Shown: in pieces, positions 1-61,036 of the stretch
Layout: each line of letters starts with the position of its first letter
Position numbering within the stretch: position 1 is the first letter of the stretch
Assembly (NCBI GenBank): GCA_017434855.1
Contig: JAFRUA010000043.1
Span: 1 to 61,036 of the forward strand
Length of the DNA: 61,036 nt
Direction: 5' to 3'
DNA from: Clostridia bacterium
GTDB lineage: Bacteria; Bacillota; Clostridia; Oscillospirales; Acutalibacteraceae
Translations under genes and position numbers: made by a program
The notes under the pieces: model-generated
Seen by the model: only the letters and a program-made list of their open reading frames with translations
Database searches by the model: none
Told to the model about the DNA's origin: nothing

Positions 1-347
1 AAAGCCGCAGAATATTTCACACTTTTTTGTGAAAGTTTTGAATTTCTCATGAAATTTGATAAATTTGACCGCATCTACACTCTAATTAGCTGGTTTTCCT
101 TTTCTACTACCGGTTTTTAGAGGTGCCCAATTCGCAATTGCGGTCGCGCTGATGCGATCGGACAACCGACAGGTCAACGCCGAGAAGAAAGATTTTTCAC
201 AACAACAAGTGTGTCGATGAGAACAGAGCCTGCAAGGTTGGAATTCTAATCAAAGCGTTTTGAGTACCTGCACGGTTCTTCCGCGGGTACAGCGTTATGA
301 TTGCTGCGCACTGTCCCGCGACCTTAATTCCGAATTCCGTATTAAAT
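1..347. other. non-coding end region with repeat arm
   Basis: I see no convincing gene here. The stretch holds a small hairpin near 15-35 (TTTCAC/GTGAAA), the right arm of a palindromic repeat at 112-128 (GTTTTTAGAGGTGCCC), a short heptad-like flank at 129-145 (AATTCGC AATTGCGG), and an AATTCCG-type repeat near 323-335. The ORFs in it have no ribosome binding sites and read through repeat sequence. Confidence 0.6.
112..145. repeat. right arm of palindromic element plus AATTGCG heptads
   Basis: Bases 112-128 match the right terminal arm of the elements at 6270-6323 and 60861-61021. The sequence continues into AATTCGC AATTGCGG, which recurs as AATTGCG AATTGCGG near 17720-17735. An ATAAATTTGAC string at about 59-69 is shared with the interior of the 60.9 kb copy, so a diverged long element may run in from the left. 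A left arm is not visible. Confidence 0.6.
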
Positions 348-1013
348 TCAGTATTTCAGCTCTTTGTTCTCTCCGACCAGCCCCGGCCACGCCCCCTGCT
401 TCATCAGCGGTTCACGGTCCGGGTGAGAGAGCACCCACTTGTTCTTTTGCAGCAGCAGCCGCGCTTCGCCCGTGGGGGCAGCAGGCTTTTCGGTCAGCGG
501 CGTGTTGGTGCCGCGCGGCAAAATCACCACGGTCTTGAATCCCGCGTCGCACACGCGGCAGGGCGACAGGTGCAGCGTCGTCTGGAACAGCTCGATCGCC
601 GTCCCCTTCGGCACAAAGAACACGGTTTCGTCGCCGACGTGAAAGCAGTTGTCTTTGATCTGCCAGGTGTGGCCCAGCACCAGCATCAGGTCCGTCGCGG
701 CCACGTTGATCTCCGACCCCTTGTGGTACTCGAACCCGTTGTAGGTCGTGTTGCGTCCGTTGCAGTACCCGATCTGGATCGGCATTCCGCCATAGAGCAC
801 GACTTCGATTTCGTCAAACGGCGGCAGCGCCTCCAGCGAAGGGTCCGATGCAACATAGACGTTGCCGGCTTCCGGGATGGCGGTCTGCGTTTCCAGATAC
901 GCCGTCAGGGGCGCAAACAGCGCCGGGTCCAGCACCTTTCCGAACGTGCAAAAGTCATCGTCAAACACGCTGCGGACCGTGACGTCGTTGACTTCATTCA
1001 ACCGCGCCAGCAT
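348..1013 (-). CDS. DUF4867 family protein
   Basis: This 221-residue soluble protein resembles the DUF4867 family found beside sugar-catabolic genes in Firmicutes. Its beta-rich, cupin-like look (VNVAATDLMLVLGH, ETVFFVPKGTAIELFQTTLH, CRVCDAGFKTVVILPRGTN) fits a small-molecule isomerase or lyase fold, but no function is proven by sequence. I chose ATG at 1013 because AAGGAG lies about 10 nt upstream; the longer frame to 1088 lies inside the upstream gene. It overlaps the end of the GH31 gene by 20 nt, which implies translational coupling and a shared substrate. From memory, DUF4867 proteins also occur in sulfoquinovose transaldolase clusters. Family assignment is moderately sure and function is unknown. 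Confidence 0.72.
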   Translation of the reverse strand: MLARLNEVNDVTVRSVFDDDFCTFGKVLDPALFAPLTAYLETQTAIPEAGNVYVASDPSLEALPPFDEIEVVLYGGMPIQIGYCNGRNTTYNGFEYHKGSEINVAATDLMLVLGHTWQIKDNCFHVGDETVFFVPKGTAIELFQTTLHLSPCRVCDAGFKTVVILPRGTNTPLTEKPAAPTGEARLLLQKNKWVLSHPDREPLMKQGAWPGLVGENKELKY

Positions 1014-3033
1014 AAATCTCACTCTCCTTCGGGAAGTGCAGCGATTTGAACAGGTCGCGCACCGCCCGGTCGGCGTCTTTGCGCACAAAGACCGGGATGG
1101 AGCCGACCGGGGCTTCCACCGTATGGGTGCCGCCGCGGTATTCTTTTCCGCTGGGACCGTGGATCCAAACGTCGTCCGGCAGCCAGACCTCGCGCGTCAC
1201 GGCGTCCTCCTCAAGCACCGGAGCGACCAGGATGTCGCGCCCGAGCAGGTATTCATGCAGCTCGCTGTAGGCCTGCGGCTCGTCGTAATAGAAGAACAGC
1301 GGGCGCACGATGCCGACGCCGGTTTCGCTGTTGTATTTGTCCGCCGCCATCAGGTACGGCTTGAGCAGCGCATGGTTGCGGCTCATGGCGGCGCCGTGGC
1401 GCAGCACCGGCTCGCTGGCGTCAAACTGGGCGTTGAGGTCGGGATTCAGCCCCTCGTGCCCGCGCAGCACCGGCGTGAAGGCGTTCATCTCGCACCAGCG
1501 CATAAACAGTTCTTCCGACCGTTTCAGGTTCATGAAGGTCGTGTAACCGCCGATGTCGGAATGACTCAGGCCAAAGCCGCAGCAGGTCAGCGACAGCATG
1601 GCCGGGATGACAGACGGCAGTCCGAGGTCAAAGGTGAAGTCCACATGGTTGTCGCCGTTCCACATCATGGTGGAATACTTCACGGTGTCGGTGAAGCCGG
1701 CGCGGGTGAAGAACATGATCTTGCCCTCTTTGCCGGTCTCCTGCAGCGCCTCGCGGTTGACCCTTGCCCAGCGCGCGGGCCAGGTGTTGTGGACGATGTA
1801 GGGGTCCTCGCCGCTGAACAGCACGCAGTCCGTCGGCAGATATTCGCCGAAGTCGGCCATCCAGCCCGCCAGGCCGAAACCGATCAGATTCTCTTTGATG
1901 ACGCCCTTGATCCAGTCATAAGCGTCGGGGTTCGTCAGGTCCACCATCGCGGCGGGGAAGGTCGTAATCGTGACCAGATAGTCGTTGCCGTCCTTGTCCT
2001 TGACGCAGTAGCCGTTTTCGGCCGCGATTTTGTACAGCGGCTTTTCCACCGCAAGGAAGGGATTGCAGTAGCCGAGGATTTTGACGCCCTTTTCTGCGTA
2101 CTCCTTCACGCGCTTGTCAAGGTCGGGATACAGCTCTTTGTCCCATTCCCAGTTCCAGAACAACTGCTTGCCCACTGCGGTGACGCGGCGGCCCTCCCAG
2201 TCCTGGATCCACACACCGCAAACGGCCATGTCGTGATCCAGCGCGGTCTGCAGCTTTTTGTCCATGATCTCAGTGCCGCCCTGAATGCCGAGGATTTCAC
2301 CGTCAAAGACCCAGTCCGGCAGCGTGATCTGGCGCCCGAGCAGGTCGGTCAGGTTGGTCAGCACCGCTTCAAACGTGTCGCCGAAGCCGAGATAGACCGG
2401 CGCGATCTGATTCATCTGGACGCGGTGCTCGGTGCCGGACGTGAAATCAAAGCGGGTGATCGCAGTGGCGTCGGTATGGAAGAAGTATTTGCGGCTGGAT
2501 AAAAACGTCGGCTGCACATAATAGGACGCATACTTTTCAAACTTTTTGACCCGCTCGGGGTGATGGATGCCCAGCGCGTTTTTGACCAGCTTTTCCGCCA
2601 CCTGGCCGGCGTTGACATGCTCGCTGACCCAGACGTTTGCCTTTTGACCGCGCAGGTCAAAATGCGTAAAGGTCTCGCCGGTGCCGTAAACGGACTCCTC
2701 TTTCACCGCCGGCAGCTTGAACCAGAGCTTTTTGTCCGCTTCAATACCGGTCAGCGTCACCTTGAGCCGTTCGCCGCCATATTGCAGCTCAAAGACCGCC
2801 TGCCCCTCGGTCAGGGTCACAACGGCGGTGTCGCCCTCTTTTTTGACCGCCTGAATAAACAGCGGGTGGCGGCGCAGCACCTTTTCTTTCAGCTTGAACG
2901 AACCGCGGTTCATCGTATAATCGCTCTTTTGCTCCCCAACCTCGCAAAAGACGTCGCCCACACGGAACGCGCCCAGCACGCGCCCGCCGCGCGAAACAGA
3001 AAACCAGCTTTCTTGGAACTTGAATTTCAGCAT
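994..3033 (-). CDS. GH31 glycosidase, YihQ (sulfoquinovosidase)-like
   Basis: This 679-residue glycoside hydrolase family 31 enzyme is closest in motif spacing to E. coli YihQ. The nucleophile is D394 in WMADFGEYLP and the acid/base is D461 in MWNGDNHVDF. Compared with the sulfoquinovose-binding residues of YihQ as I remember them, Q251, Q277, W293 and Y497 (DIGGY) are kept, but the sulfonate-binding arginine (R301 in YihQ) is Q290 here. It may therefore act on an ordinary alpha-glucoside or another anionic sugar. There is no signal peptide, so it is cytosolic. The start at 3033 has AGGAGGG 5-6 nt upstream; the longer frame to 3192 would contain the promoter. It is the first gene of an operon with DUF4867. 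Confidence 0.9.
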   Translation of the reverse strand: MLKFKFQESWFSVSRGGRVLGAFRVGDVFCEVGEQKSDYTMNRGSFKLKEKVLRRHPLFIQAVKKEGDTAVVTLTEGQAVFELQYGGERLKVTLTGIEADKKLWFKLPAVKEESVYGTGETFTHFDLRGQKANVWVSEHVNAGQVAEKLVKNALGIHHPERVKKFEKYASYYVQPTFLSSRKYFFHTDATAITRFDFTSGTEHRVQMNQIAPVYLGFGDTFEAVLTNLTDLLGRQITLPDWVFDGEILGIQGGTEIMDKKLQTALDHDMAVCGVWIQDWEGRRVTAVGKQLFWNWEWDKELYPDLDKRVKEYAEKGVKILGYCNPFLAVEKPLYKIAAENGYCVKDKDGNDYLVTITTFPAAMVDLTNPDAYDWIKGVIKENLIGFGLAGWMADFGEYLPTDCVLFSGEDPYIVHNTWPARWARVNREALQETGKEGKIMFFTRAGFTDTVKYSTMMWNGDNHVDFTFDLGLPSVIPAMLSLTCCGFGLSHSDIGGYTTFMNLKRSEELFMRWCEMNAFTPVLRGHEGLNPDLNAQFDASEPVLRHGAAMSRNHALLKPYLMAADKYNSETGVGIVRPLFFYYDEPQAYSELHEYLLGRDILVAPVLEEDAVTREVWLPDDVWIHGPSGKEYRGGTHTVEAPVGSIPVFVRKDADRAVRDLFKSLHFPKESEIYAGAVE

Positions 3034-3105
3034 AAGGACCCTCCTGAATTCACCGCCGGGCGCCGTCTGATCAGCATGCGCACGGGCAGAAACATAGTCA
3101 TTATG

Positions 3106-3134
3106 ATTATATCGAACTTGGGCAAATTTGTCAA
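3106..3134 (-). promoter_or_regulatory. SigA-type promoter of the GH31-DUF4867 operon
   Basis: On the minus strand TTGACA (3134-3129) is followed after exactly 17 nt by TATAAT (3111-3106), a perfect consensus. It leaves a leader of about 65 nt before the ATG at 3033. No operator is obvious. Confidence 0.85.
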
Positions 3135-3190
3135 TATCACAACGCCGGATTCTGCAAACAGAATACGGAACGCAGAAACCGTCCGCTGCC

Positions 3191-3219
3191 AAAAATCCCG
3201 CCGGATGTGCCGACGGGAT
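3191..3219 (-). terminator. rho-independent terminator after the LRR protein gene
   Basis: The stem ATCCCG..CGGGAT with an extra CCGG/CCGA pairing is followed on the minus strand by TTTTT. It sits about 20 nt past the stop codon at 3241 and separates that gene from the GH31 promoter. Confidence 0.8.
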
Positions 3220-3240
3220 CGTTTTGTTGTGTTCGGTTGA

Positions 3241-4401
3241 TTATCGGTACTGATTCGGGTTCTGCGGCGGATATCCCTGCCGGTTCTGCGGCTGCGCCGG
3301 GCGAGCCTGCGGCGGCGCGATGGTTTCATCCAGCGAATGGTCGGCCGGCGGATCCTTCGGCGGCTGCGTCTTGTCTTTTTTCAAAAGCAGCGCCAGCACA
3401 ATGACGATTGCCAGAATCAGCACGGCAACAACCGCGATAAAAATGACCGGCAGCAGATTCTTTTTCTCTTTTGCTTCCTTCTTCTCTGTGCCTTCGGTTG
3501 CTTTTTCGGTTGCAGAGGGCGCGGCCGGCTGCGTGTCGGTCGGCGCGTCAGTCTGTGTCGGCTCGGTCGCCGGCTCGCTCGTTGTTCCGTCTGTCGGGTC
3601 GGTCTGCGGTTCCGTGTCCTCGCTGAAATGCATCTGCAGCCCGTATTCCATAATGTTCGCAAACGGATCGTTGTAGCTGAGCACGGCTTCCCATTGTGCC
3701 TGGGTTCCGGCGTAATAGACGTCCTTCAGGGCTTCGCAGCCGTCAAACGCGCCTTCATTGATGTACAGGACGCCGGTCGGGATGGTGATCTCGGTCAGAT
3801 TGCTGCCCGTGAATGCGCTTTGGCTGACGGTGTTCACCGTGTCGGGGATCGCGAACGACGTCTCTTCCCTGCCGAGCGGATACTGAATCAGGTTGGTTTT
3901 CTCTTTGTTATACAGCACGCCGGCGTCGTCGCTGCAAAAGATATAGTTATAAGGACTGACTTTGAATTCCGTAATGCCCGTGCAGGCCATAAAAGCCGAA
4001 TCGGCAATTTCCGTTACGCCGTCCGGAATCTCAACCGTCTGCAGCGCGCTGCAATAGGCAAAGGCGCTGCCGATGCTTTCCAGCGTATCGGGGAACGCGA
4101 TCTCTTCCATGCTGTCACAGGTCACAAACGCGCCGTCGCCGATCGACGTCACGCCGGATTCGATCACAACAGCCGTGATCACAGATACATAATCTGCCCA
4201 CGGCACTTCGTCTGTGTCTGCCCAACTGTCCATCTCTCCGCTGCCGCTGATCGTCAGGGTGCCGTCTTCGCCAAGGATCCACGTCAGGTCGTCACCGCAG
4301 GTTCCGCTGTCAATCGGCTCGGCAAAGGCAAAAGGAACCGTCAGCACCAGAAAAAGCACCGCAAGCAGCACGGTAAAAAAACGTTTGGTCTGCTTCATCA
4401 T
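3241..4401 (-). CDS. BspA-like leucine-rich repeat surface protein, membrane-anchored
   Basis: This 386-residue protein has a signal peptide (residues about 4-26, ending FAFA) and an N-terminal beta segment (GTCGDDLTWILGEDGTLTIS) typical of Clostridia LRR_5 proteins. It then has several BspA-type leucine-rich repeats (for example IPDGVTEIADSAFMACTG), a Thr/Pro/Glu-rich linker of about 50 residues, one membrane helix (LPVIFIAVVAVLILAIVIVL) and a Gln/Pro-rich tail. Such proteins are displayed outside the cell and usually bind host or matrix ligands. The start at 4401 has AAGGAG 6 nt upstream. The gene has its own promoter and terminator. The ligand cannot be deduced. Confidence 0.82.
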   Translation of the reverse strand: MMKQTKRFFTVLLAVLFLVLTVPFAFAEPIDSGTCGDDLTWILGEDGTLTISGSGEMDSWADTDEVPWADYVSVITAVVIESGVTSIGDGAFVTCDSMEEIAFPDTLESIGSAFAYCSALQTVEIPDGVTEIADSAFMACTGITEFKVSPYNYIFCSDDAGVLYNKEKTNLIQYPLGREETSFAIPDTVNTVSQSAFTGSNLTEITIPTGVLYINEGAFDGCEALKDVYYAGTQAQWEAVLSYNDPFANIMEYGLQMHFSEDTEPQTDPTDGTTSEPATEPTQTDAPTDTQPAAPSATEKATEGTEKKEAKEKKNLLPVIFIAVVAVLILAIVIVLALLLKKDKTQPPKDPPADHSLDETIAPPQARPAQPQNRQGYPPQNPNQYR

Positions 4402-4429
4402 CAAACACTCCTTTGTGATTGTTGTGTTC

Positions 4430-4458
4430 AGTATAGCACACTCCCGCGCAAATTGCAA
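4430..4458 (-). promoter_or_regulatory. SigA-type promoter of the LRR protein gene
   Basis: The minus strand reads TTGCAA, 17 nt, TATACT, about 30 nt upstream of the start at 4401. Confidence 0.75.
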
Positions 4459-4489
4459 GATTTTTTGCATCGCTCCGGGCCGCCGCCTC

Positions 4490-4518
4490 TTGACGGTGCC
4501 GGTCCTTTATGCTATGAT
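4490..4518 (+). promoter_or_regulatory. SigA-type promoter of trmO
   Basis: TTGACG (4490-4495), 17 nt and TATGAT (4513-4518) lie 34 nt upstream of the trmO start. It is divergent from the LRR gene promoter and probably also drives the AEC transporter gene. Confidence 0.8.
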
Positions 4519-4551
4519 AAGTACCGAAATCACTCAGAAAGGAGACGCCGC

Positions 4552-5262
4552 ATGGAACCATTGACCCTGACGCCGGTCGCGGTGTATCACTGCGGCTTTC
4601 CGACCAAATTCGGTCTGCCGCGGCAAAGCGGGGTGGCCCCGGACCTGCACGGCGAGATCGTGTTTTTGCCGCCCTTTCGCAACCCGGACTTTCTGCGCGG
4701 CATCGAGGCGTTCTCTCACCTGTGGCTGCTGTGGCGGTTCAACGAAGCGCCGAGCGTTTCGCCGACCGTCCGCCCGCCAAAGCTGGGCGGCAACAAACGC
4801 GTGGGTGTGTTTGCCAGCCGGTCGCCCTTTCGCCCCAACCCGCTGGGCCTGTCCTGCGTAAAGCTGGAGGGCGTGACCGACACGGCGCAGGGCAAGGTGC
4901 TGCGCGTTTCCGGCGGCGACCTGATGGACGGCACCGTGATCTTTGACGTCAAGCCCTATCTGCCCTATGCCGACGCCCATCCGGACGCTGCCGGCGGCTA
5001 CGCGGTTCCCGGCGACGCGGCCCGCCTGAAGGTCGTCATCCCGCCGGAGCTGGAAGCGGCGATCCCCGCCGACGGACTGTCCGCGCTGACCGAAGCGCTG
5101 GCGCAGGACCCGCGCCCGGGGTATCAGACCGACCCGGACCGCACCTACTATCTGCCGTACGCGGGCTTTGACGTCGGTTTCACCGTTTGCGGCGGCACTG
5201 TGACCGTCACCGAAATCAAAGAGCTGAATCAAGCCATAGATGCGAGGCCATCCTATGATTGA
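4552..5262 (+). CDS. trmO: TrmO-like tRNA (t6A37) N6-methyltransferase
   Basis: This 236-residue protein belongs to the TrmO/YaeB/VirR (UPF0066) family, which methylates N6-threonylcarbamoyladenosine-37 in tRNA with S-adenosylmethionine. The hallmark RSPFRPNPLGLS segment is present (about residues 90-101), as is the N-terminal VAVYHCGFPTKFGLPRQSG substrate loop and the GGDLMDGT motif. The length is typical of the family. ATG at 4552 has AAAGGAG 7 nt upstream; the very long frame upstream is a shadow of the LRR gene. The last 8 nt overlap the start of the AEC transporter, so the two are co-translated. Confidence 0.9.
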   Translation: MEPLTLTPVAVYHCGFPTKFGLPRQSGVAPDLHGEIVFLPPFRNPDFLRGIEAFSHLWLLWRFNEAPSVSPTVRPPKLGGNKRVGVFASRSPFRPNPLGLSCVKLEGVTDTAQGKVLRVSGGDLMDGTVIFDVKPYLPYADAHPDAAGGYAVPGDAARLKVVIPPELEAAIPADGLSALTEALAQDPRPGYQTDPDRTYYLPYAGFDVGFTVCGGTVTVTEIKELNQAIDARPSYD

Positions 5263-6265
5263 CGTGTTTTTGTTTTCTTTCAACGCAGTCATGCCGATCA
5301 TTCTTTTGATGGGCCTTGGCATGCTGCTGAAAAAGCTGCGCTTTGCCGACGACGCATTTTTCAAGAAGGCAAACGCGCTGGTCTTTCATGTGTTTTTGCC
5401 GCTGCTGCTGTTTTGCAACATCTATGAGATCGAAACGCTCTCTGACGTGAGCTGGGGCGTGATCGGCTACATCTGCGTCATCGTGCTGCTTTTGGCGTTC
5501 ATCGGCGCCGCACTGGCAAAGCTGTTCATCCCAAACCGGCTGCAAAAGGGGCCGTTCATTCAGTGCGTGTTCCGCTCCAACTGCGCCATCGTCGGCATTC
5601 CCCTGGCCGACGCGCTGGGCGGGGCACCCGCGGTTGCGTTCATGGCGGTCGCCACGGCGGCGACCATTCCGCTGTTCAACACGCTGGCGGTGATCGTGCT
5701 GTCGTATCATTCCGACGCCGACAAAAAGCCGTCGGTGCGCCAGACGTTGCTGCGCACGGTCAAAAATCCGCTGATCATCAGTGTGGCGCTGGGCCTTCTG
5801 GTGATCGGGCTGCGTGCGCTGCTGCCGCTGAAAAGCGACGGCACACCCGTGTTTTTGCTTTCGCGGGACTGCGAGTTCCTGTTCTCCACCCTGTCCACGG
5901 CGGCAAAAGCGGCCACCCCCCTGGCGCTGGTGGTGCTGGGCGCACGGTTTGATTTTTCCGCGGTCAAAGGCATGCGGCGGCAGATCGTGCTGGGTACGTT
6001 CATGCGCATCGTGTTTGCGCCGCTCTTGGCCATCGGGTGCGCCGTGGCGCTGCACCGCACCGGACTGCTGTCATTCACGGCCGTGGAGTACCCGTCGCTG
6101 GTGGCGATCTTCGGCTCGCCGATCGCCGTGTCGTCCGCCGTGATGATCGGCGAGATCGGCGGCGACGACCAGTACGGTGCGCAGCTTGTGGTGTGGACGT
6201 CGGTGTTTTCCATGTTCACGATCTTTTTGACCGTCTTTTGTATACGCGCGTTCGCGCTGATCTGA
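5255..6265 (+). CDS. AEC family (auxin efflux carrier-like) permease
   Basis: This 336-residue membrane protein has about ten hydrophobic segments in two halves, as in the AEC/BASS-like fold. It contains the typical N-terminal NAVMPIILLMGLGMLLKKL and the mid-protein FRSNCAIVGIPLADALGG. Bacterial members export or import organic acids such as malate, and the substrate here is unknown. I chose ATG at 5255 (GAGG 7 nt upstream) over 5240 because it gives a normal N-terminus. Translation is coupled to trmO through an 8-nt overlap. A palindromic repeat begins 4 nt after the stop. Confidence 0.88.
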   Translation: MIDVFLFSFNAVMPIILLMGLGMLLKKLRFADDAFFKKANALVFHVFLPLLLFCNIYEIETLSDVSWGVIGYICVIVLLLAFIGAALAKLFIPNRLQKGPFIQCVFRSNCAIVGIPLADALGGAPAVAFMAVATAATIPLFNTLAVIVLSYHSDADKKPSVRQTLLRTVKNPLIISVALGLLVIGLRALLPLKSDGTPVFLLSRDCEFLFSTLSTAAKAATPLALVVLGARFDFSAVKGMRRQIVLGTFMRIVFAPLLAIGCAVALHRTGLLSFTAVEYPSLVAIFGSPIAVSSAVMIGEIGGDDQYGAQLVVWTSVFSMFTIFLTVFCIRAFALI

Positions 6266-6269
6266 CACA

Positions 6270-6323
6270 GGGACCTCTAAAAACGCAAGTCGTTTGAGCG
6301 CGATGCAGTTTTTAGAGGCGCCC
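6270..6323. repeat. short palindromic MITE-like element
   Basis: The arms GGGACCTCTAAAAAC (6270-6284) and GTTTTTAGAGGCGCCCC (6308-6324) flank a 23-nt interior. The left arm and interior match the first 40 nt of the 161-bp copy at 60861 (AAGTCGTTTGAGCGCGRTGCAG), so this is an internally deleted or minimal version. It fills most of the gap between the AEC and GH27 genes and would form a strong hairpin in the mRNA. Confidence 0.85.
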
Positions 6324-6344
6324 CATACAGAAAGGATGCTTTTT

Positions 6345-8060
6345 ATGAAGAAAAACGATCTGCTTGCCCTTGGCGCCGCGGCCACGGCGACCGCCGCTGC
6401 CCTTGCCGGCGTCAAAAAGAAAAACGCGGATTTCTGCCCGTTCTGCGAGGCGAAGCGCCTGCTCAACAAGCTCACGCTGACCCAGGGGGTGACGCAGCGC
6501 TATGACAACGGCGCCGCCCTGACCCCACCGATGGGCTGGTCGAGCTGGAACCTGTTCGCGTCCAGAATCAACGAGGACCTGATCAAGGAGATCGCCGCTG
6601 CCATTGAGCAAAGCGGCCTTGCCGCCGCCGGCTATCGGTACGTCAACATCGACGACTGCTGGCAAAGCTCCGAGCGCGACGCGGACGGCCGCCTGCAAAG
6701 CGACAAGGCCACTTTCCCCCACGGGATCAGGGCGCTGGCCGACAGCGTGAACGCCATGGGGCTGAAACTCGGGCTGTACTCTTCCAACGGGACCAAAACC
6801 TGCGAGGACTATCCGGCGTCGCTGCGGCACGAGGCCATGGACGCCGACACGATCGCGTCCTGGGGCGTCGAGTATTTCAAATATGACTTTTGCCACAACG
6901 TCCCGATCTCGGAAAAGGCGCCGCGCGTGCGGCAGATCGAGCTGTCCGCGCCGGGCGAAGCGGCTGCGGCGATCTTTACGCCGGACGACGTCGCACTGAA
7001 GGGCAAGGCGCGCATCCTCACCGATGACAAAGACGGTGTGCGCTGGATCACCGGGCTGAGCTCGCGCGGCGGGTCGTTTTCAATCAACGTCGAAGCTCCG
7101 GAAGACGGCGACCGGGTGCTGACCCTCATCGTCGCCAAGGCATCGGACGCGGAGCGCTTTTTGCGCGTCACGGTCAACGGGAAGGACGAGTACCACCTGT
7201 ATGCCGCGCAGGGCCGCGCCCCCTTCCGCGGGGAGCGCCGCATCCAATTGACAGTCCGGCTGCAAGCGGGCATGAACACCGTGGTCTTTGACAACCCCGT
7301 CGGCTCGCGCATGGACAGCGCCGCATTACAGTACAAGCTCATGGGCCGCGAACTCAAGCGCGCCGCCAAAGACCTCGCCGCACGGACCGGCCAGCAGGAA
7401 AAGCCGATCGTCTTTTCCATCTGCGAATGGGGCTTTAACCGCCCGTGGAAATGGGGCGCCGAGGCCGGCAACCTCTGGCGGACGACCGGCGACATCAAAC
7501 CGGTGTGGCCGTCGATCCTTGCGATCTATGAGGCGACGGTGCGGCTGAGCAAGTACGCTGGCGTGGGCGGCTGGAACGATCCCGACATGCTGGAATGCGG
7601 CAACGGCAAGCTGACGCTGGAAGAGAACCGCAGCCATTTTTCGCTGTGGTGCATGATGGCGGCGCCGCTGATTCTGGGCAACGACGTGCGCAAATTCGTC
7701 AAGCCCGACGGTACGCCGAACAGCGACGACCCGCTGCTGCAGCTGCTGACCAATGAATCGCTGATCGCCATTGACCAGGACGCGCTGGGCGTCCCCTGCC
7801 GCCGGGTGCATGCCGGGCTGCGCGACATTTTGGTCAAGCCGCTGACGGGCGGCCGCGCCGCGGTGTGCGTGTTCAACAAGACCAAAGCGCCGGCAACGCT
7901 GACGCTCGATTTCAAAAAACTCTCTGACGACGCCTTTCCCGCCCTGCCGCAAAAGGCAGCATATCAGATCCGCGACGCGTGGAGCGGCGACACGTTCTCT
8001 GCCGATCAGACAAACGTCAGTGTTGCGGGCCACGGGGTCAGGGTATTTGTTGTGGAGTGA
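6345..8060 (+). CDS. GH27 alpha-galactosidase with inserted domain
   Basis: This 571-residue protein of glycoside hydrolase clan D, family 27, probably releases terminal alpha-galactose. It has the PPMGWSSWNLF start of the barrel (residues 61-71), NIDDCW (101-106), the nucleophile D181 in FKYDFC, and the acid/base motif WNDPDML (410-416). Between the fourth barrel strand and the acid/base motif lies an extra beta-rich domain (about 195-335) resembling a carbohydrate-binding module. The N-terminus has an Ala-rich hydrophobic stretch (6-23) followed by lysines, perhaps a membrane anchor, and no clear cleavage site. ATG at 6345 follows AAAGGA; upstream ATGs lie in the palindromic repeat. A terminator follows. 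Confidence 0.9.
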   Translation: MKKNDLLALGAAATATAAALAGVKKKNADFCPFCEAKRLLNKLTLTQGVTQRYDNGAALTPPMGWSSWNLFASRINEDLIKEIAAAIEQSGLAAAGYRYVNIDDCWQSSERDADGRLQSDKATFPHGIRALADSVNAMGLKLGLYSSNGTKTCEDYPASLRHEAMDADTIASWGVEYFKYDFCHNVPISEKAPRVRQIELSAPGEAAAAIFTPDDVALKGKARILTDDKDGVRWITGLSSRGGSFSINVEAPEDGDRVLTLIVAKASDAERFLRVTVNGKDEYHLYAAQGRAPFRGERRIQLTVRLQAGMNTVVFDNPVGSRMDSAALQYKLMGRELKRAAKDLAARTGQQEKPIVFSICEWGFNRPWKWGAEAGNLWRTTGDIKPVWPSILAIYEATVRLSKYAGVGGWNDPDMLECGNGKLTLEENRSHFSLWCMMAAPLILGNDVRKFVKPDGTPNSDDPLLQLLTNESLIAIDQDALGVPCRRVHAGLRDILVKPLTGGRAAVCVFNKTKAPATLTLDFKKLSDDAFPALPQKAAYQIRDAWSGDTFSADQTNVSVAGHGVRVFVVE

Positions 8061-8075
8061 GGCAAGAGGATAAAA

Positions 8076-8108
8076 GGGATTAAGGGAATAAGGGATTGAG
8101 GGATTGAG
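8076..8108. repeat. tandem short repeat, unit about GGGATTR
   Basis: Four imperfect copies of AGGGATT(A/G) with a 7-8 bp period lie immediately after the GH27 gene. It is one of several such arrays in this window, each with a different unit. Confidence 0.75.
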
Positions 8109-8138
8109 TCAGTCCGGATCGGATCACTGAAAAAAGGA

Positions 8139-8175
8139 CCTCCGCTGTGCAGTTCATGCGTGGCGGAGGTTTTTG
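8139..8175 (+). terminator. rho-independent terminator after GH27
   Basis: The stem ACCTCCGC/GCGGAGGT with a 17-nt loop is followed by TTTTTG on the plus strand. It could also work on the other strand because of an A-run upstream. Confidence 0.8.
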
Positions 8176-8396
8176 TCAGATCATGGAAAAGGCATGCGCA
8201 TGCAGGCGGCAATCAGTAATTGGCGAAGATCATCTGCAGCCCAGCGCCCGTAGTGGTCGGCGATCAGCCGACTGGGTGCGGATGGATGGCGTGTGTTTTA
8301 ACCGCCGAATCGGCGGCCACTGCAAAAGGGTCCCTTTGCCGAGCATTCAAGCGGCGGCGCGTTCCTTTCCCGCGCCGAGCCGTCAGGCGCGTACAA

Positions 8397-8442
8397 ACAA
8401 TGAACCGAAGGAGCACGCGCCCTCTTCGGTTCATTGTTTTTT
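8397..8442. terminator. long hairpin, likely bidirectional terminator
   Basis: A 16-17 bp stem (ACAATGAACCGAAG.. pairing with CTTCGGTTCATTGT) has an 8-nt loop and T6 on the plus side. On the minus side it lies 75 nt past the htrA stop, so it may end that transcript although the minus-strand T-run is weak. Confidence 0.75.
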
Positions 8443-8517
8443 ATGAGTTCTGTCTGGAGCAGAGTCCCGTCATGAAGCTGCCGGGCGGCAGACACTTTTC
8501 AGCGGCATCCGCCCAGA

Positions 8518-10269
8518 TTACCAGCCGCCGAAATAGCGGTCGAAGTAATCCTCAAAGCTGTCATAGCCGCCGTAGTTGTAGCCGCCGATGCTTTCGGTCG
8601 TCTGCTCTTCCTGCTCGCTGTCGCCCTTATCCTCCACCAGCTTTATGGTGACGTCAAAGGTCGAGATGTCATAGGACCGTGAGCTGCTGTCGATGCGGCA
8701 GAGCGTGAGCGTAAGTTCGTCGCCGACCTTGCCGTTGTCCACCACGTCCAGCAGAACGTTCGGTGTTTCCATCTTTTTGCCGTTGACCGCAATGATCAGG
8801 TCGCCGACCTTGGCGTCGGTGCTGCGCAGGGCGCTGTCGTTATTGATGCCCGCGATGACCAGCGAACCGGCCGGCAGGTCGTTGATGCCGACAATGATGC
8901 TGTAGACCTGATAGTCGCTGACGGACGCATACTTGATGCCCAGCTTCGGACGGTCTTTGACATAGCCGTTTTTGACCAGACTTTCGACCACCGGCTGCAC
9001 AATGGTCATCGGAACCGCAAAGCCCATGCCTTCATAGTCGGTATCGGCGATTTTGGAAGAATTGATGCCGATGACCTGGCCGGCGGCATTCACCAGCGCA
9101 CCGCCGGAGTTGCCGGGATTGATGGCCGCGTTGTGCTGAATGACGGTCATGGTATAAGTGGATGAGATCGAACGGTCGATCGCCGAGATGATGCCGTCGG
9201 TAATGGAGCCGAAGTATTCCGAGCCGCCGGGATTGCCCACGGCATACACCCGCTCACCGATGCGCAGCGTGGACGAATCACCCAGCTCCGCAGCGGGCAG
9301 GTCCTTGGCCTCCACCTTCAGCACGCCGATGTCGGTGCGTGTGTCATAGGCAACCTTTTGCGCTTCAAGATGCTGCTCGTCCAGCGTCAGAATGCTGTAG
9401 GTATAGTTGCCGCCGCTGATGACGTGCGCACAGGTTACCACATAATAATACTTGCCGGTGGTGTCGGTGCCCCAGATCACGCCGGAGCCTTCGCCCGCCA
9501 GTTTGCCGTTGCTGTAGACCATGACACCGACCACGGACTTGCGGACCTTTTCGGCCACCTGAACGGACTCGAGCTGCTCAACCTGGGCGCTGTCGGTCGT
9601 GGCATAGTGGATACCCGCCGGTGAATTGTCGCTCGTGTCCTCATCCTGCGATACGCCGGGCTCCGTCTTTTCCGACGTCGACGTGTCGCCTTTGGATTTG
9701 GTCAGATCTTTGATCAGGTCCGGCTTCAGAATGCCGACCGCAATGGCCGCAATGGCAACGATCAGGGCAACCACCAGCGCAATGATGACCGCGTTTTTGC
9801 CCTTTCCGCCCGGCTTTGGCGGGGCAATCACGTCGCTGCTGTTTTCACTGTCGTCCGGCAACTGCGTCTCTTCCGGCTGCAGCGGCGCCTGGGCCGTATA
9901 GGGGTCCTGATAAAAGGCGTCCTGCGCCGGGGGATAGCTGCCCGGATAAGAAAACGGCTGGCGGGGCTGCGGGGCTTCCGGCGCTGCAGGCGGCTGATAG
10001 CGGGGCTGTGCCGGTGCCTGCGGCGGCATCGAATACTGCGGCCGGGGCTGATATTGCGCGGGCGTATACTGCGGCGGCGGGGTCACGCGATACTGCGGCT
10101 GCGCATAAGGCGGCTGCGGCGGCGCGGCGGGTTCACGCTCTGCCGGCCGGGTCGCTTCCGGTTCCTTTTCTGTCGGCTCGCCAAGCGTTGGCTCCTCGCC
10201 GGGCACGAAGGGGGTCTCTTCCGGCTCACGCGGCGCCTGCATGGTTTCATCCTCATAACGGTCTGTCAT
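8518..10269 (-). CDS. htrA: HtrA/DegP-like membrane-anchored serine protease with PDZ domain
   Basis: This 583-residue S1C protease degrades misfolded proteins at the cell surface. It has a cytosolic N-terminus of about 150 residues rich in Pro, Gln and Tyr, then one membrane helix (NAVIIALVVALIVAIAAIAV). The trypsin-like domain shows His in VTCAHVI, Asp in TDIGVLKV and Ser in NPGNSGGALVN, and a C-terminal PDZ domain with the INNDSALRSTDAKVGDLI loop follows. The tail is Tyr/Gly rich. The start at 10269 has AGGTGA 6 nt upstream. It follows the response regulator and kinase genes on the same strand with a 153-nt AT-rich gap, so it is a likely target of that pair. Confidence 0.9.
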   Translation of the reverse strand: MTDRYEDETMQAPREPEETPFVPGEEPTLGEPTEKEPEATRPAEREPAAPPQPPYAQPQYRVTPPPQYTPAQYQPRPQYSMPPQAPAQPRYQPPAAPEAPQPRQPFSYPGSYPPAQDAFYQDPYTAQAPLQPEETQLPDDSENSSDVIAPPKPGGKGKNAVIIALVVALIVAIAAIAVGILKPDLIKDLTKSKGDTSTSEKTEPGVSQDEDTSDNSPAGIHYATTDSAQVEQLESVQVAEKVRKSVVGVMVYSNGKLAGEGSGVIWGTDTTGKYYYVVTCAHVISGGNYTYSILTLDEQHLEAQKVAYDTRTDIGVLKVEAKDLPAAELGDSSTLRIGERVYAVGNPGGSEYFGSITDGIISAIDRSISSTYTMTVIQHNAAINPGNSGGALVNAAGQVIGINSSKIADTDYEGMGFAVPMTIVQPVVESLVKNGYVKDRPKLGIKYASVSDYQVYSIIVGINDLPAGSLVIAGINNDSALRSTDAKVGDLIIAVNGKKMETPNVLLDVVDNGKVGDELTLTLCRIDSSSRSYDISTFDVTIKLVEDKGDSEQEEQTTESIGGYNYGGYDSFEDYFDRYFGGW

Positions 10270-10422
10270 ATCAATCACCTGTGCCTTTCTTTTTGCCGCA
10301 GGGCCCGGCACGCCGGGCTGCACGGCAAACGATATCATTCTGCGGCGGCTTTGCTGCCCCGCATGTTATCTACATTATCCATAAAATTCTAAAAAGAAAC
10401 TTAAAACAAGATAAAATATACT

Positions 10423-11907
10423 TTAATCTTTGGGAATTCTGAAAGAAAACTCGATGTACTCCCCTTCTTTGCCGCTGGCATGGATCTCGCCGCCGTGCAT
10501 CTTGACAATCGTCTTGACGATATACAGCCCCAACCCGACGCCCTTGACGTCAAACGAACGAGACTTGTCCACCTTGTAAAACCGCTCAAAGATGCGCGAC
10601 AGCTCCTCCTGCGACACGCCGCTGCCGGTGTTGCGGATTGTGACCACGGTTGCATCCTCGGTCCGGTTGGCAAAGAACGTGATGGTTCCGTCCTCCGGCG
10701 TAAATTTCACCGCGTTGTCTACCAAGTTATAGATCACCTGCTGCAGCAGGTCGCGGTCCGCATGGATCGTCACGCTGTCCATGTCTTCAAAGCCGGCAAT
10801 CACGATCCGCTTTTCTTCAATTATGCGTTCAAAGGGCAGCAGCGTTTCAAACAACTGGGCCACCACATCATAGTTTTCGGGGCTGAGCGAAACCTCGCCG
10901 GATTCAATCTTTGACAGGTTCAGCATCGACACCACCATGCGCGACAGACGGCGCACCTCTTTTGACACCACGGTCAGATAGTCCCGTTCCCTGTCCGGCG
11001 GGATCGTCCCGTCCAGAATGCCGTCGATGAAACCGCCGATCGTCGTCATCGGCGTTTTGAGCTCATGCGACACGTTGGCGATAAAGCTGCGCTGGGCGTC
11101 CTCTTCCACCGCCAGGTCGTTGGCCATCTGGTTCAGGGCGGACGAAAACTCGTTCAGATAGGCCTGACGGTAATCCTCTTTGGCGCGGTGATCAAATTCA
11201 CCCTTGGCAAAATGCTTGGTGACCTCCTGCATCTCATCCAGCGGGCGGGTCACGTTGCGCGTGAACACATAAGTGCCGATGAACGACACGATCAGCGCCA
11301 CCAGGAAGAAATAAAACGACGTTTGAATGATGGAGATCACATGGGGAACCAGGCCGTCAAACACATCCTCCACCGCAAAAAGAACGCCGCGCGTTGTGCC
11401 TTTGATCTCCACCGGCATCGCGACCACAAACTTTCCGCGACCGAATTCGTCGCCGGTCACATAGTCGGCAAAGCCGCCGTCGATCGCGCGGTCCATATAC
11501 TTTGGCGGCACCACAAAGCTGCCGTGCTCCTCGCAATCCTCCGGCGAACGGATGCGCCCGCTGTCGCCGCAGATGAGCACATGCCCATCCGGATCCGTCA
11601 AAAAGAAATCGGACTTTGCCGTGTTTGTGACAGTCATCATGACGTCAATAAAGGCATCCAGCTCCGGGTCATCATCAAAGTTCTTGTCAAAATTGATTTC
11701 ACGCAGCCGGTTCACAATCACGTCTGCGTTGCGTGTCAGCGCATCGGTTTTGTCATTCCACCACTGGCTCGCCGTCAGGATGATCATTGCGGAGCCGAAC
11801 AAAACCATCGCCGCCAAAACGATGGCCGCCGTGGTGGTAAAATAGTGCCGCAGCAGCGAGCTCTTTCGCAGTGATTTGCGGCGCTTTTTGCGCGCGGGTT
11901 GCGGCAT
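10423..11907 (-). CDS. membrane sensor histidine kinase (CssS-like context)
   Basis: This 494-residue kinase has a basic N-terminus and TM1 (about 24-46). An extracellular sensor of about 120 residues follows, then TM2 (IISIIQTSFYFFLVALIVSFI), a HAMP linker, a HisKA domain with the phospho-accepting His in NVSHELKTPMTTI (about residue 280), and a HATPase_c domain with N, G1 and G2 boxes (NLVDNAVKFTPE, VGLGLYIVKTIV). ATG at 11907 has AGGAGGGG 6 nt upstream. It is downstream of the response regulator and upstream of htrA, which suggests sensing of secretion or envelope stress as in CssRS of Bacillus. The signal itself is not visible. Confidence 0.92.
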   Translation of the reverse strand: MPQPARKKRRKSLRKSSLLRHYFTTTAAIVLAAMVLFGSAMIILTASQWWNDKTDALTRNADVIVNRLREINFDKNFDDDPELDAFIDVMMTVTNTAKSDFFLTDPDGHVLICGDSGRIRSPEDCEEHGSFVVPPKYMDRAIDGGFADYVTGDEFGRGKFVVAMPVEIKGTTRGVLFAVEDVFDGLVPHVISIIQTSFYFFLVALIVSFIGTYVFTRNVTRPLDEMQEVTKHFAKGEFDHRAKEDYRQAYLNEFSSALNQMANDLAVEEDAQRSFIANVSHELKTPMTTIGGFIDGILDGTIPPDRERDYLTVVSKEVRRLSRMVVSMLNLSKIESGEVSLSPENYDVVAQLFETLLPFERIIEEKRIVIAGFEDMDSVTIHADRDLLQQVIYNLVDNAVKFTPEDGTITFFANRTEDATVVTIRNTGSGVSQEELSRIFERFYKVDKSRSFDVKGVGLGLYIVKTIVKMHGGEIHASGKEGEYIEFSFRIPKD

Positions 11908-11926
11908 GGTCTTCCCCTCCTGTCAC

Positions 11927-11955
11927 AAAAACGCCGCCCGGAGCAACGGGCAGCG
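11927..11955 (-). terminator. attenuator-like terminator between response regulator and kinase
   Basis: On the minus strand CGCTGCCCG, loop, CGGGCGGCG is followed by TTTTT just before the kinase ribosome binding site. It would lower kinase expression relative to the regulator. Confidence 0.7.
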
Positions 11956-11972
11956 GGGTCGTTTGCTGTTTT

Positions 11973-12662
11973 TTATTCCTTGGTTTCAAAGCGGTACCCG
12001 ACGCCCCAGACCGTGCGCAGTTCCCACTTGTCAGATACGCCGCTGAGCTTTTCACGCAGGCGTTTGATGTGAACGTCCACGGTGCGGGAATCGCCGTAAT
12101 AGTCAAAGCCCCAGACCTCGTCCAAAAGCTGGTCGCGGGTAAACACGCGGTTGGGATTCTTTGCCAGGTGATAGATCAGCTCCATCTCTTTCGGCGGGGT
12201 GTTGATGTGCACGCCGTTGACCTTCAGCTCATAGTTTGTCAGGTTGATCGACAGCTTGTCGTAATGCACCTCTTTGATCTCTTCCGGCGGGGCACCGGCA
12301 GAGCGGCGCAGCACCGCCTTGATACGGGCGATGACCTCTTTGGCGTCAAAGGGCTTGACCACATAGTCGTCGGCGCCAAGCTCCAAACCCAGCACGCGGT
12401 CAAAGACCTCGCCCTTTGCAGTCAGCATAATGATGCGCGCATCAGACACCTTGCGGATCTCGCGGCAAACCTGCCAGCCGTCCAACTTCGGCAGCATGAT
12501 GTCCAGCAAAATCAGCGCCGGGTTCTCTTCCCGAAACATTTTGATCGCGGTCTGCCCGTCGTTGGCAACGATCACGCTGTAACCCTCTTTTTCCAGGTAC
12601 AGCCGCAGCAGCTCACAAATATTGACGTCGTCATCCACAACGAGAATTTTTTCAGCAGCCAT
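11973..12662 (-). CDS. OmpR-family response regulator
   Basis: This 229-residue DNA-binding regulator has a receiver domain with acidic residues VDDD (8-11), the phospho-Asp in LILLDIMLP (about residue 54), Thr/Lys in MLTAKG and VVKPFDA, and a winged-helix domain (RDQLLDEVWGFDYYGDSRTVDVHI). ATG at 12662 follows GGAGG. It is the first gene of the cluster with the sensor kinase and htrA. The AT-rich upstream region (12,700-12,810) probably contains the promoter, but I could not fix a good -35. Confidence 0.93.
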   Translation of the reverse strand: MAAEKILVVDDDVNICELLRLYLEKEGYSVIVANDGQTAIKMFREENPALILLDIMLPKLDGWQVCREIRKVSDARIIMLTAKGEVFDRVLGLELGADDYVVKPFDAKEVIARIKAVLRRSAGAPPEEIKEVHYDKLSINLTNYELKVNGVHINTPPKEMELIYHLAKNPNRVFTRDQLLDEVWGFDYYGDSRTVDVHIKRLREKLSGVSDKWELRTVWGVGYRFETKE

Positions 12663-12780
12663 AATCCGTCCTCCTTTGCCTTGCGGCGCCCGGTGAGTGC
12701 TTCACCGTTTTTTATCTTTGATTTCATTATAATCAGGAACCTTAAATTAAGTTTATTATATGCTTTTTCAAAAACAAACC

Positions 12781-12817
12781 TGTGAACATTTTATGAATTT
12801 TCAAGGGCTTGTTCACA
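12781..12817. promoter_or_regulatory. inverted repeat TGTGAACA/TGTTCACA
   Basis: A perfect 8-bp inverted repeat with a 21-nt gap overlaps the argS stop codon. It may act as a weak argS terminator (a T-rich stretch follows on the minus strand) or as an operator for the regulator gene downstream. I cannot decide between them. Confidence 0.4.
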
Positions 12818-14558
12818 TTTTTTCGGGCGCGCCCACCTTCAGCAGCGTCAAAATGCTTTTCAGCGTGTCGCGCACGCACAGGCACAGCGTCAGCCGCGCC
12901 GCAAACAGCGCCGGGTCCTCCACATTCACGCGGCAGGCGTTATAGAACTTGTGAAACAGTGTGGCAAGGTCGATCGCGTAGTGCGTCACCTTGGCGGGGT
13001 CATAGTTGCCCGCGGCGTTGACGATCACCTGCGGCAGCGTGGAAAGGAACCGGATGAGCGCCGTCTCTTCCGGCAAAGTGAGCAGCATCAGCTCGTCGCG
13101 CGCCGCGTCGCGCAGCGGGCGGCCCTCCGCCGAAAGCTTTGCAAGGATACTGCAGATGCGCGCGTGTGCGTACTGGCAGTAATACACCGGGTTGCGCGCG
13201 CTTTCCTGCACGGCAAGGTCCAGGTCAAAGTCCATCAGCGACCCCGGCTCGCGCAGGTTGAACATGAAGCGCACCGCGTCGATGGGTACCTCGTCCAAAA
13301 GGTCGGTTAGGGTGATGGCCTTGCCGGTCCGCTTCGACATTTTGACGACCTCGCCGTCACGGACCAGCCGCACAAACTGCATCAGCAGGATATCGAGCCG
13401 GTCGGGGTCGATGCCAAGGGCGTACATCGCGCCCTTCATGCGGGCCACATGGCCGTGATGATCGGCGCCCCAAACGTCGATGGCCTTGTCAAAGCCGCGC
13501 TTTTCCAGCTTGTTGCGGTGATAGGCAATGTCGGCGGCAAAATAGGTCGGGTTGCCGTTGGCACGGATGAGCACGTCGTCCTTCAGCTCCAGCTTGTCGA
13601 TCTCATCCTGGCTTTTGCCCTCTTTCAGCAGCAGCTCGGTCTGGACCTGTTTGTTGCGGTACCACAGCGCGCCGTCCTGTTCATAGGTGTAGCCGCGCGC
13701 GGTCAACAGATCGATCACGTCTTTCAGTTCGCCGTTCTGATGCAGCGTCAGCTCGCTGAACCAGGTGTCATAGTCGATGCGGTACTTTTCCATCGCAGCC
13801 TTCATGTTTGCAATGTTTTTCGGCAACGCAAAGTCCGCCAGTGCCCTGCGGCGCTCCGCTTCGCTTTTTTGCAGATAGCTGTCGCCGTAAACGGCGGCGA
13901 ATTCCTTCGCGCGCTCCGTAATGTCGGCGCCGTGATAGCTGTCTTCCGGCAGTGTGACCGCGTCTTCCCCAAGGAAGAGCTGACGGTACCGCACATCGAG
14001 CGAAAGCGAAAACTTGTCGATCTGGTTGCCGGCGTCGTTGACATAAAACTCCCGCGACACGTCATAGCCCGCATATTCCAGCACAGCGGCCAGGCAGTCG
14101 CCCAGCGCCCCGCCGCGTGCGTTGCCCATGTGCATCGGCCCGGTGGGGTTGGCAGACACAAATTCCACATTGACGCGCTTGCCGGCCCCAAAGTCGCTTT
14201 TGCCGTACTGCGCACCGGCTGCGCGCACCTCCAGCAAAACGTCAGCAAAAAACGCCGGTGACAGATAAAAATTGATGAAGCCGGGGCCGGCAACCTCCAC
14301 GCGTGAAAAATAGGAATCGCCGAGTTCCATATGCGCGGTGATCGCCTCTGCAATCTTGCGCGGCTGCAGCCGGAACGTACGTGCGTTCACCATGGCGGCG
14401 TTGGCGGAATAATCGCCGTTGACCTTGTCTGCCGGCACCTCAACGATAAAGTCGCAAAGCTCGTTTTGGGCCAGATCGCCGGCGGCCATCGCCGCGTCTG
14501 CCCCCGTTTTGACCAGGGCGCGCACCTGGGCGCGGGCCCGATCCACTGTTGACGTCAT
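12813..14558 (-). CDS. argS: arginyl-tRNA synthetase
   Basis: This 581-residue class I synthetase charges tRNA-Arg. It has the N-terminal Add-1 domain (Arg_tRNA_synt_N), the HIGH-like motif PMHMGNARGG (about 136-145), the KMSKR motif VVKMSKRTGKA, and the C-terminal DALR anticodon-binding domain ending in the usual short Met. The length is typical. ATG at 14558 has GGAGG 6-7 nt upstream and overlaps the DUF1934 stop as ATGA, so the two are translationally coupled. The ywiB-argS pairing is also known in Bacillus. Confidence 0.96.
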   Translation of the reverse strand: MTSTVDRARAQVRALVKTGADAAMAAGDLAQNELCDFIVEVPADKVNGDYSANAAMVNARTFRLQPRKIAEAITAHMELGDSYFSRVEVAGPGFINFYLSPAFFADVLLEVRAAGAQYGKSDFGAGKRVNVEFVSANPTGPMHMGNARGGALGDCLAAVLEYAGYDVSREFYVNDAGNQIDKFSLSLDVRYRQLFLGEDAVTLPEDSYHGADITERAKEFAAVYGDSYLQKSEAERRRALADFALPKNIANMKAAMEKYRIDYDTWFSELTLHQNGELKDVIDLLTARGYTYEQDGALWYRNKQVQTELLLKEGKSQDEIDKLELKDDVLIRANGNPTYFAADIAYHRNKLEKRGFDKAIDVWGADHHGHVARMKGAMYALGIDPDRLDILLMQFVRLVRDGEVVKMSKRTGKAITLTDLLDEVPIDAVRFMFNLREPGSLMDFDLDLAVQESARNPVYYCQYAHARICSILAKLSAEGRPLRDAARDELMLLTLPEETALIRFLSTLPQVIVNAAGNYDPAKVTHYAIDLATLFHKFYNACRVNVEDPALFAARLTLCLCVRDTLKSILTLLKVGAPEKM

Positions 14559-14986
14559 ATAGATTCCTCCGTTTGGCCGCGCGTCGGCGCAGCCGTCAGC
14601 TTGATCTCAAAATCGAATTCCCCCACAGGGGTCAGCTCCACATCCGTGCAATAGCGAAACCGCAGCGTTCCGCCCGCGTCGCTCACGTCAGAAACCAGCG
14701 ACAGCCCGCACACGCCCAGCATCAGCATGCCGTAGGGCGTCGCATACTGCGACAGGTGGCGCACCCCCTGCTCAACAATCAGGTGGGTTGCGTATTCCCC
14801 GTCGCGAAACAGAGTGACGCTTTTGCCGCGCTCCACCCGCAAAACATTGCGCGTGCCGTGCATGTCGCCGCCCTCGTCGCGATAGCGCAGTTCATACCGC
14901 GCGGGCGTTCCCGTCATGGCGGCCGTCGTTTCCATAAACAGCGTGTCGCTTTCGCCGTCGACCGTCTGCTTTGCCGTCAGGCGCAT
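14555..14986 (-). CDS. DUF1934 (YwiB-like) beta-barrel protein
   Basis: This protein of about 143 residues belongs to the calycin-like DUF1934 family (RLTAKQTVDGESDTLFMETT, then beta strands ending ELTPVGEFDFEIKL). Its function is unknown. It is coupled to argS by an ATGA overlap. The start is unclear: a perfect GGAGGTGA lies 22-24 nt before the ATG at 14986, too far for normal use. In-frame GTG (15013) is inside that signal, and CTG (15004) has ideal spacing. The protein may begin at CTG and be six residues longer. Confidence 0.78.
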   Translation of the reverse strand: MRLTAKQTVDGESDTLFMETTAAMTGTPARYELRYRDEGGDMHGTRNVLRVERGKSVTLFRDGEYATHLIVEQGVRHLSQYATPYGMLMLGVCGLSLVSDVSDAGGTLRFRYCTDVELTPVGEFDFEIKLTAAPTRGQTEESI

Positions 14987-15040
14987 CAGATATTTTCGTT
15001 CCAGGGGACTCACCTCCGCGCCGCTGTTTCAATCTTTTTG

Positions 15041-15069
15041 ATTTTACCACAACTTTTGTCAAAAATCAA
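15041..15069 (-). promoter_or_regulatory. promoter of DUF1934-argS
   Basis: The minus strand reads TTGATT (15069-15064), 17 nt, TAAAAT (15046-15041). Its -35 lies 2 bp from the -35 of the divergent GH95 promoter, so polymerases may compete. Confidence 0.65.
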
Positions 15070-15071
15070 GC

Positions 15072-15100
15072 TTGACGAAGCGAAAAATTCAAGCTATAAT
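15072..15100 (+). promoter_or_regulatory. SigA-type promoter of the GH95 gene
   Basis: TTGACG, 17 nt, TATAAT, 34 nt upstream of the GH95 start. It is back to back with the argS operon promoter. Confidence 0.82.
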
Positions 15101-15134
15101 AAAATGAATTGTTGATGATACAGAGGTGAATCCA

Positions 15135-17696
15135 ATGGCAAAAATCAAACGTATGACAAAGGAACCGCCGGCTCCGCCCGCGCCCGAGCACGAAGAGAAG
15201 GCGCACTTCCTTTGCTACAATATGGCAGCCAACCTGAGCTATTTCGGCTGGGAAAACGAAGCGCTGCCGCTGGGCAACGGCGCCATCGGCGCCAAAGTCT
15301 TTGGCCAGGCAAACTGCGAACTGATCTCTTTCAACGAAAAGACGCTCTGGTCCGGCGGAAAAGACACGGCGGGCTGGAACTGCGGCGTCAGCAACCCCGA
15401 CGGCGGCAAGGCTTTTCGCGAGATTCAGGACCTTCTGGCCGAAGGAAAAAATGATGAAGCGAAAAACCGCATGCGCGACCTGCAGGGCAACGGCGTCGGC
15501 GCCGGCAGCTATCAGGCCATGGGCTCGCTCTATCTTCGCTTTGACGACGTGCCGGAGCTGCCGGACAAATATGTGCGCGACCTGGACCTGGACTCTGCGT
15601 CGGCCATGGTGACGTTCCACGTCGGCGACGTCATCCACACGCGGCATTATTTCTGCAGCCACCCGCAAAATCTGTTTGTCGGGCGGATCGAGTGCGCCAG
15701 GAAAGAACGGCCGGAACCGGAGCCGAAGAAAAAGCCCGCCGGGGCAAAGGCCGCACCGCCGGAGCCGAAGGAACCCGCGACCATGAGCTTTGACGCTTAT
15801 TTTGTCAGCGAGCAAAAGGGCGAACCCATCGCCGGCGGCAGCACCATCCTTGTGCAGGGCACCGTGCACGCCAACGCCGGGCTGGACGCACCCGACGGCA
15901 AAGAGCAAAACAACATGAAATATGCCGCCGGCATCCGCTTCCTGACGCCGGACGGCACCATCACCCCCACAGAAAACGGCGGCCTGCGCGTCGAAAACGC
16001 GACCAGCGTGGTTGTGGTCGCCGCCTTTGCCACGGACTATGAAAACCGCTGGCCGGACTATTGCGACGGCAGCGACCCGCTGACCGATAAGGTGCTGCCG
16101 CGGCTGGACGCGGCAAACGGCGACGACTGCAATATGACGTTCAAGCATCTGTATCGTGAACACCTGAAGGATTATCGCCCGCTGTTTCGCGCCGCAACGC
16201 TGGACCTGGGCGAATTTGAGACCGTGCACCCCACCGACCACCTGCTCAAGCGCTTTGCAAAGGGTGGGGAATTCAAGCGGTTTCTCATCACAACGCTGTT
16301 TCAGTACGGCCGGTATCTGCTGATCTCTTCCTCGCGCCCGGGAACGCTGCCTGCCAATCTGCAGGGCGTCTGGAACGCCAAAAACGACCCGCCGTGGAAC
16401 TGCGACTATCACATGAACATCAACCTGCAGATGAACTACTGGCCGGCGTTTGTGACCAATCTTGCATCCACGGCCGTCCCCTTCCGCGACTACATCAACA
16501 GTCTGCGCATTCCGGGCCGCATCGTCGCCAAGCAGACACTCGGCATCGGGGACGAAAAGCCAGACGGCACCCCGGATGAGACCAAACCCACCGGCTGGAC
16601 CGTCTTCACCTCCACCAGCCCGCTCGGCTTCGCCGCGCCCGGCTGGGACTGGCATTGGGGCTGGGAACCGGCCAACGGCGCCTGGGCGGCCGTGCAGATG
16701 TTTGAGGCGTTCCGCTTCACCGGCGACATTGACGAGCTGCATGACGAGATCTTTCCCACGATGCAGGAATCCGCACGGTTATTTTCCGCCATTCTGCGTG
16801 AAGACCGCAGACAGGACCGACTGGTGATCTCTCCGTCCGTTTCGCCGGAGCAGGGACCGGTCACCGCCGGCGACACCTATCACCAAAGCATCGTTTTTGC
16901 CCTGTTTGATGCGGTACAAAAAGCCGCTGCCGCCCTGCGCAACGCCGGAAAAGACGACGGGGTTGACGCCGCGCTGCTGAAACGGATCGCAGAGCAACAG
17001 CCGCGGCTGCGCCCATACTGCGTCGGCAAACGCGGCCAGATCAAAGAGTGGTTTGACGAAGACAGCTTTCGCCGGCCCAAGGCGCTCGGTATCGAAAAGC
17101 AGCACCGGCATCTGTCACACCTGCTGGGCCTGTATCCCTTTGATCAGATCACCGAGGCAACGCCGGGGCTGATGAACGCGGCCCGCGCATCGCTGGATGA
17201 GCGCGGCATGAAAACCACCGGCTGGGCGCTGGCGCAGCGCCTTTGCTGCAGGGCAAGGCTGTTTGACGGTGAAAGCTGCGACGCGCTGATTGCGCAGTTG
17301 CTCAAGACCGGCGTGCTGAAAAACCTGATGGGCAACCACCCACCCTTTCAGATCGACGCCAACTTCGGCTTCACCGCCGGCGTGGCAGAGATGCTGCTGC
17401 AAAGCCATGACGGGGTCATCCGCATTTTGCCGGCGCTGCCCAAATCCTGGCGCGACGGCGCCTATACGGGCTTTTGCGCCCGCGGCGGCTTTGTGGTGGA
17501 CGCCGAATGGAAAAACGGCCGCCTGAAGGATGCGAAGATTCTGAACAAAAGCGACGTTGACCGCCTTTGCCGGCTGAAGTATGACGGCAAGATTTTGCTG
17601 GTACAGGACGACGCCGGCAACGAGATCGACGTGGACTTTGCAGACGGCGTGACGTCGTTCACCGCAGAAGCAGGAAGCGTTTACAGTTTTTCGTGA
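15135..17696 (+). CDS. GH95 alpha-L-fucosidase, cytosolic
   Basis: This 853-residue member of glycoside hydrolase family 95 hydrolyses alpha-1,2-fucosyl (or related galactosyl) linkages in host or plant glycans. The catalytic residues of the Bifidobacterium AfcA enzyme have counterparts: N428 and N430 in [13 protein letters not shown]572 in SPSVSPEQG, and Asp about 741 in FQIDANFGF. There is no signal peptide, so it acts on imported oligosaccharides. A Lys/Pro/Glu-rich insert (about 192-217, containing [11 protein letters not shown]) interrupts the N-terminal beta-sandwich domain and is unusual. ATG at 15135 follows GAGGTGA; GTG at 15126 lies in that signal. It stands alone in its transcript. 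Confidence 0.92.
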
Positions 17697-17698
17697 AC

Positions 17699-17750
17699 AG
17701 AGGGCGCCCAGGACTGAAAAATTGCGAATTGCGGCCGCGCCGATACGACG
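17699..17750. repeat. degenerate repeat flank (AATTGCG heptads)
   Basis: The sequence parallels bases 119-160 (arm end, AATTGCG tandem, CGCGC-GAT-CGA), which suggests a decayed or rearranged copy of the same repeat family. Divergence is high, so this is tentative. Confidence 0.5.
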
Positions 17751-17817
17751 AAACAATCATCAGATATGCGCCGCGAGGACAGGTGGTTCATCTGTTTTGA
17801 CCGTGTAAAACAGAATC

Positions 17818-17851
17818 AAAAAGGGTCGTGACGATTTGTTCGCCACGGCCC
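17818..17851 (-). terminator. terminator of the rnj-ftsK operon
   Basis: The minus-strand stem GGGCCGTG/CACGACCC with a 13-nt loop is followed by TTTTTG. It lies about 95 nt past the ftsK stop. Confidence 0.75.
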
Positions 17852-17945
17852 ATCTTTCTGTGTGTTCAGTTCCGATCAAAGCACTTTCGGTCAGCAGCGC
17901 AGCTCTTTCGCAGCCAGCAGAGCAACTGTAAACCGCAAACTGTTC

Positions 17946-20606
17946 TCAGTCCCCGAAAATATCAAAGTCCTCCGCGTTGTCGGCGTCGTCAAAGGGCACG
18001 TCGTCGCTGTCCGGCGCATCGGCATAGTCCTTGGACGCCAGCATTTCCTGCAATTGCGCCTTGGTCATCAGGACCTTGCGCGGCTTGCTGCCGTCGGCAG
18101 GACCAACCACATGGCGCTGTTCCAGCTCGTCCATGATCCGCGCGGCGCGGGCATAGCCCAGGCGCAGCTTGCGCTGCAGCAGCGTGGTGGACGCGGCCTG
18201 GCAATCCACCACCGTTTCGATCGCGGCCTGGATCATGGGGTCGCCGTCGGCGTCCTCCACCTCGTCGCCTGCGGCGGCCAGGGCCTTTTTCTTGTCGGCC
18301 ACAGCCAACTGCTCAATGGCGTCGCTGATCTCATCGCTGTATTCGACGTCGGACTGCGCCTTGATGAAGTCGATGATCTTTTCGATCTCGCTTTCAGACA
18401 CATAGGCGCCCTGGATGCGCACGGGCTTGCTGATGCCCACGGGGTTGAAGAGCATGTCGCCGTTGCCCAGCAGCTTTTCTGCGCCGACGCAGTCCAGAAT
18501 GGTCCGCGAGTCCACCTGAGAGGACACGGACAGCGACAGCCGCGACGGAATATTTGCCTTGATGATGCCGGTGATGACGTCCACCGACGGACGCTGCGTT
18601 GCCACAACCAGATGCATGCCGGCGGCACGCGCCTTTTGCGCCAGGCGGCAGATGGAATCCTCCACCTCCTTGGGCGAGACCATCATCAGGTCGTTGAGCT
18701 CGTCGATAAAGATGACGATCTGCGGCATGACCTCCAGCTCCGGCGTTTCCGGATGCGCGGCAACATATTTGTTGAACCCGCCGATGTCGCGCACGCCGCA
18801 GGTGGAAAACAGGCGGTACCGTTTTTCCATTTCTCCCACGGCCCAGGCCAGCGAACCGGCGGCCTTGCGCACGTCGGAGATCACGGGCACCAGCAGGTGC
18901 GGGATGCCGTTATAGACGCTGAACTCGACCTGCTTGGGGTCGATCATCAGCAGCTTGACCTCGTCGGGCTTGGCGTTATACAGAATCGAACAGATCATGC
19001 AGTTCAGACACACCGATTTGCCCGAGCCGGTGGTGCCGGCAATCAACAGGTGCGGCATCTTTGCCAGATCGGTGCAGTTGACGTTGCCGGTGATGTCTTT
19101 GCCCAGCGCAACGTTCAGCTTGCTCTTTGCGTTCTGAAATTCGCTGGAAGAGATGATCTCGCGCAGCGTGACCGAGGCGCGGGTCTGGTTCGGCACCTCG
19201 ATGCCCACGGCGGATTTGTTCGGAATGGGCGCCTCGATGCGCACGCCGCTGGACGCAAGGTTCAGGGCGATGTCGTCCGCCAAAGACGTGATTTTGCTGA
19301 TTTTGACGCCGGGGGCCGGCTGCAGCTCATAGCGTGTGACAGACGGGCCGCAGGAAACGCCGCTGAGCTTGGTCTCCACACCAAAGCTCTTGAGCGTGTC
19401 CACCAGTTTCTGGCTTGTGGCCTGGATCTCGGACGCAAGATCGGTCGCGCGGGCAAAATCCGGCGCATTCAGGCAGTCGATCGGCGGCAAGGTATAGTCA
19501 CGGCGGCGGGGCTTTTCTTCTTTGAAGTCTTTGACCTCGCTGCGGTTTTTTCTGGCGGCTTTGTCAGCCTGCCGCACGGCGGCGTCCACGATCTTCCGGG
19601 CGTCGCCGTCTGTTTGATCCGTTTCCGGGTCGGCGCCGTCGGCGGGCAGCTTTTCCAGCGTGACGGGCTCATCCGGCGGCGTCACAAGGTTGTCGGTCCC
19701 GATCACCGTGGGCGGTTCGGTTCCGTTCGGCTCCACATAGGTGAACAAACGGTTCTGCGAAACATAGGGCTTCGGCGTGCGCCGTTTGCGCAGACGGAAC
19801 CCGTCCTCCAGCTCCACCTCGGTGCGTTCAAAGGCAAAGTTCTCTGCCCGTGCCTGCTCTTCCTCCAGGCGCGCCTGCTCCTCGGCCAGGCGTGCGGCCT
19901 CGGCAGCGCGCTGCAGCTTCAGCTCACGGTGCTCGATGCGGCGCTGCTGATTAGCGGCGTGGGTCGCGTCGATCCTGGTTTTTCCGGTGTTGATGGCGTG
20001 CGAAACGCGGTCGCCCACCTGCACGGCGCTCAGGTTGAAATAGATCAGGATCGCCGCAGCCAGAATCAGCGCCAGCAGCACAAAACCTCCCGCCTTGCCA
20101 ACGGTGTGCAGCAGTCCGCCGCCCAGCAAAGCGCCCAGAATGCCGCCGGTCCAGTGATATTCCCCCTGCCCGATACCGTAGCCGACCCCGGCCGCATCGG
20201 CCAACTGGTCGCCAAAACTGCCGTCGCCGACGCGATACAGCACCAGGTGGACCGCCGAACTGAACACGGCCGTCAGCAGCACGGCCGCCAGGGTCGTGAC
20301 CCACAGCTTTCGCTTCAGACTGTTCAGCGCCAGGCGGACGCCGATGACAAACAGGCACAGATCAAACACAAAAAAGCCCACGCCAAACAGCGCAAAGCAC
20401 CCGCCGCGTACCACGGTCCAGGCACGATAGCCCGGAATGAACGCCACGGCAAACAAGAACAGCGCCAGCAGCAGATAGCAAAGCATCAGCACCGTGCGGT
20501 TCCGTTCAAAAAATGTGGGCTGCGCCTTTTTGGCAGCCGGCTTCTTTTTTGCCGTGCTGCGTGAAGACGCGGTCTTTTTTGCGGAAGATTGTTTTTTTGC
20601 AGCCAT
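17946..20606 (-). CDS. ftsK: SpoIIIE/FtsK-type DNA translocase
   Basis: This 886-residue hexameric ATPase pumps chromosomal DNA through the division or sporulation septum. It has a Lys/Ala-rich start, four or five membrane helices (about 38-200), a charged linker with a coiled segment (QRAAEAARLAEEQARLEEEQ), the beta/alpha motor with Walker A TTGSGKS and Walker B VIFIDELND, and a C-terminal winged-helix gamma domain (about 765-850) that reads polar DNA motifs. ATG at 20606 follows GAGGAG. It is the last gene of the operon, 9 nt after the UppP-like gene. With sipL present, a SpoIIIE role in spores is likely; vegetative FtsK activity cannot be excluded. Confidence 0.94.
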   Translation of the reverse strand: MAAKKQSSAKKTASSRSTAKKKPAAKKAQPTFFERNRTVLMLCYLLLALFLFAVAFIPGYRAWTVVRGGCFALFGVGFFVFDLCLFVIGVRLALNSLKRKLWVTTLAAVLLTAVFSSAVHLVLYRVGDGSFGDQLADAAGVGYGIGQGEYHWTGGILGALLGGGLLHTVGKAGGFVLLALILAAAILIYFNLSAVQVGDRVSHAINTGKTRIDATHAANQQRRIEHRELKLQRAAEAARLAEEQARLEEEQARAENFAFERTEVELEDGFRLRKRRTPKPYVSQNRLFTYVEPNGTEPPTVIGTDNLVTPPDEPVTLEKLPADGADPETDQTDGDARKIVDAAVRQADKAARKNRSEVKDFKEEKPRRRDYTLPPIDCLNAPDFARATDLASEIQATSQKLVDTLKSFGVETKLSGVSCGPSVTRYELQPAPGVKISKITSLADDIALNLASSGVRIEAPIPNKSAVGIEVPNQTRASVTLREIISSSEFQNAKSKLNVALGKDITGNVNCTDLAKMPHLLIAGTTGSGKSVCLNCMICSILYNAKPDEVKLLMIDPKQVEFSVYNGIPHLLVPVISDVRKAAGSLAWAVGEMEKRYRLFSTCGVRDIGGFNKYVAAHPETPELEVMPQIVIFIDELNDLMMVSPKEVEDSICRLAQKARAAGMHLVVATQRPSVDVITGIIKANIPSRLSLSVSSQVDSRTILDCVGAEKLLGNGDMLFNPVGISKPVRIQGAYVSESEIEKIIDFIKAQSDVEYSDEISDAIEQLAVADKKKALAAAGDEVEDADGDPMIQAAIETVVDCQAASTTLLQRKLRLGYARAARIMDELEQRHVVGPADGSKPRKVLMTKAQLQEMLASKDYADAPDSDDVPFDDADNAEDFDIFGD

Positions 20607-20615
20607 ACAGTCTCC

Positions 20616-21512
20616 TCAGATCATTGTGCGCAGCACATCCCAAAAGGCATACACCGCGATGGCGCCGCCGAATACGATGGAATACAGCGCGAAAAAGATA
20701 AAGGTTTTTTTCAGGTTGATGCGGCTCAGCAGCGCCACCACGGGGATGCAGCCCAGCAGTGCGCCGCCCACGGCGACCGCAGCCATTCTGGGGTCCACCA
20801 CCAGGCCGCCGACAAGATAGCGCACAATGCGCACCACGTTGACCAAAAACAGCGCCGGCGTGTAATAAAACAATGCCTCGCGCACGATGCCGGTCTGGGC
20901 CACATCGGTCAAAAGCAGATTGGTGGCGCCCAGCCCCACATGCGACAGCCCCGGCAAAAAGTGGGCCGGCACCTGATAGACGGCAAACCGCAGCACGCCC
21001 GGGGTTCGGGCCGCCTGAACGGCGGGGACGGTTCGGCGTGCGGCGTACCAGAACGAAATGAACAGGAACAGCCCGTTGGCAGCGCAGCAAAACGCCGTGA
21101 CCAACAGATAGTCCGGCCCCAAAAGCGACACGAACACATCCACCAGATAGGACACGTTTTTCAGCGGAAGCTGCACGGGGATCACCAGCACCAGCGCCGG
21201 CAGCACAGACAGGGACAGATGCAGCAGCCGGCGCAGACGGGCGCGCTTGGCACTGCGGGCCGCGGCGTCACGCTCCGGCAAAAACGGCGCAGACAGGGCC
21301 GCGAAATAGAGCTTGCGCAGCGCAACAAAGGCCACCAGCGAAAAGGTCACCGAGATCACCGCGTAATAGAACCCGCGGCGGTCGCTTTGCTCCGGGCCGG
21401 CAAAATGCAGCACGTCTGACAGAAACGCAAAATGCGCCCCGTGCGAGACCGGCAGCGCCGCAAAGGGGGCGCTGATCAGGGCCAGCAAAAAGGTTTTCAG
21501 ATAAGAGATCAT
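20616..21512 (-). CDS. UppP/BacA-like membrane protein lacking catalytic residues
   Basis: This 298-residue protein has about eight membrane segments. Two loops match the signature loops of undecaprenyl-diphosphate phosphatase: ALPVSHGAH (19-27) against FLPxSSTGH, and [13 protein letters not shown] (185-197) against PGxSRSGAT. The catalytic glutamates of the first motif (E17 and E21 in E. coli) are Ser14 and Ala18 by my alignment, and the essential Arg (R174) is His191, while the first-motif histidine is kept. It is therefore probably not a standard phosphatase; it could bind or move polyprenyl lipids. It overlaps ftsH by ATGA and precedes ftsK by 9 nt. The family link is moderately sure. Confidence 0.68.
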
Positions 21513-23422
21513 TGCAGTTCATCCTTTGCTTTTTCAGTCGGGGCGTCGTCAGGTGCGGGCAGCGCCTCGGTCGGGGCGTCTTGCTGACGCATCAGCTTTT
21601 CAAAGTCGCCGCCGTCGATCTTTTCATGCTCGATCAGATAAGCGGCCAGGCGGTGGACCTTGTCCACATTTGCCTTCAGAATCTCTTCACAGCGGCGATA
21701 GGCCTCGTTCATCACGCGCTGGATCTCGCCGTCGATCTCAGCCGAAACAGCCTCGGAATAGGCGTGCATGTTGTTATAGTCGCGGCCGAGGAAGACCTCG
21801 TGGCTGCCGGAGGAAAAGCTGATCGGGCCGATCACGTCGCTCATGCCGTAGCGGGTGACCATGTCGCGGGCGATGTTGGTCGCGCGCTCCAGATCGTTGG
21901 ACGCGCCGGTGGAAATGTCGCCCAGCAGCAGCGCTTCGCTGACGCGGCCGCCCAGCAGCACCACCAGTTCATCCAGCATTTCGGTGCGGGAACGGTAAGA
22001 CTTGTCCTCCTGCGGCAAACTCATGGTATAGCCGCCCGCCATGCCGCGCGGAATGATCGACACCTGATGCACCGGGTCCTGATCCTCCAGGCAGAAGGTC
22101 GCCACGGCGTGGCCCGATTCGTGATACGCGGTCAGGCGCTTCTCTTTGTCGGTCATCTTGTGTGATTTTTTCTCGGTACCGACCACGACCTTGATGGTCG
22201 CCTCTTCGATTTCGGTCATTGTGATGGCGCGTTTTTTGGCGCGGGCGGCCAGCAGCGCCGCCTCGTTCAGCAGGTTTTCCAGGTCTGCGCCGGTAAAGCC
22301 CGCCGTAGATTTTGCAATCACTTCCAGCTTGACGTCCGGCCCCAGGGGCTTGCCCTTGGCATGGACCTTCAAAATCGCCTCGCGCCCCTTGATATCCGGA
22401 TAGCCGACGGTGACCTGACGGTCAAACCGGCCCGGGCGCAGCAGCGCGGGGTCCAGAATGTCGGGCCGGTTGGTGGCGGCAATGACGATCACCGTGTCGT
22501 TGACGTCAAAACCGTCCATTTCCACCAGCATCTGGTTGAGCGTCTGCTCGCGTTCATCATGGCCGCCGCCCATGCCGGCGCCGCGGTGACGGCCCACGGC
22601 GTCGATCTCATCGATAAAAAGGATCGCCGGGGCATTCTTTTTGGCCTGAGAGAACAGGTCGCGCACACGCGACGCACCCACGCCCACAAACATTTCCACA
22701 AAATCAGAGCCGGAAATGGAAAAGAACGGCACATCCGCCTCACCCGCAACGGCGCGGGCCAAGAGCGTTTTGCCGGTACCCGGCGGGCCGACAAGCAGCA
22801 CGCCCTTCGGGATGCGGGCCCCCAGCGAAGCAAAGCGCGCCGGCTCTTTCAAAAAGTCCACGATCTCGCTCAGCTCCGCCTTCTCTTCATCGCAGCCGGC
22901 CACGTCTTCAAACGTCGTTTTCTTTTTGTTGCTTTTGCCGTCGCTGACGCGGGCCTTGCCAAAGCTCATGGTCCGGTTGTTTTCCATCATCATGCTCTGG
23001 CCCATTTTGCGATAGATATAAAACATCGCGACCACAAAAATCAGGCCCATGATCAGCATCGGCAGCATGCTGGTCCAGAACGAGTTGTTGGACCCCGCCT
23101 TGTAATCGAACTTGATCTCTTCCCCCTGCGGGGCTTCGGTTTCATTGTATTCCACCACTTGCTTGTGGACGTCTTCAATGAACAGCTCAACGCTCGGCAG
23201 CGAATACTTCTGAGAGCTGCCGTCCTTGAGGGTATAGGTCAGCGCCCCGCTGCTGAGGTTGACGGTATATTCCGTCACCTCATGGCTGCGAAAGAGATCA
23301 AGCAGCTCGCTGTAACTGACTTTGGAGCTTTTCCGTGCGTTGGAAAACAGCATGATCGCCGCAATCAACAGCACGGGGACGATGATGTAGAGCAGGTTGC
23401 CCCACTTTCGTTTTTGGGTCAT
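21509..23422 (-). CDS. ftsH: ATP-dependent zinc metalloprotease FtsH
   Basis: This 637-residue membrane AAA+ protease extracts and degrades membrane and regulatory proteins. It has TM1 (11-26), an extracellular domain (about 30-125) with an acidic stretch, TM2 ([21 protein letters not shown]), Walker A GPPGTGKT, Walker [10 protein letters not shown], the second region of homology ([20 protein letters not shown]), the zinc site HESGH and the third ligand in [13 protein letters not shown] at 23422 has AAAGG about 11 nt upstream. It follows hpt, an order conserved in Firmicutes, and ends in an ATGA overlap with the UppP-like gene. Confidence 0.96.
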
Positions 23423-23441
23423 GATGAATCAGCCTTTCAAA

Positions 23442-23477
23442 TTAGATATTAGACATTAGATTTAAGATGTTAGATAT
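23442..23477. repeat. tandem short repeat, unit about TTAGATR
   Basis: Five imperfect copies of TTAGAT with a 7-8 bp period fill the hpt-ftsH gap. The same unit occurs in the opposite orientation at 34449-34479. Confidence 0.8.
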
Positions 23478-24029
23478 TTAATTATAGATTTCCGGCTTCA
23501 GGATGCCGATGAACGGCAGGTTGCGGTACCGCTCGTCAAAGTCCAGTCCGTAGCCGACCACAAATTCGTTGGCAACGGTGGTGCCCACATAGGTTGGCGT
23601 GATGGTCACCGCCGGGTCGCGGCGCGCGGGTTTGTCCAAAAGCGTGCAGATCGTGACCGACTTTGCGCCCTTGCGCAGCAGATAAGACGACAGCTTTTGC
23701 AGCGTGCGGCCGGTGTCCAGGATATCCTCCACAATCAGGATGTCAAACATGGAGATGTCGTCATACATCAGAATGTCGCGGACCTCCGGTTCCGGCACGG
23801 CCTCGGTCTTGCTGTGATAGCTGGCCGCCGACAAAAAATCGATGCGGCACGGGATGGTGATTTCGCGCATCAGGTCCGCCATAAAAACAACGGAGCCCTT
23901 CAGCACGCTGATCATCAACAGATTTTTGCCTTCAAAGTCACGGCTGATCTGAGCGCCCAGCCGCGCCACGATCGCCTGCAGCTCCTCTTTGGTGAAAAAG
24001 ACGTCCTGCATATCATCGGTCATTGCCAT
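23478..24029 (-). CDS. hpt: hypoxanthine phosphoribosyltransferase
   Basis: This 183-residue purine-salvage enzyme joins hypoxanthine or guanine to PRPP. It has the PRPP-binding loop ILIVEDILDTGRTL (about 100-113), the LKGSVVFMADL segment and the C-terminal VVGYGLDFDERYRNLPFIG, all typical. I chose ATG at 24029 with AGAGGAG 7 nt upstream; the longer frame reads into tilS. It overlaps the tilS end by 17 nt, giving the classic tilS-hpt-ftsH arrangement. Confidence 0.95.
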   Translation of the reverse strand: MAMTDDMQDVFFTKEELQAIVARLGAQISRDFEGKNLLMISVLKGSVVFMADLMREITIPCRIDFLSAASYHSKTEAVPEPEVRDILMYDDISMFDILIVEDILDTGRTLQKLSSYLLRKGAKSVTICTLLDKPARRDPAVTITPTYVGTTVANEFVVGYGLDFDERYRNLPFIGILKPEIYN

Positions 24030-25029
24030 TGGAATTCTCCTCTTTCTTTTTTTCATCCTTGGTGGGACGGGCCGGTTCGCCGGCGACCATTGTAAACACC
24101 GCGCCGCGCCGCCGGGCAAAAAACAGGTTGCCGGAAAGCTGGGTCCGCACCCGGTCGCCATGCAGCACCTGAAGGCAGCGCGTCAGGTCGCTTCGCTCGG
24201 GGCACCGCGGCATCGCTTCACAAAGCAGCAGATGCAGCGCCTTTTTTTGTACCGCGGGGTGCGCTTCCAGCAACACGTCTTTTCGGTACCCAGCATCGGT
24301 GCGGGCGCGCAGCAGCAGCGCCTTTGCCTGTTCGTTCAGGCAGTCGTCCGCTTCCCGGGCGTCGCACATCAGCGCAGCCGCATGGCCCAAAAACGCGGGG
24401 TTGATCTCCTCCAGCGCGGGCACCGCGCGGTGACGGATGCGGTTGCGGGTATAATCGTCGCTTTGGTTGGTGCTGTCGGTCACAAACGTCAGGGCGCGTT
24501 CTTTCAAATACTGTTCCACTTCATCACGCCGCACGCACAGCAGCGGCCGCAGCACGCCGCCGTTTTTCGGCCGCATCCCGGCAAAGCCAGTCAGGGACGT
24601 GCCCCGCGCCAGATGAAACAGCATGGTTTCGATGTTGTCGTTCATGGTGTGCGCCACGGCCACGGCGTCGCACCCCGCGGCGCGAAAGGCGGCATAACGC
24701 AAGTCGCGGCCCGCCTCCTCCACAGAGCAGCGGCGATCCCTGGCGGTTGCAGCGGCGTCGGAGCGTACCAATTGAAACGACACGTTTTGGGTATCGCACA
24801 GCGCCTTCACAAAGGCAGCGTCACGGTCAGCCTCCGCCCCGCGCAGGCCGTGGTGCACATGCACCGCCCGCAGCGAAAGGCCGAATTCCGGCGCCAGGCG
24901 CGTCAAAACATCCAGCAGGCACACGGAGTCTGCGCCGCCCGACACCCCGACACACAGCGTTTTTACGCCGTCAAACAGCGCCTCGGCCAGGCAGTATTCG
25001 CGCACCCGGTCAAACAGATCACAAGTCAT
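24013..25029 (-). CDS. tilS: tRNA(Ile)-lysidine synthase
   Basis: This 338-residue enzyme puts lysine on C34 of the AUA-reading tRNA-Ile. It has the N-type ATP pyrophosphatase loop VSGGADS (about 29-35), HHGLRG, and the DNIETMLFHLARGT and NRIRHRAVPAL motifs. It is shorter than Bacillus TilS (about 470 residues), keeping the catalytic core and only a small C-terminal part. The ribosome binding site is weak, but the start lies within an 11-nt overlap with the end of dnaB, so translation is coupled. The hpt gene follows with an overlap. Confidence 0.93.
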   Translation of the reverse strand: MTCDLFDRVREYCLAEALFDGVKTLCVGVSGGADSVCLLDVLTRLAPEFGLSLRAVHVHHGLRGAEADRDAAFVKALCDTQNVSFQLVRSDAAATARDRRCSVEEAGRDLRYAAFRAAGCDAVAVAHTMNDNIETMLFHLARGTSLTGFAGMRPKNGGVLRPLLCVRRDEVEQYLKERALTFVTDSTNQSDDYTRNRIRHRAVPALEEINPAFLGHAAALMCDAREADDCLNEQAKALLLRARTDAGYRKDVLLEAHPAVQKKALHLLLCEAMPRCPERSDLTRCLQVLHGDRVRTQLSGNLFFARRRGAVFTMVAGEPARPTKDEKKKEENSNGNDR

Positions 25030-26395
25030 TGCGCAGCGTTTCCAGGTTGGTGAACATGGTGTAATCCCCGTTCCACGCCAGCTTGACCGTGTTGGTGGGG
25101 CCGTGGCGGTTTTTGGAGATGATCAGCTCCGCCTCGTTCACGGCGGGCGCGTCCATGTCCGGCGCGTCGCCGTCGTTGGTATAATAGTCGCTGCGATACA
25201 GCATGATGACGATGTCGGCGTCCTGCTCGATGGAGCCGGATTCGCGCAGGTCAGACAACTGCGGCCGGTGCGATTTGCCCCGGGCCTCGGTGGTACGCGC
25301 CAACTGCGCCAGCACCACCACGGGGATGTTGAGGTCCTTTGCCATCAGCTTCAGGTTCCGGGTGATCTCAGACACTTCCTGCACGCGGTTTTCCACCCGC
25401 TGGCCGCTTTTCATCAACTGCAGATAGTCCACAAACACAGCGTCCACATCGCGCAGGCGGCGCACACGGCTTTTCATCTCCGGCACCGTCAGGTTGGACG
25501 TGTCGTCAAAATACAGCTCGCAGTTGGACAGCAGCGCCGTGGCCGTGGCCAGCCGGGCCCATTCGTCGCCGTTGATGTTGCCGGAGCGCATCTTGGTGCT
25601 TTCCACCCGCGCCTCGGTCGCCAGAACGCGCTGCGCCAGCTGCTCTTTGGTCATTTCCAGTGAAAAGAACAGCACCTTCTTTTTCCCCATCATGGCAGTG
25701 TTGCGCGCCATATTCAGCGCCAGCGAAGTTTTGCCCATCGCGGGACGTGCGCCGATGATCACCAGGTCGCTTTTGTTCAGGCCCGTGATGTACCGGTCCA
25801 GATCGGTAAAGCCGGTGGTGTAGCCCTTGTATTTGTCGCGGTCCGGCGACGACAGCTTTTGCAGCTTGTCATAAACGTCGTTGATGATGATGTCGCCGAT
25901 TTTGGTGGGGCCGCGCGTGACCTTTCCCTGCCGGATGTCATAGATCTTCTGCTCTGCGGAATCCAGCAGCAGGTCTGCGCTGTTGTCGGAAGATGCGGCC
26001 TCTTCAATGATCGACCGCGACACGTTGATCAGCGCGCGGATATAGGACTTTTCACGGATGATGCGGCAATAGGCCTCCACATTTTCGGTGGACGGCACCG
26101 CCTGCGAAAGCTGATACAGATAGTTTTTGCCCCCCGCGTCGTCATATACGCCGTCGGTTTTGAGCTGTTCCAGCACCACCAGCGGATCTACCCTTTGGCC
26201 CAGCGCGTCGATCTGCTGCATCACGGCAAAGATGGCGCGATGCTGCGGCAGGTGAAAATCCTCGCTTTTCAGGTGCAGCAAAACCTGCGTGATGCACGCG
26301 GGCTCCATCAGGATGCAGCCCAGCACGGCCTGCTCCGCCTCCAGACTATAGGGCAGCTGCACGTCCTGCGGGGTCAGCAGCGGTTCATTCGGCAT
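25019..26395 (-). CDS. dnaB: replicative DNA helicase DnaB
   Basis: This 458-residue hexameric helicase unwinds the chromosome at the fork. It has the N-terminal DnaB domain (PYSLEAEQAVLGCILM), the RecA-like ATPase with Walker A ARPAMGKTSLALN, Walker B VFVDYLQLM, the QVSEITRNLK region and the arginine-finger area (LSDLRESGSIEQDADIVIML). ATG at 26395 is preceded by GGTGA formed at the end of rplI, leaving a 1-nt gap. It overlaps tilS by 11 nt. Confidence 0.96.
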   Translation of the reverse strand: MPNEPLLTPQDVQLPYSLEAEQAVLGCILMEPACITQVLLHLKSEDFHLPQHRAIFAVMQQIDALGQRVDPLVVLEQLKTDGVYDDAGGKNYLYQLSQAVPSTENVEAYCRIIREKSYIRALINVSRSIIEEAASSDNSADLLLDSAEQKIYDIRQGKVTRGPTKIGDIIINDVYDKLQKLSSPDRDKYKGYTTGFTDLDRYITGLNKSDLVIIGARPAMGKTSLALNMARNTAMMGKKKVLFFSLEMTKEQLAQRVLATEARVESTKMRSGNINGDEWARLATATALLSNCELYFDDTSNLTVPEMKSRVRRLRDVDAVFVDYLQLMKSGQRVENRVQEVSEITRNLKLMAKDLNIPVVVLAQLARTTEARGKSHRPQLSDLRESGSIEQDADIVIMLYRSDYYTNDGDAPDMDAPAVNEAELIISKNRHGPTNTVKLAWNGDYTMFTNLETLRNDL

Positions 26396-26396
26396 A

Positions 26397-26837
26397 TCAT
26401 TCACCAACCAGAACATAGAGCTTTGCGGCGATACCGGTGTAAAGCTTCACTTCAAATTCATAGGTCCCGTACTGTTTGATCTCTTCCACGGTGATCTTAC
26501 GCTTGTCCACCTCAACGCCAAAGTCTTTTTTCAGCGTCTCGGCGATCTCTTTTGCCGTGACAGAGCCGAACAGCTTGCCGCCCTGGCCCGCTTTGGCACT
26601 GATACGGATGGTCTTGCCGCTCAGGCGTTCGGCGTTGGCTTTGGCCGCCGCAGTCTCGGTTTTGATGCGGTACGCCTCGGCGTCCTGCTTGTTTTTCAGT
26701 TCGCTGAGTGCCTGCGCGTTGGCCTCTGCGGCCAGACCCTTCGGGAACAAAAAGTTGCGCGCATAGCCGTCGGATGCGTTGACCATCTGGCCTTTTTTGC
26801 CAAGGCCTTTGACGTCCTGCTTTAAGATGACTTTCAT
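26397..26837 (-). CDS. rplI: 50S ribosomal protein L9
   Basis: This 146-residue two-domain ribosomal protein has the N-terminal [17 protein letters not shown], the [17 protein letters not shown] rRNA-binding motif, a central helix (about 45-75) and a C-terminal domain (about 80-146). ATG at 26837 follows AGGAGGT. It comes just before dnaB, as in many Firmicutes. The longer frame upstream reads through an intergenic repeat and is not real. Confidence 0.96.
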
Positions 26838-27032
26838 ATCGTTGTACCTCCTGAATAGAGTGTAGAGTAAAGAGTGGAGAGTGGAGATTGAGGTGGAGAA
26901 AGTTTTACAATAAAAGTGGACACATCGCCCCCCGACCGACGCGGCAGCGGAGAACCAACAACATTCGGTTCGTTTACCCGTTCGCGCGGCGCGGGCCGTT
27001 GGCATTTTACGTTTGTCCCCGCGCGCTAACCG
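26838..27032. repeat. gdpP-rplI gap with two short-repeat arrays
   Basis: This 195-nt gap contains an AGAGTGG-type array (about 26856-26900: AGAGTGT AGAGTAA AGAGTGG AGAGTGG) and a GCTAACC GCTAACT GCTGACA array (about 27024-27045). A similar GCTGACAGCTAACCGCTAAC lies upstream of rnj. I see no clear promoter or gene. Confidence 0.7.
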
Positions 27033-29000
27033 CTAACTGCTGACAGCCGCCATCTCATCGATCGCCTGCTTCAGCCGCGCCAGGGCCTGTGCGGCGGGAA
27101 TGTCGCCCAACTGGCAGGCGGCCATGGTCTGGTGCCCGCCGCCGCCCAGCGATTCCATCAGGACCTGGACGTTGACCTCGCCGTAAGAGCGGGCGGAAAT
27201 GTTGATGCCGCCCCCGGCGCTGAAGATCACAAACGACGCCTTGATGCGCTCGATGTTCAGCATCTCGTCGGCAGCCTGCGACGCGATCAGGCGCAGATTG
27301 TCCGTCTGCTGTTCGGTCACAGAAATGGCAAAGCTGTCGCGGTACCGCTCCGCCTGATCGATGATCTGATTGCGGCGGTGGAAAATGTCCATATCCACGG
27401 CAAACAGCTTTTTCGCTTCCACCGTGTTGGCACCGCGCGCCCGCAGATAGGCCGCAGACTCAAAGGTGCGCACGCCCGTGCGGATGATAAAGTTGCGCGT
27501 ATCCAGCGCAATGCCGGAAAACAGCGCCTGCGCCTCGATTGCGCCGAGGATCGGGCGTTTGTCCATATACTGGCAAAGCTCCGTCACCATCTCGGACGCG
27601 GAGGACGCCGTGGGAACGTGATAGAACACGGCGGCGTTTTCAATGAAGCCGACCGACTTGCGGTGATGGTCGATGACGATCACCTTTTCACAAAGATCCA
27701 GCAGTCCGGGGCATTCGGTAAATTCTTTTTTGTGGGTATCGACCACAATGACCAGCGTGTCGCGCTTTGCCAGCGTCAGGGCATATTCGGGCGAAACAAT
27801 GATCCCCCGCCCCGCGCGGGCAGCAAAATGCTTGCACAGCGGGGCCGACAGGGTGGTCGCTGCGTCCACAACAATGTTTGCGGTCTTTTTCAGATGGGCG
27901 CACATGGCATACACGCCGATGGCGCTGCCGATGGCGTCATAGTCGGAATAGCGATGCCCCATGATCAGCACGTTGGCGCTGTCGCGGATCAGATCGCCGA
28001 TCGTCTGGGCCATCAGGCGGGTCTTGGCCTTGCTGCGGTGCTCAAAGCCGGACGACACGCCGCCGAAGAACTGATACTGCCCCTCGTGCCGGATGGCGAC
28101 CTGGTCGCCGCCGCGGCTTTGCGCCATGTCAAGGCCCTGCTTGGCGGAATGGTTGGATTCGATGATGCTGTCTTCGCGCCCCACGCCGATCGACAGCGTC
28201 AGGTCGGTCTGGCGGCCCTCATATGTAAAGGTACGCACCTTGTCGAGGATGCTGAATTTATCCTCCGCCATTCCGCGCAGGCCGCGTTCTTCGGCTATGA
28301 TCAGCATGCGTGCAGACGACAGCTTGCGGCACAGCGCGCCGTGTGACGCGGCCCAGTCATCGATCATCTGCTCAATCACGGAAAAGATGGCCGCACATTC
28401 GCTTTCTTTGAATTCCTGGAACAGGTCGTCCGCATTGTCCAGCACGGTCAGGATCACCGACGGCCGCGAGGCGTTGAAGGCCTGCTCGGTTTTGCGCAGT
28501 TCGGTCTCGTCAAAGAAATACAGCAGATAATTGGCGCCGCCCTTCGGCTTTGGCAGCCGGGCGGAATAGACCGCGAAGTATTTTTCGCCGGCATGGACGC
28601 GAACGCCCCTGCCCGCAAACAGCGGTTCCAACTGATCGGCGCGCAGCAGCAGCTTCAGGTCCACCGCCCGCGTTTTTTCATCCAGCGCAAAGGCCGTCTG
28701 AAACGCCGGGTTCAGCCAGCGCACCGCGCCGGTATTGTCAACCACAACGCACGGGACCGACAGGTCTGCAAAGGCCCGCCCGGTTTCCAGATTCAGCGCG
28801 GCGGTCATCGACCGCACCTGCGCCAAAAGCCGCTCTTTTTTGATGATCTGAAACAGCACCTTGGCCGCGATCAGGGCCAGCCAGACGCCGGCCTCGATAT
28901 ATGCCAGAAACGGATGGCTGAACCAGGTGACGACCGCAAGGGCCGCACCGGCGACCCACGCGATCAAAGACACATCAAATCGGTTCCAGAGTTGTTTCAT
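27033..29000 (-). CDS. gdpP: GdpP-type cyclic-di-AMP phosphodiesterase
   Basis: This 655-residue membrane protein hydrolyses c-di-AMP and so affects osmotic balance and cell-wall tolerance. It has two N-terminal helices (about 11-50), a PAS-like domain, a degenerate GGDEF domain (SRGGDQVAI, as in GdpP), then DHH and DHHA1 domains with GHRYSDYDAIG, VDTH, the DHH motif in VIDHHRKS and GGGGHQTMA. All metal ligands look present. ATG at 29000 overlaps the rnj stop (ATGA) and is preceded by GGAG. In Firmicutes gdpP-rplI-dnaB is a common order. Confidence 0.94.
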   Translation of the reverse strand: MKQLWNRFDVSLIAWVAGAALAVVTWFSHPFLAYIEAGVWLALIAAKVLFQIIKKERLLAQVRSMTAALNLETGRAFADLSVPCVVVDNTGAVRWLNPAFQTAFALDEKTRAVDLKLLLRADQLEPLFAGRGVRVHAGEKYFAVYSARLPKPKGGANYLLYFFDETELRKTEQAFNASRPSVILTVLDNADDLFQEFKESECAAIFSVIEQMIDDWAASHGALCRKLSSARMLIIAEERGLRGMAEDKFSILDKVRTFTYEGRQTDLTLSIGVGREDSIIESNHSAKQGLDMAQSRGGDQVAIRHEGQYQFFGGVSSGFEHRSKAKTRLMAQTIGDLIRDSANVLIMGHRYSDYDAIGSAIGVYAMCAHLKKTANIVVDAATTLSAPLCKHFAARAGRGIIVSPEYALTLAKRDTLVIVVDTHKKEFTECPGLLDLCEKVIVIDHHRKSVGFIENAAVFYHVPTASSASEMVTELCQYMDKRPILGAIEAQALFSGIALDTRNFIIRTGVRTFESAAYLRARGANTVEAKKLFAVDMDIFHRRNQIIDQAERYRDSFAISVTEQQTDNLRLIASQAADEMLNIERIKASFVIFSAGGGINISARSYGEVNVQVLMESLGGGGHQTMAACQLGDIPAAQALARLKQAIDEMAAVSS

Positions 29001-30841
29001 TCGTCAATCTCCATCAGAATGGGCAGCACCATGGGGCTGCGCTTGGTTCGTTCAAACATCAGGCGCGACACGTCGTCACGCAGACGGTTCTTGATCGTGG
29101 TCCAGTCACGGATGTTGCGGTCATAGCAGCGCTCCAGCGTATGCATGGCGGTTGCGCGGGCCTCGTCCATCAGCGCTTCGTTTTCACGCACAAAGACAAA
29201 CCCGCGTGAAAAGATCTCCGGCTCAGACAGCGGATAGCCGGTCTCGCCCTCCAGCGCGGCGGCAATGACGATGATGCCGTCCTCCGCCAGCTTTTTGCGG
29301 TCACGGATCACCACCGATCCCACGTCGCCGACGCCGCTGCCGTCCACAAAGATTTGCCCGGCGGGCACGTTTGCCACCGTTTTCAGCCCGGCAGACGACA
29401 GTTCCACCTGCACGCCGTTATCAACCAGAAGAATATTGGAATGCTGCACGCCCACGGCTTCGGCCAGTGCGGCGTGGCGCTGCAGATGCTTTTGCTCGCC
29501 GTGTACCGGAATGAAGAAGCGCGGTTTGATCAGCGCCAGCATCATCTTCAGCTCTTCCTGACAGGCGTGGCCGGACACATGCACGTCATACATCTTTTCA
29601 TACACGACCTCGGCGCCCAGCTTCATCAGCTCATTGACCACACGACCCACGGTCTTTTCGTTGCCCGGAATCGGCGTGGCAGAGATGATGACGTAATCGT
29701 TCGGGGTGATGGCCACCTTGCGGTGGTCTGAAAAGGCCATGCGTGTCAGCGCAGACATCGGTTCGCCCTGGCTGCCCGTGGTGATCAGCACCATTTCATG
29801 ATCGCCGTAGCGATGGATCAGGTCCAGCGGGACCAGCACGCCGTCCGGCACCTTGAGATAGCCCAGCTCGCGGCTGACATTGACCACGTTTTCCAGGCTG
29901 CGGCCGGAAAGCGCAACCTTGCGGCCCAGGCTTTGCGCCACGTCGATGATCTGCTGAATGCGATGGATATTGGAAGAAAACGTGGCGATGATGATGCGCC
30001 GCTTGCCGGCAAAGCGGAACAGCCGCTCAAACGAATCGCCCACCTTGCGCTCGCTTTCGGTAAAGCCGGGGCGCTCCGCGTTGGTGGAATCCGCCAGCAT
30101 GCACAGCACGCCCTCGTTGCCCAGGGCGCCGAACCGCGCCAGGTCGATCATGCCGCCGTCGATGGGCGTGGCGTCGATCTTGAAGTCGCCGGTATGCACA
30201 ACCGTGCCGCCCGCGCATTTGATGGCAAAGCCCACCGCATCCGGGATGGAATGGTTCACATGGATGAACTCCACGTCAAAGCCGCCCAGCGTCACATGCT
30301 CGCCGGGGCCAACGACGTTGAGCTTTGCCGAAGAAGTCAGATGGTGCTCTTCCAGCTTGCCGCGGATGAGACCGATCGTCAGCCGGGTGGCAAAGACCGG
30401 CACGTTGACTTTTTTCAGCAGATAGGCCAACGCCCCGATGTGGTCCTCGTGCCCGTGGGTGATGACAACGCCGCGCAGCCTGGACTTGTTTGCCTCGATA
30501 TAGCTGAAATCGGGGATCACGACGTCGATGCCCAGCATGTCCTCATCCGGGAACGCCAACCCGCAGTCCACAATTATCATGTCGTCTTCATATTCAAACA
30601 CGGTCAGGTTCTTGCCGACCTCGTTGATGCCGCCCAGAAAAGCGATGCGGATGGGCTGCTGCACCGTCTGCTTTTTGGGCTTGTTGTGGCGGTGGCCGCC
30701 CTTTTTGCGCTGTGGCTGCGGCTGCGGCTGCTTGCGGTTTTTGACCTGTTTGGCGGTCGCCTGTTTTTTGGATGATTTATTATAGTTTTTCATGGAATTG
30801 AAGCCTTTTTCCAGCTTCGCCCGGTTTGATTTTTCGCTCAT
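28997..30841 (-). CDS. rnj: ribonuclease J
   Basis: This 614-residue metallo-beta-lactamase/beta-CASP RNase works in mRNA decay and rRNA maturation. It has a basic, Gln/Pro/Lys-rich N-terminal extension (about 1-65), the zinc motif THGHEDHIG, further ligands in HVNHSIPD and HTGDFK, beta-CASP motifs (STNAERPGFTESE, SGHACQEELK) and a C-terminal domain. The start is uncertain: ATG 30841 has AAGGAG 14 nt upstream; ATG 30793 has AAAAAGG 10 nt upstream and would remove 16 residues. It is the first gene of the nine-gene operon. Confidence 0.93.
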   Translation of the reverse strand: MSEKSNRAKLEKGFNSMKNYNKSSKKQATAKQVKNRKQPQPQPQRKKGGHRHNKPKKQTVQQPIRIAFLGGINEVGKNLTVFEYEDDMIIVDCGLAFPDEDMLGIDVVIPDFSYIEANKSRLRGVVITHGHEDHIGALAYLLKKVNVPVFATRLTIGLIRGKLEEHHLTSSAKLNVVGPGEHVTLGGFDVEFIHVNHSIPDAVGFAIKCAGGTVVHTGDFKIDATPIDGGMIDLARFGALGNEGVLCMLADSTNAERPGFTESERKVGDSFERLFRFAGKRRIIIATFSSNIHRIQQIIDVAQSLGRKVALSGRSLENVVNVSRELGYLKVPDGVLVPLDLIHRYGDHEMVLITTGSQGEPMSALTRMAFSDHRKVAITPNDYVIISATPIPGNEKTVGRVVNELMKLGAEVVYEKMYDVHVSGHACQEELKMMLALIKPRFFIPVHGEQKHLQRHAALAEAVGVQHSNILLVDNGVQVELSSAGLKTVANVPAGQIFVDGSGVGDVGSVVIRDRKKLAEDGIIVIAAALEGETGYPLSEPEIFSRGFVFVRENEALMDEARATAMHTLERCYDRNIRDWTTIKNRLRDDVSRLMFERTKRSPMVLPILMEIDE

Positions 30842-30874
30842 GCGAGAATGGTTCACTCCTTATATATAATCAAA

Positions 30875-30970
30875 AGTTGACAGTTCACAGTTCATAGTTT
30901 GCAGTTCACGCGGGAGAAATCTTTTGTTTTTTCATCTGCGTGTCGCGCGCTGACAGCTAACCGCTAACAA
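30875..30970. repeat. two short-repeat arrays in the rnj leader
   Basis: An AGTTGAC AGTTCAC AGTTCAT AGTTTGC AGTTCAC array (30875-30909) and a GCTGACAGCTAACCGCTAAC array (30950-30970) lie between the rnj promoter and its ribosome binding site, so both would be transcribed in the 5' leader. Confidence 0.78.
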
Positions 30971-30995
30971 CTCTACGCCCTATTATAGTCATTCT

Positions 30996-31024
30996 ATCAT
31001 ACTATTTTTTGGGAAAGCTGTCAA
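30996..31024 (-). promoter_or_regulatory. promoter of the rnj-gdpP-...-ftsK operon
   Basis: The minus strand reads TTGACA (31024-31019), 17 nt, TATGAT (31001-30996). The leader of about 150 nt contains the short-repeat arrays. It is divergent from the promoter at 31076. Confidence 0.8.
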
Positions 31025-31075
31025 GAAGACGCGAAGAAATTTCAACAAATTTCACAATTGATTCCAAATTCGCCC

Positions 31076-31104
31076 TTGACCTGGGAGAAAGAATCATGTA
31101 TGAT
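31076..31104 (+). promoter_or_regulatory. promoter of the small propeller-like gene and mscS
   Basis: TTGACC (31076-31081), 17 nt, TATGAT (31099-31104). Its position shows that the ATG at 31058 cannot be the start of the gene. Confidence 0.78.
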
Positions 31105-31183
31105 AGAGGATAGAAACCTGGTGCTGCCGCCCGCGCGCGCAGTCCGGCGTGCCCCGCGGGGCCATGTCAAAGGAGGATGCACT

Positions 31184-31858
31184 TTGGAAAACATCTTTTC
31201 CGGCGAGATTTTAAACATCACGCCGTTCAAAAAAGGCTTTGTGCTGGCCAGCAAAGGCACAGACGAGGGCGGAAAGATCACCGCCAACTTTTACGGCTAT
31301 GACGCGATCAACCAGATTTTTACCCGCATCAAGCGCTCGGTCTTTCTCAAGGTCAAGTTCGGCTATGAGTATGAAGACATTGCAAAGCAGTTGGGCGATT
31401 ATGTGTCCTGTGACGTGGGCGTGCTGGCAGACAACAAGATCATGGCCGTCTTTCCCAACGGGGAATACTCCCTGTTCAACACCGACGGGTCGCTGAACGT
31501 GTCTTCGCTTCTGACCTATCACGGGTCGCCGGTCTGCGACATTGCCGTGGACGGGCCCTATGTCTGGTGCTGCGTACCGAACGAAAACGCCATTGTCAAA
31601 TACGCCCCGCGCGAAGGGCGCATCCTGATGCGGGTGGGCGGCGGCGAATCCACGGCCTTTGAGCGTCCCACGGCTCTGACCCTGCGCGGCAACATTCTGT
31701 ATATCTGCAACCGCGCCGCGCGCAAGGTCCGCACGCTGAACACCCAGACCAACGCCGTGCGTGACTTTCGCGTGTTCAACGAAAAGATTTTTAAGTACAT
31801 CAACGTCGCGGGGCTGGAGTTTGTTTGGCTGCAGTCCGGGCTGTATCTTCTGGACTAA
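31184..31858 (+). CDS. hypothetical protein, NHL/beta-propeller-like
   Basis: This 224-residue soluble protein is not one I recognise by name. The second half has three or four beta-blade-like repeats (SPVCDIAVDGPYVWCCVPNE, RPTALTLRGNILYICNRAAR) reminiscent of half an NHL or WD propeller. The best start is TTG at 31184 with AAGGAGG 7 nt upstream; it comes after the promoter, whereas the first ATG does not. It is 47 nt upstream of mscS on the same transcript, so it may report on or assist the channel. Function unknown. Confidence 0.7.
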   Translation: MENIFSGEILNITPFKKGFVLASKGTDEGGKITANFYGYDAINQIFTRIKRSVFLKVKFGYEYEDIAKQLGDYVSCDVGVLADNKIMAVFPNGEYSLFNTDGSLNVSSLLTYHGSPVCDIAVDGPYVWCCVPNENAIVKYAPREGRILMRVGGGESTAFERPTALTLRGNILYICNRAARKVRTLNTQTNAVRDFRVFNEKIFKYINVAGLEFVWLQSGLYLLD

Positions 31859-31866
31859 GCTGTCGG

Positions 31867-31887
31867 CACTTCACACTTTACACTTTC
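31867..31887. repeat. tandem repeat CACTTYA
   Basis: Three copies of a 7-bp unit (CACTTCA CACTTTA CACTTTC) separate the upstream gene from mscS. Confidence 0.75.
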
Positions 31888-31905
31888 ATGAACGCTGGTG
31901 ATTCC

Positions 31906-32892
31906 GTGAAATTTTTAGCTGTTGACGCAGCCGCGCTTTCCGGTGCGCTTTCTCAGGCGGCGTCCACGACCGATCCGTCCGCGTCATCCACCGACCCGAC
32001 GACCACATCCAATTTTCTGCTGAATGAAAGCGGCGGGTTTGAAGAACCGAAAAAGGTGATCGAAAATGTTTCGGACTGGTGGACCGAGCTGGACCTGTGG
32101 AACCGGTTCCAGTCCAAGCTGCCCACTCTGGTTCTGGCGGCCGTGACGGTCGCCCTGGGCTATCTCGTCTCCAAACTGGTGTTTCACCTGATCGAGCGCG
32201 CCATGAAGCGCCGCAAGGTGGACTATGCCGTTTATCATTTCATTGCGCGGCTGATCCGTTTTGTGATCTTTCTGGGCTTTTTGCTCAACGCGCTGTCGAT
32301 GTTTTTCAACGTCAGCACCCTTTGGGCCACCCTGGGCGCAGCAGGCGTCGCCATCGCGCTGGGCCTGCAGGACAGTGTTTCACAGTTTGTCAGCGGCATC
32401 CAGATCCTGATCAACCGGCCGTTCAAAACCGGCGACTATGTGGAGGTTGCGGGCGTGCAGGGCAACATTGCCGAGATCGGTTTTATGAATACGATCCTGA
32501 TCACGCTGGACAACAAGCGCGTGATCGTGCCGAACTCTGACATCACCAAGAACCACATCACCAATTATTCCGCCGAATCGTGCCGCCGCGTGGACCTGAC
32601 GTTTTCCATCAGCTATGGCGACGACATTGCCAGGGCCAAGGCTGTGGTTCGCAAAGCGGCGGAAGCATGCGAAAAAATCCTCAGGGATCCCGCGCCGGAG
32701 ATCGTCGTGGGGGCGCATTCTTCCAGCAGCATCGACCTGTTTGCCCGCGTCTGGTGCCTGAGCAAAGATTATTGGGACGTCTTTTTTGAGATGCAGGAAA
32801 CGGTCAAGCTGTCGTTTGACGCAAACGATATCCACATCCCGTTTGAGCAGGTGGACGTCCACATTGTGGAGCCGCCTGTGAAAAAAGAATGA
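31906..32892 (+). CDS. mscS: MscS-family mechanosensitive channel
   Basis: This 328-residue channel releases solutes on hypo-osmotic shock. It has a Ser/Thr-rich N-terminus, three membrane helices (about 75-165), and the pore-lining TM3 with WATLGAAGVAIALGLQDSVS. The MscS signature IQILINRPFKTGDYVEVAG and a cytosolic vestibule domain follow. I chose GTG at 31906 because GGTGA sits 5 nt upstream; ATG at 31888 has no ribosome binding site and lies in the repeat. A terminator follows. Confidence 0.9.
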   Translation: MKFLAVDAAALSGALSQAASTTDPSASSTDPTTTSNFLLNESGGFEEPKKVIENVSDWWTELDLWNRFQSKLPTLVLAAVTVALGYLVSKLVFHLIERAMKRRKVDYAVYHFIARLIRFVIFLGFLLNALSMFFNVSTLWATLGAAGVAIALGLQDSVSQFVSGIQILINRPFKTGDYVEVAGVQGNIAEIGFMNTILITLDNKRVIVPNSDITKNHITNYSAESCRRVDLTFSISYGDDIARAKAVVRKAAEACEKILRDPAPEIVVGAHSSSSIDLFARVWCLSKDYWDVFFEMQETVKLSFDANDIHIPFEQVDVHIVEPPVKKE

Positions 32893-32896
32893 ACGC

Positions 32897-32931
32897 TGCC
32901 GCAGTCCGTATCTTCGGGCCGCGGCATTTTT
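32897..32931 (+). terminator. terminator after mscS
   Basis: The stem TGCCGC/GCGGCA with extra inner pairing is followed by TTTTT, 5 nt past the stop codon. Confidence 0.8.
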
Positions 32932-32998
32932 CGTCAAAATAGACAGAAACAAACGGAGAAATGTCAAAGAACTTTTACGGTGCAATTTTTGAAAATAC

Positions 32999-33027
32999 TT
33001 GATAAAAAGATGATAATTTTGTAAAAT
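32999..33027 (+). promoter_or_regulatory. promoter of prs
   Basis: TTGATA, 17 nt, TAAAAT, about 57 nt upstream of the prs start, in an AT-rich stretch. Confidence 0.75.
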
Positions 33028-33083
33028 AAAAGCGATGAAGTTTTTGCATTCATCCCAGCACATTTCTTTAGGGGGGGCTTATC

Positions 33084-34280
33084 ATGCAGACACAGTCCAA
33101 AACGCTGACCCGGATCCCGAAGGGCAATCTCGGCCTGATCCCGATCCGCGGCAGCGAAGCACTCGCAAAAAAGATCAACGACAGCATCGTCCGCATCCGT
33201 GAGCAATACGAGATCGACCACGAAGAAAGCATCCATTTTAGCAACTATCTCAAGGACTCCTACCTGCTCAACGTCGAGTTTCCCCGCTTTTCCAGCGGCG
33301 AAGGCAAATGCGTGATCCACGATTCCATCCGTGGCTATGACCTGTTCATCATTGCCGACTGCTTCAACTACAGCGTGACCTATCACATCAACGATCTGCG
33401 GAACGCAAACGGCGAACTGATGGACGTCCCCATGTCTCCCGACAACCACTTTGCAGACGTCAAGCGCATCATCTCTGCCTGCGCGGGCAAGGCCAAACGC
33501 ATCAACGTCATCATGCCCATGCTGTATGAAGGCCGGCAGCACAAGCGCACGCTGCGTGAATCCATGGACTGCGCCGTTGCACTCAAGGAGCTGGAAGCCA
33601 TGGGTGTGGAAAACATCATCACCTTTGACGCCCACGACCCCCGCGTACAAAACGCGATCGGCATCGGCTTTGAAAGCGTTTCCCCGACCTATCAGATGAT
33701 CAAGGCTCTGGCAAAGACAACCCAGAACACCATCCGCTTCAACCCGGAGCACACCATGATGATCTCGCCGGACGAGGGCGGCATGGGCCGCTGCGTCTAC
33801 TACTCCCAGGTGCTGGGCATCAACCTCGGCATGTTCTACAAGCGCCGCGACTATACCCGGGTCGAAAACGGCCGCGCCCCCATCATTGCGCATGAATTTC
33901 TCGGCAGCGACATCGAGGGCAAAGACGTCATCGTCGCCGACGACATGATCTCCAGCGGCGACAGCATGATCGACGTCTGCAAGCAGCTCAAGGGCCTCAA
34001 GGCCGGCCGCATCTTTGTCTTTTCGACCTTCGGCCTGTTTTCCTCCGGTATCAAGCGCTTTGACGAAGCCTATGAGCAAGGGCTCTTTGACCGCATCTTC
34101 ACCACGAACCTGATCTACAACCCGGACGAGCTGCTCCGGCGCGAATGGCATGTTTCGGTCGATATGTCAAAGTACTGCTCTCTCATCATCAACGCCCTGA
34201 ACCACGATGATACCCTCAGCCCCTATCTCAACCCGATGAAAAAGATCCAGAGCTATATTTCGACCTATAAGCTGAAATAA
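33084..34280 (+). CDS. prs: ribose-phosphate pyrophosphokinase, long form
   Basis: This 398-residue enzyme makes PRPP from ribose-5-phosphate and ATP, feeding purine, pyrimidine, His and Trp synthesis. The PRPP loop DVIVADDMISSGDSM (about 279-293) and the FDAHDPRVQNA metal/ATP region are present. It is about 80 residues longer than the usual Prs, with insertions in the N-terminal half (IDHEESIHFSNYLKD) and a longer C-terminus, like a Clostridia variant. ATG at 33084 follows a GGGGGGG purine run. It is monocistronic with its own promoter and terminator. Confidence 0.93.
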   Translation: MQTQSKTLTRIPKGNLGLIPIRGSEALAKKINDSIVRIREQYEIDHEESIHFSNYLKDSYLLNVEFPRFSSGEGKCVIHDSIRGYDLFIIADCFNYSVTYHINDLRNANGELMDVPMSPDNHFADVKRIISACAGKAKRINVIMPMLYEGRQHKRTLRESMDCAVALKELEAMGVENIITFDAHDPRVQNAIGIGFESVSPTYQMIKALAKTTQNTIRFNPEHTMMISPDEGGMGRCVYYSQVLGINLGMFYKRRDYTRVENGRAPIIAHEFLGSDIEGKDVIVADDMISSGDSMIDVCKQLKGLKAGRIFVFSTFGLFSSGIKRFDEAYEQGLFDRIFTTNLIYNPDELLRREWHVSVDMSKYCSLIINALNHDDTLSPYLNPMKKIQSYISTYKLK

Positions 34281-34316
34281 GGCAATCGAATCAAGCCTAG
34301 ACCACCTATAAAAAAC

Positions 34317-34349
34317 AGAGCGTGTTGCAACTGCAAGGCGCTCTTTTTT
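34317..34349 (+). terminator. terminator after prs
   Basis: The stem AGAGCG/CGCTCT with an inner TTGC/GCAA pairing is followed by TTTTTTA. Confidence 0.82.
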
Positions 34350-34401
34350 ATTTGAAGCGTCGCCTTATGCTGCCGCCCAATCAAACCGCCCCACACACAG
34401 C

Positions 34402-34446
34402 AAAAAGCCGCGGGGTGCACCGTTCCATTCCGGAAACGCTCCCCGC
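34402..34446 (-). terminator. terminator after the DUF378 gene
   Basis: The minus-strand stem GCGGGG/CCCCGC contains an inner CGTTTCC/GGAACG hairpin and is followed by GGCTTTTTG. Confidence 0.7.
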
Positions 34447-34448
34447 GA

Positions 34449-34479
34449 TCTAACGTCTGACATCTAAAATCTAACATCC
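34449..34479. repeat. tandem short repeat, inverted TTAGATR unit
   Basis: Read on the minus strand this is TTAGAT TTTAGAT GTCAGAC GTTAGATC, the same unit as at 23442-23477. It lies just past the DUF378 stop. Confidence 0.75.
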
Positions 34480-34483
34480 AAGC

Positions 34484-34720
34484 TCAGGCTGCTCTGCTGT
34501 CGACGTCGTTTTGATCCTCTTCCGCTGCGGCGGCCGTGTCACGAAACAGCAGCGACACACACCACAGGCCGGCCAGGGCGACCGCGATATAGACGATCCG
34601 GCTGCCGATCGCCGCCTGAGAGCCGAAGATCCACGCAACCAGGTCAAACTGAAACAGCCCGACCAGCCCCCAGTTCAGCGCACCGACGATTGTGAGTACC
34701 AATGAGATTTTATCCAGCAC
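34484..34720 (-). CDS. DUF378 small membrane protein
   Basis: This 78-residue protein has two membrane helices and the DUF378 core (LTIVGALNWGLVGLFQFDLVAWIFG), then an acidic tail. Its function is unknown; such proteins are widespread in Firmicutes. ATG at 34720 follows AGGAGG. It stands alone. The 490-nt region upstream contains the inverted-repeat element at 34912-35190. Confidence 0.88.
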   Translation of the reverse strand: MLDKISLVLTIVGALNWGLVGLFQFDLVAWIFGSQAAIGSRIVYIAVALAGLWCVSLLFRDTAAAAEEDQNDVDSRAA

Positions 34721-35210
34721 GGTTGAATCCTCCTTTCCGGCCGCATTGCCGGGTCTTTTGTCGCCGGCAAACCGCGCTCCAAGTCACCGGTGACCCGCGC
34801 GGCGTTGCATGAGTTCAAACATCTTTTCATTGCGCCGGGCAGGTCAGCGGTCAAAATAAGCATGCCCGGCTTTTTGTGAATTATTCAGCGGATGAAAAAA
34901 CGCCGCGCTTTACGGTGACGTTCCATAACGAAGGATTGGTTTTTGAAGGCAAGATTCCCCAAATGCTTCGCCTCGATCCTTGAAAACCGTCAGGTTTCCT
35001 GCGGCTCTCGGTTTTGCCTTTGAAAGAATTTCGCACTTCAAAAACTGCTCACATCTGAAAAGCTGACGATTTTTCGTGAGAACAATGCACAAAATCCGCG
35101 CAAGGCTGATTTCCTTGGGCGGATTATTAAAGCAATTATCGCGGAAAAGAGACGCTTTTCAGACAATCTCTCGTTTTGGAACGTCACCGTTCAGTGACGA
35201 CGTTGCTTTT
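34721..35210. other. large intergenic region around the 279-bp element
   Basis: No gene is convincing here. The first 190 nt are GC-rich with an imperfect GCCGG/CCGGC pairing; the remainder is the inverted-repeat element at 34912-35190 and a hairpin with a T-run (35180-35212). Short frames cross the element ends. Confidence 0.6.
34912..35190. repeat. MITE-like 279-bp element with long terminal inverted repeats
   Basis: The left end ACGGTGACGTTCCATAACGA and the reverse complement of the right end (ACGGTGACGTTCCAAAACGA) match for about 27 bp. The interior, on the minus strand, includes GCAGGAAACCTGACGGTTTT and CAAGGAT..ATTTGGGGAAT. This is related to GCAGGAATCCTTTCGGCTTT and CAAGGATAATTTGGGCAAT in the element at 60861, although the ends differ. 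No transposase frame is present. Confidence 0.8.
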
Positions 35211-35807
35211 TTATTTGTCTTCCGAATCCCCAACGGCGCGGGCGATTTCGGCGCGGATGGCATCCATTCCCTCGCCCGTTGCAGCAGAGCATTCGATCAC
35301 CGAAACCGCGTGCAAGCCGGCAAATTCAGCCTGATATGCGGCGTGCATCTTTGCGCGCTCGGTTTTGTTCAGCTTGTCGCATTTGGTCAGGGCCACAAGG
35401 TACGGAACGTTCTTGGCCTCCAAAAAATCGATCATCTGCCGGTCCAGCGCCGTCATGTCGTGGCGAAAGTCCAGCAGCTGCACCACCAGGCGGATGCTGC
35501 GCCCCGATGAAAAATAGTGCTCCATCAGCTCTGCCCAGCGGTCCTTTTCCTGCCGGGCAACCTTGGCATAACCGTAGCCGGGCAGGTCCACAAACCGACA
35601 GTCCGGCAGCCGAAAAAAGTTCACCGTCACGGTTTTGCCGGGCACGCTGCTCACGCGGGCCAGCGCCTTGCGGTTCAGCAGCTTGTTCAGCAGCGACGAC
35701 TTGCCCACGTTGGACCGGCCGGAAAACGCAATTTCCGGCCCGTCGCTTGCTTTCAACTGGGCGCCCGTGCCAAAGGCGGCCTCGAATTCTGCGTTGTCAA
35801 ATCTCAT
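35211..35807 (-). CDS. engB: ribosome-biogenesis GTPase EngB/YsxC
   Basis: This 198-residue GTPase is needed for 50S assembly. G1 is GRSNVGKSS, G3 is DLPGYGYAK, G4 is TKCDK, and the C-terminal CSAATGEG corresponds to G5. The length is normal. ATG at 35807 overlaps the lon stop (ATGA), with AAGGA 7 nt upstream. The lon-engB pair is conserved in Firmicutes. Confidence 0.95.
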   Translation of the reverse strand: MRFDNAEFEAAFGTGAQLKASDGPEIAFSGRSNVGKSSLLNKLLNRKALARVSSVPGKTVTVNFFRLPDCRFVDLPGYGYAKVARQEKDRWAELMEHYFSSGRSIRLVVQLLDFRHDMTALDRQMIDFLEAKNVPYLVALTKCDKLNKTERAKMHAAYQAEFAGLHAVSVIECSAATGEGMDAIRAEIARAVGDSEDK

Positions 35808-38227
35808 CCTTCGGTCCTTTCCTGTTCCCGCGCTGCGGTGCGGCGGGGACTGCGTCTGCGCGGCTGCGGCGCCGGTTCCCGGTCAGCCTGTGTTTCATTC
35901 AGTGCGGCAGAAAGGACCTCGTCCAACCGCTCCACCGGGCGGAAGGTGACGTTCTGCTTCACCACATCTTCGACTTCCCACAAGTCCGGCTCGTTCTCTT
36001 TCGGAATCAGCACCAGACGGATGCCGTTTTTATAGGCAGCCATGCTTTTTTCCCGCAGGCCGCCGATGGGCATCACCCGCCCGGTCAGCGAAATTTCACC
36101 GGTCATCGCCACGTCGTGACGCACCGTGCGGCCCGTCAGCGCGCTCAGCAGCGCCGTGGTCATTGTCACCCCGGCGGATGGACCGTCCTTCGGCACCGCG
36201 CCCTGCGGCACATGCACATGGATATCCTTGGTCTTGAACAGGTCCTTGTCGATACCGTAACGCGGGGCGACCGACCGCACATAGCTGTGGGCCGCCTTGG
36301 CGGATTCCTTCATCACGTCGCCCAGCGAGCCGGTCAGCTCCAGCTTGCCGGTCCCGTCCATCACCAGCGCCTCCACCTGCAGCAGCTCGCCGCCCACGCT
36401 GGTCCATGCCAGGCCGTTGACCACGCCCACACGGTCGGTCCGTGCCAGGTCCTCCGGGCGGTACTTCTGCGGCCCAAGCAATTCTTCCAGCAGCTTCGGC
36501 GTCACGGTGATGCGCTTCATCGGCCCGTCTGCCAACCGAACCGCGCACTTGCGGCACACGGCGGCGATGCACTGCTCCAGCCGCCGCACACCGGCCTCGC
36601 GGGTATAACCCTCGATCAGCGTGCGGACCGCAGCGTCGGAAAAGCGCAGCTTTTGCCCGTTCAGGCCGTGCATGGCGATCTGTTTTTTGATCAGGTGCTC
36701 TTTTGCGATATGGAATTTTTCTTCCGACGTATAGCTGGGCAGCTCGATGACCTCCATGCGGTCCAGCAGCGGGCCGGGAATCGTGGAGCTATCGTTTGCC
36801 GTGGTAATGAACAACACCCGGCTCAGGTCCAGCGGGATCTCAAGATAGTGGTCGGCAAAGGCGTTGTTCTGCTCCGGGTCCAGTGCCTCCAAAAGCGCGG
36901 CAGACGGGTCGCCCTTGTAGTCGGCGCCTAGCTTGTCGATCTCATCCAGCAAAAAGATGGGGTTCATGCTGCCCGCGTTGGTCAGGCCGGTGACGATGCG
37001 CCCCGGCATGGCGCCGATATAGGTTTTGCGGTGGCCGCGAATCTCTGCCTCGTCGCGCACGCCGCCCAGCGACATGCGCACATATTTGCGCCCCATGGCC
37101 TCTGCCACGGCGCGAACGATCGACGTTTTGCCCACGCCCGGCGGGCCGACCAGGCACAAAATCTGGCCATGGGCGTTATCGGTCAGGGCACGCACAGCCA
37201 GCATTTCAAGGAACCGGTCCTTGACCTTTTGCATACCGTAATGGTCGCGGTCCAGGATACGGCGCGCCGCCGCCAGGTCAAAACTGTCTTCGGTCCGCAC
37301 ATTCCACGGCAGTGCCAGCACAGCATCCAGATAGCTGCGAATCACGTTGGCGTCCGGCGAATTGTTTTGCAGCTTTCCCAGGCGGCTGCACTCTTTCAGC
37401 AGCTTTTTTTCCGCCGCCTCGTCCAGATGCAGGGCCTGCACCTTTTCGCGGTACTGCTGCGCTTCGCCCAGGCCGTCGTCATCCTCGCCCAGTTCGGCGC
37501 TGATCACCTTCATCTGCTCACGCAGATAATAATCCCGCTGGTTGTCGTCCATGGCATCCTGAACGCGCCGGTCGATGTCATCTTCCAGCTGCAGCACGCC
37601 GACCTCCCAGCTCAGCGCATCGATCAGCAGCTCCAGCCGGCGCACGGGGTTCAGCTCTTCCAAAAGCTGCTGCTTCTGTTCCGGATTGTTGATTGCGTGG
37701 CCGGCAATAAAATCGGCCAGCGCCGCGGGGTCATAGCTCGCCAGCGCCTGCATCAGAATCTCCGGCGCTTTCTTTTGCGTCAGGGTCATGAATTCGCCGA
37801 AACGAACCTTGACGCTGCGCATCAGGGCGTCCACGCGCATCTGATCCTCCTGCGGAATCGGCAGCGACCGGCGCGGCCTGACGTCAGAGAGCAAAATGCC
37901 GCCCTCTTGCCGGACCTGAACGGTCTCGGCACGGCAGACGCCCTCCACAATCACATGCAGCTTTCCCCCGTCAAAGGGCGAGGCCAACTGCTTGACCGTG
38001 GCAACCACGCCCACACTGCAAAGGCCGTCCGGCGTGGGCTCTTCCTGGCTGCTGTCGCGCTGCGTGACCAGAAAAACGCGCGCGTTGCCCTCCATAGCGG
38101 CTTTGACCGCATCAATGGAAATCTGGCGGCGGACCTCAAAATCCAGCCGCATTTTCGGAAAGACGACCATCCCGCGCAGTGCGATCGTGGGGATGGCGCG
38201 ATAAATCATATTCATTCTGAGTGCCAT
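35804..38227 (-). CDS. lon: ATP-dependent protease Lon
   Basis: This 807-residue AAA+ serine protease degrades damaged and regulatory proteins in the cytosol. It has the N-terminal substrate domain (about 10-200), a coiled helical region, Walker A GPPGVGKT, Walker [12 protein letters not shown], and the Ser/Lys dyad in [11 protein letters not shown] and [14 protein letters not shown]. The Arg/Pro-rich tail ([14 protein letters not shown]) is an unusual addition. ATG at 38227 follows AAGGAG. It has its own promoter and is co-transcribed with engB. Confidence 0.96.
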
Positions 38228-38297
38228 TGAACTTCTCCTTTTCGGCGCGAGTGATGCGGCGCTTCAGCCAGCCGCTTTCATGGGGCCATGTTTCGCT

Positions 38298-38326
38298 ATT
38301 ATACTACATCTCCCGACGAAAATCAA
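38298..38326 (-). promoter_or_regulatory. promoter of lon-engB
   Basis: The minus strand reads TTGATT (38326-38321), 17 nt, TATAAT (38303-38298). It starts only about 20 nt after the end of the metal transporter gene. Confidence 0.78.
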
Positions 38327-38345
38327 CCCTTCCCGCGCAGGGATT

Positions 38346-40142
38346 TTACGCCGCCGGCTCCATATTCCGGATCGCGCCGCGCAGTGCGCTTTCGTTGCGG
38401 CGCATCAGGTCCACATAGGTCACCCCGGCGTCAAAGTCCGCCTTTGAGATCGTGTGGGCCGAATACAGCGTTTCGACCCGCGCGCCCGTGTCGCGGGCAA
38501 TGGACTGCGCGGCCGGCGCGGCGTTCAGGTCCATTTTGAAGACAACGCCGCTGCCCTGTGATTGCAGCATTTTTGTCAGCGCCGCAATGGTGTTCGGATT
38601 CGCTTCATTCTGTGCCGAGCAGCCGGGAAACGCCGCCGCAAACTGCACGCCGTACCGCTTTGCGAAATACAGCAGCGGGAACCGGTCGCCAACCACAAAG
38701 GTGGTCCCCTGCGCCGCCTTGCCAAGTGCCATCAGGTCCGCGTCCAGCGCTTCAAGTTCCTTGAGATACGCCGCCGTTCGTGCGCGGTACCCTTCGGCAT
38801 GGGCAGCGTCCGCGTCGCACAGCGCGTCGCAGATCGCCTGCGTGATCAAAATCGCGTTTGCTGCCGAAGTCCAAACATGCTCATCATAGGCGTCGTCTTC
38901 TTCCTCCTCGGCCTGCATGCCGGGCAGCAGTTCTTCTTTCAGCGGGTCCGCAGCATCCATCATGCGCACGGTGCGTACCCCGGCGGCCTGCACAGACGAC
39001 AGCAAATCCTCCACCCAGGCGTCAGATTCCCCGCCGCCATAGATGAACACGTCGCTTGTCTCGATCTGTGCGCGCTGGGTCGGCCGCGGCTCAAAGGTGT
39101 GGCTTTCTTCGCCGGGTGAAAGCAGCATGATCACGTCGGCGTCCTCCCCGGCCACCTGCCGTGCAAAGTCAAAGGGCGCAAAGCCGGTGGCGATCACCGT
39201 GATATTTTTGTCCGCCGGCCCCTTTCCCAGCGGGCCGAAAAACGGCAGCAGCCCAAGCACCAGCGCCAGCACACAGACCAAAGCCGTCAGCGCGCGCCGC
39301 GCACCATAGAGTTTGGAGGACGGACGCAGGTCGCGCAGGGTACCCAGCAGTGCAAACACGCCCAGCGCCGCAATGTTGACGCAAACAATGGCGGCCCCCG
39401 TCGGCGCCTCCAGCCGGACCGAAACGGCCAGGCCGATCAAAAAGCAGCCCAGCGACACGCCGACGCTTGACAGCACCACGCGGCGAAAGCTTTTGCACAG
39501 CCGCATGGACGTGACCGTGGGAAAAATGATGAGACTGGAAATCAGCAGCGTACCCATCATCCGCATGCCCACCACGATGGTGACCGCCGTCAGCGCCGCG
39601 ATCAGGAACTGATACAGCGTCACGCGCGTGCCCGTGGCCTTGGCAAAGGTCTCGTCAAACGTCACGGCAAAAATTTCGTCATAAAACACCACGAACAGCA
39701 CGATCACCGTGACCGACAGCAGCACACTGAGCACCACGTCGGCGTCGCTCATCGTCAGAATGCTGCCGAACATATAGTTATAAACGTCCACGTTCATCCC
39801 CGTGGTCATGGACGTCACCATAATGCCAACCGCCAGCGCACCGGTGGAGATCAGCGCAATGGCCGCGTCGCCCTTCAGCTTGCTGCGCGCGTTCATCGAC
39901 AGCAGCAAAAACGCCGCCAGCACCACAATGGGGATGGAAAAATACAGCGGCGCCAGATTCGCGGCCGCGGCGATGGCCAGTGCGCCGAAGCCGACATGCG
40001 ACAGCCCGTCGCCGATCATGGAAAAGCGCTTGAGCACCAGGCTGACGCCCAGCAGCGCGCAGCACAGTGAAATCAGCGCACCGACCGCCAGCGCCCGCAG
40101 CATAAAGGAATAGGAAAACAAAAACATCAGCACGTCAAACAT
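38346..40142 (-). CDS. fused metal ABC permease and substrate-binding protein (ZnuB-ZnuA)
   Basis: This single 598-residue frame joins two proteins that are normally separate. Residues 1 to about 265 are a ZnuB/MntB-type permease with eight or nine helices (LVLKRFSMIGDGLSHVGFGA, MRMMGTLLISSLIIFP). An extra helix (ALTALVCVLALVLGLLPFFG) leads into about 290 residues of a ZnuA-like binding protein with His in ESHTFEPRPTQ, His in EHVWTSAANA, GDRFPLLYFAKRYGV and AAFPGCSAQNEANPNT. The extra helix replaces the lipoprotein signal and should put the binding domain outside. ATG at 40142 follows GGAGGTGA and overlaps the ATPase gene by 8 nt. It is the third gene of the Fur-regulated operon. Confidence 0.9.
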   Translation of the reverse strand: MFDVLMFLFSYSFMLRALAVGALISLCCALLGVSLVLKRFSMIGDGLSHVGFGALAIAAAANLAPLYFSIPIVVLAAFLLLSMNARSKLKGDAAIALISTGALAVGIMVTSMTTGMNVDVYNYMFGSILTMSDADVVLSVLLSVTVIVLFVVFYDEIFAVTFDETFAKATGTRVTLYQFLIAALTAVTIVVGMRMMGTLLISSLIIFPTVTSMRLCKSFRRVVLSSVGVSLGCFLIGLAVSVRLEAPTGAAIVCVNIAALGVFALLGTLRDLRPSSKLYGARRALTALVCVLALVLGLLPFFGPLGKGPADKNITVIATGFAPFDFARQVAGEDADVIMLLSPGEESHTFEPRPTQRAQIETSDVFIYGGGESDAWVEDLLSSVQAAGVRTVRMMDAADPLKEELLPGMQAEEEEDDAYDEHVWTSAANAILITQAICDALCDADAAHAEGYRARTAAYLKELEALDADLMALGKAAQGTTFVVGDRFPLLYFAKRYGVQFAAAFPGCSAQNEANPNTIAALTKMLQSQGSGVVFKMDLNAAPAAQSIARDTGARVETLYSAHTISKADFDAGVTYVDLMRRNESALRGAIRNMEPAA

Positions 40143-40845
40143 GGCGGTCACCTCCGGCAAGCCTGCGATAAAAATCGCTTGCAAGATAGTCGTCCCGTGT
40201 GCCGAAGAACGCCGACCCGCCCTGCATGTGCAGGATATGCGTGGACAGCGCCAGCGCGTCAAACAGGTCGTGCGACACCATGATGACCGTCACGCCGTCC
40301 TCGCGGTTGAGGGTCTGCACCAGGCGATAAAAGTCCGCCGTCACCAGCGGATCCAGCCCCGCCACGGGCTCATCCAGAAGCAGCAGCGTTTCGGTCGCGC
40401 AAAGCGCCCGCGCCAAAAGCACGCGTTGCTGCTGCCCGCCGGACAGCTCACGGTAACAGCGATGCTTCAGCCCCAGCAGGTCCAGCCGTGCCATCGCCGC
40501 CGCCGCGCGGTCACGCTGCGCCTTTTGAAAAAAGAGATGCCGCCCCTTTGCAGCCAGGCACCCGGAAAGCACCACCTCCTGCACGCTGGCAGGAAAGTCG
40601 CGCTGCAGCGTGGTCTGCTGCGGCAGATAGCCGATCTGGCGGGCGGTCAGCCCGTCGCCGAAATGCAGGTGGCCGTCCGCAGTCTCTTTCAGGCCCAGGA
40701 TCGCCTTCATCAGCGTGCTTTTGCCGCTGCCGTTCTCACCCACGACCGACAAAAAATCGCCGCGCTCCACCCTGAAATTCAGGCCGCTGCACACGATGCG
40801 GTTCTCATAACCGAGACTCACATTTTTGCACTCAATCAGTGCCAT
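40135..40845 (-). CDS. metal ABC transporter ATP-binding protein (ZnuC-like)
   Basis: This 236-residue ATPase powers the adjacent permease. Walker A is GENGSGKST, the Q-loop is YLPQQT, the signature is ELSGGQQQR, Walker B is LLLLDEPVAGLD and the switch His is in VSHDL. ATG at 40845 follows GGAGGGG and overlaps the Fur-family gene by 14 nt; its own end overlaps the permease fusion by 8 nt. Zinc is the likely substrate, with manganese an alternative. Confidence 0.94.
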   Translation of the reverse strand: MALIECKNVSLGYENRIVCSGLNFRVERGDFLSVVGENGSGKSTLMKAILGLKETADGHLHFGDGLTARQIGYLPQQTTLQRDFPASVQEVVLSGCLAAKGRHLFFQKAQRDRAAAAMARLDLLGLKHRCYRELSGGQQQRVLLARALCATETLLLLDEPVAGLDPLVTADFYRLVQTLNREDGVTVIMVSHDLFDALALSTHILHMQGGSAFFGTRDDYLASDFYRRLAGGDRHV

Positions 40846-41266
40846 GCGGCGTCCCCTCCTTTTTCAGGCAATCTTCACACAGACCAAACAGCAGCGACTT
40901 TTCACGGTCGATCCAAAAACCGTGGTGAACCAGAAGATGTTCCTGAATGCCGTCCATCAGCGAGCAGTCCAGGTGGATGAACCGCCCGCAGCGCACGCAT
41001 TTCAGGTGCAGGTGCGCGCTGCAGTCGCCCACTTCATCCAGGTACTGGAACGTGGCGCACTTGCCGTCGGGTTCCACAAATTTGCGCACGCGGCCACTGT
41101 CCACCAGCCGTTGGATGTGGCGGTACGCCGTGGTTTTGCCCACGCTCAGACCGTCCTGCTCCATAAAAGCAAGCAGCTCGTCCATACTGTGCGCCCGCGT
41201 GCAATGCGCCTTGAGACATTGCAGGATACGGTCTTTTTGTTTGGTGTTGTAGCCCTGTTCACTCAC
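40832..41266 (-). CDS. Fur-family metalloregulator, probably Zur
   Basis: This 144-residue repressor has an N-terminal winged helix (DRILQCLKAHCTRAHSMDELL, TAYRHIQRLVDSGRV) and a C-terminal dimer domain with a structural zinc site (CVRCG, CEDCLKK) and His-rich sensing residues (HLHLKC, LLVHHGF). GTG at 41266 follows GGGGGA. It is the first gene of the metal-uptake operon and has a 7-1-7 palindrome in its promoter, which fits autorepression. Zinc specificity is inferred from the transporter type. Confidence 0.9.
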   Translation of the reverse strand: MSEQGYNTKQKDRILQCLKAHCTRAHSMDELLAFMEQDGLSVGKTTAYRHIQRLVDSGRVRKFVEPDGKCATFQYLDEVGDCSAHLHLKCVRCGRFIHLDCSLMDGIQEHLLVHHGFWIDREKSLLFGLCEDCLKKEGTPHGTD

Positions 41267-41294
41267 GGATTCGTCCCCCGTTCACAAAAGAAAC

Positions 41295-41309
41295 TGAAAT
41301 TCAATTTCA
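41295..41309. promoter_or_regulatory. Fur/Zur-type 7-1-7 operator
   Basis: TGAAATT C AATTTCA is a perfect palindrome with the 7-1-7 layout of Gram-positive Fur, Zur and PerR boxes. It begins 1 nt downstream of the -10 of the operon promoter, a position that would block transcription start. Confidence 0.8.
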
Positions 41310-41310
41310 T

Positions 41311-41339
41311 ATTATACGAGATGAAGCACCGTTTGTCAA
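41311..41339 (-). promoter_or_regulatory. consensus promoter of the metal-uptake operon
   Basis: The minus strand reads TTGACA (41339-41334), 17 nt, TATAAT (41316-41311), a perfect SigA consensus next to the operator. Confidence 0.88.
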
Positions 41340-41371
41340 GGGGAAACGACGTTGTTTTCAAGCAGGCGCAT

Positions 41372-41400
41372 AAAAAAGCGGACAGTCTTCACTGCCCGCT
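41372..41400 (-). terminator. terminator of the paralog-DUF4838 operon
   Basis: The minus-strand stem AGCGGGCAG/CTGTCCGCT is followed by TTTTTT. It lies about 30 nt past the DUF4838 stop and just upstream of the metal-operon promoter. Confidence 0.85.
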
Positions 41401-41432
41401 TATCCGCTGCAGCGCAGCGGCGCCCCGCCAAA

Positions 41433-43265
41433 TCAGAACAGGTGAAGCAGCCACCGCCGCACCGTCAGCACAAAATCATCAAATGCGTTGAGACTCGCGC
41501 CGAACCAATACCGCGTCGGATGATACATATAATCGTCAATAAAGGTGATCCCATAGCCTTCGCGCGCCTGAGTCGCGCCGGATGCAAGAATATCGTCATG
41601 GAGCTGCTGCCGGGCCGCCTTGCCCAGCCACATCCCCGCAAACTCGCCATAACCCACATCCGCCTTCCAATACCGCCACGAAATCTCGCTGCGCGCCAGG
41701 TGTGCCAGCGCCTCTTCACTGCCGGCATGCCGCTTGGCATAGGCCCAGTATCCGTCGCACACAGCGGCGGTTGCCGGGTCCATGATCAGATACCAGGACG
41801 GGCCAGTGCCGATGCACATGTGATTGATCTTTCCGAAAGCGCTGGTGGTATCAATGAATCTGCGGACAGCCCGCCAGCCGTCGCCGTAATATGCCCGCAA
41901 AAAGCCGTTCATCTCTTCGTCATAATCGCAATATGGGTTTTGCAGGCACTTTGAAATCAGATAGGCCCGCAACTCTCCGAATTCGGTGTTACACCGGTCC
42001 ATATAATAGTTCCCCTCGGTATACACGCCCTTCACGTTGTTTTCATAAAACACCTGGATATTGCGCTGAATCACACCAAAGTTTGGAAAATAGCACAGCG
42101 TGTGAGAATAATTTGTTGCATAATCCCATACATACAGTCGGTCGCAAATCTTTGACCAGTCCTGCAGGTCCTTTATAAACGCGCGGTTTTTTGAGCAGGT
42201 TTTGCAGTCCAGCGTGTGGGTAAAGCAGCATTCGATGGAGCAAAGGCGCACGATCACATTGTTGCGCGGCACAATCCCCGTGGGCACAGAACGGGTATAC
42301 TGATAGGCAAAGGTATCGACAGCGACATTATCATAGCCCTTTTTACTGACCGCGTCTGCGATTTGGTTGACAAAGTTCAGCATCGTTGCGGACTGCACAC
42401 TGCCATGTGCCATTTCAAACGCGCGGCAATCGTCGCATTCACAATAGGAAAAATTATCGTTCTGCGTCACGGATACGATCTGCAGCGACGCGCCGGGGTC
42501 ATGCTCTTTTTCCAAAAGCTTCAGCACATTCCGGGTCGCTGTCTCAAGCACCTTTGGATTTGTCAGGCACGGCTGATCGGTAGTGCGAACGCCGTCATGA
42601 AGCGCAAGAAACGTCGGATCGCTGTCTTTGTGCTGCTGCAACTCACAAAGCGCGCCAACCGTGTGGCAAAAGCCGCCCAGATAATCCACAGTTCCGCCGG
42701 CCGCTTTGGGAATCGTGCGCCGTTCGCCGCAAGTCAGTCCATTTGCAAGGGAATACTCTGTGTCCAGCGGGCTGTTCCAATCCGTATCTGTACACTCAAA
42801 AAATGGTTCATAGATGAGATCCGTATCTTTCGGGACGAAAAACTGCGATCTTTGTTCCACGCGAGTCAGTGCGGAGGTGTAGATCTTGCGCCCCGCAAAC
42901 GTCTCCATAAACCGATAGACTGCAATCTGAAGCCCGCGCGTGCCGTTGCCGTTGATATGGATGTTTCCATCAATCGCCCGGATCCGATATCCGTTCGCCT
43001 TCATCCCGCCGACGTCTGCAGATGACACGGCGCCAAGGGCGATATAATGATCGTTCGCCTCGGTTGTGATCTCCGGCGCACAGCCAAATACGTCGCCCAG
43101 CATTTCACAAAGCTTTTCTGCCGCAAAGCGTTCATAATCCGTGGGCGCAGCCGGAATCAGAATCGCTCGCTCAGCGTCGATCACAACGTCAGAAGCGCCG
43201 AACGAAAGCGGCACCGCCAACACAAGCATCAACACGGTCAGCAAAATGCAAATGGTTCTTTTCAT
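41433..43265 (-). CDS. secreted DUF4838 protein
   Basis: This 610-residue exported protein has a signal peptide (1-23, ending SFGA). Residues about 25-120 form a small alpha/beta domain like the N-terminal domain of GH67 and GH20 enzymes (DYERFAAEKLCEMLGDVFG). The large DUF4838 domain follows, with SVTQNDNFSYCECDDC, a region like a TIM barrel, and many cysteines. DUF4838 proteins are presumed carbohydrate-active, but no substrate is established. ATG at 43265 follows GGGGGAGG. It lies 68 nt after paralog B with no clear promoter between, so it belongs to that operon. Codon use looks somewhat less GC-rich than in its neighbours. Confidence 0.85.
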   Translation of the reverse strand: MKRTICILLTVLMLVLAVPLSFGASDVVIDAERAILIPAAPTDYERFAAEKLCEMLGDVFGCAPEITTEANDHYIALGAVSSADVGGMKANGYRIRAIDGNIHINGNGTRGLQIAVYRFMETFAGRKIYTSALTRVEQRSQFFVPKDTDLIYEPFFECTDTDWNSPLDTEYSLANGLTCGERRTIPKAAGGTVDYLGGFCHTVGALCELQQHKDSDPTFLALHDGVRTTDQPCLTNPKVLETATRNVLKLLEKEHDPGASLQIVSVTQNDNFSYCECDDCRAFEMAHGSVQSATMLNFVNQIADAVSKKGYDNVAVDTFAYQYTRSVPTGIVPRNNVIVRLCSIECCFTHTLDCKTCSKNRAFIKDLQDWSKICDRLYVWDYATNYSHTLCYFPNFGVIQRNIQVFYENNVKGVYTEGNYYMDRCNTEFGELRAYLISKCLQNPYCDYDEEMNGFLRAYYGDGWRAVRRFIDTTSAFGKINHMCIGTGPSWYLIMDPATAAVCDGYWAYAKRHAGSEEALAHLARSEISWRYWKADVGYGEFAGMWLGKAARQQLHDDILASGATQAREGYGITFIDDYMYHPTRYWFGASLNAFDDFVLTVRRWLLHLF

Positions 43266-43333
43266 CTGTTCCTCCCCCTTGACAAACGGTCGGCGACCGA
43301 TCGCTCAGCCGCCGACGCGTGAATATCAGGTTG

Positions 43334-44926
43334 TTATGCTGCCGGATTTTTGCCGATGTTGCTCAAGACCACCTTGAGCACAACGCCCACCAGATCGGCC
43401 ACGCCGTCGCTGGAATCGTCAAACACCGCAAGCAACTGGGCCTTGGTCTTGTCGTTGAAGATATCGACCTTGTCAAGCAGAACGCCGAGAATGTCGCCCT
43501 GCAGCACATAGTGTGCCAGGAAGCTGAACGCCGCGTTGGCGTTGGCCTTATAGACCTTGTTGCCGTTGGACAGCGTTGTCGCCGTGCCGCAGGCCAGGAA
43601 CGCCTTGGTGTTGAAGGTCGGCAGCTTCATGCCGTCGCCAAGCAGCTTTTTGACCAGCCCCTGCAGCAGACCGTCGAAGCCCTTGCTGAGCGGAATGCCC
43701 ATGCCTTCCACAAGATTGATGATCGTGTCGCCGAGGTTGAAGTATTCCTTACTGGCAAGGTCGATCTTCGCGAGCTCGGTGATCTTGCTGACAACGTCGC
43801 TGAAGTCGATGAACAGCGACAGCTTTTTCATATGTTTGCTGAACTCGCCGCTTTCAATGCTGTTGGCAAGGTTCATCAGTACGCTGGCAAGGTTGGTGGC
43901 CGGGTCTTCCATCAGCTTGTCAACCGCATTCAGCACGGTTTCGATCAGGGCTCTGAACACATCGCCCGGCTCTTCATAGCCGCAGAACACCTCTTTGCTG
44001 GGATAGTCGCCGTCCTTCAGCCCAAGGATGTTGAACAGATAGACGATGCCGTATTCATAGCCGCTGCGGCCGGTGCCGTCCAGCTGGCCGTTCTTGTTGA
44101 GCGCCGTGGCCACCGGAAGCAGACCGAGCACCAGGTTTGCACCCGGCAGGGTCGGCATACCCTCCGCTTCAAGCAGGGTGTTGACCATTTCGGCGGTGAT
44201 CTTCAGTTCGATCTCTTTGTTCTGCAGCGTGGTTTCCAGCAGACCGCTGAACGCCTTGGCACAGTCGTTGAGCGCCTCATAGAAAGTATCCGCGTCCTCA
44301 ACACCCCAGTCGATGGTGTCATAGATTCTGCTCTTTTGCTCCTCGCCGTTCTCGTCGGTCCACTTGACCTTGCGCTCCATGTACTTCCAGTTGGTACCCA
44401 CGTTGTCAAGAATCTGGCTGAGCGGCTTGCGGGTGCCGTCCAGGTCCACGGCGGTATAGGGTGTGCCGGCCATCAGCTTTGCGATGTCTTTGCCGTTGCC
44501 GTAAAGGTGGAACCCGGTGGCGGGCGCCAGAAGCATACCCTTGACCGCGTCATACAGCATCGGATACACGGCAGACATGATGGCGGTGACGATGCTGTCT
44601 TTATAAAGCACGCCGCGCAGCACGTCGCTGAGCTTTTGCTCGCCGCTGAGGATCTTTTTGACCATGTCGTCGTCTTCTTCCGCAGCGGGCGCTTCGCCGT
44701 TTTCACCGTCGGCCGGTTCCGCCGGCGCTTCGGTCGTTGTGGGCTTCCATTTTCTGTCGCCGGCAATGCTGACCTGATCCTCATCCTTGATGACGACGAT
44801 CGGGCTGCTGTCTTTCATGGATTTGCCTGCGGCAACGGCCACCAGCAGCACGGTCTGCAGCACGATCGCGATGCACAGCAGGACGACCAAAAATATTTTG
44901 AGCTTGGATCTTTTCTTCTTTTTCAT
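43334..44926 (-). CDS. membrane-anchored hypothetical protein, paralog B
   Basis: This 530-residue protein belongs to no family I recognise. It has a Lys-rich start, one membrane helix (IFLVVLLCIAIVLQTVLLVAVAA, about 11-33), a Thr/Pro/Glu/Asp-rich linker (60-85), then an external, mostly helical domain. It is clearly paralogous to the upstream gene: shared blocks include LRGVLYKDSIV, AVYPMLYDAVKGML, GYEYGIVYLFNILGL and ALIETVLNAVDKLM, and a C-terminal LSNGNKVY segment. ATG at 44926 follows AGGAGG. It sits 45 nt after paralog A and 68 nt before DUF4838. Function unknown; a surface role in glycan or polymer handling is only a guess from context. Confidence 0.75.
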   Translation of the reverse strand: MKKKKRSKLKIFLVVLLCIAIVLQTVLLVAVAAGKSMKDSSPIVVIKDEDQVSIAGDRKWKPTTTEAPAEPADGENGEAPAAEEDDDMVKKILSGEQKLSDVLRGVLYKDSIVTAIMSAVYPMLYDAVKGMLLAPATGFHLYGNGKDIAKLMAGTPYTAVDLDGTRKPLSQILDNVGTNWKYMERKVKWTDENGEEQKSRIYDTIDWGVEDADTFYEALNDCAKAFSGLLETTLQNKEIELKITAEMVNTLLEAEGMPTLPGANLVLGLLPVATALNKNGQLDGTGRSGYEYGIVYLFNILGLKDGDYPSKEVFCGYEEPGDVFRALIETVLNAVDKLMEDPATNLASVLMNLANSIESGEFSKHMKKLSLFIDFSDVVSKITELAKIDLASKEYFNLGDTIINLVEGMGIPLSKGFDGLLQGLVKKLLGDGMKLPTFNTKAFLACGTATTLSNGNKVYKANANAAFSFLAHYVLQGDILGVLLDKVDIFNDKTKAQLLAVFDDSSDGVADLVGVVLKVVLSNIGKNPAA

Positions 44927-44971
44927 GTTCTTTGCTCCTCCTTTGATCTCAATCGATGGATCGGTCGTCGC

Positions 44972-46468
44972 TTACATGTTGGAAAGCGCGATGATCAGGA
45001 CTTTTTTCAGCAGCTTGGTGACGTCCGCATCGGCTTTGTTGAAGGCCGCAACGATTTCTTTGATGCCGGCCTCGTCAATATAGATCAACGAATCGCTGAC
45101 TTTTTGAAGAATGCCCTCCAGCAGGTCGGCCTGCAGGATGTAATCGACCAGGGCGCCAAGCGTTTTGCCGGGCTTTGCGTGATAAACAACATAGCCGGAG
45201 GACAGCGTGACGGCGCCGGATTTTGCCTTAAGCGCCTCCACGTCAAACTGCGGAACCTCCATATCGGGATCAAGGAACTTGTGCAGCGCGCCGGCCAGCA
45301 GCTCGTTGAAGTCGCCATAGACCGGGATGCCCATGTCGTTGACGACGTTGAGCAGCGTGGTGCCGAGGTTGAACATTTCGCCGTCGGTCTGGCCGATCAT
45401 CTTTGCGATCGGGGTGAAGCGGCTTTCCATGTTCATCTTTGCAAGATTTGTGGACAGCTCTTTGCTGTCAATGTCCATGATGAGGTTGAGCAGGACATTG
45501 CACAGATTGTCAAGCGGGTTGGTCATGATCTTTTCCACCGCATAGATGATGGTTTCGATCAGAGACTTGAACATTTCACCGACGGTGGGATATGCGCAGA
45601 ATTCCTCGACGGTCGGGTATTCGCCCTCCACCAGGCCCAGCAGGTTATACAGATAGATGATGCCGTGCTCATAGCCGGTCTTTTCGTTCATGTTTTTGAT
45701 CTCTGCAACCTGCAGACGAATCGGCAGATTGTCAAATTTTTCCTTCGGCATGCCGATCGCGCCACCGACCTCACCCAGCAGATTGGTGGCGATCACGCCC
45801 ACCTTGCCCTGCAGCGTCAGCTCCAGCAAACCGCGGAAGCCCAGCGACATATCGGTGATGGCCGTGCAGAACGACGCCATGTCGCTCACATGCCAGTCGA
45901 TGGACTGGAAGATCGTCGTGGTCACTTCTTCACCGCTGTCGGTGGTCCAGGTCACGGGCGTCTTCATATAGTTCCAGTCGTTGCCGATGCTGTCAAGGAT
46001 ATCAATCAGCGGTTTGCGTTCGCCGTCCTTGTCGGTCGCCATATAGGACGGGCCGTTCGGCTGCTGCTTGAGCTGCGACGAATACAGCGGGCCGGTGCCG
46101 AACAGATGGATGCTCTGGGCATAGGCCAGGTCGTTCTTGATCGAATCATACAGCATGGGATAGACGATGTCCATCAGCGTGTTGACGATGTTGTTGGTGT
46201 AAAGGATGCTGCGCAGCGTGGCGCCGATGTCAAAGTCCTCATCCGCCGGCGTTTCGCCCGCGATCATGCCCACAATCTTCAGCAGCAGGCCGTCTGCGGT
46301 CGGCGTATAAGGATTGTCCATGATCTTGACAGCGGTCTGCTGTTCCACCACGGGGCGCACGGGCTGCTTCGCCTTGCTGCGCCCGATCAGTGCGGTTGCA
46401 ATGATCTCAACCACAAGGACCGCGCAGAGGATGATGACCACTATTTTTTTTCGTTTGGATTTCTGCAT
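44972..46468 (-). CDS. membrane-anchored hypothetical protein, paralog A
   Basis: This 498-residue protein has one N-terminal membrane helix (IVVIILCAVLVVEIIATALI, about 9-28) and an external domain matching paralog B along its whole length: LRSILYTNNIVNTLMDIVYP, MLYDSIKNDL, GYEHGIIYLYNLLGL, SLIETIIYAVEKIM, NLCNVLLNLIMDID and LSSGYVVYHA. Alternating amphipathic helices and few Cys residues suggest a helical repeat. ATG at 46468 follows AGGAGG. It is the first gene of the operon, behind a clear promoter. I know of no function for this family. Confidence 0.75.
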   Translation of the reverse strand: MQKSKRKKIVVIILCAVLVVEIIATALIGRSKAKQPVRPVVEQQTAVKIMDNPYTPTADGLLLKIVGMIAGETPADEDFDIGATLRSILYTNNIVNTLMDIVYPMLYDSIKNDLAYAQSIHLFGTGPLYSSQLKQQPNGPSYMATDKDGERKPLIDILDSIGNDWNYMKTPVTWTTDSGEEVTTTIFQSIDWHVSDMASFCTAITDMSLGFRGLLELTLQGKVGVIATNLLGEVGGAIGMPKEKFDNLPIRLQVAEIKNMNEKTGYEHGIIYLYNLLGLVEGEYPTVEEFCAYPTVGEMFKSLIETIIYAVEKIMTNPLDNLCNVLLNLIMDIDSKELSTNLAKMNMESRFTPIAKMIGQTDGEMFNLGTTLLNVVNDMGIPVYGDFNELLAGALHKFLDPDMEVPQFDVEALKAKSGAVTLSSGYVVYHAKPGKTLGALVDYILQADLLEGILQKVSDSLIYIDEAGIKEIVAAFNKADADVTKLLKKVLIIALSNM

Positions 46469-46550
46469 CTTGAAGTTCCTCCTTTAATTCTGCCGTACGG
46501 CAAACCGCCGGCGGCAAATAAAGCATATCCTTTTCCAGTCTTGCCATTTC

Positions 46551-46579
46551 ATTTTATATGATTCGACGGTATAAGTCAA
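46551..46579 (-). promoter_or_regulatory. promoter of the paralog-DUF4838 operon
   Basis: The minus strand reads TTGACT (46579-46574), 17 nt, TAAAAT (46556-46551), about 80 nt upstream of paralog A. Confidence 0.75.
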
Positions 46580-46650
46580 CACCTTTTTATTAAAATTTTA
46601 AATTTCTTTGAAATTTTATTGTGATGCTACCCAAAATATGTTGCAATTTC

Positions 46651-46679
46651 TTGACAAAATTTCACAATTACGTTATACT
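46651..46679 (+). promoter_or_regulatory. promoter of the acyltransferase-DUF6320 pair
   Basis: TTGACA, 17 nt, TATACT, with a leader of about 78 nt. It is divergent from the paralog operon promoter, and the AT-rich spacer between them could hold a shared regulatory site. Confidence 0.8.
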
Positions 46680-46763
46680 TTTCAAGACAAATCACAACAT
46701 CCGGCCGTTATAATCTATTACAGAAATATAAATTTGCAGCCGATCCGGCAAGGAGGTCCTTTG

Positions 46764-48050
46764 ATGAAAAACTTTGACGCGTCTTCCTGCAAAAACTGCG
46801 CCTGGCTCCCGCTTGACAACGCGGGGCATCTGTATGCCGGGGCGCACCTCAAGAACTGGTCGCGCACCTTTCGCGTTGCCGCCGTTCTGGACGAGGATGT
46901 AAAACCCGACCTGCTGCAGCAGGCGCTTGACGATCTTTCACAGCGCGCGCCGAGCTATTTTGTCAGGCTGCGCGACGGCCTGTTCTGGAGTTATCTGGAG
47001 CGGACCGATGAACACGCCGTTGTAAAAGAAGAGGACAACCTCCCCTATCGGCCGATCCCGCTGACCGGAAACATGCAGCCGAACTTCCGCGTGCTGTATT
47101 GCAAAAAGCGCGTGGCGCTCGAGATCTTCCATGCCGTGTGCGACGGCAGCGCAGCGTTTCATTTTTTGGTCTCGCTGCTCACGCGGTACTATGAGCTGCA
47201 GGGTGTCACGATCTCGGACTTCACCAACGCGCTCTCTTGCGCCGACACACCTACCGCCGAAGAGTGCGGCGACGCCTATCGCAAGCACAGCGACGCTGAG
47301 GTGCCGCTGCGCAACCCGAAAAAGCCGGACACCTACTTTCGTCCGGAGCCGACCATCCCCCGCTATGCCAACGTGATCCACGGCGTCATGCGTGTGGAGG
47401 ACGTCCGGCGCGCCGCAGCAAATTATGAAGTGACCGTGACGGAATATCTGGCCGCCGTGCTGATGTTCTGCTATCTCAACACCGCCGACGAACCGGTCAC
47501 ATCTCCGCTGCGCGTCAGCATCCCCATCGACCTGCGCCGCCACTTTGACAGCCAAAGCACGCGCAACTTTGCCTATATGTTTGACGTCAGCTTTGACCCG
47601 AAGGGCCGCACCGACGTGGAATTTACCGAAATCTGCGCCGCGCTGGCCGGCCAGGTCCAGGAAAAGTCAGACCCGGCGATTCTGCGGCATGAAATCAGCG
47701 CCAATGTCAAAACGCAAGCCAACCCGCTGCTGCGCGCCGTGCCGTACCCGATCAAGAAGCTTGTGCTGCGTCAGAACTATAAAAAATCGCAGCTTGCGTT
47801 CACAACATTCTTATCCAACTATGGGGTGCTGACTGCCCCGCCCGAGGTGCTGCCGCACATCAGGCGCGCCGAATTTGTTCTGGGCGACACGCCCTATCAG
47901 CCGTTCAACGTCGCCTGCGTTTCGGTCAACGACCTGCTGACGCTGTCGGTCGGCGCCAGCCACCCGGACCGGACCAAGCAGCAATTCATCTTCCGCTTTC
48001 TGGCGTCAGAGGGCATTGACGTCCGGGTCGAAAGCAATTTCTTTGAATGA
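46764..48050 (+). CDS. alcohol acetyltransferase/condensation-like acyltransferase
   Basis: This 428-residue protein has the CoA-dependent acyltransferase (chloramphenicol acetyltransferase-condensation) fold. The catalytic HxxxDG motif is HAVCDG (about residues 124-129), and the usual structural motif region is RVSIPIDLRRHF. Such proteins sit beside DUF6320 genes in many Clostridia and may acylate a lipid or alcohol; the acceptor is unknown. ATG at 46764 follows AAGGAGG; the frame upstream (from 46608) contains the promoter. The DUF6320 gene follows after 10 nt. Confidence 0.83.
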   Translation: MKNFDASSCKNCAWLPLDNAGHLYAGAHLKNWSRTFRVAAVLDEDVKPDLLQQALDDLSQRAPSYFVRLRDGLFWSYLERTDEHAVVKEEDNLPYRPIPLTGNMQPNFRVLYCKKRVALEIFHAVCDGSAAFHFLVSLLTRYYELQGVTISDFTNALSCADTPTAEECGDAYRKHSDAEVPLRNPKKPDTYFRPEPTIPRYANVIHGVMRVEDVRRAAANYEVTVTEYLAAVLMFCYLNTADEPVTSPLRVSIPIDLRRHFDSQSTRNFAYMFDVSFDPKGRTDVEFTEICAALAGQVQEKSDPAILRHEISANVKTQANPLLRAVPYPIKKLVLRQNYKKSQLAFTTFLSNYGVLTAPPEVLPHIRRAEFVLGDTPYQPFNVACVSVNDLLTLSVGASHPDRTKQQFIFRFLASEGIDVRVESNFFE

Positions 48051-48060
48051 GGTGACAGCC

Positions 48061-48567
48061 ATGCGATGCAATGAATGTAATGTCGATCTTGGCGAAAGCT
48101 ATCACATCTGCCCGCTCTGCGGCGCCAAGGCCGCAGATGAACCGGCGCATCTTGCCGGCGTAGAGGAAGCGCCGTACCCCGATGTAACAAAATCGGTCGA
48201 GCAGCTCTGGGATCCCGACCGTCCGGGCAAAGCGGTCTTTCGCGTCACGGCGGTATTGGCTGCGGCGCTGGCCGTGTTTGGCGGACCGTTCACCTGCGGC
48301 TTCCTGGCGCCGGCGTTGCTGCTGATCTCTGCGCTGTATTATTTCTTTTCCGCGCTGCGCGAGCCGGGCCGGCTGCTGCACGCCGGGCTGTCGTCTTTGC
48401 TGACGCTGCTCCTGTCTGCCGCGCTGCTGATCGTTGTGCTTGTGCGTCACGTTGCGGCGTGGCCCACGCTGCTGCTGTGCGTGTTTGCCGGCGCGTTTTT
48501 TGCCGTTTTGTGCGTCGAGTACCCCGAACGGATGCGTGCCCAGCTTGCGGCCGTGCTGCATCACTGA
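48061..48567 (+). CDS. DUF6320 zinc-ribbon membrane protein
   Basis: This 168-residue protein has an N-terminal zinc ribbon (CNECNVDLG, CPLCGAKA), then four or five membrane helices (about 58-155). DUF6320 proteins commonly partner with the acyltransferase just upstream, so they may form a membrane lipid- or glycan-modifying unit. ATG at 48061 follows GAGGTGA. Its last 7 nt overlap the end of the convergent lipoprotein gene. Confidence 0.82.
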   Translation: MRCNECNVDLGESYHICPLCGAKAADEPAHLAGVEEAPYPDVTKSVEQLWDPDRPGKAVFRVTAVLAAALAVFGGPFTCGFLAPALLLISALYYFFSALREPGRLLHAGLSSLLTLLLSAALLIVVLVRHVAAWPTLLLCVFAGAFFAVLCVEYPERMRAQLAAVLHH

Positions 48568-49736
48568 CCGAAGGCCTGCGCACAGGCGTCGGCCCACTTC
48601 AGCGTATACGAAATGCTGTACAGGCAGCACCCGCCGCAGCCGGTTTGCCGCAGCAGCGCGACCTGCCGGGTCAGCACGTCGCCGTCTGTCTGCCATTCGG
48701 TCCGTCCGCCGTTTCCGGCATAAGGGTCTTTTGTACCGATTTTATACACCGCCAGCCCGGCCCACAATCGCTCCGGCCGGTCGGCGCACAACGCCAGCCA
48801 TGCGTCCAGCGTTTGGTCAAACGGCAGCGTTTCATGGCAAAAACCGAAATAAATCTGCGGTATGATAAAATCACAATAACCGTCTTCACCGCACCACCGG
48901 CGCACGTCTGCAAACAGCGTGCGCTCGTTTTTTTCAATGTCGGCACAGGGGCTCAGCGTGAACAGCGCCGGTGTGTCTGCCGCTTTTGTCGCGGCATACA
49001 GCGTGCGCAAAAGGGCATTGACGTTCTCTCTGCGCCAGTCGTCACGCGCCATGACGCCGCCCGCCCGCTTGTATGCACGATACTCCGCCTTGTCAAAATC
49101 CGGGGCATCCGTCGGATAGAAATAATCGTCCAGATGGATGCCGTCCGGCGCATAATCTGACAGCAGCTCAACCACGCCGTCCAGGATCACCTGCCGCGCC
49201 CGCTGCGACGCCGGGTTCAGGAAAACGCCGGTTTCAATCACGCGCACATCAGTTTGGCCCGGTTCTTTCAGCCACTGACCGACCACGGGGTCCTGCCGCA
49301 GCCGGTCGAGCGCCTGCGGGTCGTTTGACAGCCGATAGGGGTTGATCCACGCGTGCACGCGAAAGCCCAGCGGCCTTGCCGTATCGAGCAGCGCTGCAAA
49401 AAAATCAAACGGCAACGCCCCGCCGCGCGTTGACGCCACACAGGCCGCCGCCGGGAACAGCCTTGACGGATACACCGCGTCGCCAAAGGGCCGCACCTGC
49501 GCAAACAGGTCAGTGATCCCGAGGTCCCGCAGCGCCGTCAGCCGGGCAGTCAAAGCGTCGCAATACGCCTGCAGCGACGCGGCGCCGGTGGGGTTCCATT
49601 CCGAATATGACAGCCACACGCCGCGTTTTTCACGCACATCCGCCGTACTCTGCGGCGCCGGGGCCGCAGACAGATTCGGCGCGGCACAGCCGCACAGCAG
49701 CAGCACCGCCGAGAGCAAACAACAAAACCGTTTCAA
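48561..49736 (-). CDS. GHL10-family (YngK-like) lipoprotein
   Basis: This 391-residue surface lipoprotein has a short signal and a lipobox LLCGC (Cys about residue 17). The glycoside-hydrolase-like GHL10 (DUF187) domain has EKRGVWLSYSEW, TDLFAQVRPFGDAVYPS, GFRVHAWINPYR, DGIHLDDYFYP and DFIIPQIYF. Related proteins are thought to act on peptidoglycan-derived or other glycans. The start is TTG at 49736, chosen for AAGGTGA 4 nt upstream; there is no closer ATG and the longer frame runs across the divergent gene. It stands alone. Confidence 0.84.
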   Translation of the reverse strand: MKRFCCLLSAVLLLCGCAAPNLSAAPAPQSTADVREKRGVWLSYSEWNPTGAASLQAYCDALTARLTALRDLGITDLFAQVRPFGDAVYPSRLFPAAACVASTRGGALPFDFFAALLDTARPLGFRVHAWINPYRLSNDPQALDRLRQDPVVGQWLKEPGQTDVRVIETGVFLNPASQRARQVILDGVVELLSDYAPDGIHLDDYFYPTDAPDFDKAEYRAYKRAGGVMARDDWRRENVNALLRTLYAATKAADTPALFTLSPCADIEKNERTLFADVRRWCGEDGYCDFIIPQIYFGFCHETLPFDQTLDAWLALCADRPERLWAGLAVYKIGTKDPYAGNGGRTEWQTDGDVLTRQVALLRQTGCGGCCLYSISYTLKWADACAQAFGQ

Positions 49737-49745
49737 TCGATCACC

Positions 49746-49774
49746 TTGACAATCCGTAAAAAATACGATAGAAT
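49746..49774 (+). promoter_or_regulatory. promoter of the zinc-ribbon gene
   Basis: TTGACA, 17 nt, TAGAAT, 32 nt upstream of the start at 49806. Its -35 overlaps the lipoprotein gene leader. Confidence 0.78.
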
Positions 49775-49805
49775 AAAAGCAACGCAAAGCAAAGAGGGGT
49801 TCGTT

Positions 49806-50090
49806 ATGGCCATTCATTCGTTTGAAAAGCTCAAAACATCCGACCTGGGCGAAACAGACGTCATCGTCTGCCCCGTGTGCCGCAAGGCGACCGTGCTGCG
49901 CCTGTTTACGGCACATGACATGTCGGCGGTCTCTTTCCTGAAAAAGAAGCATGATGACAGCGTTGCCGTCTGCCCGAAGTGCGGCAGCGTGTTTTCCGTC
50001 AACCAGAACTATGTGACGCTGCGCCAGCAGGGCACGGTCTGCACCCTGACGGAAAGCGACCTGTCGCTGCTGTTCCCCGGCAATGGATGA
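49806..50090 (+). CDS. small zinc-ribbon hypothetical protein
   Basis: This 94-residue protein has two CxxC pairs (VCPVCRKAT at about 22-30 and VCPKCGSVF at about 55-63), which should bind one zinc. The rest gives no family. ATG at 49806 follows GAGGGG. It overlaps the DUF1294 gene by 8 nt. Confidence 0.8.
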   Translation: MAIHSFEKLKTSDLGETDVIVCPVCRKATVLRLFTAHDMSAVSFLKKKHDDSVAVCPKCGSVFSVNQNYVTLRQQGTVCTLTESDLSLLFPGNG

Positions 50091-50361
50091 CCCCATTCTG
50101 CGCTGGGGCGCGGTCTGGCTTTGCGTCATCAGTGCCCTGACGGCAGCCGTGACCGTTTTGGATAAAGTGCATGCAAAAAAGCACCGGTGGCGCGTTCCGG
50201 AGCGCACGCTGATGCTTTTTGCTCTTTTGGGCGGCAGCGCGGCAGAGTGGATCACCATGCGCCTGATCCGCCACAAAACGCTGCACAAAAAATTCATGGT
50301 CGGCCTGCCGCTGATCTTTCTGCTTCAGTTGGCCACAGTGCTGTGGTACTTTCTGAGATAA
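50083..50361 (+). CDS. DUF1294 small membrane protein
   Basis: This 92-residue protein has three hydrophobic segments and the DUF1294 core: DKVHAKKHRWRVPE, LLGGSAAEW and RHKTLHKKF. Its function is unknown. It has no strong ribosome binding site and starts within the end of the zinc-ribbon gene, so it depends on coupled translation. Confidence 0.88.
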   Translation: MDDPILRWGAVWLCVISALTAAVTVLDKVHAKKHRWRVPERTLMLFALLGGSAAEWITMRLIRHKTLHKKFMVGLPLIFLLQLATVLWYFLR

Positions 50362-50364
50362 GGC

Positions 50365-51897
50365 TCAGACCGACGGCACCAGCAGCATGACGTCGGACCC
50401 CAGGACGTCCTCTTTTAATTCATTTTCCTGCCGGATCGCCTGCACGGTGGTCCGGTATTTTTTTGCGATTTCCCACAGCGCGGTGCCCTGCGGTGCAAAA
50501 CAAAGGGTCAGCGTGCTTTTTTCCGCGTCGTCGGGCGCACCCTCTTCCAGCCGGACACAAACGCGCCGCGTTTCCACCGCATAGACCGGACCGGTCACCG
50601 TGCAGTCCAGACGAAGCGTCAGCACACCGTCAGCCAGCGAAGCGTGCAGGTTATCCACCGTCAGCGACGGCACCGCAACCACCCGGTCGCAGGGCGCCGT
50701 CAATTGGGTCTGCGCCGTGGTCTCAACCGTTCGTTCCAGATAATGCACCCGGTCCTCGGCGTCGCGCAGCAGCAAGCGCACCGGCAGCCGGATCGCAGCC
50801 GTCAGCAAAGCGCCGTCCGCATTCAGCGTGACCGTGGGCGTCTGCACCGCGGCGTCCAGCACTGCGGCCGGGGCCAGGCCGTCCAGGTCCGGCGTTTCAC
50901 GCACCGCCGCGTGCAATTCCCCCGCCTGCAGCGGAACCAGGAACTCCATCGGCCGATAAGTCGGCAGCAGAGCGCCGTCTGTTGCATAGCAATCGCGGAT
51001 CACGACCTGCTCCCGCGATTCAAACACGCGTGTAAAGGTGCTGACCTTCACGGCAAGTTCCAGCAGGCGGTTGGCGCCGTCGGCGTCGGGGCGGACCTTG
51101 GTCTGCAGCGCGCTGACTGTAACAGCCATGTCAAACGGCTGCCCCTCCTGCGCGCCGGGGGCGTCCAGCACCTGGCTGACCGGCAGCGTGTGGGTCAGGT
51201 GTTCCACCGCGCATTGCGTCCCCTCGGCACAATACAGCACATTCACCGCAAAGTCGCCCTTGAGCAGGATCTTTCCGCCCGCGGCCTTTTGACTTGTGAC
51301 CCGCAGCGCACCGTCCGCCGCCAGCAGCCGCGCGATTGCGGGACGCCCTTCGGGCAATTCCAGCGTTTCGCTCAGATCAAAGGTCTTTTCGCTCAGGCTG
51401 ACCAGGCTGACGCAGCGCAGCGTTTCGGTCATGGTCTCGCACCCGCAGCCCGGCTGCGGCAGCGGCAGCGGCGTCTCTTCGCACACAAACGCGCAAAATC
51501 GCAGCGCGATCACCGTGCTCACCGAAAACCGGCGTGCCCCGCCCACGCGGCAATTGACATATTCCACCGTTGCCGACGCGGTGACCACGGCATTCTGGGG
51601 AAGCCCGTGAAATTCCGTAGACGCCGAAAACGGCAGCTCTGTTTCACAGCAGTCGATCGCCTGCACATCGTTGATATACAGCAGCCGCACCTGGGCTGTG
51701 CCGCCCACGGTCGCCCGTTCCCCCACCAGCGACACGCCGCCGCGGTTGACGCGGACCACGCATTTGAGCACCCGGTGGATCGGGGCGCGGTCCTCCGGCA
51801 GTGTGATCTCTTCTTCCAGCGTTTGCTTGACCGTCTCTTCCGTGCAGCAGCGGCTTTCGCCGAGCCGGCTGGTTTTCAGCGCAAGTTTCATATTCAT
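50365..51897 (-). CDS. sipL: SipL-like spore coat morphogenesis protein (DUF3794 + LysM)
   Basis: This 510-residue protein has tandem DUF3794 (SPOCS) beta domains (about 30-450) and a C-terminal LysM (GTALWEIAKKYRTTVQAI, 463-508). This is the architecture and size of Clostridium difficile SipL, which binds SpoIVA and is needed to attach the coat. There is no signal peptide, which fits a mother-cell protein. ATG at 51897 follows AAGGAG. A SigE-type promoter lies just upstream. Its presence argues that the organism sporulates. Confidence 0.87.
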   Translation of the reverse strand: MNMKLALKTSRLGESRCCTEETVKQTLEEEITLPEDRAPIHRVLKCVVRVNRGGVSLVGERATVGGTAQVRLLYINDVQAIDCCETELPFSASTEFHGLPQNAVVTASATVEYVNCRVGGARRFSVSTVIALRFCAFVCEETPLPLPQPGCGCETMTETLRCVSLVSLSEKTFDLSETLELPEGRPAIARLLAADGALRVTSQKAAGGKILLKGDFAVNVLYCAEGTQCAVEHLTHTLPVSQVLDAPGAQEGQPFDMAVTVSALQTKVRPDADGANRLLELAVKVSTFTRVFESREQVVIRDCYATDGALLPTYRPMEFLVPLQAGELHAAVRETPDLDGLAPAAVLDAAVQTPTVTLNADGALLTAAIRLPVRLLLRDAEDRVHYLERTVETTAQTQLTAPCDRVVAVPSLTVDNLHASLADGVLTLRLDCTVTGPVYAVETRRVCVRLEEGAPDDAEKSTLTLCFAPQGTALWEIAKKYRTTVQAIRQENELKEDVLGSDVMLLVPSV

Positions 51898-51921
51898 GCA
51901 TCTCCTTTTTCTTTATAGTCC

Positions 51922-51950
51922 ACTGTATGCAGACGCGCCGCAGGATATGC
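51922..51950 (-). promoter_or_regulatory. probable SigE (mother-cell) promoter of sipL
   Basis: The minus strand reads GCATATC (51950-51944), 14 nt, CATACAGT (51929-51922), close to the Bacillus SigE consensus (-35 KHATATT, -10 CATACAHT). The transcript would start about 15-20 nt before the ribosome binding site. Confidence 0.68.
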
Positions 51951-51969
51951 AGCGCGGTGCGGCGTACCG

Positions 51970-52012
51970 AAAAAAAGGCCGCCGCATTCAGACGTCATCT
52001 GAACGGGCAGCC
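51970..52012 (-). terminator. terminator after the Cys-repeat gene
   Basis: The minus-strand hairpin has a strong inner stem TTCAGA/TCTGAA and outer GGCTGC../..GCGGCC pairing, followed by TTTTTTT. It lies just upstream of the sipL promoter. Confidence 0.78.
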
Positions 52013-52034
52013 GCTGCTGTCGGAATATCATCAA

Positions 52035-53486
52035 TCAAAATGTAAATGCCGTGACGGCAGAGGACGTGCCGCACAGGTCTGTTGTGCCGTTTCGTACCAA
52101 AGCGCGGACCTTGAAATAGACCGTCTTGCCCGACGTATAGGCCGGCGTCACAAAGATACGCCCGTCCGTGGTACCGAGGCAAACATACGACCCGTTGGCG
52201 CGGTTTGAGACATAGACCGCATAGACGCAGTCGCCGCAGTCGTTCCACGACAGCACGCCGTTGGTTCCGTTGGCGCCCACATGCACGGTGGGTTTCACCG
52301 GCCGGGTGGCGGTCAGCTTCTGCGCAGAAGGTGCGCTCCAGAACAAGCGCCCGTCCTTTTTGGCAAAGGCGCGCACCACATAGGTGTGCTTTTCGCCCGG
52401 AAGCAGGTTCTTGACCTTGCAATATAATTTCTTTGTGGTCCCGACCGCCGTGTATTTGCCGGTGTCCGCATGGTATTCCAGCACACGGTAGCCACCCGCG
52501 CCAGGCACCTCGTTCCACCCCAGAACGATGCAGCTTTGCTTGGAAGAGAACGTCAGGCCGGTCGGCTGCTTCGGCACGATTTTGAACCGGCGCGTCACGC
52601 TGCCGGTATAGTCACCGCAGAGCGTCACCTTGACGGCATACAGCCCGATGGCCTTGCGCCCCCTGGCATAGGTCACGGTGAAATCCCGGCCCTGCTTCAG
52701 CTTTGTTCCCTCGGCGTCGGTCACGGCGACCTTCGGCGTTTTGGCGCTGCCGTCAAACACATACGCGGTTTTGGAAAGCGCCACGCTCTGAACGGCAGGG
52801 ATCACCTTCTTTTCGGTCACAGCTCTGCAGACGGTGCAGACCGTTTTGCGTGCGCCGGCTTTTCCCACCCCGGCGGGAACAAATTTCGTCTTGAGCGTGT
52901 GGCCCGTGGCCGGAATGGTTTTCTGCGCCTTCAGCACCTTTCCACAGACCTTGCAGTGCTTGCCGGCGGTGACGCCCGGTTCGGTGCAGGTCGGCTTTTT
53001 GCCGGAGTCCTTGACCGGGGTGTGGTTGGTGCGCGGCAGCTCGGTCACGTTGAACCGCTTTCCGCAGCGGTCGCAGTGCTGTGACTGCTCCCCTTTGGCC
53101 GTACAGGTGGGCGCCTTGTCCACCACCCAGCCGGAAAGCGCGTGACCCAGCGCGGCCGTGGCGCGGGTAGTCTGCGCGCCGCAGACGGTGCAGGTCAGTG
53201 CCTCGCTGCCCCTGGTTGTGCACGTTGCCGGTTCCAGAACGGCGGTCACAGCATAGCTGTGCCCCGTGGGCGGCAAGGTCTGGGCAGCGCTGAGCACGGC
53301 GCCGCAGACCGCACAATGCGACCCGCTGGCTTTGCCCGGCTCGGTACAGGTGGGCGCCACGCTGATATCATACACCTCAATGTGCGGGGTACGGTCCAGT
53401 GCCGTCACACTTTTTCGCGCGCCGCAGCGTTGTTGCCGTAATCGTGGCCGAGGGCGGGCACGGCCCGGGTCTCTGCCGCGCCGCAA
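52035..53486 (-). pseudogene. C-terminal part of secreted Cys-repeat/FN3 protein, out of frame
   Basis: This frame continues the protein that begins at 54244 but lies in the -1 frame. Meaningful sequence starts near 53410 (SVTALDRTPHIEVYDISVAP). The first 25 codons, to 53486, are only overlap. It has four more Cys repeats of about 40 residues (PTCTEPG..SHCAVCG..GHSY), a degenerate one, an Ig-like domain (SKTAYVFDGSAKTPKVAVTD), and two fibronectin type III domains (QPTGLTFSSKQSCIVLGWNE; KPTVHVGANGTNGVLSWNDC). There is no independent ribosome binding site, so it needs frameshifting, or the sequence lacks one A in the run at 53411-53415. Confidence 0.8.
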
Positions 53487-54244
53487 ACGGTGCAGACCAC
53501 ACGCTCGCTGCCCTTGTCAGTACAGGTCGGCTCCAGGATACGCGCCCCGGTCTCCGGAAAGCTATGACCGGTTGCGGCAACAAATTTTGTTTGGGTCTGA
53601 CGGCCGCAGCGGCGGCAGGTATGCAGGGTATAGCCCCGTTCGGTGCAGGTCGGCAAAACGACCCGGTCGGTGTCGATGTGCCCCAGGGCGGCGATGGTTG
53701 CCTGTTCCATCAGAACGCCGCACACGGTGCAGCTGCGGTGCCGCAGGCCCTGTGCTTCACAGGTCGGTTCACTGTCCACAACCCAAAGGCCCGGCGTGTG
53801 ACCGGCCGGCGGAACATACTGATCGTCCCACGCCACGCCGCAAACCGAACAGACATGGTGGGTATATCCGCGGTCGGCACAGGTGGGCGGCACCACGGTT
53901 GTCACCGTCTCGTGGCCCGTTGCGCGCAGCCGCAGCACATCCGTCACGGCGTTGCAGCGCGTGCAGTGGCGGCTCTTTTGCCCGTCTTCGGTGCAGGTGG
54001 TCGGTCGGTCGACCGTCCAATCCTCTGAAAAATCATGACCGAGCGCCGGGATGGTCTCGGTCCGGGTTTCGCCGCAGTCTGCGCACACAAACAACCGGGC
54101 GCCGTCTGCGGTGCAGGTTGCGGGTTCGGTCTGCACCAACTGAAAATCATGCGCCGCTGCCGCACCGCCGTGCAGCGGTACCGAAACCAGCAGCAGTGTG
54201 ACCAGAGAGAAAAACGCCAGTGTTTGTTTCAACGTCCTTTTCAT
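53405..54244 (-). CDS. N-terminal part of secreted Cys-repeat protein (stops at frameshift)
   Basis: These 279 residues have a signal peptide (1 to about 31) and six repeats of about 40 residues with the pattern (P)xTCxxxG..C..CG..(P)xxGH (for example EPTCTDKGSERVVCTVCG). This repeat is common in surface proteins of gut Firmicutes; its ligand is unknown. The frame ends at 53405 right after GAA AAA GTG TGA. One more A in the five-A run at 53411-53415 would give GAA AAA AGT GTG ACG and join the next part, for a protein of about 740 residues. ATG at 54244 has only a weak GGAT signal. It follows nnr by 27 nt and is probably co-transcribed. Confidence 0.82.
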   Translation of the reverse strand: MKRTLKQTLAFFSLVTLLLVSVPLHGGAAAAHDFQLVQTEPATCTADGARLFVCADCGETRTETIPALGHDFSEDWTVDRPTTCTEDGQKSRHCTRCNAVTDVLRLRATGHETVTTVVPPTCADRGYTHHVCSVCGVAWDDQYVPPAGHTPGLWVVDSEPTCEAQGLRHRSCTVCGVLMEQATIAALGHIDTDRVVLPTCTERGYTLHTCRRCGRQTQTKFVAATGHSFPETGARILEPTCTDKGSERVVCTVCGAAETRAVPALGHDYGNNAAAREKV

Positions 54245-54271
54245 GATCAATCCAGCTTTCACACAGAAGGA

Positions 54272-55819
54272 TTACTGTTCAAATTCTGCAAAAACCGCCG
54301 CCAGCTCTTCCACCACATCCGTTGGAAGCATTCCGGTTTTAGACAGGCGGTCGCCCAGCACGTCGGCGCAGTGGCCGTGCAGATAGACCCCGGCGCAAAG
54401 CCCCTGGGGCAGCGGAAAATGTTGGGCCGCAAACGCCCCCAGCATCCCGGCAAGCACGTCGCCGCTGCCGCCCTTTGCCAGGCCGTTGTTGCCGGACGCA
54501 TTGACATAGACGCACGGGTCGTCCGGCGCGGCGACCACGGTGTTGGCGCCCTTCAGCACCACAAACGCCCCGTGTGACGCGGCATATTCCCGCGCGGTCT
54601 CCACACGGGCGCTTTGAATTTCGTCCACCGCAAAGCCGGTCAGCCGGCTCATCTCTTTCGGGTGCGGAGTCAGCACAACCGTTGCCCGGGTCATCTGCAG
54701 ATATTCCGGGTGCTTTGCCAAAAGGTTCAGCCCGTCCGCGTCCACGATCACAGGCACCGCGGCGTGCGTCAAAACAGCGCGCAAAACCTCTGCCGTGTCG
54801 TCGTTCACCGCAAGGCCGCAGCCGATCACGACCGCGTCAAATTCCGGCAGCCGCTCCAGCAGCGTGGTGATGCATGCCCTGGACAGCGTGCCCTGCGGCG
54901 TTTCCTGCAGCGGCAGCAGCAGCGTTTCCGTCAGCTTGACCGACATGGTCAGATACATCGACGCCGGGAACGCCGCCGTCACCAGCCCGGTGCCGCACCG
55001 CAGCGCCGCCTTTGCCGCCAGGCACGCCGCGCCCGGCATATTGCGGCTGCCGCAGATGGAAAGCAGCCGGCCGAAGTTCCCCTTGTGCGCCCGGGTGCTG
55101 CGCCGCGGAAACAGGGCCGCCACCTCGGCGGTATTATAGGTATACATTGCGTGTTCCACCAGACGAAAGCTTTCGTCCGGGATGCCGATGCCGGCAATGA
55201 TGACGTCGCCGCAGCAATCCGCCGCCGGATGCACCACATGCGCCGGCTTGAGCGCAGAGATCGCGACCGTATAATCGGCCACAAAACAACTGCGGTCGCA
55301 CAGGCCGCTGTCGCAATACACCCCGCTGGGCACGTCCAGCGCAAACTTGACCGCAGACGCGGCATTCATTTCGGCAAACAGGGGCTTCAGCTCGTCACGG
55401 ATCGTGCCGTAAAAGCTGAAGCCGAAGACCGCGTCCACAATGACGTCTGCGCTTTTGACGGTCTGCAGCGCCTTTTGCGGGTCCGCGTCATACCACAGCA
55501 CCGGGATGGAATGGTCGGTCGCCTCTTTGTAACAGACCTCCGCCTCCGGTGTGGACGGGTACCCCGCAGCCAGCAAAATGCAAACGTGATAGTTGTTTTC
55601 AAGCAGCTTGCGCGCCACCACAAAGCCATCGCCGCCGTTGTTGCCCTTGCCGCATACGATTGCCACGTTGCGGCGGATGGTTTTTTCCTGTTCCAGGATC
55701 GTGCGGATGTTCCGCGCACAGGCGGCGCCCGCGTTTTCCATCATGCGCTGATAGCTCAGTCCATAGTTTGCCGCGTGCTTTTCCACCTGTTTCATTTCGC
55801 CGCAGGTCAACAGTCTCAT
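54272..55819 (-). CDS. nnr: bifunctional NAD(P)H-hydrate epimerase/dehydratase
   Basis: This 515-residue repair enzyme restores damaged NAD(P)H hydrates. The N-terminal YjeF epimerase domain (about 1-215) has NAGAACARN, GKGNNGGDGFVVAR and ALDVPSG; the C-terminal ribokinase-like ADP-dependent dehydratase (about 230-515) has RSTRAHKGNFG, LTPHPKEMSRL, KGANTVVAAPDD and GNNGLAKGGSGDVLAGM. The length is normal. ATG at 55819 follows GGAG. It leads the two-gene transcript with the Cys-repeat protein. Confidence 0.95.
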   Translation of the reverse strand: MRLLTCGEMKQVEKHAANYGLSYQRMMENAGAACARNIRTILEQEKTIRRNVAIVCGKGNNGGDGFVVARKLLENNYHVCILLAAGYPSTPEAEVCYKEATDHSIPVLWYDADPQKALQTVKSADVIVDAVFGFSFYGTIRDELKPLFAEMNAASAVKFALDVPSGVYCDSGLCDRSCFVADYTVAISALKPAHVVHPAADCCGDVIIAGIGIPDESFRLVEHAMYTYNTAEVAALFPRRSTRAHKGNFGRLLSICGSRNMPGAACLAAKAALRCGTGLVTAAFPASMYLTMSVKLTETLLLPLQETPQGTLSRACITTLLERLPEFDAVVIGCGLAVNDDTAEVLRAVLTHAAVPVIVDADGLNLLAKHPEYLQMTRATVVLTPHPKEMSRLTGFAVDEIQSARVETAREYAASHGAFVVLKGANTVVAAPDDPCVYVNASGNNGLAKGGSGDVLAGMLGAFAAQHFPLPQGLCAGVYLHGHCADVLGDRLSKTGMLPTDVVEELAAVFAEFEQ

Positions 55820-55845
55820 AACGCCACTCCATTGCAGTTTTTTTC

Positions 55846-55874
55846 AGTATAGCATATATTTTTTCAGATGGCAA
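55846..55874 (-). promoter_or_regulatory. promoter of nnr
   Basis: The minus strand reads TTGCCA (55874-55869), 17 nt, TATACT (55851-55846), 27 nt before the ATG. Confidence 0.7.
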
Positions 55875-55927
55875 GTGGAGTGATACAAAGTTTTTCCGTT
55901 TTCACCGCCGGAAATCGGTGAAATATC

Positions 55928-55957
55928 TTGACACGCCTTTTTCACAAGTGGTACAAT
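55928..55957 (+). promoter_or_regulatory. promoter of pgm
   Basis: TTGACA, 18 nt, TACAAT, about 52 nt upstream of the phosphoglucomutase start. Confidence 0.75.
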
Positions 55958-56009
55958 AGATTATCATATTGTTTGCGGTCACGCCGCAAAGCAAAAGGAG
56001 GAGCATGTC

Positions 56010-57725
56010 ATGAACGACATTCACGCACTGTATACACGCTGGAAGGAACGCGCCGTTGCTGACCCCGACCTGCAGAAGGAGCTTGCTTCCATCGCCGGGG
56101 ATGAAGACGCCATCCTTGACCGCTTTTATAAAAACCTGGAATTCGGCACAGCGGGGCTGCGCGGCGTGATCGGCGCCGGCACCAACCGCATGAACGTCTA
56201 CACCGTCAACCAGGCGACCCAGGGCCTGGCGGCCTATCTGAACGCGACCTATGACGCGCCGTCGGTCGCCATCGCCTATGATTCCCGCATCAAGTCTGAC
56301 GTCTTTTCAAAGTCCGCCGCCGCGGTGCTGGCCGCCAACGGCGTCAAGGTCTATCTCTATCCCGAGCTGGTGCCGACGCCGATGCTGTCCTTTGCCGTGC
56401 GGTACTTCGGCTGCAAGGGCGGCATCATTCTGACCGCGAGCCACAACCCCGCCAAATACAACGGCTACAAGTGCTATGACCCCGAGGGCTATCAGATGAC
56501 CGACGAGGCCGCCGCCGCAACCTATGCCTATATCCAAAAGACCGACATGTTTGACGACGTCAAAACCATGGATTATGACGCCGCCGTGGCTGCGGGCCTG
56601 ATCGAATACATCGGGCAGGAGGTTGTCGAAGCATTCTATAAAGAGGTGGAAAAAACCTGCCTGTCGAAAGAGATCTGCCGGAGCGCGGGCCTGCGCGTGA
56701 TCTATACCCCGCTGAATGGCACGGGCAACAAGCATGTGCGCGAAATGCTGCGCCGCATCGGCATCGCCGAGGTCAAGGTCGTCAAATCGCAGGAACTGCC
56801 CGACGGGAACTTCCCGACCTGCCCCTATCCGAACCCGGAGATCAAGCAGGTCTTTGAAGAGGGCATCCGAATGACGGCAGACTTCCCGGCGGACCTGATC
56901 ATTGCGACCGACCCGGACTGCGACCGTGTGGGCATCGCCGTGCGCGACGGCGCCGACTATGCGCTGATGACCGGCAACGAGGTGGGCGTGCTGCTGGCGG
57001 AATATCTGCTGTCGCGCCGCAAAGAACTGGGTATCTTGCCGAAAAACCCCATCGTGATCAAATCCTTCGTGACGACCGACCTGGTCGCCGCCGTTGCCAA
57101 AACCTACGGCGCCGAAACGGTGGACCTGCTGACCGGCTTCAAATACATCGGCGAATACATCACCAATCTGGAAAAGAACGGTGAGGCGGACCGCTTTGTG
57201 GTCGGCATGGAAGAGAGCTACGGCTATCTTTCCGGCATCCACGCGCGCGACAAGGACGCCGTGGTCGCGTCCACGCTGATCTGTGAAATGGCCGCGTACT
57301 ACAAGAGCAAGGGACTGACCCTTCTGGAAAAGATGCGTGCGCTTTACGGCACTTACGGCATGTATCTCAACACGCTGCAGAACTTCGCCTTTGAGGGCGC
57401 GGCCGGGATGCAAAAGATGGCCGCGCTGATGGATTCTCTGCGGCAGAACCCGCCGAAGGCGATCGCCGGTGCACCGGTCCTGTCGGTTGCGGATTATCAG
57501 ACGGGCAAAGAGACCGACACGGCCACCTGCGCCGTCAAGGCCATCACGCTGCCGAAATCAAACGTGCTGTGCTATGCGCTGCCCGCCGGCAACAAGGTCA
57601 TTGTGCGCCCCAGCGGCACCGAGCCGAAGATCAAAATTTATTACACCGCCATCGGCGACACCATGGACGCCGCAAACGCCAAGACTGCGGCGCTGCAGGC
57701 AGACATGGAACAATATATGAAATGA
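56010..57725 (+). CDS. pgm: phospho-sugar mutase (phosphoglucomutase/phosphomannomutase)
   Basis: This 571-residue alpha-D-phosphohexomutase interconverts glucose-1- and -6-phosphate, feeding glycogen or UDP-glucose. It has the N-terminal EFGTAGLRG, the catalytic phosphoserine loop TASHNPAKYNGYK, the metal loop ATDPDCDRVG, the sugar loop GMEESYGY and the phosphate-binding RPSGTEPKIK. The length fits the PgcA type. ATG at 56010 follows AGGAGG. The small membrane protein follows after 10 nt. Confidence 0.95.
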   Translation: MNDIHALYTRWKERAVADPDLQKELASIAGDEDAILDRFYKNLEFGTAGLRGVIGAGTNRMNVYTVNQATQGLAAYLNATYDAPSVAIAYDSRIKSDVFSKSAAAVLAANGVKVYLYPELVPTPMLSFAVRYFGCKGGIILTASHNPAKYNGYKCYDPEGYQMTDEAAAATYAYIQKTDMFDDVKTMDYDAAVAAGLIEYIGQEVVEAFYKEVEKTCLSKEICRSAGLRVIYTPLNGTGNKHVREMLRRIGIAEVKVVKSQELPDGNFPTCPYPNPEIKQVFEEGIRMTADFPADLIIATDPDCDRVGIAVRDGADYALMTGNEVGVLLAEYLLSRRKELGILPKNPIVIKSFVTTDLVAAVAKTYGAETVDLLTGFKYIGEYITNLEKNGEADRFVVGMEESYGYLSGIHARDKDAVVASTLICEMAAYYKSKGLTLLEKMRALYGTYGMYLNTLQNFAFEGAAGMQKMAALMDSLRQNPPKAIAGAPVLSVADYQTGKETDTATCAVKAITLPKSNVLCYALPAGNKVIVRPSGTEPKIKIYYTAIGDTMDAANAKTAALQADMEQYMK

Positions 57726-57735
57726 GGAACCGCGT

Positions 57736-57954
57736 ATGATGTCAAAGAAAACGATCAAGATCATCAGCATCGTTCTGGCTGCACTGATGGTGCTGAGCGT
57801 GGTCAGCATTCTGTTTAACGTGCTGGGCGCGGGGCCGGCTGTGGCAGCGGGCGCTGTCAGCAACGGAGCGCTTTTGGCCGGCATTGCCGCGGTGTGCGCC
57901 GTGATCGCGGGACTGATCTGCTTCACCAACCGCACAAAGAAAGAAAAGGAATAA
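57736..57954 (+). CDS. small two-helix membrane protein
   Basis: This 72-residue protein has two membrane helices (about 7-30 and 44-63) and a Lys-rich C-terminus. No family is recognised. ATG at 57736 follows GAGGAA. It is co-transcribed with pgm and followed by two terminators. Confidence 0.72.
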   Translation: MMSKKTIKIISIVLAALMVLSVVSILFNVLGAGPAVAAGAVSNGALLAGIAAVCAVIAGLICFTNRTKKEKE

Positions 57955-57961
57955 CCGTTTT

Positions 57962-57991
57962 GGCCGCCGACGTGTGTCAGCGGCCGTTTTT
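57962..57991 (+). terminator. terminator 1 after pgm and the small membrane gene
   Basis: The stem GGCCGC/GCGGCC is followed by GTTTTTG. Confidence 0.82.
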
Positions 57992-58032
57992 GAACAGAAA
58001 GGATCCATAGGAATCCCGCATCCATAAACAGC

Positions 58033-58067
58033 AAGACCGCTCACACCCGGTGAACGGTCTTTTTTTA
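58033..58067 (+). terminator. terminator 2, tandem to the first
   Basis: The stem AGACCG..TCAC/GTGA..CGGTCT is followed by T7. It is also the boundary with the convergent U32 gene. Confidence 0.82.
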
Positions 58068-58077
58068 TCGGTACAAC

Positions 58078-59319
58078 TCAGTCGTCACGCGCCTTGCGCA
58101 AAATCGTTTCCGGCGCCAGCGGCACGTCGCAGGCAAACGAAAACGGCATCATCGGGTGGCTGGTCGCTTCGATCGGTTCGCCGTCTGCATTCTGAAGATC
58201 ATCGGCGGTGACGGTGAACGGCACGGCGTCCGGCGTCAGCACCTCCAGCGTGTCGCCGGCAAAAAAGCGGTTGCGCTGGGTGCAAAAGACACGGCCGTGT
58301 TCGCTGCGCTCCACAATGGCCATCACGTCCCACAGGCGGTTATAGCCGCCCCTGAAGCTGATGTTGGCGGTCTCGCGCGGGTCGCCGAAAAAGAAGCCGG
58401 TGCAGTAATCGCGATAGCTGATTTTGGTCAGCTCGTCCGCTACCCATTGTTCGGGCCGATAACCGGGCGACGGCGCGGCAAAATAGCCGTCCAGCGCCTT
58501 GCGGTAAGCGTTGGTCACCACGGCCACATAGTATTCGCTTTTGGCCCGCCCCTCGATCTTGAAGCTGTTGATGCCGGCGTCAATCAGTTCCGGCAGATGC
58601 TCGATCATGCACAGGTCCTTCGCATTGAGGATATAGGTTGCGCCGTCGCGGTCCTCAATCGGAAAGAACTGTCCGGGTCGTTTTTCCTCCACAAGATTGT
58701 AGGTCCAGCGACAGGGCTGGGCGCAGTCGCCGCGGTTGGAATCACGCCCCGCCAGATAGTTTGACAGCAGGCACCGCCCGCTGAACGACACACACATCGC
58801 GCCATGGATAAAGCATTCCAGCTCCAGGTCCTGCGGGATATTGGCGCGCATCACCTTCAGCTCTTTCAGCGACAGCTCGCGCGCCGTGACGATCCGCCGG
58901 GCGCCCAGACGATACAGGGCGTTTGCGGCGGCATAATTGACCACGCCCATCTGCGTGGAAATATGCAGCGGCACTCCGGGCGCATATTGCTTTGCATACT
59001 CCAGCACACCAAGGTCGGAAACGATCAGCGCGTCCACATTGCAAGACGCGGCATGCGCCAAAAAGCGCGGCAGCGCGGGCAGCTCGCCGCTGCGCGGCAG
59101 CACGTTGACCGTCAGATACACCTTCACGCCGTTTGCGTGGGCCAGGGCCACGGCCACTTCCAGTTGGGCGTCGTCAAAATTATCGGGTGCGGAGCGCATA
59201 CCGAAAGCGGTGCCGCCCAGATAGACGGCATCCGCTTTGAATCGAATGGCGGTGCGCAGCCGCCGGCTGTCTCCGGCGGGCACAAGCAGCTCCGGCCTTG
59301 TTTGGTTTTGATCGTTCAT
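58078..59319 (-). CDS. peptidase U32 family protein (tRNA/rRNA hydroxylation type)
   Basis: This 413-residue protein has the U32 signature ECFIHGAMCVSFSGRC (about 167-182), the start PELLVPAGD, the later Cys pair GDCAQPCRW, and EGRAKSEYYVA. Members of this family, such as TrhP and RlhA, act in hydroxylation of tRNA or rRNA; true collagenase activity is doubtful. The ATG shares one base with the mltG stop (TGATG), so it is coupled. The mltG-U32 pairing recurs in Firmicutes. Confidence 0.92.
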   Translation of the reverse strand: MNDQNQTRPELLVPAGDSRRLRTAIRFKADAVYLGGTAFGMRSAPDNFDDAQLEVAVALAHANGVKVYLTVNVLPRSGELPALPRFLAHAASCNVDALIVSDLGVLEYAKQYAPGVPLHISTQMGVVNYAAANALYRLGARRIVTARELSLKELKVMRANIPQDLELECFIHGAMCVSFSGRCLLSNYLAGRDSNRGDCAQPCRWTYNLVEEKRPGQFFPIEDRDGATYILNAKDLCMIEHLPELIDAGINSFKIEGRAKSEYYVAVVTNAYRKALDGYFAAPSPGYRPEQWVADELTKISYRDYCTGFFFGDPRETANISFRGGYNRLWDVMAIVERSEHGRVFCTQRNRFFAGDTLEVLTPDAVPFTVTADDLQNADGEPIEATSHPMMPFSFACDVPLAPETILRKARDD

Positions 59320-60788
59320 CAGTCCATAATCGCCTTTTCCATGTTTACCAGATGCTCTTCATACGTCTTGGCATAATAGACGTTTCCGTCCTCGTCATGG
59401 CAGAAGTAATAATAGTCCGTTTCATTGGGATTCAGCGCAGCGTCGATCGCGTCAAGCCCCGGGCTGCAGATCGGTCCCGGCGGCAGACCCGGCACGCTGT
59501 AGGTGTTATAGGCTTCGCTGTAAAGCTGATAGTCGACCGTGTTGAACTCGACCACCTCGTTGACCGCGGTGATATAGTCCTTGGTGGAATTCATCTGCAG
59601 CAGCGGATAGGTCGCGGGGTCGTTCAGGCGGTTGTGCAGCACCGAAGAGATGTCTTTCATCTGGGTGTTGTCTTTCGCTTCGCGCTGAATGATCGACGCC
59701 AGGGTGATGACCTCGTCCATCGTCATGCCAAGCTGCTTGGCCCGCAGCGCATATTCCTTGGTCCACTTGCTCTGATAGTTTTCAAACATCTTTTTCAGCA
59801 CCGAGCTTGCGCTTTCACCGATATAGAAATCATAGGTGTCGGGGAACAGATAACCCTCGGCAACCAGATAGCGGCCGCTCGGCGGCGTGATGTTCTTATA
59901 GAAGTCATATTGCTGGCCCACGATCTGCAGATTGGCATAGAGCTTTTCGGCCGTGCAGACGCCGTTCTTTTCCAGCCGCGCAAAGATTTTGGCAATGGTC
60001 CAGCCTTCCGGGAAGTTCAGGCGGATCGTGTCCTTGGACACCGAATGCGATTCTTTGATCGCTTCCATCATATCCTCCAGCCCGTCGTCGGATTCAAAAT
60101 AATAGACGCCCGGCTCATAGACGATGTCGACATAACGCCCCAGCTTTTTGCTGTAGTACCCGTCGTAATGACGGAACTTGAGGAAGAATTTGCACAGCAG
60201 CTTTTGCTTGACCAGCCCGTTGTCGCACAGAATGTCATAGACCTTTTCAAAGTCGCTGCCCGCCGGAATTTCCACCGTGACGGTGTCGTTGCCGGATTTG
60301 TTGATGGCCAGGATGTCGTTGATGGCAGACAGGGCGATGGCGCTGGCAATCGCCGAAAGGATGGCGATGCAGATCACCACGGTCAAAAAGATCAGGCCGC
60401 CGCGGATTCTGCGATACTTGCGGCGCTCTTTCTGCGCCTTGGTCATCACCTTTTTGCGCTTTTTTGGCTTGCCGGGCTTTTGGGGCGCGGTCCTTTGCTG
60501 CGGCGCGGCGGGGCGCCCGGGCTGAGACGCATCGCTCTGGTTGGCCGCGGTACGCCGGGGCGGCTGGGGCTGGGGCACCACACGGCGCCCTGCCACGGGC
60601 GCGGAATACGGCGTGGTGCGCGGCGCGGCGGGGTTGGGCCTGGCCGGCCGGCTGTCGCGATTACCGATGTTGACCTTGAATTCCCCGGGCTTGCCGGCAG
60701 GGGAACCGTTGGTGTAATAGCCGTCAAAGCCGGTTGCGCTCGCGGGCCGGTTCGGTTCACGGTTGCTGCTGTAATTGTTTTCGCTCAT
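59319..60788 (-). CDS. mltG: endolytic peptidoglycan transglycosylase MltG
   Basis: This 489-residue enzyme cuts nascent glycan strands and sets their length. It has a long cytosolic, Pro/Arg-rich N-terminus (1 to about 125), one membrane helix (GLIFLTVVICIAILSAIASA), a LysM-like region (about 165-240), and the YceG domain with the catalytic Glu in ASIIQREAKD, then VLHNRLNDPATYPLLQMNST and SVPGLPPGPICSPGLDAIDA. ATG at 60788 follows GGAGG; the longer frame to 60920 reads into the palindromic repeat. It is followed directly by the U32 gene. Confidence 0.94.
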   Translation of the reverse strand: MSENNYSSNREPNRPASATGFDGYYTNGSPAGKPGEFKVNIGNRDSRPARPNPAAPRTTPYSAPVAGRRVVPQPQPPRRTAANQSDASQPGRPAAPQQRTAPQKPGKPKKRKKVMTKAQKERRKYRRIRGGLIFLTVVICIAILSAIASAIALSAINDILAINKSGNDTVTVEIPAGSDFEKVYDILCDNGLVKQKLLCKFFLKFRHYDGYYSKKLGRYVDIVYEPGVYYFESDDGLEDMMEAIKESHSVSKDTIRLNFPEGWTIAKIFARLEKNGVCTAEKLYANLQIVGQQYDFYKNITPPSGRYLVAEGYLFPDTYDFYIGESASSVLKKMFENYQSKWTKEYALRAKQLGMTMDEVITLASIIQREAKDNTQMKDISSVLHNRLNDPATYPLLQMNSTKDYITAVNEVVEFNTVDYQLYSEAYNTYSVPGLPPGPICSPGLDAIDAALNPNETDYYYFCHDEDGNVYYAKTYEEHLVNMEKAIMD

Positions 60789-60860
60789 AAGTTCCTCCAA
60801 AACGGGCCGGGCCCGAATGAAATTCTGATCGTGGACAGTGGACGGGTAGAATTCGGAATG

Positions 60861-61021
60861 GGGCACCTCTAAAAACTCAAGTCGTTTGAGCGCGGTGCAG
60901 ATTTTACCGTCAGATTGCATAAATTTGACGCAGGAATCCTTTCGGCTTTCAAGGATAATTTGGGCAATATGACGGTGAAAGGTGCGCGCGATCGAGCGGC
61001 GCGCAGTTTTTAGAGGTGCCC
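60861..61021. repeat. 161-bp palindromic MITE-like element
   Basis: Perfect 17-bp ends GGGCACCTCTAAAAACT (60861-60877) and AGTTTTTAGAGGTGCCC (61005-61021) enclose two further hairpins (CTCAA/TTGAG and TGCGCGC/GCGCGCA). It is flanked by heptads on both sides (AATTCGGAATG before, AATGCGG AATGCGG after). The interior shares the core GCAGGAATCCT..CAAGGAT..TTTGGGCAAT with the element at 34912. It lies about 70 nt upstream of mltG, so its end may affect mltG transcription. Confidence 0.88.
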
Positions 61022-61036
61022 AATGCGGAATGCGGA

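Follow-up and report, generated by a model that had tools for sequence, protein, structure and literature searches.

Giant repetitive surface proteins are already known. In the giant staphylococcal surface protein Embp, each repeat consists of two alpha-helical bundles, and the very large predicted proteins described here (the giants) resemble Embp and Ebh, which are surface proteins of about 1 MDa with many tandem helix-rich modules, likely to form long rods or fibres (available part of PMC7587433). They differ from Embp, as far as it is described there, in that the module is about 450 residues long, combines helices with short strands, was matched by no Pfam or NCBIfam entry and also exists in single-module membrane-anchored proteins, here called A and B. 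The fibrillar adhesins outlined in the available part of PMC9210967 are comparable in having a repeat stalk, a signal peptide and a surface anchor, but no adhesive or stalk domain was recognised in the module copies. The Lipocone superfamily was also considered and set aside; the available part of PMC12419801 mentions giant proteins of Patescibacteria and has nothing on the module. No title or abstract opening on the module was found in the literature search, which is weak evidence since the module is nameless and bioRxiv and most subscription journals were not covered.

The genes for A and B lie in the window, the whole 61,036-nt stretch of DNA that was analysed, which comes from a gut-type Clostridia bacterium. 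The features of the locus are as follows.

41376..41401, minus strand, terminator-like hairpin downstream of the DUF4838 gene (11-bp stem with a 4-nt loop, plus a T run)
41433..43265, minus strand, DUF4838 gene, third in a putative operon (610 aa; PF16126)
43334..44926, minus strand, gene B, tandem paralogue of A with the same layout (530 aa)
44972..46468, minus strand, gene A (498 aa; membrane helix at residues 4-32; one module copy at about residues 77-463)
46551..46579, minus strand, promoter-like site before A (TTGACT, 17 nt, TAAAAT; 10 of 12 consensus bases)
46651..46679, plus strand, promoter-like site for the divergent pair (TTGACA, 17 nt, TATACT; 11 of 12 consensus matches)
46764..48050, plus strand, acyltransferase-like gene divergent from A, with an HAVCDG (HxxxDG) motif
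48061..48567, plus strand, small zinc-ribbon-like gene, partner of the acyltransferase gene (hydrophobic segments by hydropathy)

The layout proposed in a sequence-only reading of this DNA was recovered: the three minus-strand ORFs (A, B and DUF4838) are in the ORF list at the positions it gave, they are separated by 45 and 68 nt, and a single promoter-like and a single terminator-like site bracket them. Each of the three starts is preceded by a G-rich stretch resembling a ribosome-binding site. It is plausible that the three genes form a transcription unit, the site scans being of limited force in that positions 41200-46800 contain eight promoter-like sites where 3.4 are expected and four terminator-like sites where 6.4 are expected. 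An antisense ORF of 1080 aa (43319-46561) was rejected as a gene, as it overlaps both of the conserved genes A and B.

A and B are tandem paralogues that match over nearly their whole length, as had been proposed; the genome search aligns them at 39 % identity (E 4e-87), and BLASTP at 36-37 % over 482-534 columns. Both have one N-terminal hydrophobic segment in the hydropathy scan (residues 4-32 in A and 5-37 in B), and both are predicted to be extracytoplasmic. The earlier description of an external helical domain holds as to its helical character and is inexact otherwise, since the AlphaFold models are mostly helix with several short beta strands. Structures were predicted for A and for the ectodomain of B; in A, the mean pLDDT over 10 residues is 62-94 across residues 81-450 and mostly above 75, and the B ectodomain model has a pTM of 0.78. 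The assignment to no known family was borne out at the level of the databases, where no Pfam, NCBIfam or PDB match was above threshold: Pfam gave nothing above 14.3 bits, NCBIfam gave no match up to E 1, a PDB sequence search with A gave none up to E 1, and no significant structural match to the models was found in the structure searches run. A and B sit on the longest branches of the tree (0.9 and 1.11) and, as they are only 37-39 % identical, a recent origin of B was rejected. By its divergence, the tandem appears to be an old duplication, found side by side only in the window.

Sequence comparison identifies A and B as single-copy, N-terminally anchored members of an uncatalogued module of about 450 residues. 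In giant open frames, which have 9,088 codons in the window's genome and reach 11,580 codons in relatives, this module is repeated in tandem about 15-20 times in divergent copies; the giants predicted from such frames are about 9,000 to 11,500 amino acids long in the window's bacterium and its relatives. Up to four candidates were scored per genome, so that copy numbers are minimum values, as genome counts may also be. Proteins of about 870 aa with two module copies have a signal-like start and a C-terminal membrane helix, and the giant of the window's genome starts with a signal peptide (both judged by eye). When the A/B class was aligned by hhalign with 21 giant-type and two-copy modules, the match (probability 99.9 %, E 1.5e-35, 343 columns) spanned residues 77-463 of A. 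Likewise, a profile of 20 A/B-class proteins run against 19 giant-type sequences reached 84 bits for the best stretch and 113.5 bits for the best whole protein; in the controls, 20 local shuffles of each sequence (380 in all) and 19 reversals, the best stretch reached 2.5 bits. The stretch score was positive in 16 of the 19; the silent ones (L023, L026 and L027) were scored on the longest ORF of each locus and not on the matched frame, and L027 reached 325 bits in a six-frame run. No non-member exceeded 7.8 bits in a set of 335 proteins taken from the window and 20 named loci. Hence, the A/B profile matches significantly over most of the module length, and chance similarity through hydrophobic helices was rejected because shuffles, reversals and neighbouring proteins were silent.

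Matches to an iterated profile, built partly from the giants it was matched against, cover 83 % of the giant in the window's genome, 90-96 % of the giants of three relatives and 62 % of a 2,999-codon frame in the window's genome. Iteration drift was rejected as an explanation for the membership of A and B because the profile built from A/B-class proteins only matches before any iteration and the hhalign alignments are separate. In a 30-row module alignment, W142, W201, Y262 and G274 (numbered as in row 1) are at least 90 % conserved. The module core (a W, a WGV-like and a GY...PLLEALG-like element) is represented in A and B by the W, W, GY and LG, with Y-L-Y/F-N where the module has P-L-L-E. 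Pfam contains a model for the staphylococcal repeats (FIVAR), and no helical-bundle repeat of that type was found as a Pfam domain in 30 module copies at E<=0.01, a scan in which a single weak and unrelated match was obtained in one member. No adhesive or stalk domain was recognised either in the module copies or in three large module proteins or parts of them that were scanned, and one sub-threshold HD_4 match was seen.

Three giants of the genus have their copies in colinear order, and a fourth is rearranged in part. Each of the 13 long copies in the window-genome giant scores better against the giants of genomes G009 and G031 than against any copy within its own protein, and the copy order is the same (0 of 78 inversions). 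In the reverse direction, 11 of 15 copies from G009 and 12 of 15 from G031 score better against the giant of the window's genome than within their own protein, each with 1 inversion in 105. The G026 giant is rearranged in mid-protein, and in the comparison with it 6 of 13 copies of the window-genome giant score better, with 18 of 78 inversions. These colinear, position-specific copies argue that the giant has a specified make-up within the genus and is not a freely expanding repeat. An A-class gene, whole or fragmentary, was found in 11 of 34 genomes of the genus, and A lies on contig C33, apart from the giants on C19, C20 and C66. Since module-bearing giants occur in four genomes where no A-class gene was found (G009, G017, G030 and G031), the giants do not need A.

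The likeliest role, to which we give somewhat less than an even chance, is that A and B are anchored single modules that dock a modular surface fibre formed by the giants. The giants would be long fibres of modules at the surface or in a matrix, and A and B would be short stubs that display the module at the membrane for docking. By binding modules of the giants, or one another, the stubs would hold the fibre to the cell surface or organise it there. The role is inferred by analogy with giant helical surface proteins, as represented by Embp in the available part of PMC7587433. Besides the module homology, the colinear copy order and the segment peculiar to the anchored class described below, the membrane anchors count in its favour, namely the N-terminal helix of A and B and the C-terminal hydrophobic segment of the two-copy proteins. 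Against it count the limited occurrence of A-class genes, the giants in genomes where none was found, the separate contigs of A and the giants, the acyltransferase pair as the neighbour kept in the window's clade, and the less clean reverse comparisons together with the rearranged G026 giant.

Conservation within the anchored class bears on a second reading. Across 20 A/B-class proteins (set A2, which omits L065, cut by a contig end, and L067, which is partial), 38 columns are invariant and several of the polar ones cluster at 142-152. The segment D-x-D-G-x-R-K (residues 146-152 of A) is invariant in all 20 and was found in none of 22 giant-type sequences scanned, which partly overlap and include three in the wrong frame. 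Under the docking proposal, this segment, confined to the anchored class, may be a special contact or ion-binding site. The polar cluster and the absence of the D-x-D-G-x-R-K segment from the aligned giant copies would also suit enzymes with a fold of their own, in which D146, D148, R151, K152, W165, Y167, W192, D196 and others would make up a catalytic or metal-binding site, with the giants using this scaffold non-catalytically. However, neither an enzyme family nor a solved fold was matched above threshold, and conserved acidic-glycine-basic hairpins are equally explicable as structural or ion-binding; we consider an enzymatic role improbable.

The sequence-only reading took A, B and the DUF4838 protein for one self-contained extracellular system, perhaps acting on a glycan or surface polymer. 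The identity of the third gene is clear (PF16126, E 4.8e-80, 269.6 bits against a cut-off of 26.6), and its product has a hydrophobic signal-like N-terminal segment (residues 1-31 by hydropathy) and a weak, sub-cut-off Glyco_hydro_20b-like stretch near the N-terminus. This stretch, the tight spacing and the single pair of promoter-like and terminator-like sites are consistent with such a system. The neighbourhoods in relatives, named beforehand as the check that could refute a conserved A-B-DUF4838 grouping, go against it. Of 20 related loci, 15 extend for 4 kb or more beyond the A homologue on its downstream side (L056, L060, L063, L065 and L067, near contig ends, were left out of this count), and neither a second copy nor a DUF4838 gene was found downstream in any of the 15. 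Gene calls, which in the AT-rich loci were made by longest ORF and are rough, give a single A-class gene in each relative locus, and tblastn of the DUF4838 protein against part of the relative loci gave no match. In genome G022, one contig end has an A-like fragment and another a B-like one, so that both genes may be present; locus L026 holds the B-like fragment and is not a giant. DUF4838 homologues were found in eight other genomes of the genus, five of which also have an A homologue, on different contigs, and the window's genome has a second copy on contig C8. Among the loci examined, a DUF4838 gene is therefore beside A only in the window, and apart from this adjacency nothing was found for a glycan or polymer role. 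We consider a self-contained A-B-DUF4838 system very improbable; the DUF4838 gene, a family for which one paper was found, is perhaps a carbohydrate-acting local neighbour of A and B.

The neighbour that is kept in the window's clade is the divergent acyltransferase and zinc-ribbon pair, which adjoins A in 9 of 9 loci, and this points to lipid chemistry and not to fibre anchoring. The HAVCDG at position 125 of the acyltransferase-like protein agrees with HxxxD, and we take the motif to tie the protein to the WS/DGAT, PapA and condensation-domain families of HxxxDG acyltransferases. Its WS/DGAT and PapA matches are weak and differ from those of established members in lying far under the curated cut-offs (17.9 bits against 309.95 for TIGR02946 and 13.8 against 30 for PF16911). 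The name DUF6320 given earlier to the product of 48061-48567 was not supported, since the Pfam scan, taken to E 1, did not return DUF6320 and PF19845 had no match genome-wide at E<=10; the protein matches Zn_Ribbon_1 below the cut-off (E 0.03). On a lipid reading, the ectodomain of A and B would bind, present or relay an acylated lipid or glycolipid made by the divergent acyltransferase, the giants would share a hydrophobic-ligand-binding fold, and the whole would be an envelope-lipid system. A close acyltransferase homologue (at least 44 % identity, a limit set once the gap between 44-58 % and <=34 % was apparent) is present in 10 of 11 A-bearing genomes of the genus versus 3 of 23 without A (Fisher p 2e-5, uncorrected for relatedness). 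Other genes lie near A elsewhere: an AMP-binding ligase, a Condensation-domain protein and a protein of about 80 aa lie downstream in three loci (L051 by Pfam, L052 and L054 by BLAST cluster), and a GDSL-lipase-like gene (annotated by Pfam on L066 only) adjoins A in 4 of 5 loci of another clade, the fifth being cut by a contig end. However, the pair is absent from beside A in all 12 loci outside the window's clade, including two from genomes of the same genus (L060 and L065), a close acyltransferase homologue also occurs in three genomes where no A-class gene was found (G016, G025 and G026), and structure comparison gave no fold resemblance suggestive of lipid binding. We judge the lipid reading rather unlikely, ahead of an enzymatic one.

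Returning to the docking of giants by A and B, a broader form of it would be a new megadalton surface architecture, largely of one clostridial family, in which one self-complementary, unrecognised module with an unrecognised fold is used both in the giants, as colinear chains of about 15-20 specialised copies, and in the anchored A and B, and homotypic recognition between the two lets the cell build and anchor a fibre or coat; this we hold to be doubtful, though a little less so than the lipid reading. Some very large proteins predicted in Clostridia of rumen and gut consist for the most part of this module, and A and B, unlike the giants, offer a single copy of about 400 residues for expression, crystallisation and knockout. 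Should A and B bind the giants, this would assign a role in surface structure or adhesion to a mass of sequence in bacteria of the herbivore gut that has long lacked one.

Genes A and B of the window are tandem paralogs, each encoding an N-terminal membrane helix and one copy of an approximately 450-residue module, and the features at this locus are as follows.

44972-46468, minus strand, A, 498 aa
43334-44926, minus strand, B, 530 aa
41433-43265, minus strand, DUF4838 gene, 610 aa
46579-46551, minus strand, promoter-like site flanking the A-B-DUF4838 unit, a consensus match only and not proof
41401-41376, minus strand, terminator-like hairpin on the other flank of the unit, likewise a consensus match only
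46764-48050, divergent from A, HxxxDG acyltransferase-like protein
48061-48567, divergent from A and paired with the acyltransferase, small zinc-ribbon-like protein with hydrophobic segments

The coordinates of the three minus-strand genes and the gaps of 45 and 68 nt between them were borne out, and A and B match over almost their full lengths (36-39 % identity), each with a single hydrophobic segment, at the N-terminus, by hydropathy. The shared promoter and terminator proposed in the sequence-only reading are both present, as consensus matches that fall short of proof, and its assignment of 48061-48567 to DUF6320 was abandoned as no match to that family was found. A 1080-aa antisense frame (43319-46561, plus strand) was rejected as a gene because it overlaps A and B, which are both conserved. 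Just past the terminator, a perfect 12-of-12 promoter consensus (TTGACA-17-TATAAT; 41311-41339, minus strand) precedes a Fur-like regulator gene and an ABC-transport operon, both named by eye.

That A and B are of no catalogued family held up, as nothing exceeded 14.3 bits in Pfam or was found up to E 1 in NCBIfam or, for A, in the PDB. Among 30 module copies there was a single weak match, by one member, in Pfam and likewise one in NCBIfam, and the module profile found nothing below E 0.048 in the PDB.

When 59 relatives, including the own genome (the assembly that contains the window), were searched with A, A-class genes, whole or in pieces, were recovered from 10 other genomes of the genus, together with weak matches (E 1.4e-6 to 6.8e-4) within longer ORFs, the largest of 11,580 codons. 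When 19 such long-ORF sequences were scored with a profile built from 20 A/B-class proteins, 16 were positive, the highest scores being 84 bits for a single stretch and 113.5 bits for a whole protein; the best stretch among 380 locally shuffled and 19 reversed control versions reached 2.5 bits. Profile iteration splits these giants into tandem module copies, and comparison of the A/B class with 21 giant-type and two-copy modules, profile to profile, gave 99.9 % probability and E 1.5e-35 over 343 columns. Of the 335 called proteins from the window and the 20 named loci, 22 exceeded 100 bits; the highest score among the others was 7.8 bits. At the level of sequence, the module of A and B is thus homologous to that of the giants.

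Apart from A and B, the own genome carries module frames of 9,088 codons (the giant on contig C19), 882 codons, at least 3,155 codons (C66, cut by the contig end) and 2,999 codons (C20), though their E-values are partly circular, several of these copies being in the query alignment. The C19 protein starts with a signal peptide by eye, ends in an amphipathic tail and includes 15 module matches, 13 of them long, together covering 83 %. Coverage is 62 % in the C20 frame and 90-96 % in the giants of three relatives, each read only in part; these values and that of C19 come from a profile built partly from the giants it was scored on. The 882-codon frame, approximately 8 kb from the C19 giant, encodes a protein with two module copies (L042:13830-16472; ~880 aa), whose start is signal-like and whose C-terminus, by eye, forms a membrane helix. 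Module-bearing ORFs of about this length recur across the family. ABC-transporter-like genes, named by eye, lie near it. A small ArsC-like gene, also named by eye, is near the giant in both the own genome and genome G026 (L042:5868-6260 and L046:997-1353), which hints at a conserved location.

An amphipathic, aromatic, basic tail, for example WFQRLIRAIKEFFRKLFSFGR, ends six module proteins of at least 2,999 codons, all those whose C-terminus was read (L143/L041/L042 on own contig C19, L044, L144, L046-L047 and L145-L149), and is possibly a surface-retention signal. Tails of this kind also end a small number of further ORFs (one of 567 codons in L051 and one of 716 in L038), a weakly similar one ends the window's DUF4838 protein, and a 1,437-aa module protein of G035 ends differently, in a hydrophobic segment plus lysines.

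Each of the 13 long copies in the own giant scored higher against the giants of G009 and G031 than against any other copy of its own protein, and the order was strictly conserved (0/78 inversions). In the opposite direction, the own giant was a better match than their own protein for 11/15 copies of G009 and 12/15 of G031, with 1/105 inversions each. G031 copies against the G009 giant (15/15 better) and G009 copies against the G031 giant (12/15) gave 0/105 inversions each. Against the G026 giant, 6/13 own copies scored better, with 18/78 inversions; there four copies in a block, and the final copy, keep the order and the rest do not. Judged from these scores and counts, three of the giants are chains of specialised modules in an old, specified order, and the fourth has been turned over in its middle.

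In a 30-row alignment, a Y-x-x-x-D-x-D-G-x-R-K segment is present in the five anchored proteins and missing from the giant-type copies. A motif search found it in 20/20 anchored proteins versus 0/22 giant-type sequences, a partly overlapping set with three members in a wrong frame. In the models of A and, likewise, B it falls at a pair of short strands (143-145 and 151-153 in A), and D-x-D-G-x-R-K stands out as the candidate contact or ion site. That A and B, which matched no catalogued family, are enzymes seems improbable.

The module profile matched 64 of the 398 genomes sampled from the window's family (E<=1e-6; 21/135 genera). An order-wide sample gave 5/394, namely the own genome, three further members of its family and a genome from a different family, and a phylum-wide sample gave 1/398, the own genome itself. 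The A/B profile matched 22/398 family genomes (E<=1e-5); full-length anchored forms were seen in the own genome and in six others, which belong to two further genera. The 20 named loci come from MAG records labelled Ruminococcaceae, Oscillospiraceae, Clostridiaceae or Clostridia, and, where record titles give a source, it is rumen, caecum, rectum, omasum or faeces of sheep, goat, deer or horse.

In the window's clade of the A protein tree (window, L048-L054 and L067), the gene order zinc-ribbon, acyltransferase, then divergent A holds at 9/9 loci. BLAST clustering of rough gene calls found no such pair at the 12 other loci (L055-L066), two of which (L060 and L065) are from genomes counted as the same genus. 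Within the genus, 10 genomes have A and a close acyltransferase homolog, one A alone, three the acyltransferase alone and 20 neither, counted without correction for relatedness. An envelope-lipid role for A and B together with the acyltransferase is unlikely, though it is the strongest alternative. In three genomes (L051:11724-14941, L052 and L054) the A homolog is followed downstream by an AMP-binding ligase, a Condensation-domain protein and an ~80-aa protein, the Pfam assignments being for L051. The ~80-aa protein resembles a carrier protein in size alone, and the set may be a small pathway for a lipopeptide or acyl conjugate.

The sequence-only reading took A, B and the DUF4838 protein as a self-contained glycan or surface-polymer system. 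That association did not extend to the relative loci covered: a second A-class gene or DUF4838 was found at 0 of the 15 named loci (of 20) with at least 4 kb downstream of A, and the DUF4838 protein had no tblastn match (E<=1e-3) in the set of relative loci searched with it. DUF4838 homologs occur in 9/34 genus genomes, the own included, and in the five others that also have A the two are on different contigs. The operon is a local arrangement, and such a system is very improbable. A second DUF4838 gene of the own genome (contig C8; L096/L107) is 58 % identical to the window copy. In G022, an A-like N-terminal fragment (48 % to A, 40 % to B) adjoins the acyltransferase at a contig end and a C-terminal fragment nearest B (45.5 %) lies at another, so G022 may carry both genes. 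With the 37-39 % identity and long branches, these fragments indicate that the A/B duplication is old rather than recent.

The module proteins are probably located at the surface. We tentatively favour, at somewhat less than even odds, A and B as membrane-anchored docking units for module-built fibres. Such a fibre would function in the manner of Embp and other giant surface rods, Embp being reported as a 1-MDa protein of helical-bundle repeats (PMC7587433), although by the test made here the module is not a member of the Embp family. The interest lies in the module family and not in the A-B-DUF4838 operon.
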